Origin: Phycisphaerales bacterium
GTDB taxonomy: Bacteria > Planctomycetota > Phycisphaerae > Tepidisphaerales > Tepidisphaeraceae
Length of the DNA: 34,840 nucleotides
Assembly (NCBI GenBank): GCA_020847545.1
Contig: JADLBV010000025.1
Span: forward strand, 1 to 34,840
Reading direction: 5' to 3'
Shown here: piece by piece, positions 1 through 34,840 of the stretch
Layout of the letters: each line of letters begins with the position of its first letter
How positions within the stretch are numbered: the stretch's first letter is position 1
Made by a program: the position numbers and the translations under genes
The notes under the pieces: generated by a model
What the model was told of the DNA's origin: nothing
Seen by the model: the letters and a program-made list of their open reading frames with translations, nothing else
Database searches by the model: none

Positions 1-15
1 CAGAGCCTCTTTATC

Positions 16-117
16 CCCTCCCCCGGTACTCCGGGGGAGGGTTAGGGTGGGGGTTTTTCCTCGAATTCGGCGATACGGCCCCCTCCCCAACCCTCCCCCG
101 GAAATACCGGGGGAGGG
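16..117. repeat. C-rich palindromic repeat unit (REP/BIME-like), copy 1
   Basis: Two hairpins face each other. The first has arms CCCTCCCCCGG (16-26) and CCGGGGGAGGG (31-41). The second has the same arms at 91-101 and 107-117. The tail after the first hairpin (GGGTTAGGGTGGGGG, 39-53) is nearly the inverse complement of the head before the second, so the whole unit is an inverted pair. The same architecture with a different seed occurs at 9429-9532. The arrangement resembles REP/BIME-type dispersed extragenic elements. No transposase is next to it. Confidence 0.75.
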
Positions 118-170
118 GGAAATATAATTGCGTTTGCCCTGGAGATCAGCGGCATCCCCGTTCATTTTTC

Positions 171-204
171 TTGACTTGCATACAGTGTATGCTGTGATGT
201 TTAT
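171..204 (+). promoter_or_regulatory. Promoter and operator of the toxin-antitoxin pair
   Basis: A -35 box TTGACT (171-176) is followed after 16 nt by a weak -10, TGTGAT (193-198). Between them lies a perfect dyad GCATAC-AGT-GTATGC (178-192), ideally placed for a repressor to block RNA polymerase. Autoregulation by the antitoxin or the TA complex is usual for such modules and is inferred here. Transcription would start at about 205, the toxin ATG itself, and no Shine-Dalgarno is visible, so the toxin message may be leaderless. Confidence 0.6.
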
Positions 205-543
205 ATGCACTTGACCTTCGTCCAGTTGACCGGCTTCGTGAATGACTGGAAGCATTTTCGATTGACGGACGTGGATCTTCGTGCCTTGGAACAACAACTG
301 CTATGCAATCCAGAAGCGGGTCCGACAATGGCCGCAACGGGTGGAATACGGAAAATACGATTCGCGCCGCCATCGGGACATCGAGGCAAAAGTGGACCCT
401 TCCGGATTGTGTACCTCTATCTTCCCGCAACCGGGAAAGTGTTCTTTTTGAGCATGTTTTCAAAATCGGAACGGGCGAATCTGACGTCGGCACAGAAAGC
501 GGAATACAAGAAGGTGGTTGAAATATTTAAGTCCCATAATTGA
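205..543 (+). CDS. RelE/HigB-like type II toxin
   Basis: The 112-residue protein has the layout of RelE/HigB-family mRNA interferases (PF06296-like). It has an N-terminal helix region ending in LTDVDLRALEQQL, then NPEAG, a GGIRKIRFA strand, a basic FRIVYLYLP strand, and a C-terminal KSERANLTSAQKAEYKKVV helix. Members normally cleave mRNA at the ribosome. Activity here is inferred. The start is the only ATG that covers the full fold. It is followed 18 bp downstream by an XRE-type partner, in the toxin-first order typical of higBA. A dyad operator sits just upstream. Assignment to RelE/HigB is confident, but the exact subfamily is not. Confidence 0.85.
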   Translation: MHLTFVQLTGFVNDWKHFRLTDVDLRALEQQLLCNPEAGPTMAATGGIRKIRFAPPSGHRGKSGPFRIVYLYLPATGKVFFLSMFSKSERANLTSAQKAEYKKVVEIFKSHN

Positions 544-561
544 GCGCAAAGGAGTCGTCAT

Positions 562-927
562 ATGAAAAGCAAAAGAATAGGGAAAAGCAACCGAGCCACG
601 CGATCGTTGCTTCGGAGCCTGGAAGACTTGAAGGCTTGCCTTCACGACGGCGTCCAGCCTGAAGATCGGTTTCCATCCCGCACCGTGTTTGCGATTCCAG
701 CTCCAAGTGCCTACTCGATCACGGACGTGGTCAAGCTGCGCAAACGACTGGGGATGAGCCAGGCAGGTTTCGCGGAATTGCTTGGAGTCTCCCGTATCCT
801 CGTTCAGGGCTGGGAACGCGGGGTGCGCATTCCATCACCCTTGGCCTGTCGATTGCTCGATACCATCAGCCAGGATCCTGCCGGTTGGCTTGCCGGGCTG
901 CATAGTAACCGACGAGCGGTGGGATGA
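562..927 (+). CDS. XRE/HigA-like antitoxin (helix-turn-helix)
   Basis: A 121-residue DNA-binding protein. Residues about 56-100 form an XRE/Cro-type helix-turn-helix: KLRKRLGMSQAGFAELLGVS followed by VQGWERGVRIPSPLACRLLD. The basic first 50 residues probably bind and neutralise the toxin encoded just upstream. A strong Shine-Dalgarno AAAGGAG (548-554) sits 7 nt before the ATG, in contrast to the toxin start, which has none. That would favour antitoxin synthesis. By family precedent it should repress its own operon through the dyad at 178-192. Confidence 0.87.
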   Translation: MKSKRIGKSNRATRSLLRSLEDLKACLHDGVQPEDRFPSRTVFAIPAPSAYSITDVVKLRKRLGMSQAGFAELLGVSRILVQGWERGVRIPSPLACRLLDTISQDPAGWLAGLHSNRRAVG

Positions 928-1115
928 TTAAACTCAAGTTCGGCATGAGTATGGCCATGCCGGGGGATAAGAGACGTGGATAAGAGATGGGGACGCAGCA
1001 ATTCCCGTTTCGTCGCGCCGGGGTCACCGCCTTCGCCGCGCATTGTATGCTCCAGGCCGAGTTGAGTCGCTGCCCGCGCCGTCCACCCCTTCTTTTTCTG
1101 AACTGGACTGGAAAA
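928..1115. other. Intergenic region between antitoxin and dapB
   Basis: These 188 bp separate the antitoxin (plus) from the 3' end of dapB (minus). A 7-bp hairpin CGGCATG / CATGCCG (941-947 / 956-962) lies shortly after the antitoxin stop. It has no T-tract, so it is not a convincing terminator. No convincing gene or terminator for dapB was seen. Confidence 0.4.
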
Positions 1116-1904
1116 TCACAGCCCCAGCAGGTCGGCCATGCGATACCGGCCGGGCTTTTGGGTGGCCAGCCAGGCGGCGGCGCGGAGCGCGCCATGTGCA
1201 AAAGTGTCGCGGTTGGTGGCGACGTGCGTCAATTCCAGCCGTTCACCCAATGCCGCGAAATAGGCCGTGTGTCGGCCGACCTCATCGCCGATGCGCAGTG
1301 AGTGCATCCCGATTTCACCACGTTCGCGAACGGCCTCATCACCCTGACGGCCGTAGACTAGATCGTCACGGGTCTTGCCGGTGGCGGTCAAAATCGCGTC
1401 GGCAAGGCCCAATGCCGTGCCGGATGGGGCATCCTTCTTAAAGCGATGATGCCCTTCGAGAATCTCGATGTCGTAATCATCGCCCAATATTTTGGCAACC
1501 TGCCCGGCGATCTTGAACAATACATTGACCCCAAGACTCATGTTGGGGGACTGAAGCACCGCGATCTGCGCGGATGCCACATCAATGGCGGCATGGTCGG
1601 CCGTGGGCAGGCCGGTGGTTCCGATCACCATGCCGATGCCGCGTTGACGGCAGACTTCCAGCCAGTTTCGCATCGAAGACGGGGCCGTGAAATCGATCAG
1701 GACATCGGGCTTGATCTGCAAATCTTCGGCGATGGGAACACCGATCGGCCCAACGCCGGCCACTTCGCCCGCGTCGCGCCCCATGAATGGGTGATTGGGC
1801 CGTTCGATGGCCGCGACGACTGTTAGTTGATCACTGGATGAGGCCAGCGCGATCAATCGCTGGCCCATTCGTCCGCAGGCGCCTGTAATTGCAATATTGG
1901 TCAT
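1116..1904 (-). CDS. dapB: 4-hydroxy-tetrahydrodipicolinate reductase
   Basis: DapB reduces the dihydrodipicolinate-level intermediate to tetrahydrodipicolinate in the diaminopimelate/lysine pathway, supplying lysine and peptidoglycan cross-links. The 262 residues match the usual length. The N-terminal NAD(P)H site is GACGRMG (8-14). The family signature with the catalytic His pair HH (152-153) and DAPSGTA (158-164) is intact. The gene starts 3 bp after the thrC stop, and its Shine-Dalgarno (AAGGA) lies in the last thrC codons, so the two are translationally linked. Pairing with thrC groups two branches of aspartate-family biosynthesis. No leader peptide or lysine riboswitch is visible upstream of thrC. 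Confidence 0.96.
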   Translation of the reverse strand: MTNIAITGACGRMGQRLIALASSSDQLTVVAAIERPNHPFMGRDAGEVAGVGPIGVPIAEDLQIKPDVLIDFTAPSSMRNWLEVCRQRGIGMVIGTTGLPTADHAAIDVASAQIAVLQSPNMSLGVNVLFKIAGQVAKILGDDYDIEILEGHHRFKKDAPSGTALGLADAILTATGKTRDDLVYGRQGDEAVRERGEIGMHSLRIGDEVGRHTAYFAALGERLELTHVATNRDTFAHGALRAAAWLATQKPGRYRMADLLGL

Positions 1905-1907
1905 GGG

Positions 1908-3326
1908 TTATATTCCTTCAACGCCGATGGCGCGGATGATGGCTTCGAGGTCGTCTTCGACCTGTACGGGTGGATTGGAGAGTTTGCCGTGCGGCTCGGA
2001 GCGCGGGGCCAGGTCCTGCACGCTTTTCATGTCCACGCCGGTGTGATATTTGACGGTGACGTTGGGGTCTTTGAGCTCGTGTCCGGTCAGAATGCAGACG
2101 ACCGACTCATCGGGTGAAATCACCTGCTCGGCCAACAACTTTCGCAATCCGGCCACACTGGCTGCACTGGCCGGCTCACAACCAAACCCATACCGCGCCA
2201 CCAAGGCCCGATGTTCAAGAATTTCCTCATCAGAGACTTCGCGTACCACGCCATTCATCACATCCAATGCACGCAATGCCTTGGGCAGATTCACCGGCCG
2301 GCTGATTTCGATGGCGCTGGCGACCGTGTGGGGTGAATAATTGGATTCATCCATGCCGGCATACAACTTTTGCACCACGGTGGCATCGTATTGGCCATTG
2401 TTCCAGCGCACGCCTTGTCGGGTGAAGACTTCGTTGAGCGTGTTGGCCCCGGTTGCATTGATGACCGCCAGTCGGGGGATTTTCTGGATCAGGCCAAGTT
2501 CTTTGAGTTCGCTGAACGCCTTGCCAAATGCCGAGCAATTGCCGAGATTGCCGCCGGGGACAATGATCCAATCGGGACTGCGCCAATCCATCGCCTCAAG
2601 GACGCGGAACATGATGCTCTTTTGTCCTTCGAGCCGGAACGGGTTGACGCTGTTCATCAGATAGATGCCCATCTTGGGGCGATCCACCGCGATCTGTCGG
2701 ATGCGCCGAAGGCAGGCGTCGAAATCGCCTTGAATTTGCAGGGTCAACGCGCCGTAATCGAGGGCCTGGGAGAGTTTTCCAAACGAGATTCTGCCGCTGC
2801 CGATGAAGACGATGCCGCGCATCTGTGCCAATGAGGCGAACATGGCAAGGCTGGCGCTGGTGTTGCCGGTGGAGGCGCACGCCACCCGTTTTGCCCCGAC
2901 AATCCGGGCATGGGTAAAGGCGGCCGCCATCCCGTTGTCCTTGAAGCTGCCGGAGGGATTTAATCCCTCGTATTGGAGCATCAGTTTGCCTGCCTTAACA
3001 CCGATTTCACGAGCCAGCAGGTCGGCCTGTTGCAGGACCGTTCTCCCTTCGCCGATGGTGACGATATCGGCTTCGGTGCGATAAAACGGCATCAGTTCGC
3101 GAAATCGCCAGACCCCCGAAAAATCGAGCCGGCCATCGGAACCGATCCCCTTTGTGCTCCAGCGGTGTTCAAAGAAATTCAGATTTTTAGGCGTTGGCAG
3201 TTTGGACCAGTCATAGCGAATATCCAGCAACCCGCCGCATTTTCCGCAGGAAACGCGAATGTCGGTGATGGGATATTTTTCCTCACACGCCGGGTGGATG
3301 CACTGTTGGTAGGCCGCATCATTCAT
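1908..3326 (-). CDS. thrC: Threonine synthase (zinc-ribbon type)
   Basis: Threonine synthase is a PLP enzyme that converts O-phosphohomoserine to threonine. The 472 residues include an N-terminal cysteine cluster (C9, C14, C27, C30) that looks like the zinc-ribbon extension of some threonine synthases. The PLP lysine is K129 in the motif NPSGSFKDN. The Gly-rich phosphate cup and the Ser/Thr-rich [11 protein letters not shown] segment are present. It is the first gene of a thrC-dapB operon. The chosen ATG gives the complete zinc ribbon, but its Shine-Dalgarno is poor. The gene diverges from the small-protein/nucleotidyltransferase pair at 3416. Confidence 0.95.
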
Positions 3327-3403
3327 GATGCCGCCAAGTTACCTGCTGGACGGGTTGCTGGAAAGAGAGACGAATCTGAAGGCCCATTGGCCAATTCCCA
3401 TGC

Positions 3404-3409
3404 TATAAT
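3404..3409 (+). promoter_or_regulatory. Extended -10 promoter, probably leaderless
   Basis: A perfect TATAAT is preceded by TGC, an extended -10. Only 6 nt separate it from the ATG at 3416, so transcription should start at about the A of the start codon. No Shine-Dalgarno fits between them. No good -35 is seen at the normal spacing. Confidence 0.6.
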
Positions 3410-3415
3410 CGGATC

Positions 3416-3619
3416 ATGGACAAGCCAATCGTGCCATCGATGCCGGATGAACTGGAACCCGATCCGGTCATCGAGGCGTACAAAAAGCACATCGACCTTG
3501 GTTTGCTACGCAGAAACCTGACATTAACGCACGAGCAGCGATTCGAACAATTTCGCAAGTTACAGGAATTTGCCGAAGAGCTGCGCCGGGCCGGCCGGGA
3601 AGCGAAAAAACAACCATGA
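3416..3619 (+). CDS. Small charged protein paired with nucleotidyltransferase
   Basis: A 67-residue, highly charged, probably helical protein with no signal peptide or membrane segment. Its core reads VIEAYKKHIDLGLLRRNLTL, followed by THEQRFEQFRKLQEFAEELR and a basic tail. From memory, similar short proteins precede nucleotidyltransferase-fold genes in other genomes, which could not be checked here. The stop overlaps the next ATG (ATGA, 3616-3619), so the two genes are translationally coupled. A role as antitoxin or regulator of the nucleotidyltransferase is a reasonable inference. No function is proven. The promoter immediately upstream suggests a leaderless message. Confidence 0.75.
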   Translation: MDKPIVPSMPDELEPDPVIEAYKKHIDLGLLRRNLTLTHEQRFEQFRKLQEFAEELRRAGREAKKQP

Positions 3620-4098
3620 CCGACTTTCGGCAACTGTTGCGGGTTCTGCAAGATGCCCATGTGGAATTCATCCTCATCGGCGGCATGGCGGCCATCGCAC
3701 ATGGAGCCGCCCGACTGACTCAGGATTTGGATGTCGTCTACCGCCGAACGGATGAAAACATCGCCCGATTGGCTTCGGCACTCAAGGATCATTCACCTTA
3801 TCTACGCGATGCGCCGCCCGGCCTGCCATTTCAATGGGATGATCGGACAATCCGCCGAGGATTGAATTTCACCCTGAAAACCACTTTCGGCGACATCGAT
3901 TTATTCGGAGAAATCATCGGCGGTGGTGGATATGAACAACTCCTGCCGCATACGATCATCCTGCGGATATTCGAAATGGATTGTCGGTGTATCGACCTGG
4001 TTCACCTGATCCAAGTCAAACGCGCAGCCGGACGTCCGAGGGACTTGGATGCGGTCGCGGAACTGGAAGCGTTGCTCGACGAGAACCGGGAATCTTAA
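3616..4098 (+). CDS. Minimal nucleotidyltransferase (AbiEii/MNT-like fold)
   Basis: A 160-residue protein with the nucleotidyltransferase active-site pattern: GGMAAIAHGAARLTQDLDVV (22-41) carries the G-G…H-G…R-T-x-D-x-D signature with D37 and D39 as metal ligands. A third acidic cluster, GDIDLFG (92-98), completes the site. The C-terminal LVHLIQVKRAAGRPRDLDAV segment is typical of this small family. Relatives include toxins of type IV or MNT/HEPN toxin-antitoxin pairs that nucleotidylate tRNA or proteins, and uncharacterised transferases. The preceding 67-residue protein is translationally coupled. The 3' end overlaps the end of the rhomboid gene on the other strand by 4 bp. Confidence 0.8.
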   Translation: MTDFRQLLRVLQDAHVEFILIGGMAAIAHGAARLTQDLDVVYRRTDENIARLASALKDHSPYLRDAPPGLPFQWDDRTIRRGLNFTLKTTFGDIDLFGEIIGGGGYEQLLPHTIILRIFEMDCRCIDLVHLIQVKRAAGRPRDLDAVAELEALLDENRES

Positions 4099-4949
4099 TG
4101 TCTCCGTCTGCCGCCTGACATATCCGCGTGGCGTTGGCGTTCGGTGGCGTGTTGGAGGATGTGCCTTTCCCGCCGGGTGAGGCTGTTCATTCCCTGATCG
4201 TGGACTTTTTGAAGGATTTGATCCACCTGTTTATCTTCGGTGATCTCATACTGGACGGCTTTTTGGGCGCGTCGAATGTGCATTCGGCGCTGGTATCGGC
4301 CATAGAACGGGCCGCCGGCGTAAACCAGCAGGAAACCGAAAATCAGGCCGCCCAGATGCGCGGCATCGGCGGTGTTGCGGTCGCCGATGATCGTCAGCAG
4401 GTACAGGATGCCGAACAGCACCGCCATGGTCCTCATGGTCATGGGGAAGACCAGCATCAGCACCCGCATGTTGGGCATGATGGCCGTGCAAGCGCCCAAC
4501 ACCGCCAAAATGCTGCCGCTGGCGCCGACCAGAGGGGAATTCATATGGAAAAAGGCGCTCATCAGGCCAAAGGTGATACCCGCGAAGATGCCGCCAACGG
4601 TATAAAACAGTAGCGTTCGTCGCCACCCCCAGCGTTGTTCCAGCATCGGCACAAAAAAGTAGATGCCGATCAGGTTTGCGAAAATATGCCACCCGCCGGC
4701 GTGCAGATATTGATAGGTGATCCAGCGCCACGGCTCGATAAATGCCAAGCCCCCCTGAAATTCGAGCGCTCCCCAACTGATCAACGGATTGCCAACCGAA
4801 ATGCCGCCGGCAACCGCTTCGAGAATAAAAACCGCCAGGCACGCCACCATCAACCCAATCGCCAACGGTGTCGGCGGCAACAGGAACGAGAAATTCCCCA
4901 TGCCGAACGGACGTTCCTCGCGGTTATAGGCTCTGTCCTGCCAGGCCAT
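4095..4949 (-). CDS. Rhomboid-family intramembrane serine protease
   Basis: A 284-residue polytopic membrane protein. Rhomboid hallmarks are all present: the HAGGWHIFAN motif (83-92) in the second helix, the nucleophile S144 in GASGS, and the partner H198 in AHLGG. Hydrophobic helices span about 27-48, 84-103, 112-132, 141-160, 163-188 and 196-211, consistent with a six-helix core. The cytoplasmic tail of about 70 residues, ending DKQVDQILQKVHDQG and SLTRRERHILQ, is a conserved extension in rhomboids of several phyla. It starts within the last codon of the Nudix gene (TAATG overlap), so the two are coupled. The substrate is unknown. Confidence 0.93.
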   Translation of the reverse strand: MAWQDRAYNREERPFGMGNFSFLLPPTPLAIGLMVACLAVFILEAVAGGISVGNPLISWGALEFQGGLAFIEPWRWITYQYLHAGGWHIFANLIGIYFFVPMLEQRWGWRRTLLFYTVGGIFAGITFGLMSAFFHMNSPLVGASGSILAVLGACTAIMPNMRVLMLVFPMTMRTMAVLFGILYLLTIIGDRNTADAAHLGGLIFGFLLVYAGGPFYGRYQRRMHIRRAQKAVQYEITEDKQVDQILQKVHDQGMNSLTRRERHILQHATERQRHADMSGGRRRH

Positions 4950-5497
4950 TACTTGATCCCTCGTAACACATCCCAGTTAAACCGTTCATACATCAACAGC
5001 GTGGCGATTGTCTTGGCGTCGATGATCTGCCCTTCGCGAATCATCTCGATGGACTGATTGAACGACACCTCCATGACTTCGATCTCCTCATCCTCATCCA
5101 ATGCCGTCGCGGTGCGCTCCAGATCATAGGCCGCGAAGGTGTACAGTTTCTCCGAAAGAATGCCCGGCGAGCTGTAAAACGCGCCCAGCCGCTGCAATCG
5201 GCCGGCCAGATAGCCGGTCTCCTCCTGCAATTCCCGGCCGGCGCAATTCATCGGGTCTTCACCCTTGTTGAGCGTGCCCGCGGGCAATTCCACCAGAATC
5301 TGACCGGCCGCATAACGTCTGTTGCGGATCAGAATAATCCGGTCGGTCGACAAAAACGGCAGCACCACCACCGCTCCGGGATGAACCACCACCTCGCGTC
5401 GGGCACGATGACCCTCATCATCCTGCAAATGGTGGACCTCCAGCGAAATTTTTTTGCCTTCGTACAGCCGTTGCTTCTCGATCAGTTCAAAAGACAT
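4949..5497 (-). CDS. Nudix hydrolase, ADP-ribose pyrophosphatase-like
   Basis: Nudix enzymes split nucleoside diphosphates linked to another moiety. The 182-residue form resembles ADP-ribose/GDP-mannose pyrophosphatases. The Nudix box runs from G74 to about Y96 with REL-QEE-TGY intact, and a preceding LVELPAGT strand is typical of the ADPRase group. An in-frame extension up to 5620 exists, but the start at 5497 has GGAG 6 nt upstream and begins where family homology begins. A TATAAT (5516-5521, minus strand) sits 18 nt before this ATG. The gene is translationally coupled to the downstream rhomboid protease. Confidence 0.9.
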   Translation of the reverse strand: MSFELIEKQRLYEGKKISLEVHHLQDDEGHRARREVVVHPGAVVVLPFLSTDRIILIRNRRYAAGQILVELPAGTLNKGEDPMNCAGRELQEETGYLAGRLQRLGAFYSSPGILSEKLYTFAAYDLERTATALDEDEEIEVMEVSFNQSIEMIREGQIIDAKTIATLLMYERFNWDVLRGIK

Positions 5498-5515
5498 CGA
5501 ATTCTCCAGTTTGCC

Positions 5516-5521
5516 ATTATA
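5516..5521 (-). promoter_or_regulatory. -10 box of the Nudix-rhomboid operon
   Basis: The minus strand reads TATAAT, followed 18 nt later by the Nudix ATG at 5497. The short leader contains the GGAG ribosome-binding site. No strong -35 is seen at 16-18 nt upstream. This placement is the main reason to reject the longer reading frame starting at 5620. Confidence 0.5.
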
Positions 5522-5626
5522 TCGGCGCGCCGACCAAATGGTTGAGTCACAAATTATTCTGTCGCCAGTGACATATTTCACATTGCCAAGGCAAGCTCGT
5601 CTGATAAGTTGACGCCCCAAAGCAAT

Positions 5627-8260
5627 ATGAGCAAGGCCACGACCGTATATCTTGGATTATTCGCCCTCCTGGTGGTTGGGTTGTGGCTGATTCTCAGTTT
5701 CGGATCAAAGCTGACGGCCCCAACCGACCTATCGGGCAATTGGGAATTAATATCGCCCGATGCCAAGTCGCCGTCGGGGGAAATGAGCATCGACCAGTCC
5801 GGCCGATACATCCAATTGACCTTCGACAAAGGTCCGCAACTGAGCCTTCACATGGTGGAGGACCAGCCACAGCGGATCGTACTCAAGGATGAGCATTGGA
5901 CAATCACTTTTGAATCGGTCGCCGAAGCGGATGAATATCAGGTTATTGCTCAAGGGCCACAGCCGGGACAATGGCGGACAAGGAAATCAGAGGCCGAAAC
6001 CGCCGCCCAACCGGCCGTCGTCGCGACAACCCAACCCACCAGCAAACCAATAGCAACCGCCCCACCGACCAAAGGACAAGGGGGACAAAGCAACAAAGGA
6101 CATGCGATCCTGATTTTGCTGGTGCAAGTGGCGCTGATTCTGGGTCTGAGTCGGTTGATGGGTGTCGTATTCACCCGCATCGGCCAGCCGCAGGTTATGG
6201 GAGAGATGCTGGCCGGCATCATGTTGGGGCCGAGTCTGTTCGGTTTGCTGGCTCCCGGCCTTTGGGGGCATATTTTCCCAGCCAACAGCGTGGCGCTTCT
6301 GAATCTGCTATCGCAGGTGGGGGTGATCTTTTTCCTGTTTCTGATCGGGCTGGAACTGGACCCGAAATTGATTCGCAATCGAGGTCAGGCGGCACTGGTC
6401 ATCAGCCACGCCAGCATCGTGGCCCCGCTGCTGCTGGGGGCGTTGTTGGCGACGTATTTGTACACGCGAATTTTCAACAACGCCCCATCGATGCGATTTA
6501 CGCCGGTGGCGCTCTTCATGGGGGCGGCGATGAGCATCACCGCATTTCCTGTGCTGGCAAGGATATTAACCGAACGCAACATTCATAAAACCAAGATGGG
6601 GGCCATCACCATCACCTGTGCCGCGGTGGATGATGTGACGGCCTGGTGCATGTTGGCGCTGGTGGTGGGATACGCGCGGGCCGAGGGTTGGGGGCCGGCG
6701 ATGGTGACGGCCGGTTTGTCGGTGGTTTACGTTCTGGTCATGTTTTTTGTCATCAGGCCGTTCCTGAAACGACTTGAGATCGTCTATGACCGACGCGGTC
6801 GACTAACGCAGAATATCGTCGCCATCATTTTCCTTCTGATCCTCGCCTCGGCGTATGCGACCGAACGAATTGGGATTCACGCCTTGTTCGGCGCGTTTCT
6901 GATGGGGGCGATCATGCCCAAGGGGACGCATTTTGTCCGTTCATTAAGCGAAAAACTGGAAGATTACACGGTGGTCTTCCTATTACCCCTCTTTTTCGCC
7001 TATACGGGACTCAAAACGCAGATCGGATTGCTCAACAACAGCGCGCTTTGGGTTGATACGGCCCTGATCATCGCCGTGGCGTGCCTTGGAAAATTCGGCG
7101 GATCGGCCCTGGCGGCGCGATCGTGCGGATTGGCCTGGCGCGAAAGCTCGGCGATCGGCATCCTGATGAACACGCGCGGGTTGATGGAACTGGTCATCCT
7201 CAACATCGGCCGCGAATTGGGTGTGATGACCGATGCGGCCTTCGCGATGATGGTCATCATGGCACTGGTCACCACCGCGCTGACCTCGCCGCTGTTGAAT
7301 TGGATTTATCCCGACCGTCTTTTCCGCGATCCCAACGCTTTGGCCAAATCAAAGGAACAGAAGCCCAAATCGCTCTATTCGATTTTGATCCCCGTCTCCC
7401 TGCCGCGCAGTGGGAAACCGCTTGCGCAACTGGCGAGCCTGATCGGCGGAACGGCGTCGGCCGATGGTTCGGCCGGTGCTGGCGGCGGTTCGATCACGGG
7501 ATTGTATCTGCGCCGGCCAGTGGATCATGATGCCTTTCGCAGCGGGTTGGATGTGGCGGCCGAACCGCCGGAACATGGCCCGTTGGAACCGTTGATGGAT
7601 GAAGCCCGCGCCCGGCAGATGCCGGTGGAGCCGGTTTCATTCATCAGCCGGGATGTGGCCGATGACATCGCGGCCGTGGCGGGCGAACGGGGATCGAACC
7701 TGGTCCTCATGGGTTTCCACAAGCCGGTCATAGGACGGACCATTCTGGGTGGGACGGTACATCGGGTTCTGAACAACACACAGACCGATGTGGCGATCTT
7801 CGTGGATCGTGGCCTGCGCGAAGTGCATACCATTCTGGTCCCATATATGGGGAGCTTCCACGACCGATTCGCATTGGATTTGGCCGCCCGCATCGGCCGA
7901 CACGCCAAGGCGACGATCACCCTGCTTCATATCGTTCCGCCTAGCGATCCAAAACGACAACACGAGGTGCAGAAAATCATGGATCGGGTGATCAACGATC
8001 CCACCCAGCCGGTTGCGTTGACCTTTGAAGTGGTTGAATCCGACATCCCGGTGGATGTGGTGCTGAAACGGGCAAAAAGTTTTGACCTGGTGGTGATCGG
8101 CGTTGCCGAGCAGTGGGGCTTGGAATCCCACCTGTTCGGATGGAAATCCGAAAGGATCGCGCGCGATTGCCCCACCTCATTGTTAATTGTCAGAAAATAT
8201 TTTGAATCATCGTCAAATCACATAAGTAATGATCGTATAACCACATCTGGTAATTCCTGA
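5627..8260 (+). CDS. Kef-type cation:proton antiporter with N-terminal extracytoplasmic domain and UspA-like C-terminus
   Basis: An 877-residue CPA2-family antiporter. Residues about 5-25 are a single membrane helix. About 35-115 form a small beta-rich domain (LSGNWELISPD… GEMSIDQSGRYIQLTF) that should lie outside the cytoplasm. A Pro/Thr/Gln-rich linker follows. The antiporter core spans about 160-560, with GQPQVMGEMLAGIMLGP and the ion-binding pair AAVDDVTAW (D335, D336). The C-terminus holds two UspA-like modules, about 582-700 and 722-860, the second ending RIARDCPTSLLIV. Kef-type proteins exchange K+ or Na+ for H+. The ion is unknown. The ATG at 5627 is preferred over TTG at 5609, though neither has a strong ribosome-binding site. 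The gene diverges from the Nudix operon. Confidence 0.9.
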   Translation: MSKATTVYLGLFALLVVGLWLILSFGSKLTAPTDLSGNWELISPDAKSPSGEMSIDQSGRYIQLTFDKGPQLSLHMVEDQPQRIVLKDEHWTITFESVAEADEYQVIAQGPQPGQWRTRKSEAETAAQPAVVATTQPTSKPIATAPPTKGQGGQSNKGHAILILLVQVALILGLSRLMGVVFTRIGQPQVMGEMLAGIMLGPSLFGLLAPGLWGHIFPANSVALLNLLSQVGVIFFLFLIGLELDPKLIRNRGQAALVISHASIVAPLLLGALLATYLYTRIFNNAPSMRFTPVALFMGAAMSITAFPVLARILTERNIHKTKMGAITITCAAVDDVTAWCMLALVVGYARAEGWGPAMVTAGLSVVYVLVMFFVIRPFLKRLEIVYDRRGRLTQNIVAIIFLLILASAYATERIGIHALFGAFLMGAIMPKGTHFVRSLSEKLEDYTVVFLLPLFFAYTGLKTQIGLLNNSALWVDTALIIAVACLGKFGGSALAARSCGLAWRESSAIGILMNTRGLMELVILNIGRELGVMTDAAFAMMVIMALVTTALTSPLLNWIYPDRLFRDPNALAKSKEQKPKSLYSILIPVSLPRSGKPLAQLASLIGGTASADGSAGAGGGSITGLYLRRPVDHDAFRSGLDVAAEPPEHGPLEPLMDEARARQMPVEPVSFISRDVADDIAAVAGERGSNLVLMGFHKPVIGRTILGGTVHRVLNNTQTDVAIFVDRGLREVHTILVPYMGSFHDRFALDLAARIGRHAKATITLLHIVPPSDPKRQHEVQKIMDRVINDPTQPVALTFEVVESDIPVDVVLKRAKSFDLVVIGVAEQWGLESHLFGWKSERIARDCPTSLLIVRKYFESSSNHISNDRITTSGNS

Positions 8261-8359
8261 TCCGATGACCACAAGCAATGGTGTGGATGAGTGGTTGAAA
8301 AAACCGTATCGGGTTGCAATCCATGACAAACACGATACGTTGCGAGACGTAAGAGAGTG

Positions 8360-9247
8360 ATGAATCAAAACCCATACAAAATGATCGCGATGGATCTGGA
8401 CGGGACATTGTTGAGTCCCGATGGGTCGATCACGCCCCGCGTGGTGAAGGCGATTGAGCGGGCGGTGCAGTCGGGGTTGCGAATTTGTTTTGCAACCGGG
8501 CGCAACTATACGGAATGCCGCACCATCCTGCAGACGGTCAATCATTATGACACGGCCGTCTTTGTCGGCGGCGCGGTGGTGATGGACACGCGGCAGCGCG
8601 TGACGATTCATAAAACCTTGATGGGCGAACAGTTAGCGGCCGAGGTGGCGGAATATCTGGAATCGATGGACCAGGTGGTGCTGGCGTTGCAGGAACATGA
8701 GGCCAGCGAGGTGGATTATCTGATCACCGATGAGCGCCATCTGAACGAACCCACGCGGTTGTGGCTGGAGATGAACCGCAAGGTGCGAAAAGTCCCCTCG
8801 GTGGCCCGGCATTCGCACCGGCACACCATGCGGTTGAGTATTTGCGCTCATCCGGAAGATGTCGCCAAACTCGAAGTTCAATTGCGCAACCGCTTTGGCG
8901 AACGCATCTTATGCCACGCTCTGAAGGTGACGGCATACGATGTGGAGGTGCTGGAGGTGTTTGATCCGGCTGTCAACAAGTGGCAGGGAATCTTAAAAGT
9001 TGCACAGAAATATGGTATTTTACCGCAACAGATTGTGGCGGTGGGAGATGATGTCAACGACTTGCCGATGATCAAAAATGCCGCCTTGGGCGTGGCGATG
9101 GGCAATGCTCATTCGGACGTGAAAACCGCGGCCAAACGGGTCATCGGAAGCAACCACCAGGACGGTCTGGCGGAGTTCCTGGAAATGTTGGTGGATTCGC
9201 ACACGATCCAACCGTGCAGTGACAATGACAACGACGCCGCCGCGTAA
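8360..9247 (+). CDS. Cof-type HAD-superfamily phosphatase
   Basis: A 295-residue cytoplasmic phosphatase of the HAD Cof/YidA subfamily. Motif I is MDLDGTLLSPDG (nucleophile D12, acid D14). Motif II is the Thr in CFATGRN. The motif III Lys lies near KWQGILKVAQKYG. Motif IV is VAVGDDVNDLPMI. A C2-type cap fills the middle. Such enzymes dephosphorylate small sugar phosphates or cofactors such as FMN or PLP. The substrate cannot be told from sequence. GTG at 8357 immediately precedes ATG at 8360 and either may be used. Purine-rich AAGAGAG overlaps the start region. A strong terminator follows at 9302-9340. Confidence 0.92.
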   Translation: MNQNPYKMIAMDLDGTLLSPDGSITPRVVKAIERAVQSGLRICFATGRNYTECRTILQTVNHYDTAVFVGGAVVMDTRQRVTIHKTLMGEQLAAEVAEYLESMDQVVLALQEHEASEVDYLITDERHLNEPTRLWLEMNRKVRKVPSVARHSHRHTMRLSICAHPEDVAKLEVQLRNRFGERILCHALKVTAYDVEVLEVFDPAVNKWQGILKVAQKYGILPQQIVAVGDDVNDLPMIKNAALGVAMGNAHSDVKTAAKRVIGSNHQDGLAEFLEMLVDSHTIQPCSDNDNDAAA

Positions 9248-9301
9248 ATGCGACGGCGGACGACGGAGCAGGGATGGTGCGAAAGGATTCGCAGGCTCTA
9301 A

Positions 9302-9340
9302 CGGCCGGCGCGCATGAAGCGCGCCGGTCGTTTGATTTTT
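9302..9340 (+). terminator. Intrinsic terminator after the HAD phosphatase
   Basis: A 12-bp GC-rich stem, CGGCCGGCGCGC (9302-9313) with GCGCGCCGGTCG (9319-9330), closes on the loop ATGAA with one G-U pair. It is followed by TTTGATTTTT. It lies 55 bp after the phosphatase stop. Confidence 0.9.
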
Positions 9341-9428
9341 ATCACGGATGCTGGACCAATGACGGGGGTGGATGATAAATTGGATACCAATGGTTCACGA
9401 GATCAATATTTTTGATTGATCTCTGGTT

Positions 9429-9532
9429 CCCTCTCCCTGTACTCAGGGAGAGGGTTAGGGAGAGGGTTCTGTTCTGTTTGGGGAGAAATAAGAACCCTCT
9501 CCCCCACCCTCTCCCTGCGTACAGGGAGAGGG
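9429..9532. repeat. C-rich palindromic repeat unit (REP/BIME-like), copy 2
   Basis: Hairpin one has arms CCCTCTCCCTG (9429-9439) and CAGGGAGAGGG (9444-9454). Hairpin two has the same arms at 9507-9517 and 9522-9532. The sequence after the first hairpin, GTTAGGG-type followed by AGAGGGTTCT, is mirrored by AGAACCCTCT before the second. The layout equals copy 1 at 16-117, but the seed differs (CTCTCCCT against CTCCCCCGG). This suggests two subfamilies of one element type. Confidence 0.75.
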
Positions 9533-9585
9533 AGTAAACACAACTAAATATTCAATTTTCATGCACTGCTATTTAGGCTAGGAAT

Positions 9586-9825
9586 ATGAGTCAGGCCACG
9601 CCAACCAATTCGATTGATCCGGAACTGCTCTCCATGCTGCGCTGCCCGCTGACGCGAAGCGCACTGCGCCAAGAGGGTGATTTTCTGGTGGCTGAGGTGG
9701 GCGGCCTGCGCTATCCGGTGCGCGATGGGATCGCGGTGATGCTGATCGAAGAGGCGCACCTGCCGCCGGGCGTGTCGAACCTGGCGGCATTCAAGGAACG
9801 CTATAAGGATCAGATCGCGGAATAA
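9586..9825 (+). CDS. Trm112-like small protein
   Basis: A 79-residue protein matching the Trm112/YcaR family: IDPELLSMLRCPLTRSAL, then a variable hairpin, then LRYPVRDGIAVMLIEEA. Eukaryotic Trm112 activates methyltransferases that modify tRNA, rRNA and release factor. Bacterial members are short and poorly characterised. Only one cysteine remains (in RCPLT), so a zinc knuckle is unlikely, as in many bacterial homologues. AGGA sits just upstream of the ATG. The next gene begins 3 bp after the stop, indicating an operon with the DUF3891 protein. Confidence 0.88.
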   Translation: MSQATPTNSIDPELLSMLRCPLTRSALRQEGDFLVAEVGGLRYPVRDGIAVMLIEEAHLPPGVSNLAAFKERYKDQIAE

Positions 9826-9828
9826 GAG

Positions 9829-10632
9829 ATGATTCGACGCACAGCCGGCGATCGTTTTTATCTGATTTCACAGGATGATCACGCAAAATTGGCGGGGGAA
9901 TTGGCCGGGCATTGGGGGACCGATCGATTTTCCAAACCCAATCCGGCGGAATTAACGATTCTGGGCGCAACCCTGCACGATTGCGGCTGGCCGTTGCATG
10001 ACCTGGCCCCCACATTAAATAAAGACGGCCTGCCGTTGGATGTCTTTGAAACGCCGCGGGAGATCGCGTTGCGTGTCTGGGCGGCCTCGGTGAATCAGTC
10101 GGCCGAGCATGGCGACTATGTTCAATTACTCGTCAGCCTGCATGTGCTGTTTCTGTCGGTCCAATTAACCATGACCGATCCGATTGACCGGTTTGAAATC
10201 AATAAATTCCAGCATCAGCAGGTTGAATTGCAGGAAAATTTGCGCCGACAACTGGGAATGCGATCCACCATGCCGTTGAAACTGGGATTGGAAGTTGAAC
10301 CATCAAACCAACAGGAACAATGGCTGCGGTTGAATTTTCATCTGCTTCAGGCATTGGATTTGATCAGCCTCGCGCTGTGTTGCACCCGGCCGCCATTTTC
10401 ACATTCGCGCCTGGTATGGGATCAACCGGATGGCACGCCGACGCCATTGACGATGAATCGCGTGGATGAGCGGACGGTGCGGGTGTCTCCCTGGCCATTT
10501 GATCGGCCGCAAATTGAGCTGGAAATTCCCTGTCGGGCGGTTCGGGCGGTGCGATTCGACAACGTGGAATCGTTTCAACGGGAATTCGCGGCCGCTTCGA
10601 TCTGTAAATTGTCCCAGCAGCTCATTGCCTGA
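9829..10632 (+). CDS. DUF3891 family protein
   Basis: A 267-residue soluble protein. The N-terminal IRRTAGDRFYLISQDDHAKLAG segment and the LHDCGWPLHDLAPTL block, followed by a helical region with NQSAEHGDYVQLLVSLHVLFL, are what I recognise as DUF3891. The conserved His/Asp residues (ISQDDH, TLHDCGW, AEHGDY) hint at a metal-binding, HD-like helical fold, but no activity is established. The gene follows the Trm112-like gene by 3 bp, with purine-rich GGAATAAGAG as ribosome-binding region. The OsmC-like gene follows after about 40 bp and may be cotranscribed. Confidence 0.8.
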   Translation: MIRRTAGDRFYLISQDDHAKLAGELAGHWGTDRFSKPNPAELTILGATLHDCGWPLHDLAPTLNKDGLPLDVFETPREIALRVWAASVNQSAEHGDYVQLLVSLHVLFLSVQLTMTDPIDRFEINKFQHQQVELQENLRRQLGMRSTMPLKLGLEVEPSNQQEQWLRLNFHLLQALDLISLALCCTRPPFSHSRLVWDQPDGTPTPLTMNRVDERTVRVSPWPFDRPQIELEIPCRAVRAVRFDNVESFQREFAAASICKLSQQLIA

Positions 10633-10671
10633 TTTTGATTTTTATCCGTGACTGGTCCACAATCCCTCCCT

Positions 10672-11082
10672 ATGGTTGAATCAACAATATCCTATCAAGG
10701 CCAGCTTCGTTGCATCGCCACACACGGCCCATCGGGTTCCAAAATCGAAACCGATGCCCCGGTGGACAACATGGGCAAAGGTGAAAAATTTTCCCCCACC
10801 GATCTGGTCGGGGCGGCACTGGGATCGTGCATTTTGACGATCATGGGGATCGTCGCCCAAAAGCACAATCTGGACCTGACCGGAACCACCTGCCAGGTGC
10901 AAAAAGAGATGGTATCCACCCCCATGCGCCGAATCGGCCGACTGGCGGTGACGGTCAACGTCCCGGTCAAACTCAGCGGCGACGACCAACGCAGACTCGA
11001 AAACGCCGCCCGCAACTGCCCCGTCCACCGCAGCTTGCATCCAAGCATCGAATCGCCAATTGTCTTTCAATGGGCGAGGTGA
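10672..11082 (+). CDS. OsmC-family protein
   Basis: OsmC-like proteins reduce organic hydroperoxides with a reactive cysteine pair. This 136-residue form has C53 in LVGAALGSCILT and C116 in ARNCPVHRSL at the expected positions, so the peroxidatic pair is intact. The N-terminal STISYQGQLRCIATHGPSG strand pattern and SPTDLVGAALGSC are typical. A GTG eight codons earlier (10648) would give 144 residues. I prefer the ATG at 10672 because homology begins there, though neither start has a clear Shine-Dalgarno. It converges on carA with about 33 bp between stops. Confidence 0.88.
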   Translation: MVESTISYQGQLRCIATHGPSGSKIETDAPVDNMGKGEKFSPTDLVGAALGSCILTIMGIVAQKHNLDLTGTTCQVQKEMVSTPMRRIGRLAVTVNVPVKLSGDDQRRLENAARNCPVHRSLHPSIESPIVFQWAR

Positions 11083-11115
11083 TCACGTTTACGTTGATTT
11101 GGATTGCAACGATTT

Positions 11116-12291
11116 TCAGTGGCCGGTCATTCCCTGCAATTCTTTCAGGCGATTGGGTGTTGGTGGTTTGCGGGTTTTCATCATTTCGATGAAAGCGTCG
11201 AAGAGGTATGAGGCATCGTGCGGGCCGGGGGAGGCTTCGGGGTGGTATTGCACGCAGAAGATCGGCAATGTGGCGTGGCGAAAACCCTCGACCGTGTTGT
11301 CGTTGAGGTTGATGTGGGTGACGACGCCGCCGGCCGATTCGAGGGATTTTCGGTCAACCGCAAAGCCGTGGTTCTGGCTGGTGATTTCGACCCGGCCGGT
11401 GTCGAGGTTCATCACCGGCTGGTTGCCGCCGCGATGGCCGAATTTTAGCTTGGAGGTTGTCGCGCCAATCGCCCGCGAGAGGAGCTGATGGCCAAGACAA
11501 ATGCCGAAGATGGGCAGTTTATCAAGAACTTGCTTGATTGGTTTGACGGCATAATCCAGCACGGCCGGATCGCCGGGGCCGTTGGAGATGAACAGCCCAT
11601 CGGGGCGGTGTTTGAGGATTTCATCGGCGGTGGTATCGGGGGGCAACACCGTCACTTTGACGCCCCGGTCGCTGAAATGGCGCAGAATATTGTGCTTGGC
11701 GCCACAATCCAATGCGACGACGTGCAGGCCGTCTCCCCGTTCGACCTTGTCTTGTTTCCAGAGTCCCTGGTCCTGATCCCAGTTGTATTGTTCGGATGGT
11801 TTGACCGCCTGCACCCAGTCGGCCCCCAGCATCTGGTTGGCCGACTTGGCACGGGCGATCAGTGCGGCATCGTCGAGAATTTCGGTGGAGAGGACACCGC
11901 GCATCGCACCCGACAGACGCAATTTGCGAACCAGCGCCCGCGTGTCGATCCCCTGGATGCCGACAATGTTGTTGGCGGCCAGATAATCGTGCAAACTCAT
12001 GTCAGCACGATAGTTAGAATAATCGGGGGCCAGTTCCTTGACGATAAAACCAGCCACCTGCGGCATTCGCGATTCGACATCCTGCTTGTTGATGCCGTAG
12101 TTGCCGATCAGCGGGTAGGTCATGGTGACGATCTGACCTTTGTATGAGGGGTCGGTCAGGATTTCCTGATAGCCGCACATCGAGGTGTTGAAGACCACCT
12201 CCCCTTCGGTGGTACCGGCGGCGCCAAAGCTGCTGCCGGTAAAGACCGTACCATCTTCCAAGGCGAGTTTCGCGGGTCGTTTTTGCATCAT
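11116..12291 (-). CDS. carA: Carbamoyl phosphate synthase small subunit (glutaminase)
   Basis: CarA hydrolyses glutamine and channels ammonia to CarB to make carbamoyl phosphate for arginine and pyrimidines. The 391 residues match the family. The N-terminal domain begins LALEDGTVFTGSSFG. The class I amidotransferase domain carries the nucleophile C265 in GICLGHQL and the H350/E352 pair in QYHPEASPG. carB is not adjacent in this window. The start is ATG-ATG. A TATAAT lies 8 nt upstream with no Shine-Dalgarno, so the transcript is probably leaderless. A 16-bp palindrome sits further upstream (12346-12361). Confidence 0.96.
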   Translation of the reverse strand: MMQKRPAKLALEDGTVFTGSSFGAAGTTEGEVVFNTSMCGYQEILTDPSYKGQIVTMTYPLIGNYGINKQDVESRMPQVAGFIVKELAPDYSNYRADMSLHDYLAANNIVGIQGIDTRALVRKLRLSGAMRGVLSTEILDDAALIARAKSANQMLGADWVQAVKPSEQYNWDQDQGLWKQDKVERGDGLHVVALDCGAKHNILRHFSDRGVKVTVLPPDTTADEILKHRPDGLFISNGPGDPAVLDYAVKPIKQVLDKLPIFGICLGHQLLSRAIGATTSKLKFGHRGGNQPVMNLDTGRVEITSQNHGFAVDRKSLESAGGVVTHINLNDNTVEGFRHATLPIFCVQYHPEASPGPHDASYLFDAFIEMMKTRKPPTPNRLKELQGMTGH

Positions 12292-12299
12292 CGGGGATG

Positions 12300-12305
12300 A
12301 TTATA
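12300..12305 (-). promoter_or_regulatory. -10 box of carA, probably leaderless
   Basis: On the minus strand TATAAT is separated from the carA ATG (12291) by 8 nt, so the 5' leader would be 0-3 nt. The -35 region is weak (TTTTCC/TTTCCT-like at about 12323-12329). No ribosome-binding site fits. Confidence 0.55.
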
Positions 12306-12345
12306 GAGCCGAAAGCCATCGGAGGAAAATCGGGATGTCGGCCAA

Positions 12346-12361
12346 CTTGAAATAATTCAAG
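12346..12361. promoter_or_regulatory. 16-bp palindrome upstream of carA
   Basis: CTTGAA-ATAA-TTCAAG is a perfect dyad with 6-bp arms. It lies about 40-56 bp upstream of the carA -10 box and about 25 bp upstream of the structured RNA candidate on the plus strand. It could be an operator for either. No regulator is suggested by the sequence alone. Confidence 0.4.
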
Positions 12362-12385
12362 TCGCATCCCTTCGTAGACGATATT

Positions 12386-12475
12386 TGGAAAGAGGCTGTG
12401 GGTCTCCGGCCTATATTGGCCGGGCAGCCTGACTGTAGGAGACCGGTGTCACGGCGAGCACCGGTCTCTTTTTTT
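12386..12475 (+). ncRNA. Structured small RNA candidate with own terminator
   Basis: The plus strand between two minus-strand genes holds a compact set of helices. P1 is AGGCTG/CAGCCT (12393-12398/12425-12430). Inside it P2 is CCGGCC/GGCCGG (12406-12411/12418-12423) with loop TATATT. An intrinsic terminator follows: GAGACCGGTG/CACCGGTCTC (12439-12448/12459-12468) plus seven T (12469-12475). GGTCTCC (12401-12407) can instead pair with GGAGACC (12438-12444), which would break the terminator, an attenuator-like alternative. No plus-strand gene ends upstream or begins downstream, so a stand-alone RNA of about 90 nt is the simplest reading. No known RNA family was recognised, and a promoter is only weakly suggested. 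Confidence 0.5.
12439..12475 (+). terminator. Intrinsic terminator of the small RNA candidate
   Basis: A 10-bp perfect stem (12439-12448 with 12459-12468) with a 10-nt loop is followed by seven consecutive T. The T-tract is only on the plus strand. It therefore does not serve the minus-strand operon ending at 12487, which would read A7 before the stem. Confidence 0.85.
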
Positions 12476-12486
12476 GCGCGCATTTT

Positions 12487-13671
12487 TCAATTCCGCAGCA
12501 ATGCCGGCTCGATCCAGTTGAACCGATCCTGGACATCCATCGTCCGCCCATAATCGACCTCGAGCATCAGGGTGGATGCCCCTTTGACGGAAATTGAGAC
12601 AACCGGCGAGAGCACGCCCGCCTTGAAGTCGGCCTGTTCGTGAACCACCTTTCCATCCAGCAGGATTCTCACCGTCACATTGGCATAACGGCCATCGGAA
12701 TCGGTCGTGTCGATCGCATATTGGGTTCGGAAGGTGGTGAATCGCCCTTCCAAGGCATAAACGAGTTTGGAATAGGAATGAACGCCGATGCCGTGGGTGT
12801 AAATGCGGTCGGCAAAACGGATTGGTTGGCCGGCGACATTGCGGTCCATTTGCGCGGGGTGGGTGACGGAAAAATAAGGGATTTGAATGTTTTCCTGTGG
12901 CGTCAATCCCGAAAGCCAGACCACCGGGCCGTTGAGTTGTTCGATGGAAACAATCGAACCAAAGGGGATTGTGCGCGTGGTGTTGTCGGCGAGTTGAATT
13001 TTCAGGCGATTGTCGGCCAGTTGAATGGTCGGTGCCACCAGAGAGGAACCATCGGTAAAGTGCAGCCGAAACGCGGGATCGGTGGATGTTTTTGGCGCTG
13101 CGATGGTGGCGAAGGTGATGCGAACAACCGAATCCATCGACACGGTGGCCGGTTCTCCGGAGGCGGGTTGAATGACCAGTTGTGTGGAATTCAGGTTGGT
13201 GATGATGCCGTGCAGGGAATCGCCATTGCCGAGAGTGACGACATCTTCGGTGGGGGTATCGGTCGAGATGGGTGCGGGTTGGTCGATGCGGGCAATCGCG
13301 GAAATTTGTCGCAGGGGAATGGTGATGTCAGAAATGAAAGTGTTGTGCCAGGATAATTTTTCCTGTTTGGTTTGAATGGGATTGCCAATGAGTTGGTCAC
13401 CGGAAAGCAGGTAGAGGATAAATCGCCCTTCGGGGTTGGTGGCGGGGCGCTGTTTGCGTTCGAGTTCCAGGAATTGGGTCAGGGGGATAGTGCGTGGAAC
13501 CTCGCTGGATCGGATGCGGGCGGTGAGGGCTTGATCATCGATGGAGATCGGCACAAGGGTCTGCTGATTAAAATCAGCGGTGGTCAATGTCCATTCATCC
13601 GTTTGGTTAGCCTGTGCAATCGTGAATGGCAGGAGCAACAGGCAGGCAATGATAAATCGAGTGTTGAACAT
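12487..13671 (-). CDS. Secreted NPCBM-domain protein (last gene of MoxR operon)
   Basis: A 394-residue exported protein. Residues 1-21 are a signal peptide with probable cleavage after IAQA. The middle contains repeated short beta segments such as VTLGNGDSLHGIITNL and LQLADN-type strands, resembling SH3-like or barrel modules of planctomycete secreted proteins. The C-terminal 130 residues match NPCBM/NEW2 (novel putative carbohydrate-binding module): GIGVHSYSKLVYALEG, then AIDTTDSDGRYANVTVRILL, then LEVDYGRTMDVQDRFNWIEP. Members bind glycans, so an envelope or matrix glycan role is inferred. The gene starts 3 bp after the alpha-toroid gene and ends the nine-gene operon. Confidence 0.85.
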   Translation of the reverse strand: MFNTRFIIACLLLLPFTIAQANQTDEWTLTTADFNQQTLVPISIDDQALTARIRSSEVPRTIPLTQFLELERKQRPATNPEGRFILYLLSGDQLIGNPIQTKQEKLSWHNTFISDITIPLRQISAIARIDQPAPISTDTPTEDVVTLGNGDSLHGIITNLNSTQLVIQPASGEPATVSMDSVVRITFATIAAPKTSTDPAFRLHFTDGSSLVAPTIQLADNRLKIQLADNTTRTIPFGSIVSIEQLNGPVVWLSGLTPQENIQIPYFSVTHPAQMDRNVAGQPIRFADRIYTHGIGVHSYSKLVYALEGRFTTFRTQYAIDTTDSDGRYANVTVRILLDGKVVHEQADFKAGVLSPVVSISVKGASTLMLEVDYGRTMDVQDRFNWIEPALLRN

Positions 13672-13674
13672 GGT

Positions 13675-14784
13675 TTATGAACCGGGGCCTTTGCCGGAAA
13701 AGACCGGCAGATAACGGTTGGGCATTTGCAGGACGATCAGTGCGATGGAGGTGGAATAATCCTCGGAGACTTCGGCGCCGGGCCAACTGCCAGTATTGGC
13801 ATCCTGCTTGGCGAGCAGTTCCTCGCGGATGGCGGGATACCAGCGCGCCCAGTAGTCGCCGCCGGCCAGGAACATGGCCTGAACGGCGTAGTATTGGCCG
13901 TAGTAATAGTGGCTGATGGTCTGGCCGCCGACGCCCGCGCCGGGGAGGAATTGTTTGATGTAATCGAGGCCGCGGTGGATGTCATCCCCTTCAAAGACGC
14001 CGGCGTAATAGAGCGCGGCGACGCCGGCGGCGGAGCGTTCAAAGCCGCTGCCCCCTCCGCCGCCGAAGTTGGCCATGTAACTGAATCCGCCGTCGGCGTT
14101 TTGGCAACTGCGGACATAATGGATGGCGCGGTCGATGGTCTCCTTTTCAACCTTGATGCCGGCATCGCGGGCGGCGCGCAAGGCCATGACCTGACAGATG
14201 GTGACGGAGATGTCGGCATCGAGGGGGATGGGGAGATAGCGCCAGCCCCCTTCGCGGTTTTGGCATTGTTGAATGAGGCGGATGGCTTTCTGGAGTTTTT
14301 CCTTGACGTTCTCGTCGCCGGTCATGCCGTAGACTTCGGCCAGAAAAAGGGTGGCAAAGCCGTGGGAGTACATGACGCCGTGGGAATTGTCGGCGGCGAG
14401 CAGGCCGGATTCCTGTGAACAGGCGAGGATGTAATCGACACAGCGCCGGGTGTTTTCGCCATATTGGCCCCGGCCGGGAAGATTGCCGGCGGACATGAAG
14501 GCCAGACCGGCCAAGGCGGTGATGGCGGAGGTGGCGCCATATCCGCCGGCGCGGGTGCCGTATTCACCGTTGGGGCCTTGGTTGCGGGCGAGCCATGCGA
14601 GGCCTTTGTCGACGGCTTGGCGCTGCTGGGGGGTGATCTCATCGCCGCGGACCATGCCGGGTTGGTCGGCCAAGCCGTCGGAACGAGTCCGGGCGGAGGG
14701 AGCTGTTTGGGCGAAGGTGGGGAGGGAGAGGGAGAGGATGCAGACGGCGGTGAGGAGGCGATGTTGTTGTAGCTTGTCGTTCAT
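13675..14784 (-). CDS. Secreted alpha-toroid repeat protein (prenyltransferase/squalene oxidase repeat)
   Basis: A 369-residue protein with an N-terminal signal peptide (hydrophobic 10-22, cleavage near TFAQ). It contains several repeats of the prenyltransferase/squalene-cyclase toroid: GLAWLARNQGPNGEYG, CQNREGGWRYLP, CQNADGGFSYM and KQDANTGSWPG. The DxDD acid motif of squalene-hopene cyclases is not seen, so it is probably a binding or scaffold toroid and not a terpene cyclase. In planctomycetes such proteins occur beside VWA/MoxR operons. It begins 3 bp after the DUF4175-like gene. Export suggests it works outside the cytoplasmic membrane with its neighbours. Confidence 0.88.
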   Translation of the reverse strand: MNDKLQQHRLLTAVCILSLSLPTFAQTAPSARTRSDGLADQPGMVRGDEITPQQRQAVDKGLAWLARNQGPNGEYGTRAGGYGATSAITALAGLAFMSAGNLPGRGQYGENTRRCVDYILACSQESGLLAADNSHGVMYSHGFATLFLAEVYGMTGDENVKEKLQKAIRLIQQCQNREGGWRYLPIPLDADISVTICQVMALRAARDAGIKVEKETIDRAIHYVRSCQNADGGFSYMANFGGGGGSGFERSAAGVAALYYAGVFEGDDIHRGLDYIKQFLPGAGVGGQTISHYYYGQYYAVQAMFLAGGDYWARWYPAIREELLAKQDANTGSWPGAEVSEDYSTSIALIVLQMPNRYLPVFSGKGPGS

Positions 14785-14787
14785 TGT

Positions 14788-17700
14788 TCAGCGTTCGGTC
14801 GCTTTGGTGGCCAGGGAACGATAATAGTCATCGACGAGTCCTTTGTATTTCTGGATGATTGTTTCGTTTGAGCCTTCGATGACGGCCTGTCGTTGGCGGG
14901 GAGTCAGGCCGCCCCATTCGGCCATGTTTTGGTGGATATCGGTGGTGGGGTCGGGGTTGGCCGATTGGCCTGGGGAGACGGTGGAGGATTGGGCGGGGGT
15001 TTGGGCGTGGTTGGGTTGGGATTGACCGGGCTGCTGATTGGATGGGTCGCCGGGCTGGGGTTTGGGTTGCTGTTCGGCCACCTGTGGATTGGAACTACTG
15101 CTGCTGTTGGTCTGCTGGTTGCGGGCCATTTGGATCAGTTCATCGAGGTTGGCGATGATGCGGTCCTGAATGATCTGCGTGGTCTTGCCGGGGTCGTTAT
15201 TGAGGGCAAGCCGCTGACGCGAACGGGCCATGCGATCGCCGATGCGGTTGACATCCTTTTCAATCTGTTCGGCGGTGGGTTCATCGGTCAGCAAGCTGTT
15301 TTCCAGCTCCTGATTTTCGATCTCCTCCTTGCCGGCTTCTTCGGGCAATTGGTCTTTGTTGTCCGGTTCGGGGCCGAGTTTGACCTGGCCTTTGGAGGAT
15401 TTTTGGAGGAGCTGATCGAGCAGGTTGCGCAATTCGCCCTGGCGGTTGCCCAGTTCCAGCAATTGGGATTTGTCCTTTTCGGGAAGGGCGTCGATTGCTT
15501 TGGTATTGCGATTGATGGCCAGTTGAAGTTCCTTGAGCAGCCGCAATTCAACTTCAGGGGGGAGGGATGGCGCGCCGTTCCCCTGGCCGGAGCCTCCGCC
15601 GCCGCCACCGCTGTTGCGATTGGCGAATTTGGATTGCTGGGGTTCGATGGCGAGGTTGCGTATCATGGCATCAAGCTGTTCGATAATGCGGGCTTGCTCG
15701 GCCTGAGTCGGCTTGCCGGTGGAGGATTTGGCCAGTTGATCCTTCACCTGATTCATCGATGTGGCGATGTCCTTGTTGGCCCAGATGTAGACGACGCTAC
15801 CGACGGCGGCGAGGTCTTCTTCGAGCTTGTTGATGCGCTCGGCTAGCTGTGATTGCTGTTTGGGCAACTGGGCGAGCCGGACGGCCTCTTCGCGACGGAA
15901 AGACCCATCATCAAGCCGGGGTGACTGGTCGATGCGGGTGGTTTCCTGATTGAGTTTTTCCTGTTCCTGTTTGATTTTTTCGTAGGCTTGGCGAACCGCT
16001 TCCTTTTGCTGCTGTTCCAGCTTTTGATCGACGGCGGCCTTTTGTTCATCGACGATGCGCTGGGCTTCCTCAAGTGAAGCCAGCGCCTCAACCTGGGAAG
16101 GATCGTATGCCGCGACGGGGTTGTTTTCACGAAGGGCGACGATGGCGCGATCCATCTTGCCGGCAGCGCGGGTGAGATGGGCGGCAGGCTCGGCGCCGTT
16201 GGGGGCGTCCTCGATGGATTTGGCGATGTCGCGCGTATTGCGGGTGGTCTGCTCCTGAGCGCTGGTCAGTTGAGGCAAAGTTGAAGGGGCCGGAGGCTGT
16301 GATTTGTCGCGGCCGGCTTTTTGGGACAATTCGGCGATCAATTTGGTGCCGATCTGGTTGATGCGATCGGGGCCTTGGATGGCGATGTTGTCGAGATTGT
16401 GGCCGGCCTGTCGGCGGACGAGGTGGGCGAGTTGCTCCTGAATCTCGGCCAACTGCCTGGACAATTCCTCCAGCTTACGGCGCTCGGCCTGACGGAGATG
16501 GTCGAGCATCATCTGTAAGCCCAGTTCGGCCTGTTTTTGCGAGGCCTGGGCCTGTGCCTGTTGATTTTGGGCTGTCTGTTGGGCGGCGCGGGATTGATTG
16601 GCGGAGACCTGCTGCTGTTGGCCGGTCTGGGCCGACTGTTTCATCGCATCGGATGTGGCGGGATCGCTTTTGGCCAGTTGATCGGCCAGTTTTTGCATGT
16701 CGGCGATGGCTTTTTCGGTGCGGCGGGCAAGGGCCTCCTGTTCCTTGGAGAGTTTATCGAGCTTGGCGCGATCTTCAGGGTTCATCTGGTCGGGCGTCTT
16801 GCCCAGATTGCGACGCCCGATCTCGGCGGTCTCCCGCGAAAGATGTTGCTGCTCGGCCAGCAGGTCCTTGATCTTGTCCATCGTCTGCTGAAGGCTGCCG
16901 ATGTTTCCCATGCGGTCGAGCGCCTTTTGCAACTGGTCGGCCGATTGTTGCTGGTTATGTTGTGCCTGCGCCAGTTGATTGTTGCGTTCCTCGGCGGGTT
17001 TGTTGGGCTGGCGGGCGTTGTTGAGATTGTTGGCGGCCTCCTTCATGGGGTTTTCGGCGGTTTGATTGAGCTGATCACGGACATCGGTGGATAGCTGCTG
17101 AAGTTCGGTTGATTTGGAACGGTTTTCGCGAAGACGCTGGAGAATGGCATCCATCTTGCCGGCAACCTGTCTGGTCTGCGACGCGGTGGTGCTTTGTTGA
17201 TTGGCCAGACGCTCGGCCGCGGCGCGGTCGGCGGTGTTTAATTCGGGGCGGTCTTTGGTTTCGCGGGCGAGATTTTCGGTTTCCTCCTTCGTGCGAGTCT
17301 GGGTGTTGCGGATTTCGTTGATCTGGCCGGCCATGGTGCGCAGTTCATCGGTCACGCGGTTGGCCAATTCCTCCTGACTGATGAGCGTGATGCGCAATTT
17401 GCCGCTGAGGACCGGCGGATGAACCGATGTGCCGATGATGTAGTTGTCCTGAACCTGTATGTAGTATTCCAGCACATCGCCGCTTTTGAGTTTGGCATCG
17501 GCCAGTTGATTCAATTCCCATTGATAACCCAGACCAAACCGCCGACGCTCGGCGCTGCCATCGAGGCGATTCCATTGCACGCCTGAGATGGGGGAGCCAT
17601 CGGCCACGAGCGGGATTTCCCAGTGCTTCTTATCTCCAAGTCGATCGACGATCAGCGTGGCGGTGCGGATGCCAAAATCATCATCGGCGACCGCCATAAG

Positions 17701-18981
17701 CGGGACAACCGATTCGGGCGTTCGCTCCTCATTGCGGCGGGGGTTTTCGATCTGAACGGTGGGATTTTGATCGGGGTGAACGATCAGTTCGTATTCCTCC
17801 AGGCCGCTGTTGCGAAAACCATCGGTGTCGGTGGCGATCAGATGGAATCGCAGCGATTGGCTGGCGTTAAAGGTGGCGATTGCGTTTGCGGGGTTGGAGC
17901 GATTCCATTGAATCTTCGCGATGTCGGCCGGGTCGGCGGATGGGGTGAGGCTTTGCAATTGAACCGTGGAGGCCGGATCGATCGGTTTGTTGAATTCAAT
18001 GGTCAATTCAACCGTGGAGCCGGCGGTCATCAGCGCCGGACCCTGACCAAGATTGAGAAGCGTCGGAGTGGTCTGTGCATAGGCCGGGGGTGTGATGCGG
18101 GTAATCACCCGCGTGATGGCCAGTCGTGGAACAACCGTGATCGGGTCCAGTTGTTTTTCATCGTCGCCACTCTTGAGCCAAACTTTCAACTGGCCCGCCT
18201 CGGCGCTGTCGGCGGCGCGGGCGTCGAGTGCGACTGAATAGGAGCCATCGGCGCCGCGGGTCATGTATTCCTGTTGGATGGGACCGTTGCCCTGGCGATA
18301 GTAGACGATGGCCTTCATGGATTCACGGTCGCCGCGGGCCAGTCGCATGCGCACGTCGATGCGCTGGCCAACCGGAACGCGGGTGGGAACCGAACCGACC
18401 ATTTCGATCAGGATGCGCTTGGGCCAGTTTGGCGCGCCAAAAGGATCGAAGAGGCGTGAGAGGGCGATGTGTGTGTATTGCGGGCCGATCAACATCGCCA
18501 GACCGGCCAGAATCAGCAGCGCCCCCACCGCCCCACCGGCCGAGTAGATCGCCGGACGGGCGACGACGGCGCGCGACAGGTTGATTTGGCTGGCCATGGT
18601 GGTGGCTTCGTTGACCACCTGTTGTTTCATGGTCGGAGAGCCGGGGGCATCGACATTGAGAAAATCCAGCGTGCTGCGAAGGCGGTCGTTGAATTGTGGA
18701 AAGGTTTGTTCCAATCGGCCGGCCACATCGGACAAAGATAGCCTCGCCAATGTCGGCTGGATGACCCATCGCACCATCGCCAGAGCTATCGCCCCCGCCG
18801 CCGAGGCGATCACCAGCAACCGTGCCACGGCCGGGAGATTAAACAGATAATCCACCCCCACACTGGCCACCAGCAACGCCGCTGCGCAGGCGATGACGAT
18901 GCCTAAGCCATACGCCAGACCAAGCAACTTGGCCCGTCGGCGCACACCTTGCAGTGACTGAATCAGGATGGTGGGTGGCAT
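14788..18981 (-). CDS. Giant DUF4175-like membrane protein with long coiled coil
   Basis: A 1397-residue protein. Three hydrophobic helices at about 20-45, 51-72 and 147-166 anchor the N-terminus. Residues about 190-540 are beta-rich Ig-like segments (for example LAITRVITRITPPAYAQT). From about 540 to 1260 the sequence is heptad-like and rich in Gln, Glu, Lys and Ala, predicting long coiled coils, with a Gly-rich break near 1135. A Ser/Gln/Pro-rich linker precedes a short C-terminal conserved tail, WGGLTPRQRQAVIEG followed by KYKGLVDDYYRSLA. The architecture matches DUF4175-type proteins of MoxR/VWA operons. It may bridge membrane VWA proteins to extracytoplasmic partners. No enzymatic motif was found. 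Confidence 0.85.
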   Translation of the reverse strand: MPPTILIQSLQGVRRRAKLLGLAYGLGIVIACAAALLVASVGVDYLFNLPAVARLLVIASAAGAIALAMVRWVIQPTLARLSLSDVAGRLEQTFPQFNDRLRSTLDFLNVDAPGSPTMKQQVVNEATTMASQINLSRAVVARPAIYSAGGAVGALLILAGLAMLIGPQYTHIALSRLFDPFGAPNWPKRILIEMVGSVPTRVPVGQRIDVRMRLARGDRESMKAIVYYRQGNGPIQQEYMTRGADGSYSVALDARAADSAEAGQLKVWLKSGDDEKQLDPITVVPRLAITRVITRITPPAYAQTTPTLLNLGQGPALMTAGSTVELTIEFNKPIDPASTVQLQSLTPSADPADIAKIQWNRSNPANAIATFNASQSLRFHLIATDTDGFRNSGLEEYELIVHPDQNPTVQIENPRRNEERTPESVVPLMAVADDDFGIRTATLIVDRLGDKKHWEIPLVADGSPISGVQWNRLDGSAERRRFGLGYQWELNQLADAKLKSGDVLEYYIQVQDNYIIGTSVHPPVLSGKLRITLISQEELANRVTDELRTMAGQINEIRNTQTRTKEETENLARETKDRPELNTADRAAAERLANQQSTTASQTRQVAGKMDAILQRLRENRSKSTELQQLSTDVRDQLNQTAENPMKEAANNLNNARQPNKPAEERNNQLAQAQHNQQQSADQLQKALDRMGNIGSLQQTMDKIKDLLAEQQHLSRETAEIGRRNLGKTPDQMNPEDRAKLDKLSKEQEALARRTEKAIADMQKLADQLAKSDPATSDAMKQSAQTGQQQQVSANQSRAAQQTAQNQQAQAQASQKQAELGLQMMLDHLRQAERRKLEELSRQLAEIQEQLAHLVRRQAGHNLDNIAIQGPDRINQIGTKLIAELSQKAGRDKSQPPAPSTLPQLTSAQEQTTRNTRDIAKSIEDAPNGAEPAAHLTRAAGKMDRAIVALRENNPVAAYDPSQVEALASLEEAQRIVDEQKAAVDQKLEQQQKEAVRQAYEKIKQEQEKLNQETTRIDQSPRLDDGSFRREEAVRLAQLPKQQSQLAERINKLEEDLAAVGSVVYIWANKDIATSMNQVKDQLAKSSTGKPTQAEQARIIEQLDAMIRNLAIEPQQSKFANRNSGGGGGGSGQGNGAPSLPPEVELRLLKELQLAINRNTKAIDALPEKDKSQLLELGNRQGELRNLLDQLLQKSSKGQVKLGPEPDNKDQLPEEAGKEEIENQELENSLLTDEPTAEQIEKDVNRIGDRMARSRQRLALNNDPGKTTQIIQDRIIANLDELIQMARNQQTNSSSSSNPQVAEQQPKPQPGDPSNQQPGQSQPNHAQTPAQSSTVSPGQSANPDPTTDIHQNMAEWGGLTPRQRQAVIEGSNETIIQKYKGLVDDYYRSLATKATER

Positions 18982-18994
18982 ACATCGCCTCCAA

Positions 18995-21409
18995 TCACAA
19001 CATTCCGTACATCTTGCGCAAAATCCATTCGGCCGATATCAGCAGTACAAACAGCGCCATGGCAAGCGGAGCGTTCCAGAGGGGCTGGCTGGCCTCCACG
19101 GGAATGATCCTGGCCGCGCTGGTGATTATAGTCGGTAATTTGTCGCGGGCTTGTGACAATTCCACACTTTGGCCGAGGGTTTCGGAGGCCAGTCGGCCCA
19201 GTAGTGTGCGGTCGATCCGGGGGTTTGCCAACTCAAGCCGGGGGACACCGACCTGAATGGGCAGTTCCTTGGGATCGATACCTCCCGCGATGGCGGGAAG
19301 ATGGAGCGAAAACCGGCCAGTGTGGTCGGCGGTCCATGTGCCGACATACAGGTCGTTTTGTGATTCCTGACGCATCAGATTCTCCCGGCGGATGACCTGT
19401 CCCTGGTCATCCTGTATTTCGACGCGAATCTGGTCGGGAAGTTGCTGTAATAATTGCGGGTCGAGGATGCGCAGATCGATGCGAATCTGTTCACCCAGTT
19501 CGTAGGATGGACGCGATGAGGTCAGCGTCAACCGGCGTTGTCCCAGTTTTTTGCCGCGGGCAAGGTATCGCAACTGCTGAACCCAATAGGTATCGAAGAT
19601 GCTTTCGCCGGTGTAATAGCGCCAGCGCCAGGAATCATCAATGGCGGAGAACATCGTTCGGCCGGCGCCGAACCGGCCCAGGACCAGAATGGGGGCTTTG
19701 CGTCCATCGGGGCCGATGTCGGTGGGATGTTCCGCATACACCTCCCCCACGCCCGGTTTGACGGTGACGCCGCGGCAATACCAGAAGATCGGCTGCCACG
19801 AATCATCGATAAACCGCGTGTTGACCTGTTTGTCGGCGAAGAATCGGAAAATGGAGGATGCCGCCCCTTCGCGCGTCAGGACGGGGCGAAAACCCTGCGT
19901 GATGTTCCCCTGATCCGCCTCTTCCACGCGCGCAATCGATACCGGCAATATCGGCTCGATGGCGGTGTTGCGCCATGCCTGCGGCGACCAGCGCGGGCCG
20001 GCGACCATGCCGAATCCACCCCCTTTTTTGGAGACAAATTCATTGATCAGTTGCAACTGGGCGTCGGAGAACTGGCGTGGATCGACATCGCCGAACAACA
20101 CGACATCGTAATCGAGCAGTTCGCCGATGCTTTCGGGGAATCGGCGGATGGGCCGGTCCCCTTCCTGTGCGAAATTGGGATCGGCGCTGGTGAGCAGGCA
20201 GGAGATGTCCACGGTTTTGTCGCGGATCATCTCATTTTTGATGTAGCGATAATCCCATCGGGGATAGCCGTCCACATACAACACCGCGATTTTGGCGTCC
20301 AGCACCGCGATCTGGGCCGGACGCTGGTTGTCTTCATCGTCCAGTTCGCCGGGCTGGTTTTCGGCTTCGACAACCAGATCAAGCGTGCCGACCTGCAATG
20401 GTTTGAATTGAAGCTCCGCCTCGACGGGCTGGTCGCCTGGAAGGTTAATCGTTTCCTGTGCCGCGGAACCATCTTCGCGCAGCATCGGCCGGCCGGTCTT
20501 TTTATCCTTGAGAATCAGCTTGACGGGGTGATCGGCCTCAAAACCGCTGCCGCGAACGGTCACTTTGACGTTGACGATATCCCCCCGGAAGGCGCTCTCC
20601 TGAACACTGACGATCTGCACCTCGATATTACGGGGCGATTTTTCGGTGCCGACCGGAATGGGGAAGATTTTGACGCCGTAGTTTTTGAGTGTCTCCATCG
20701 CCGAGGCGATCGATTCTCGCGGGGTTTCTCGGCCATCGGACAGCACGACCACGCCGGCCACGCGCTGCCCTTGCAGGTCGTCCAGAACGGTTCGGATGGA
20801 ACGAATGACCTGTGTTTGCACACCATCGGGGGATAGTTTCGCAAGTTCCCGTGCCAAGTCGGCCATTCGACCATCGGCGGCGGGCGGGTTGTCTTTTGAT
20901 TGATGGTATTCACCCACCGGGCGGGCATCGCCATCAAAACGATAGAGGCGAATTTCGTGTTGCCGGGACAGATCACGCACGAGTGCCTGATCCTTTCCAT
21001 CGAGCAGATTCACCGCGGCCTGCAAACGGGAGATCGGTTGACCATCGGAGCCGACGCCGCCGTCGCGCACCTTCATGCTGACGCTGTCATCGACCAGGAT
21101 CGCCAGAACTGAGGGTTCGACGCGGCTTTGGCCGAGTGTGAGAATCGGACGATTGAGCAGGATCAGGACAAACGCCAACAGCAACCCTCGCAGCGCTGCC
21201 AGTGTGATCCGTGTGCGCCTTGATCGTCCTTCACGGCGATAGATGTAAATCACCAGCAGCAGTGCCGCCAGCGCCAACAGGAAATTCCACGTCCCTGCCC
21301 CGATGTATTGCTGGCCCGGCCAGCGCGGGGCGAAGCGCACGGCAAAATCGCCTTCCCTGCCGAGGAAGCCTTTGTCGAGGCCGAGCAGTAATTCAAGAAG
21401 TCGCCGCAT
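18995..21409 (-). CDS. Membrane VWA protein with GATase-like domain
   Basis: An 804-residue protein. Two helices at about 40-57 and 68-90 anchor it. A von Willebrand A domain follows, with MIDAS motif D107-x-S109-x-S111 (VDDSVSM). A CARDB-like beta region precedes a class I glutamine-amidotransferase-like segment (VAVLYVDGYPRWDYRYIKNE… YDVVLFGDVDP… FVSKKGGGFGMVAGP) that seems to lack the catalytic Cys. A final helix (PLWNAPLAMALFVLLISAEW) lies at the C-terminus. The frame is open upstream to 21517, but that would overlap the preceding gene by 100 bp. The ATG at 21409 has AGAGAG before it and lies 8 bp after the previous stop. Confidence 0.88.
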   Translation of the reverse strand: MRRLLELLLGLDKGFLGREGDFAVRFAPRWPGQQYIGAGTWNFLLALAALLLVIYIYRREGRSRRTRITLAALRGLLLAFVLILLNRPILTLGQSRVEPSVLAILVDDSVSMKVRDGGVGSDGQPISRLQAAVNLLDGKDQALVRDLSRQHEIRLYRFDGDARPVGEYHQSKDNPPAADGRMADLARELAKLSPDGVQTQVIRSIRTVLDDLQGQRVAGVVVLSDGRETPRESIASAMETLKNYGVKIFPIPVGTEKSPRNIEVQIVSVQESAFRGDIVNVKVTVRGSGFEADHPVKLILKDKKTGRPMLREDGSAAQETINLPGDQPVEAELQFKPLQVGTLDLVVEAENQPGELDDEDNQRPAQIAVLDAKIAVLYVDGYPRWDYRYIKNEMIRDKTVDISCLLTSADPNFAQEGDRPIRRFPESIGELLDYDVVLFGDVDPRQFSDAQLQLINEFVSKKGGGFGMVAGPRWSPQAWRNTAIEPILPVSIARVEEADQGNITQGFRPVLTREGAASSIFRFFADKQVNTRFIDDSWQPIFWYCRGVTVKPGVGEVYAEHPTDIGPDGRKAPILVLGRFGAGRTMFSAIDDSWRWRYYTGESIFDTYWVQQLRYLARGKKLGQRRLTLTSSRPSYELGEQIRIDLRILDPQLLQQLPDQIRVEIQDDQGQVIRRENLMRQESQNDLYVGTWTADHTGRFSLHLPAIAGGIDPKELPIQVGVPRLELANPRIDRTLLGRLASETLGQSVELSQARDKLPTIITSAARIIPVEASQPLWNAPLAMALFVLLISAEWILRKMYGML

Positions 21410-21417
21410 CGATCTCT

Positions 21418-23682
21418 CTATGAAGCCGACGCCGTGCCGCGGCGGTAATGACCAAAACGCATCGCCATGAACGATTCGGCGACAACCAGCAGCAATACCA
21501 GCAACATGACCGTCCACCCCAGATCATTGCCCCGGTCGATGTTGTCGGATTCGGGGGGGAGAATGTCGCCTTGCAGGTCGATGTTGATATCTCCAAGGGC
21601 GGCTTTAATGGCGTTGTTGTCCAATGTGCGCACATCGGCTTCGTCGGCCGGTGGATTGACGGCGATGGGGTAGGTGTTGGTTCCGGTGGTGAGGCGGTAA
21701 ACGCCAGGGGTGTCCAGCGGCGCGCTCTTATAGATCAACTGGCCACCTTCGGCCGAGGTTTGATCCAACGCAACAGGCTTTTGGGTAGGATCGATCAGCG
21801 AAGGGGCGGCCGTCAGTTTCAATGTTTGTGGCAGGAATAACGGCTGGCCGGCGATGATGTTCATCCACGCATCGTCGCTGTTCACACTGCCCAGCAGCAA
21901 CTCGTGCATCAAGGTGACATAGGCCGGCTTGGCCGGGAAACTGGTCCAGTCTGCGTTGGCGGTGGTGGAGATGAAGACAACCCGTCCTGAACCCAGTGAT
22001 TGGGTGGTAATGGCGGGATCGGCGGCATGAGTGGCGGTAGTGGTGGAAGTAGTGGAATGTGTGGTGTCGGCCGATACATAATCCAAAACCCGTTCGACAC
22101 CATTGCCGCTGGGTTCAACCTGCCAATAAGTGAAAATCCGTGCGGTGTCGAGGCCGGATTTGTCCTCGCCGCGAAAAATGGTCAACAGTGGATGCAGCGA
22201 GCCGTAGGGGTTGAAATCAAACGAATACCCTTTCTGGTCGGACCCCACACTCATGCGTTTGGTCAGCGGGCCGGGCATCAGGTGGCGTGGTAGCAAAACC
22301 TTGTTGTAGTTGTCGGCGTTCACCTGTTCGCCCATGAACAACATGAGTGTTCCACCCTGTTGAACGAACTGCTGCAATTGGTCGGCTTGCGCGGCCGAGA
22401 CCTGCGCGACGTTGGTGAGAATGACCGCGCGGTAGTCGTTTAACACCTTGTTTGACAGTTCCAGATCGCTGATCAGTTCCGGCGCGATGGCGCTGTTGGT
22501 TTTGGCATTGCCTTGGGAGGAAGCTTCGGTGGGCGGAGCCAGAGCCAATGTCAAAAACGCGGCCGAGCCGGACATCAGGCCCACACCGTGATCCCCTTCG
22601 ACCACGAGGACTTTTAATTCCGATGCCACATCGACCACCCGCCTGCGGATGTTGTCGATGGGGAGGGCATCGTGCCCGATGGCCGACACGCTGATGATGT
22701 GCGGCCCGCCGGTGCGGATTGATAATTGCGACAGAACCTGCGGCGGGGTTTGGGTGTCGGGTTTGATGGTTGTGCCGCCAGGCAATGGCTGATCGTCGAG
22801 CTTCCATTGGAGCGTGGCATCGGATGATGAGCCAAAACCCTTGATGTCGGCGATAAATTCGTTGTTGAACCGTGTGGTGACCAGATTCGACTGCGGCCGC
22901 AGCCCCAGTACCGACTGATTCCATTGATTTTGCCGGCCAAGGTTGAAATGCGTGATGGTGTACAGTTTTGCCAGTTGCCCACCCAGTTGATGAAGCAGAT
23001 CCGCCTGCGGCACATCCCAGGCACTGCGCGTGGCATCCGTGAAAAGATACAAGCGGCGATGCAGCGCGGCCGGCTGGTCTTCTGCGATTTGCAATGCCCG
23101 TTGCAACGCACCGGACAGGTCGGTGCCGGCGTTGGTTTGTTCGATGCGGTCGATGGCGGCCTTGGCGTTTTGCAGATCATACGTTGGCTGGGCGATGACG
23201 ACTGATGCGGGATTGGCGGCGGTGAGGATAACCACCGATTCGCCCCCATCGGCGAGGCGGTCGATCAGTTGTTTGGCCAGAATTTTGGCTTTTTGGAGAT
23301 GCGTACGCGCGGGGGGACGTTCGGTTTCGTATCCCATCGAATAACTGTTGTCGATGACGATCACATGCAGGCCATCGCGACCAGCGCCAGCGGCGGCGAG
23401 ATTGGTTTGACTGCACGCCAACGGACGGGCCAGCGCCAATCCCAACAAGGCCAATACCAGACAGCGTGCCGCCAGCAGAATCCATTGTTCAAACCGCAAT
23501 CGACGGCGGTTTTTGCGCATCGCCGCCAGCAGATAATCCATCGCCGCCCATTGCACAACCTTGAATCGACGCCGATTGAGGATGTGGATGATGATCGGCA
23601 CGGATGCCAGAATCACGCCGGCGATCAGAAAGCCGGGCGTGATCAGCGACAATGCCAAAGTCAGTTGATGTTCCATCATCAT
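21418..23682 (-). CDS. BatA-domain VWA membrane protein
   Basis: A 754-residue protein. The N-terminus is a BatA-type anchor: helix LITPGFLIAGVILASVPIII, HILNRRRFKVVQWAAMDYLL, then a second helix at about 68-88. The VWA domain has an intact MIDAS D111-x-S113-x-S115 (DNSYSMG). A later segment with QADQLQQFVQQGGTLMLFMG resembles the GATase-like fold seen in such proteins, and a last helix (WTVMLLVLLLVVAESF) lies near the C-terminus. The frame extends upstream to 23793 inside the DUF58 gene. The start at 23682, 8 bp after that stop, is preferred. Three consecutive ATGs make the exact choice uncertain by two codons. Confidence 0.88.
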   Translation of the reverse strand: MMMEHQLTLALSLITPGFLIAGVILASVPIIIHILNRRRFKVVQWAAMDYLLAAMRKNRRRLRFEQWILLAARCLVLALLGLALARPLACSQTNLAAAGAGRDGLHVIVIDNSYSMGYETERPPARTHLQKAKILAKQLIDRLADGGESVVILTAANPASVVIAQPTYDLQNAKAAIDRIEQTNAGTDLSGALQRALQIAEDQPAALHRRLYLFTDATRSAWDVPQADLLHQLGGQLAKLYTITHFNLGRQNQWNQSVLGLRPQSNLVTTRFNNEFIADIKGFGSSSDATLQWKLDDQPLPGGTTIKPDTQTPPQVLSQLSIRTGGPHIISVSAIGHDALPIDNIRRRVVDVASELKVLVVEGDHGVGLMSGSAAFLTLALAPPTEASSQGNAKTNSAIAPELISDLELSNKVLNDYRAVILTNVAQVSAAQADQLQQFVQQGGTLMLFMGEQVNADNYNKVLLPRHLMPGPLTKRMSVGSDQKGYSFDFNPYGSLHPLLTIFRGEDKSGLDTARIFTYWQVEPSGNGVERVLDYVSADTTHSTTSTTTATHAADPAITTQSLGSGRVVFISTTANADWTSFPAKPAYVTLMHELLLGSVNSDDAWMNIIAGQPLFLPQTLKLTAAPSLIDPTQKPVALDQTSAEGGQLIYKSAPLDTPGVYRLTTGTNTYPIAVNPPADEADVRTLDNNAIKAALGDINIDLQGDILPPESDNIDRGNDLGWTVMLLVLLLVVAESFMAMRFGHYRRGTASAS

Positions 23683-23690
23683 CGTCGGCC

Positions 23691-24668
23691 TTATTTCACG
23701 CCGGCGGCCCGCGTGGCCAGAAACCCGCTGAGCGCCACATCCAGCGGTTCGCCGCTGTTCATGCGGACAAAATCGATGTCCATCCCGCGACAAAGACGTT
23801 TTAATTCATCCGTGAACCTTGAGAGTTGTTCCAGATACCCTTGGCGCAGCGCCCGCGGCTCGGTCAACAATTCGCCCATCTCTTCCAGCCCCTTGAATAG
23901 AATCACATCCTCAAACGGAAATTCGATCTCCAGCGGATCGAGAATCTGAAAAACCATCAGTTCATGTTTTTTATACCGCAGATGACGAAGCCCTTTTTTG
24001 ATGCTTTCGATGTCATCGAAGAAATCGGACAGCAGCACGATCAGGCTGCGCTGGGTCAGTTTCTCGGCCAGTTGATCCAGCACCCTCCCGGTGTTGGTCT
24101 TTTTCAACCGCGGTGTCTGCTGCAATTCGTGGGTGATGATTTTCCATTGCGCCGGCGCGTTGCTCGGCTTGAAATACCGCTTCAGGTCGTTGTCGAAAAT
24201 TGCAAGCCCGACCGAATCCTGTTGCTGGATCGCCATGTACGACAAGACAGCCGTGATGGCGGTGGCGTGGTCATATTTGCTCCAGGGTTTGGCCTCATTC
24301 GGCCCCAGCAGATTGGCCACCTTCTCCATCGGCGACAGCGCCTCGCCCGCGGGCGCGACGCTTCCGAACGCCATCGACTGGCTGGCATCGACAATGCACA
24401 ACAGGTGCAGGTTGGTCTCCTCCTGATACTGTTTGAGATAAATCTTGTCGGTCTTGCCAAAGACCTTCCAATCGACATGGCGAATGTCATCCCCCGCGAC
24501 ATAAGGCCGATGCTGGGCAAACTCCACCGAAATCCCCTGATAAGGGGAGCGATGCTGCCCGGTCATCAACCCCTCGACGATCAGCCGCGCGCGAATATCC
24601 AGCGAACTGACACGCGCCAGCACGCGGGGATCGAGATAGGTGCGGTAATCGGCAACCGATTCGCTCAT
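23691..24668 (-). CDS. DUF58 domain protein (VWA-like)
   Basis: A 325-residue protein with the DUF58 core. It starts with YLDPRVLARVSSLDIRARLI, the conserved GQHRSPYQGISVEFAQHRPY, and DIRHVDWKVFGKTDKIYLKQ. It continues into a VWA-like fold with MIDAS-type D94-x-S96-x-S98 (VDASQSM). DUF58 proteins accompany MoxR ATPases and are thought to be their adaptors or clients. The function is unproven. No membrane helix is seen, so it is cytoplasmic. The start overlaps the stop of the BolA-like gene (TAATG), indicating coupling. Confidence 0.92.
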   Translation of the reverse strand: MSESVADYRTYLDPRVLARVSSLDIRARLIVEGLMTGQHRSPYQGISVEFAQHRPYVAGDDIRHVDWKVFGKTDKIYLKQYQEETNLHLLCIVDASQSMAFGSVAPAGEALSPMEKVANLLGPNEAKPWSKYDHATAITAVLSYMAIQQQDSVGLAIFDNDLKRYFKPSNAPAQWKIITHELQQTPRLKKTNTGRVLDQLAEKLTQRSLIVLLSDFFDDIESIKKGLRHLRYKKHELMVFQILDPLEIEFPFEDVILFKGLEEMGELLTEPRALRQGYLEQLSRFTDELKRLCRGMDIDFVRMNSGEPLDVALSGFLATRAAGVK

Positions 24669-24922
24669 TATTTGGCCGTCTCCAATTCATTGGGCGCAAA
24701 GGCGAGAATCAGCGAAATATCCATTGTCGCATCGTTCGACAGCGTTTCATCCGCGACCTCCCAGAGCGCATCCTGCCGCTGAAGATGAGTCATCTTCGCA
24801 AACTTTTTGGATACCACAGCGAACCGGTACCGCCCCCGCCCATTGATCGGTTCAACATCCACCTGCGCGCCAAATCGTTGCTCCAGCTTGTGTTTCAGCT
24901 TTTTCATTTGTGTTTCCGTCAT
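24668..24922 (-). CDS. BolA-like small protein (tentative)
   Basis: An 84-residue protein with a basic N-terminus (MKKLKHKLEQRFGAQVDVEP), then RYRFAVVSKKFAKMTHLQRQ, ALWEVADETLS and MDISLILAFAPNE. The order of a helix, a strand, a K/R-F helix-turn-helix-like loop and a C-terminal strand with a helix between resembles the BolA fold (VVS-x-x-F…L-x-R-x-x-x-V). The conserved His/Cys of Fe-S-binding BolA proteins is not clear. It overlaps the HEPN gene by 4 bp (ATGA) and the DUF58 gene by 1 bp, so it is an integral operon member. The function in this operon is unknown. Confidence 0.6.
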   Translation of the reverse strand: MTETQMKKLKHKLEQRFGAQVDVEPINGRGRYRFAVVSKKFAKMTHLQRQDALWEVADETLSNDATMDISLILAFAPNELETAK

Positions 24923-25389
24923 TTCAACACCTCTTTCAACAAACGAACCCGTTCCAGAAATTGAGAGGCTTCATCCATCATGATGACGCGGGGAGAATAT
25001 CTCGCATGAATGGTCCAGGCGGCGCAGACCTTTTTCAGATTTGCCAGGTAGTTGACTCCCGTGCGGGAAAATGCTTTGTGCAGGGCCGCTTCCAGTTCCG
25101 GCATACAGTCCAACATTTCTTCCAGATCATGCCGTCTCCAAATCAGCGTCCAAATCCCCCGTTCAGATTCGGAAATATCATGCGGCTGCTTTCTCGCAAT
25201 AATTGGATATTTCTTAACCAGTCTCGCCTTTAGGAGAATTTCGATGACAAAACCCGCCAGATAAGCCGCTCCGTTGGCGTGGGCGTTTTGTTTGGTGTCG
25301 CATAGCGCCTGCGCATCAGCAAAGCGACGATCGGCCACTGTTGCCATCGCACCGGGCTTTAGTCGGGATTGCTTTTCAAAAATATTCAC
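24919..25389 (-). CDS. HEPN-like helical protein
   Basis: A 156-residue protein. DAQALCDTKQNAHANGAAYL followed by GFVIEILLKARLVKK is the hallmark first helix pair of HEPN-domain proteins (A-x-G-A-x-Y-L-x-G-x-x-x-E-x-L-L-K), and HDLEEMLD is the usual HDL motif. HEPN proteins are often ribonucleases or RNA-binding helical bundles. The catalytic Rx4-6H motif is not evident, so RNase activity is doubtful. It starts 7 bp after the MoxR stop and overlaps the BolA-like gene. Its position inside a MoxR/DUF58 operon is unusual in my knowledge. Confidence 0.72.
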   Translation of the reverse strand: MNIFEKQSRLKPGAMATVADRRFADAQALCDTKQNAHANGAAYLAGFVIEILLKARLVKKYPIIARKQPHDISESERGIWTLIWRRHDLEEMLDCMPELEAALHKAFSRTGVNYLANLKKVCAAWTIHARYSPRVIMMDEASQFLERVRLLKEVLK

Positions 25390-25396
25390 AAAATCC

Positions 25397-26488
25397 TCAC
25401 GCCGCCGGCTGGTCCCGCAGCATCTTCGCGGCGTTGCGGTCTTTCTCCTCGTATTGCTGTCTGGGGATGAAATCGATCAGCCGTTGGACGATGACATCGC
25501 TTTTGACCCCCTCCGCCTCGGCGTTGAAATTGGTGACGATGCGATGCCGCAGCACCGGCAGCGCCACATGGCGGATGTCGTCGGTGCTGACATGATATCG
25601 CCCTTTAAGCAGCGCCCGGGCCTTGCCGGCGAGGATCAGATGCTGACTGGCGCGCGGGCCGGCGCCCCAACTGACAAAATCATTGACAAAATCAGGGCAG
25701 CCACCCTCCGATCGTCGGGTCAGGCGGGCAAATTTCAGCGCGTAATGAATCACATGATCCGCCACCGGAACCTTGCGCACGATCTCCTGCAACAAAAGGA
25801 TTTCCTCGCCGCTGAGGACATGGTCCAGGTGCACCTGTCGGCCGGCGGTTGTCAGCCGGACGATCTGAAATTCCTCCTCCTCGGTGGGATACCCCACGTT
25901 GATGTTGAACATGAATCGGTCGAGCTGTGCTTCGGGCAGCGGATAGGTTCCCTCCTGCTCGATGGGATTCTGCGTCGCCAGCACGAAAAACGGCTGCGGA
26001 AGCCGATGCTGTTTGCCACCGGCAGTCACCTGGTGTTCCTGCATCGCCTCCAGCAGCGCCGCCTGTGTCTTGGGGGGTGTGCGATTGATCTCATCGGCCA
26101 AAATCACATTGGCGAAGACCGGCCCGCGCACAAACCGCAATTGCCTCGCTCCCGTGGACTTGTCCTCCTCGATCACCTCGGTCCCCGTAATGTCCGATGG
26201 CATCAAGTCGGGTGTGAACTGAATCCGGCTGAAGCTCAACCCCAGTGTCCGCGCCAACGTCGAAATCAGCAGCGTCTTGGCCAGTCCCGGCACCCCCACC
26301 AGCAACGCATGTCCACGGCAGAACATCGCGATCAACAACTCCTCGATCACCGCATCCTGCCCCACGATCACCTTCGACAATTGATCGCGGATATCCCGAT
26401 ACCCCTTTTGCAGTTTCTCCACCGCGGCCAGTTCATCGGCGTTCAATTCGCCCGCCCGCTCCCGTGCCGCGCCCATTTGATTGTCCAT
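25397..26488 (-). CDS. MoxR-family AAA+ ATPase
   Basis: A 363-residue MoxR ATPase, the first gene of the nine-gene operon. Walker A is GVPGLAKT (65-72). Walker B is VILADEINR (128-136). Sensor 1 is ATQNP (171-175). The QLDRF segment (189-193) holds the arginine typical of the family. MoxR proteins are chaperone-like ATPases that act with VWA proteins, for example in metal insertion or activation of complexes. The frame runs upstream to 26566. The start at 26488 has GGAG 8 nt before it and matches family length. A possible promoter lies at 26585-26613. Confidence 0.94.
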
Positions 26489-26584
26489 GCAATTGGCTCC
26501 ATTCGATTTGGATTTCGCCTTCCCTCGCAACATTGAGGAAAGCCCTTGGGAGAAGGCCAGCGCCATCCCGTAAAACCGCAGTGT

Positions 26585-26613
26585 ATTTTAGGCGCAAAAC
26601 GCCGTCGTGTCGC
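26585..26613 (-). promoter_or_regulatory. Candidate promoter of the MoxR operon
   Basis: On the minus strand GCGACA (-35, 26608-26613) is followed after 17 nt by TAAAAT (-10, 26585-26590), predicting a start near 26578 and a leader of about 90 nt. It lies head to head with the mutM -10 at 26615-26620, so the two promoters overlap. Confidence 0.45.
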
Positions 26614-26614
26614 C

Positions 26615-26620
26615 TATAAT
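26615..26620 (+). promoter_or_regulatory. -10 box upstream of mutM
   Basis: A perfect TATAAT followed by CG lies 49 nt before the mutM ATG at 26670. The -35 region is weak. Other -10 boxes in this window are also followed by C (TATAATC). Confidence 0.45.
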
Positions 26621-26669
26621 CGCCCTCTGTTCCAATAGATATAAGACGTACACGTTCAGCCAAAGTTCC

Positions 26670-27473
26670 ATGCCCGAACTGCCCGAAGTCCAGACCGTCG
26701 TCAATACGCTCCAACCCCACGCCGTCGGCCACAAAATCGTGCGCGTTGACCTGCGCCGGATGGATATCCTCACCCCGCATGGATTGGACCTGTCGGCCCA
26801 ATTGACCGGCCGAACAATTCAATCCATCACCCGCCGGGGCAAGCGGATCGTCTTCCTCCTCAACACCGGCCGTCGATTTTACATCCACCTCGGCATGTCC
26901 GGCCAACTCACCCTTCACCCCCCCGCCAACCCCATCCCACCCCACACCCACCTGATTCTTCATCTGACAGATGACACCCACCTGCGTTTTCGCGATCCCC
27001 GCCGATTTGGCGGCATCGTCTGGCTGGGAGATCATCCACCCGATGACAACATGGGACCAGAACCCCTCACGATGCGCGCCATTCAATTGGCAAAATTGCT
27101 CTCCAAATCCCGTCGGCCGATCAAGTCGGCCCTGCTCGACCAATCCCTCATCGCCGGACTGGGCAATATCTATGTCGATGAATCGCTCTTCCTGGCACGG
27201 ATTCACCCCCAAACAGACGCCTGCGACCTCTCAACAACCCAAATCGCACAATTGAATCGATCCATCAAATCGACCCTCCGCCGTGCCATCCAACTGGGGG
27301 GCAGTTCCCTGCGCGACTACCGCGACGCCAACGGCCAACCGGGCGGGTTTCAACATCGCCACCGCGTCTATCATCGCGATGGCCAACCGTGCAGCCGCTG
27401 CAGGCAAACCATTGAAAAAACAATCCTCGCCGGCCGATCCACCCATTTTTGCCCCAAATGTCAGCCGCTTTGA
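26670..27473 (+). CDS. mutM: Formamidopyrimidine-DNA glycosylase
   Basis: Fpg/MutM excises oxidised purines (8-oxoguanine, FapyG) and nicks the abasic site in base excision repair. The 267 residues start with the mature N-terminus MPELPEV, in which P2 is the catalytic nucleophile and E3 essential. This fixes the start at 26670, not at the longer frame from 26607. K58 (RRGKR) is the conserved lysine, and GLGNIYVDE (163-171) is the helix-2-turn-helix. The C-terminal zinc finger has C241, C244, C261 and C264. recR follows after 54 bp with its own -10 box. Confidence 0.96.
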   Translation: MPELPEVQTVVNTLQPHAVGHKIVRVDLRRMDILTPHGLDLSAQLTGRTIQSITRRGKRIVFLLNTGRRFYIHLGMSGQLTLHPPANPIPPHTHLILHLTDDTHLRFRDPRRFGGIVWLGDHPPDDNMGPEPLTMRAIQLAKLLSKSRRPIKSALLDQSLIAGLGNIYVDESLFLARIHPQTDACDLSTTQIAQLNRSIKSTLRRAIQLGGSSLRDYRDANGQPGGFQHRHRVYHRDGQPCSRCRQTIEKTILAGRSTHFCPKCQPL

Positions 27474-27514
27474 CCTGCCCGCGCAACAGAGGCGATTTGG
27501 CGGCCCAAACCATC

Positions 27515-27520
27515 TATAAT
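27515..27520 (+). promoter_or_regulatory. -10 box of recR, probably leaderless
   Basis: TATAAT is separated by 7 nt from the recR ATG (27528). There is no ribosome-binding site in between, so the transcript would begin at or next to the start codon. The -35 is not obvious. Confidence 0.55.
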
Positions 27521-27527
27521 CAATCCC

Positions 27528-28133
27528 ATGAGCAGCAATTACACCCAGAGCCTGCAAAATCTGATTCAACACCTGTCGAATTTACCCGGCATCGGACTGC
27601 GTTCGGCCGAGCGCATCGCCTTTCATCTGCTCAAACAACGCCCCGAGGAGGCGATGCAACTGGCCGATGCCATCCGCGATGTCAAAACGCGGATCAAGCA
27701 TTGTTCAACCTGTTTCAACCTGACCGAACAAGACCCCTGTATGATCTGTTGCGACTCAACCCGCGACCAGGGGCTGGTCTGCATCGTCGAACAACCCAAG
27801 GACCTGCTGGCACTGGAAGCCGCCGGGCTTTATCGGGGTGTTTATCATGTCCTGCTGGGGCGGATTTCTCCCTTGGAAGGGATCGAACCGGGAGATCTAA
27901 CCATCGACGGCCTGCTGCGACGGCTCGCCGCCGGCACGGTTCGCGAGGTGATCATGGGGACCAACCCCACCATGGAAGGGGATGGAACAGCCCTCCATGT
28001 GCAAAACCTGATCGCCCAATACCCATCCGTCACGGTCACCCGCCTGGCCCGCGGCCTCCCCACCGGCAGCAGCATCGAATACGCCAACCGAAACATGCTG
28101 GCCGATGCCATCGCCGGCCGGCAAAAGATGTAA
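27528..28133 (+). CDS. recR: Recombination mediator RecR
   Basis: RecR works with RecO and RecF to load RecA at gaps in DNA. The 201 residues show all domains in order: a helix-hairpin-helix near LSNLPGIGLRSAERIAFHLL (17-36), a zinc finger with C59, C62, C71 and C74, and a Toprim region beginning VCIVEQPKDLLALEAAG with EGIEPGDLTIDGLL. The C-terminal Walker-like segment ends YANRNMLADAI. The gene lies directly after mutM, grouping two DNA-repair genes. A leaderless start is likely from the position of TATAAT. Confidence 0.96.
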   Translation: MSSNYTQSLQNLIQHLSNLPGIGLRSAERIAFHLLKQRPEEAMQLADAIRDVKTRIKHCSTCFNLTEQDPCMICCDSTRDQGLVCIVEQPKDLLALEAAGLYRGVYHVLLGRISPLEGIEPGDLTIDGLLRRLAAGTVREVIMGTNPTMEGDGTALHVQNLIAQYPSVTVTRLARGLPTGSSIEYANRNMLADAIAGRQKM

Positions 28134-28162
28134 GCCTTTTGTACGACTTGACTTACCGACAC

Positions 28163-28220
28163 AAAACAAAAATGGCCCATGAATCGTGATGCGACATTGC
28201 GCATCACGATCCACAGGCCA
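28163..28220 (-). terminator. Terminator of the small lipoprotein gene
   Basis: Two nested stems form: an inner 11-bp arm pair at 28183-28193 and 28200-28210 (ATCGTGATGCG/CGCATCACGAT) and an outer TGGCC/GGCCA at 28173-28177/28216-28220. On the minus strand the structure is followed by TTTTTGTTTT, 25 nt after the lipoprotein stop. There is no T-tract on the plus strand, so it does not end recR. Confidence 0.85.
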
Positions 28221-28245
28221 ATCATTCAATTGGACAAGCCCAAAT

Positions 28246-28632
28246 TTAGTGGCCGCCCGGCAGAGTCAGGCCCTTGCCCGACTTGGCGGCGTTCAGCATT
28301 GAATGGGCATTGGCCAGTTGCGACTGGATGCTTTCCGGCAGTTTGTCCTTGATCTTATCCAGTTCGGTCAGCGCCTTTTCGGCGAGGTCGAGCTTGTTTT
28401 CCTTGATGTAGGTAATCGCCTGCTCAATCTTGGTCTGAGCCTCTTTCACAGCGGCATCAGAGACGCTGGCGGCTTTTTCAGTGATGGCATCTCCGATGGA
28501 CTTGGGCGATTCTGATCCACTGGCCGGGGCGCCTGGAACCGCCGGTGTGGCGGGCTTGGTCTCGGTCTTGGTGTCGCAACCGACCACCATCGCACCGGCC
28601 AATACAATCGAACAAAGGGCGAGCGTACGCAT
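28246..28632 (-). CDS. Small helical lipoprotein
   Basis: A 128-residue exported lipoprotein. The signal sequence ends in a lipobox, MVVGC, making C19 the lipidated residue. A Thr/Pro/Ala-rich linker (about 20-45) leads to a helical, Lys/Ala/Glu-rich region, KTKIEQAITYIKENKLDLAE and ALTELDKIKDKLPES. No family was recognised. The repeats of A-x-x-x-I/L suggest a helical hairpin, as in periplasmic stress or spacer lipoproteins. AAGGAG lies 5-10 nt before the ATG. It forms a single-gene unit with its own terminator, between convergent recR and divergent prfC. Confidence 0.8.
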   Translation of the reverse strand: MRTLALCSIVLAGAMVVGCDTKTETKPATPAVPGAPASGSESPKSIGDAITEKAASVSDAAVKEAQTKIEQAITYIKENKLDLAEKALTELDKIKDKLPESIQSQLANAHSMLNAAKSGKGLTLPGGH

Positions 28633-28817
28633 AAAACTCCTTTCGGGAGAATAAAATGGGTTTCAGCCAACTTGGCTTTTACGAATTGTAATCCGGCCAA
28701 CACAAAGCTGCCATACTCATTTTTGGCACCTAATATTTTGAGACTGCCATAGCCCCAAAACGCATAAACCGGTACAAAGACGATCTTTTTGAACCCAAAG
28801 ACTGAAAAATCATCACC

Positions 28818-30434
28818 ATGCAACTGCAAGACCAGATCGCTCGACGGCGGACATTCGCCATTATTTCGCACCCGGACGCCGGCAAGACAACCTTGACCGA
28901 AAAATTCCTGCTGTATGGCGGCGCGCTGCAATTGGCCGGCTCGGTGACGGCGCGTAAACAACAGCGGGCGGCCACCTCAGATTGGATGGAACTGGAAAAA
29001 AAACGGGGAATCTCCGTCAGTTCAACCGTGCTGCAATTTGAATACGAAGGATATTACGTCAATCTGCTGGACACGCCGGGCCACAAGGACTTTTCGGAAG
29101 ACACTTACCGGGTGCTGACGGCCGTCGATGCGGTGGTGATGGTGATTGATGCGGGTAAGGGGATCGAAAGCCAGACGCGCAAACTGTTTGAAATCTGCCG
29201 CCGGCGCGGAGTGCCGATTTTCACCTTCATGAACAAGCTGGACCGCCCGGCGCTCGATCCGATGGGGTTGATGGACCAGTTGGAATCGGTGCTGGGGATC
29301 GGCGCATATGCCATGAACTGGCCATTGGGGATGGGGCACGATTTTCAGGGGGTATTTGATCGAATCGGCCGACAGGTTCACTTTTTTGAACGGACGGCCG
29401 GCGGGGCCTATCGGGCGCCGGTCAAGGTGCATGATCTGTCCGATGATGCTGTGCGACAAAAACTCAGCGACGAAAACTATCTAAAGGTCGTTGAGGAATT
29501 GGAGACGCTGGAGGTGGCGGGGACAAGCTTTGACCAGGAGGCGGTGCTGGCGGGCAAATTGACGCCGGTCTTTTTCGGCAGCGCGGTGAACAATTTCGGC
29601 GTACAACTGCTGCTGGATTCATTTTTGAAACTCTCCACCCCACCCAGAGCCAGAACCATCGGCGAACTGCGACTTGAGCCGGATCGGCCGGGCTTTTCGG
29701 GGTTTGTTTTCAAGATTCAGGCCAACATGGATCCCCGCCATCGCGACCGCATCGCTTTTGTGCGCATCTGCACCGGAAAATTCATCCGCGAAATGGCCGT
29801 CACCCATGTCCAGAGCGGCAAACGGGTGCGCCTCTCCAGCTCGCACAAACTTTTTGGACGCGACCGCGAGACGGTGGATGAAGCCTACGCGGGAGATGTC
29901 ATCGGTCTGGTGGGCCACGCCGATTTTGGCATCGGCGACACGCTGACCGAGGAAGATGGGATCGTGTTCGATGAAATTCCGCGATTCGCCCCCGAATGTT
30001 TTGCGTACCTGCACAGCACCAGCACCTCGCAGTTCAAACGATTCCGCGAAGGATTGGACCAGTTGCTGCAGGAGGGCGTGGTGCAGACGTACAAGGTGAA
30101 GGATTCGATGCAGGCCGCCCCAATGTTGGCGGCGGTCGGCCCGTTGCAGTTTGAGGTGGTGCAATATCGCCTGCAAACCGAATACGGGGCCGAATCGAGG
30201 CTCGAATCCGCGCCGTGGGAGTTGCTGCGATGGATTTCGCCCGATGTGTCGGCCGAAACATTGGAGGTCGCGACATTGCCCACCGGCGTCCGCCACGCCA
30301 CCGACCCGCGTGGACTGGCGGTATTGCTCTTTCCCAGTGAATGGTCGATGGGATATTTCCAGCGACAAAATCCGGGAATCGGCCTGCTGGATACGCCGGT
30401 ATCAACCTCCCCCACCACCACAGTGGGAAGGTAG
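28818..30434 (+). CDS. prfC: Peptide chain release factor 3
   Basis: RF3 is the GTPase that ejects RF1/RF2 from the ribosome after termination. The 538 residues match the family. G1 is SHPDAGKTT (17-25). G3 is DTPGHKDF (85-92). G4 is NKLD (139-142), and the RF3-specific switch region RAATSDWMELEKKRGISVSS is present. EF-Tu-like domain 2 and the RF3 C-terminal domain follow. The end QFEVVQYRLQTEYGAESR is a family signature. It diverges from the lipoprotein gene. A possible promoter is TTGAGA (28738) with GCATAA (28762), at an 18-nt spacing. Confidence 0.96.
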   Translation: MQLQDQIARRRTFAIISHPDAGKTTLTEKFLLYGGALQLAGSVTARKQQRAATSDWMELEKKRGISVSSTVLQFEYEGYYVNLLDTPGHKDFSEDTYRVLTAVDAVVMVIDAGKGIESQTRKLFEICRRRGVPIFTFMNKLDRPALDPMGLMDQLESVLGIGAYAMNWPLGMGHDFQGVFDRIGRQVHFFERTAGGAYRAPVKVHDLSDDAVRQKLSDENYLKVVEELETLEVAGTSFDQEAVLAGKLTPVFFGSAVNNFGVQLLLDSFLKLSTPPRARTIGELRLEPDRPGFSGFVFKIQANMDPRHRDRIAFVRICTGKFIREMAVTHVQSGKRVRLSSSHKLFGRDRETVDEAYAGDVIGLVGHADFGIGDTLTEEDGIVFDEIPRFAPECFAYLHSTSTSQFKRFREGLDQLLQEGVVQTYKVKDSMQAAPMLAAVGPLQFEVVQYRLQTEYGAESRLESAPWELLRWISPDVSAETLEVATLPTGVRHATDPRGLAVLLFPSEWSMGYFQRQNPGIGLLDTPVSTSPTTTVGR

Positions 30435-30458
30435 GGATGCACATCCGTTCAATGTCGC

Positions 30459-31004
30459 TTAATGCCCCCGCCTTTTAGCCATTTCCTGACCGATCTGGCT
30501 GACCTGATCGTTGGCCAACACCTCAGATGCCAGCGGAAATATTTCCTGATCCTCCACCTGAATATGCCGCTGATACAACTCCAGCAGCATTTGCAGCAAT
30601 TCCTTCATTCGGACCAATTCCGGGGTGGAAATCGTGCCCTGATCCAGCCATTTTCGGCCGATGACATCGACTTCCTTGTGTGCGACATCGGCCTTCTGAT
30701 GGTCCGCTTCCAGCGCATCCAGTTTGGCCATCGCCTCTTGGACGCGCGGATCGTCCAATTGACGCATCCGCGGGAACAACGATTCCTCCTCGTCGGCGGT
30801 ATGACGCGGGGCGGCCGAACCAAAGTAACGCAACGCCACGATCAATGCCTCCCGTTGCTGCGTGGTCAATGGTTGATCGCTGCCAATGTCGGCCACCCGA
30901 ATCAACACTCCCAGAAAATTTTCGATCCGGCGGTGACAATCCCCCAGCAAACCCAACGGCTGTTCAAAATCATGTTCCGCCTTGGCGCCCAGTTTCACCG
31001 GCAT
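30459..31004 (-). CDS. Hemerythrin-like di-iron protein
   Basis: A 181-residue HHE-domain protein. Likely iron ligands are H24, H68 with E72 in RHTADEEESLFP, H102, and H147 with E151 in RHIQVEDQEIFP, fitting the hemerythrin five-His, two-carboxylate scheme with small offsets. Such proteins bind O2, NO or peroxide or buffer iron. GAGGTG lies 5 nt before the ATG. It follows Ric after 100 bp with an intrinsic hairpin in between. Cytoplasmic, with no signal peptide. The pairing with Ric suggests a nitrosative/oxidative stress role. Confidence 0.88.
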   Translation of the reverse strand: MPVKLGAKAEHDFEQPLGLLGDCHRRIENFLGVLIRVADIGSDQPLTTQQREALIVALRYFGSAAPRHTADEEESLFPRMRQLDDPRVQEAMAKLDALEADHQKADVAHKEVDVIGRKWLDQGTISTPELVRMKELLQMLLELYQRHIQVEDQEIFPLASEVLANDQVSQIGQEMAKRRGH

Positions 31005-31017
31005 CTTGCCACCTCAT

Positions 31018-31067
31018 AAAAACAATTGGATTGGTCCGCTGGACATTTTATCCGCGGCCAATCCAAT
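31018..31067 (-). terminator. Terminator or attenuator between ric and the hemerythrin gene
   Basis: On the minus strand, ATTGGATTGGCCGC (31054-31067) pairs with GCGG-A-CCAATCCAAT (31025-31039), 14 bp with one bulged base. TGTTTTT follows. The hemerythrin ribosome-binding site comes directly afterwards. It ends ric transcripts, with hemerythrin expressed by readthrough or from an unseen promoter. Confidence 0.75.
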
Positions 31068-31104
31068 CGTAGGCTCTGTCCGTGTACAATCCACGGATCA
31101 AATC

Positions 31105-31824
31105 TTATTTTTGCCCGCTGGCTTCCAGTTCGGCCGCGCGTGGGAACAGGATGCTGTTCTCCTTGTGTACATGGCGATGGGTTTCGGCTTCCAACTCTTC
31201 CAGCCCGGCCAATGTCGCCCGAAACGTATTGCAGGCCTCCATCGGCGGGACGAAATCGTTGCTGATCTTCCGCATCTTCGCCAATGCCGCGCCGGCCTGT
31301 TCATGCTCGGCTTCCATCACCTGGATCGGCCCCCGCACGCCTCCCGCATATCGGCTGTTGGGACCGGCCGGGCCGCCTTCCAGTCCGCGGATCAACGGAA
31401 AGAGCACCTGTTCCTCTTTCATGGTGTGCTGTTCCATCTCATTGGCAAAACCTTCAAACGTGCTCTGTAAATCCAGCAGCCAGGGTGAATGGCTGCCATG
31501 CACCGCGGCGACTTTCCGCACCATCATCCGCAGCCGCGGCAATTCGCGCTTCAGATACATGTGGTGGGTCTGTTCGATGTGGTTGGCGAGGTCGGTCAAT
31601 GTGGCCTTCGACCAGTCCTTCCCATCGCCGACGGCCGGGCCATCCAGATCAGACTCCAGCAACCGTCGAACGGTCTGCGGATCAAGTCCTTTTTCAACAC
31701 ACGCCTGCGCCAGCGGCTTTTTGCCGCCGCAACAAAAATCGATACCCAACGCCTGGAACACCCGCGAACGGTTCGGCCGCTCGATCACCAGTTGCCCAAT
31801 CGTCGTCTCCATACTGATGCTCAT
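31105..31824 (-). CDS. ric: Iron-sulfur cluster repair di-iron protein Ric
   Basis: Ric (ScdA/YtfE/DnrN) restores Fe-S clusters damaged by nitric oxide or peroxide. The 239 residues start with the ScdA N-terminal domain carrying the diagnostic FCCGG motif (30-34). A hemerythrin-like domain follows, with H82 in NHIEQTHH, H133/E137 in EQHTMKEEQVLFP, the EAEHEQAG helix, and HRHVHKENSILFP. AAGGAG sits upstream of the ATG. The start MSISMETTIGQLV leaves a second ATG at codon 5 as an alternative. It has a recognisable sigma-70 promoter with an operator-like dyad. The downstream neighbour is a hemerythrin protein. Confidence 0.94.
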   Translation of the reverse strand: MSISMETTIGQLVIERPNRSRVFQALGIDFCCGGKKPLAQACVEKGLDPQTVRRLLESDLDGPAVGDGKDWSKATLTDLANHIEQTHHMYLKRELPRLRMMVRKVAAVHGSHSPWLLDLQSTFEGFANEMEQHTMKEEQVLFPLIRGLEGGPAGPNSRYAGGVRGPIQVMEAEHEQAGAALAKMRKISNDFVPPMEACNTFRATLAGLEELEAETHRHVHKENSILFPRAAELEASGQK

Positions 31825-31836
31825 TTGGTCTCCTTA

Positions 31837-31854
31837 ATCAAAGCACCTTTTGAT
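31837..31854. promoter_or_regulatory. Operator-like dyad at the ric start site
   Basis: ATCAAA-N6-TTTGAT (31837-31842/31849-31854) is a perfect inverted repeat. It lies at about +1 to +17 of the predicted ric transcript, where a bound repressor would block initiation. A NO- or redox-responsive repressor is likely by analogy with ric/ytfE genes elsewhere. The site does not match a motif I can name with confidence. Confidence 0.45.
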
Positions 31855-31859
31855 ATGGG

Positions 31860-31887
31860 ATTATAACGGTCCCATTTTGGATATCAA
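31860..31887 (-). promoter_or_regulatory. Sigma-70 promoter of ric
   Basis: On the minus strand TTGATA (31882-31887) is followed after 16 nt by a perfect TATAAT (31860-31865). The predicted start is near 31853, giving a leader of about 29 nt with AAGGAG. TGGGA/TCCCA arms (31856-31860/31870-31874) flank the -10 box. Confidence 0.75.
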
Positions 31888-31947
31888 TATCGTATTATCT
31901 TTTTTCACTTTTGATTTTTGCGGAGTGGGCCGAAGTTAGCCCCTCTG

Positions 31948-32952
31948 TTATTGCTTCATACGGCGGATGCGAAGCAGGCCGATAGCCACCGGCACAAGAA
32001 GTATCATAGTAGGTTCGGGTATTGGTGTGAATGCCAATCCAGTAGGCATGATCAAACCCGAACCAGACGCGAAAATATCAATGAATGCGCCAGTGGTTCC
32101 GTCATAGCGAAGGATATTGGCGGTGTCGCCGCTGGAGACGTATAGGTTACCATCAGATGGGCCAAAGAGGAGGAAATTTGCGCGGCTAAGCCCTCCGCTT
32201 CCGGCGCTGACAAAGACGCCAAGAGATGCACCAGTGATGCCATCATATCTACGGATGAGGCTGGGGACGCCATACTCAATGACATAAAGATTTCCATCAG
32301 GCCCGAAGGTGATTCCCGACGGCGTGACAAGTCCACCTACGCTGAACGGGACAAATTCAGAGACGTATGCGCCTGTCGTGCCATCGAAACGCAGAATATT
32401 GTTGGTAGATTGGCCGGCGCAGAAAATATCCCCATCCGGGCCGACGGCAACTCCCCAAGGCGTACCGATCGACACTCCGACGGGTAATGATGAAAACAGG
32501 TCATCGACATACGCACCGGTGATCGCATCGTAGCGCAGCAGACTGTTGGGAGTATCATTGCTGGTAACGATGAGATGATCACCGGTCGAGTCGAAAACGA
32601 TCCCCTTGGGCGATTCGAGCACGCCATAGGATCCGGTGATAAATGTGGAAAGAAACGCGCCGGTTGTGCCGTCGTACTTTTGAATGTCGCCGGTTCCCTC
32701 GTTTGCTACGTACAGGTGTCCATCTGGACCGTACGCGATGCCGCTAGGGAAGGACATACTGGCATCGATAGCAAATGTCCCGCCGGGGCCGACCGGAGTA
32801 CCGGCAGCGTCAAAATGCTTGACCTCAAAGGGGTACGTATATTTCGCTACCAGTAAATCCTGTGCAAAAGCGCTCGTTGACGCGATGAATGTCCCCCACC
32901 ACACAAGGCCCACAACGAGAACGACTCGCTGTATCAGTGATCGATCGTTCAT
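31948..32952 (-). CDS. PEP-CTERM beta-propeller (NHL/SMP-30-like) surface protein
   Basis: A 334-residue exported protein. The signal peptide has a hydrophobic stretch at about 10-28 ending in STSAFA. The body is a propeller of about six blades, each with a G-x-DG-x-LYV/IF or YDGTTGA-x-x-x-F pattern (for example GIAYGPDGHLYVANEGTGDI, LRFDGTTGAYVSEFV). The C-terminus is a PEP-CTERM sorting signal: PIPEP (310-314), a hydrophobic helix MILLVPVAIGLL, then RIRR. Such tails are removed by an exosortase (EpsH/XrtA type), which is not in this window. GGAGG precedes the ATG. A strong promoter lies about 160 nt upstream with a hairpin in the leader. Confidence 0.92.
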   Translation of the reverse strand: MNDRSLIQRVVLVVGLVWWGTFIASTSAFAQDLLVAKYTYPFEVKHFDAAGTPVGPGGTFAIDASMSFPSGIAYGPDGHLYVANEGTGDIQKYDGTTGAFLSTFITGSYGVLESPKGIVFDSTGDHLIVTSNDTPNSLLRYDAITGAYVDDLFSSLPVGVSIGTPWGVAVGPDGDIFCAGQSTNNILRFDGTTGAYVSEFVPFSVGGLVTPSGITFGPDGNLYVIEYGVPSLIRRYDGITGASLGVFVSAGSGGLSRANFLLFGPSDGNLYVSSGDTANILRYDGTTGAFIDIFASGSGLIMPTGLAFTPIPEPTMILLVPVAIGLLRIRRMKQ

Positions 32953-33039
32953 GGTCCGCCTCCAGTGTGATTATGAAAATTGCAGATGCCTGACCTGAAT
33001 TTGCCATCCATCAAGATATTGCAAACAACGACAGGGTTT

Positions 33040-33060
33040 CGCTTCGATAATATCGAAGCG
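33040..33060. promoter_or_regulatory. 21-bp palindrome in the leader of the PEP-CTERM gene
   Basis: CGCTTCGATA and TATCGAAGCG, 10-bp arms, surround one base (33050). As RNA on the minus strand it forms a strong hairpin about 90 nt upstream of the PEP-CTERM ATG, inside the predicted leader. GGG (33069-33071 region) and CCC (33034-33036 region) could close an outer stem. It has no T-tract, so it is not a terminator for the SMR gene. It could be a regulator site as DNA or a leader structure as RNA. Confidence 0.5.
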
Positions 33061-33117
33061 CGACATATTCCCTTATCGCAAAGTGTCAGCCATCCAGCCT
33101 ATCCGATAATTGCCAAT

Positions 33118-33146
33118 ATTATGTAAAATGACCACTATTTTGTCAA
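33118..33146 (-). promoter_or_regulatory. Strong sigma-70 promoter of the PEP-CTERM gene
   Basis: On the minus strand a perfect TTGACA (33141-33146) is followed after exactly 17 nt by CATAAT (33118-33123), in an AT-rich surround. The predicted start near 33111 gives a leader of about 160 nt before the ATG at 32952. Confidence 0.75.
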
Positions 33147-33188
33147 TATTTATTTCTGCTTTGCCCGATGTGCCGCACTCTACTGAAT

Positions 33189-33509
33189 TCACCCTTTGAC
33201 GGTGAACTTCAGACCGATGATGGCGACCAGAAGCAGGGCCAGGAAGAACAACCTCATCGGTGTGGCCGGCTCGCCCAGCAGGATGATCCCAAGGATCATC
33301 GCCCCCAGCGCGCCGATGCCAACCCAGACCGCGTAGGCGGTTCCAATCGGCAAAGTCCGGGCGGCCAGGGAAAGTAGCACCATGCTGACAACGATCGCCG
33401 CGCCGGTCAGGATGCTGGGAATGGGACGGGTGAAACCCTGGGTATATTTTAACCCAATCGCCCAACCCGCTTCCAGAACCCCCGCGATAATCAACATCAA
33501 CCAGGCCAT
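33189..33509 (-). CDS. gdx: SMR-family exporter, Gdx/SugE type (guanidinium)
   Basis: A 106-residue four-helix membrane protein closely resembling E. coli SugE/Gdx: [40 protein letters not shown] and a final [10 protein letters not shown]13 in the first helix is the essential proton/substrate carboxylate. Gdx proteins exchange guanidinium for protons as dual-topology dimers. The subtype (Gdx against Qac/EmrE) is judged from GTAYAVW and the W16 context. The frame starts at 33533, but homologues begin at MAW, so 33509 is preferred. No Shine-Dalgarno is clear for either. It follows menC with about 50-75 bp. I saw no guanidine riboswitch upstream. Confidence 0.9.
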
Positions 33510-33582
33510 GTTGGCAACTTTCGTAAAGCCCATCTTGCAAGTCGCATTTTATGAATTGGCCAAAGGTTGCCAACAAAACCCA

Positions 33583-34689
33583 TTATCCTGAAATGACCGC
33601 CATCTCCAGCGTGCATTGTTTCAGCATATGTTCATCAGGAATAACACCAATGCCGGATCCATCGAAGGAACGGATTTGGGAAGGGGCGCTGAGATGAAGT
33701 TTTTTGTCGGCCAAATCCCGCCGATAAAAGCGGTCGGTGGGAAAGATGTCGGCGGGATAACGCATGTTGGGCAATGAGGCCAGCGCAAGGCCAAAAGAAT
33801 GGCCGACGGCCGATTCGCACATGCTGCCGACCCAACAGCCAATGCCGGCATCGCGCGCGATGTTGTGGATTTCCAGGGCGTTGGTCAGTCCTCCGACCCG
33901 GCCGTGTTTGATGTTGATCCAGCGGCAGGCGCCGATCTCGATGGCTTTTCGGGCTTTGTCGGGGGTGGTGATGCTCTCATCGAGGCAGATCGGCGTGGAC
34001 ATTTCGCGAGCCAGCTTCGCATGGTCGATCAGGTCATCGTGCGAGAGCGGCTGTTCGATCATGGCCAGATCAAATTCATCGAGTTTTCGCAGCATCGGCA
34101 GGTCGGCCAGCGTGTAGGCGCTGTTGCAATCAACGTGAAACACCATCTTGGGAAAGGCCCTGCGGACGGCCGAGATCATCTCCAGTTCCCAGCCCGGGCG
34201 ATATTTGAGCTTTATTCGCTCAAAGCCGGCCGACTGCGCTTTGTCGATCTCGCTCAGGAGCGCGTCGATGTTTTCCATGACGCCAAAATCCGCGCCGACT
34301 TTGGCAACTGGGCCGCCGCCGATGGTTTTCCACAACGGCTGGTTTTGTGATCGGGAGAACAAATCCCACCACGCCAGATCGATCGCGGCCTTGGCGAAGC
34401 GATTGTCCTTGACCGGAGACATCGCCAACTGAATATCTTTCGCGTGATCAAAATTCCGCCCCACCACCATCGGGCCAAGTCGTTGGGCGATGAGTAAAAA
34501 CAACCCTTGTGCCCATTCAGCGCTATAGGCGGGATCGCGCCAGGGTGCGGCTTCGCCCCAACCAAAACCATCCGGGCCGCACAATTTCACCAGAACCGAT
34601 TCGATGACCGCATCATTGCCGAAGGCGGTGCGAAAGGGATACACCAGCGGCATTCCCACGCGATACAGTTCAATCCGGTCGATTTTCAT
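33583..34689 (-). CDS. menC: o-Succinylbenzoate synthase / N-succinylamino acid racemase
   Basis: An enolase-superfamily enzyme of 368 residues in the MenC type 2/NSAR group. The catalytic set is intact: K160-L-K162 (RIKLKYRPGW), metal ligands D187 (HVDCNSAY), E212 (IEQPL) and D237 (LDESI), and the second acid/base K261 (NIKHGRVGG). MenC makes o-succinylbenzoate for menaquinone. Several members instead or also racemise N-succinyl amino acids. No other men genes are near, so the pathway role is not fixed by context. The start MKIDRIELYRVGMPLVYPFR is the usual N-terminus. No clear Shine-Dalgarno precedes it. Confidence 0.87.
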   Translation of the reverse strand: MKIDRIELYRVGMPLVYPFRTAFGNDAVIESVLVKLCGPDGFGWGEAAPWRDPAYSAEWAQGLFLLIAQRLGPMVVGRNFDHAKDIQLAMSPVKDNRFAKAAIDLAWWDLFSRSQNQPLWKTIGGGPVAKVGADFGVMENIDALLSEIDKAQSAGFERIKLKYRPGWELEMISAVRRAFPKMVFHVDCNSAYTLADLPMLRKLDEFDLAMIEQPLSHDDLIDHAKLAREMSTPICLDESITTPDKARKAIEIGACRWINIKHGRVGGLTNALEIHNIARDAGIGCWVGSMCESAVGHSFGLALASLPNMRYPADIFPTDRFYRRDLADKKLHLSAPSQIRSFDGSGIGVIPDEHMLKQCTLEMAVISG

Positions 34690-34840
34690 GGGTAGGAAAT
34701 TAGGTACTGTCCACCAATCCCGTTCGGCACACCTGTTGTTGTTTGGAATCCGGGGGTTGATCTCGTTGTGAGCATGGTCGGATGGCGCTGGGGGGGTGGT
34801 CTGAATTGGCTGGGCGCGATCGAGGGCGAATATAGCGCGC
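34690..34840. other. Upstream region of menC, window end
   Basis: These 151 bp precede the menC start and reach the window edge. No gene or clear promoter is seen. On the minus strand CCTAAT lies about 10 nt before the ATG and could be a weak -10 for a short leader. Confidence 0.3.

Follow-up and report, generated by a model that had tools for sequence, protein, structure and literature searches.

What could a structured element that ends in a terminator serve where no gene follows on its strand? This question is raised by the region between carA and an NPCBM-domain gene in the window, i.e., the whole stretch of 34,840 nucleotides that was analysed. The first-pass annotation had described here two helices (P1 and P2) and a terminator hairpin with a T7 run, all of which lie where it had placed them, and had held that no plus-strand gene is served, in agreement with the minus-strand orientation of both flanking genes. 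Sequence comparison suggests that 12393-12475 (+) is quite probably a small RNA gene of the Planctomycetota, which has its own promoter and terminator, would be transcribed by a FliA/WhiG-type sigma factor and may act in trans. The features of the locus are the following (A1 and A4 are alignments of members of the family).

11116..12291, minus strand: carA, divergent neighbour (Pfam CPSase_sm_chain and GATase)
12301-12483, minus strand: listed ORF of 60 aa that covers the RNA
12357..12361, plus strand: -35-like box TCAAG of a putative flagellar-type (sigma28) promoter; TAAAG-like box in members
12377..12384, plus strand: putative -10 box GACGATAT; CGAT before P1 in 75/75 members
12393..12475, plus strand: putative small RNA gene (about 83 nt), its predicted 5' end based on the promoter and its 3' end on the T-run
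12393..12399, plus strand: 5' strand of P1, partner 12424-12430; 5/7 pairs doubly changed (A4)
12400..12405, plus strand: bulge GGGTCT at the P1/P2 junction, conserved and unpaired
12406..12423, plus strand: P2 hairpin, arms 12406-12411 / 12418-12423; 5/6 pairs doubly changed
12424..12430, plus strand: 3' strand of P1; covariation in A1 and A4
12438..12469, plus strand: terminator hairpin, stem 12438-12448 / 12459-12469; 10/11 pairs doubly changed (A4)
12452-12457, plus strand: terminator loop CGGCGA, near-invariant, a conservation partly due to how members were found
12469..12475, plus strand: T7 run of the terminator, then GCGC
12487..13671, minus strand: NPCBM-domain gene, convergent neighbour (Pfam NPCBM)

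Folding and coding context

No listed plus-strand ORF of at least 60 aa covers the RNA or begins right behind it in the window, and the first listed downstream plus-strand ORF starts at 12640, within the minus-strand NPCBM gene. The 90 nt of the element fold at -46 kcal/mol on the plus strand (z -4.46; none of 200 shuffles equal) and at -40.4 kcal/mol on the minus strand (z -5.74), the latter because the elements are inverted repeats; the T-run and the promoter settle the strand as plus. A simple scan for terminator-like sites returned one in 1.2 kb, where shuffles would give 1.1; chance thus explains one such site, and the significance of the hairpin comes from conservation and covariation. 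One copy of the RNA was found in the window's own genome.

Conservation and distribution

When the 195-base intergenic region was used as a BLAST query against 100 relatives, the sister species matched over the whole region (85%, E 4e-58), and genera and families elsewhere in the class matched in the element only (query about 84-192), with 72-88% identity in the element for matches with E below 1e-6. The conserved block thus found in other families of the class spans about 85 nt. A pattern scan of genome contigs yielded at least 115 stretches, and members share a common plan, (A)GGCTGTGGGTC(T/A)-P2-(G/A)CAGCC-linker-terminator, with the loop CGGCGA and a T run. GTGGGTC stands in the bulge region of most members and is changed in a few divergent ones; P2 varies in sequence and is lengthened in most members from Pirellulales (alignment A3). 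The invariance of GGCTGTGGGTC and CGGCGA is inflated by the pattern that selected the genome-contig members, since it held both, a selection bias of which the BLAST member set is free. A T-run of at least four past the loop is present in 69 of 76 members. Within 4 nt after this run, past the expected end of the RNA, GCGC occurs in 43/76 members (12476-12479 in the window).

Two covariance models separate members from other sequences by a wide gap. Model R2 (57 sequences, promoter included) scored 49 of the 115 stretches listed, plus the window, at 69 bits or more, the next best reaching 18.8; model R1 (40 sequences), run on 87 sources that included 82 of the 115 listed stretches, gave 53 matches at 43.6 bits or more, the next at 20.6. 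These 53 are the same 49 loci, the window and L018, L022 and L023. The window's RNA scores 88.1 bits with R1 and 109.1 bits with R2 and its promoter, being itself a member of both models. All 49 loci among the matches listed bear planctomycete record names, with taxonomy checked for Anammoximicrobium, Mariniblastus, Bythopirellula and Sedimentisphaerales; the member taxa divide into Phycisphaerae and a second group made up of Blastopirellula marina DSM 3645 (copy at L079:7127-7214, +), Pirellulaceae and Thermoguttaceae. Two planctomycete-named pattern stretches and one Phycisphaerales-named stretch (L053, L092 and L094) had no match. Several pattern loci double BLAST loci (L063 = L016, L078 = L020, L150 = L021), and the sets of 75-76 members counted here contain near relatives (L072 with L082; L024 and L025 with L034).

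By BLAST and pattern, 35 of 101 relatives carry the RNA, i.e., 31 judged real among the 38 genomes that fit a looser pattern and four found by BLAST only (G002, G016, G025, G045). A renewed search of 39 genomes with R2 added seven more at 39 bits or above, including G030. This genome holds two copies (L341, L347) and a FliA-type sigma factor, and gave no flagellin match. Across 294 genomes of the phylum, a strict pattern gave 17 hits, of which 12 were judged real and five chance by their letters, and a reversed-pattern control hit eight genomes; the 12 are a lower bound, because R1 found further divergent members among 30 chosen genomes. A covariance search of the 294 returned seven matches, but with 15 candidates scored per genome it is insensitive and gives no measure of prevalence. 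In ten genomes of family f44, R1 found no clear member, the one match of 33.5 bits having no visible promoter. Divergent members retain the promoter, P1, the terminator and a CGGCGA-like loop, and in one of them (L328) P1 is kept by a compensatory change, TTGACTGC/GCAGTCAA. By these searches the RNA is patchy in the phylum, occurring in at least Phycisphaerae and Planctomycetia.

Ten IMG/VR contigs fit the pattern; with R1 they score at most 15.6 bits, and they were taken as chance rather than as viral carriage. No Rfam 15 family reached its gathering score in the window, the best candidate, STnc390, scoring 19.4 bits against the 50 needed; the same search of 14 other members' loci found only a tRNA elsewhere in L079.

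Compensatory changes in the helices

Covariation in relatives had been proposed as the check on P1, P2 and the terminator, and compensatory changes were found in all three. In alignment A4 (57 rows, hand-picked from about 80 members), double compensatory changes are seen in 20/24 pairs, and 94.6% of cells pair, against 78.0% when shuffled and 33-54% with partners slid. Alignment A1 (40 rows, without L018, L022, L025 and L035) has double changes in 17/24 pairs, with 97.2% of cells pairing against 83.3% in shuffles and 29-54% with partners slid. Judged by these compensatory changes, the element is a conserved structured RNA.

A promoter of the sigma28 type

Upstream of P1, members share the promoter consensus T(A/C)AAG-N17/18-CGATA. 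CGAT lies 8-24 nt before P1 in all 75 members with enough upstream sequence (chance, 6% each), and its distance from P1 is 13-15 nt in 65/75; the CGAT counted for L019, at a distance of 23 nt, is unlikely to be the box. A TAAAG box with at least four of five matches, taken as the best of five spacings (15-19), is present in 60/75 members, and the spacing between box and CGAT is 17-18 in 66/75. This motif resembles one of Bdellovibrio, TTAAG-N16-CCGATA, which was reported for 92/140 promoters of the attack phase and is named there as the FliA (sigma28) site (PMC3627812).

A matrix built from the 75 RNA promoters was run on 60 flagellin upstream regions of RNA-positive genomes. At 11 bits or more it matched 18/60 on the coding strand and 1/60 on the opposite strand; the counts were 17 and 1 at 12 bits, 19 and 4 at 10 bits, and 22/60 and 9/60 at 8 bits. 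The window's own genome has TAAAGT...TGTCGATA before a flagellin gene (L242). The RNA and flagellin genes thus have a common class of promoter. Several of the other flagellin genes closely follow another reading frame, and this arrangement may account for the lack of a visible promoter there. A sigma28-type factor probably transcribes the RNA, as these promoter sequences suggest.

The FliA/WhiG family exceeded its cut-off in 92/101 relatives, the window's genome included. Being nearly universal, it gives a co-occurrence test with the RNA no power, and no association was found (p 1). Three RNA-positive genomes (G002, G019, G052; 58-95% complete assemblies) have no FliA over the cut-off. Flagellin is present in 32/35 RNA-positive against 41/66 RNA-negative genomes (p 0.002, kinship not corrected), and the renewed R2 search of 39 genomes found the RNA in 5/23 flagellin-positive and 2/16 flagellin-negative ones. 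The link between RNA and flagellin by presence is loose, and G021, G035, G052, G030 and G057 carry the RNA without flagellin. FliA/WhiG-type sigma factors also occur in genomes without a flagellin match (e.g., G030 and G034), so the sigma factor may have roles other than flagellar ones; for Bdellovibrio, a role of FliA beyond flagella has been argued (PMC3627812).

Two further observations concern promoters of this kind. The upstream regions of four flagellin genes (L242, L245, L254, L269) contain a long stretch with the common words TTCAAGGGAATG and GACCGCAGATCC, which is possibly a structured leader and which in L242, L245 and L269 follows a sigma28-type promoter according to the matrix. In L346 (G084), at about 1500-1620, a weak R2 match (20.4 bits) has a promoter-like stretch TCAAGT...GCCGATG and then a different hairpin, perhaps another sigma28 RNA.

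Neighbouring genes

In 25 of 70 loci, among them the window, the RNA has a divergent carA homologue upstream; such loci occur in both classes, and the site beside carA is perhaps the ancestral place; at loci without carA the neighbours vary. Both genes flanking the element in the window are on the minus strand, and its repeats fold on either strand, which, together with the 25 loci beside carA, could point to a minus-strand element, i.e., a carA leader or the terminator of a minus-strand operon behind the NPCBM gene. This reading is highly improbable, since the promoter box is oriented for the plus strand in every one of the 75 members, the T-run marks the same strand in 69/76, and the RNA also occurs at loci for which no neighbouring carA homologue was found.

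The nearest downstream ORF lies on the opposite strand in 51/70 loci and on the same strand in 15, and four have none. Speaking against a free-standing gene, mechanically listed ORFs of at least 90 aa overlap the RNA by more than 25 nt in 32/70 loci, and in 14/70 the overlapping candidate ORF has at least 250 aa. In many of these 14, not all, the overlap is close to the start or the end of the candidate ORF, a place at which the listed reading frame may run too far. The suggestion of a free-standing small RNA, with which the first-pass annotation had ended, is strongly supported by covariation, a promoter just before P1, a terminator and varied neighbours.

The bulge and the terminator arm

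The first-pass annotation had also proposed mutually exclusive helices, because GGTCTCC (12401-12407) could compete for GGAGACC (12438-12444). The two segments are indeed complementary. On this basis the RNA could be a riboswitch or attenuator, in which the GGGUCU bulge pairs with the 5' arm of the terminator and switches downstream termination, or which senses a ligand. In a pseudoknot version of this pairing, P1 and P2 would be kept and only the terminator excluded, which counts against the proposed design.

Several comparisons speak for such pairing. GGGTCT ranks first of 60 letter orderings in complementarity to the 5' arm, and a run of at least six bulge-arm pairs is possible for 75% of 76 arms, against 9% when shuffled and 24% of 17 other terminators (of 26 found), at least two of which are the element's own reverse strand (L036, L038). 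In A1, 86.4% of cells of the proposed 7-pair helix pair, against 33-65% with partners slid and 85.0% in shuffles (2/500 as high), and its covariation score is 0.235 against 0.214 shuffled (0/500 as high). The terminator arms also keep a pattern of a purine run followed by pyrimidines; a stem, however, retains such a pattern anyway when G-C turns to A-U. Moreover, only one of the seven pairs shows a double change, shuffles give as many, and most pairs lean on G-U.

Divergent members speak against the pairing as well. Of 13 such members, nine have an arm that suits the canonical bulge better than the member's own bulge, one has an arm that suits both equally, and three have an arm that suits their own better; the means are -7.9 kcal/mol with the canonical bulge and -4.7 kcal/mol with the own bulge. 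These means include L331, whose arm was mis-read, and L339, whose bulge is itself the canonical one; of the three contrary rows, two are the two copies of G030. Thus, the complementarity of bulge and arm stands above its controls, whereas the exclusive helix drawn from it shows little covariation and is misfitted by nine of 13 divergent arms. The pairing is mostly unsupported, and from these comparisons we judge that it is probably not maintained. The attenuator or riboswitch design is not supported in the window, where no regulated same-strand gene lies downstream, and it is quite unlikely for the family, the nearest downstream ORF being on the same strand in no more than the 15 loci counted above. 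If the pairing were real, the RNA would be a self-contained switch.

Mode of action

The trans-acting small RNA that we prefer would be transcribed by a FliA/WhiG-type sigma factor (sigma28 group) and would be made along with the flagellin genes that have this promoter, presumably while the cells are motile swarmers. It is predicted to form a P1/P2 arm with an unpaired GUGGGUCU stretch, followed by a terminator hairpin with a CGGCGA loop, and the bulge and this loop may be the contact sites for a target RNA or a protein. The RNA would act in trans without Hfq: none of 61 relatives of the window's genome matched Hfq, whereas five of 14 control genomes did.

A search for a conserved target by way of bulge complements returned none that was convincing. 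GACCCAC, which complements part of the bulge, lies upstream of 4/60 flagellin genes (L242, L245, L272, L280), and the 11-base bulge complement occurs at seven places outside the RNA in ten genomes, with one homologous pair, which comes from the sister species. A narrower proposal, that of a swarmer-stage RNA common to the classes, made by sigma28 and free of Hfq, which acts on a process that differs between the swarmer and the sessile cell and binds one partner through both bulge and loop, is tentative and at present rather doubtful.

The RNA could instead be bound by a protein and act as a sponge made with the flagellar genes, e.g., by titration of CsrA. Two conserved exposed elements would suit this role, at least one GGA is present in 65/76 members, and some flagellin genes (at L241, L244, L246 and L247) follow a reading frame that resembles CsrA. 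Nevertheless, ANGGA is found in only 11/76 members, and the GGAs, by eye, lie within or beside the terminator stem, outside the conserved bulge and loop; a sponge is therefore unlikely.

Relation to known small RNAs

Small RNAs of bacteria are usually conserved only within narrow groups. The planctomycete RNA is a single gene with a patchy distribution that spans classes of a phylum, unlike the RNAs of E. coli, Campylobacter and Bdellovibrio to which its promoter invites comparison. CjNC1 and CjNC4 of Campylobacter are small RNAs whose transcription depends on sigma28 and which, in an E. coli reporter and without Hfq, partially repressed the 5' UTRs of predicted targets (PMC4626219). These two are identical at 37/44 nt and belong to thermophilic Campylobacter, and their inactivation gave no phenotype in that account (PMC4626219). 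Expression of UhpU, MotR, FliX and FlgO of E. coli is likewise under sigma28 (fliA) control, but these sRNAs are UTR-derived and Hfq is a keyword of the paper (PMC10578931), whereas the planctomycete RNA stands alone and no Hfq was found in the relatives searched. In Bdellovibrio, merRNA and the APsRNAs are non-coding RNAs of the motile attack phase, and three APsRNAs are marked with a FliA promoter (PMC3627812). However, merRNA has 445 nt with a c-di-GMP riboswitch and bears no FliA-promoter mark in that source (PMC3627812), whereas the RNA described here has 83 nt and no Rfam match.

The Rhodopirellula-1 motif (PMC2864571) is similar in that it, too, is a candidate conserved RNA whose taxa include Planctomycetes and which has no Rfam accession. 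It was characterised in 2010 as an ambiguous RNA, probably cis-regulatory and present also in Proteobacteria (PMC2864571). Our literature search found no description of the present RNA, the Rhodopirellula-1 motif being compared by description only, and no described sRNA family for the planctomycete swarmer cycle. We take the RNA to be a new family of small RNA, set apart from Rhodopirellula-1 by description only.

The family keeps its sequence, structure and promoter, patchily, in at least Phycisphaerae and Planctomycetia, and since the RNA is present in a named isolate, Blastopirellula marina DSM 3645, these claims are directly testable. The RNA would offer a way into gene regulation during the planctomycete swarmer cycle and into the action of small RNAs without Hfq.
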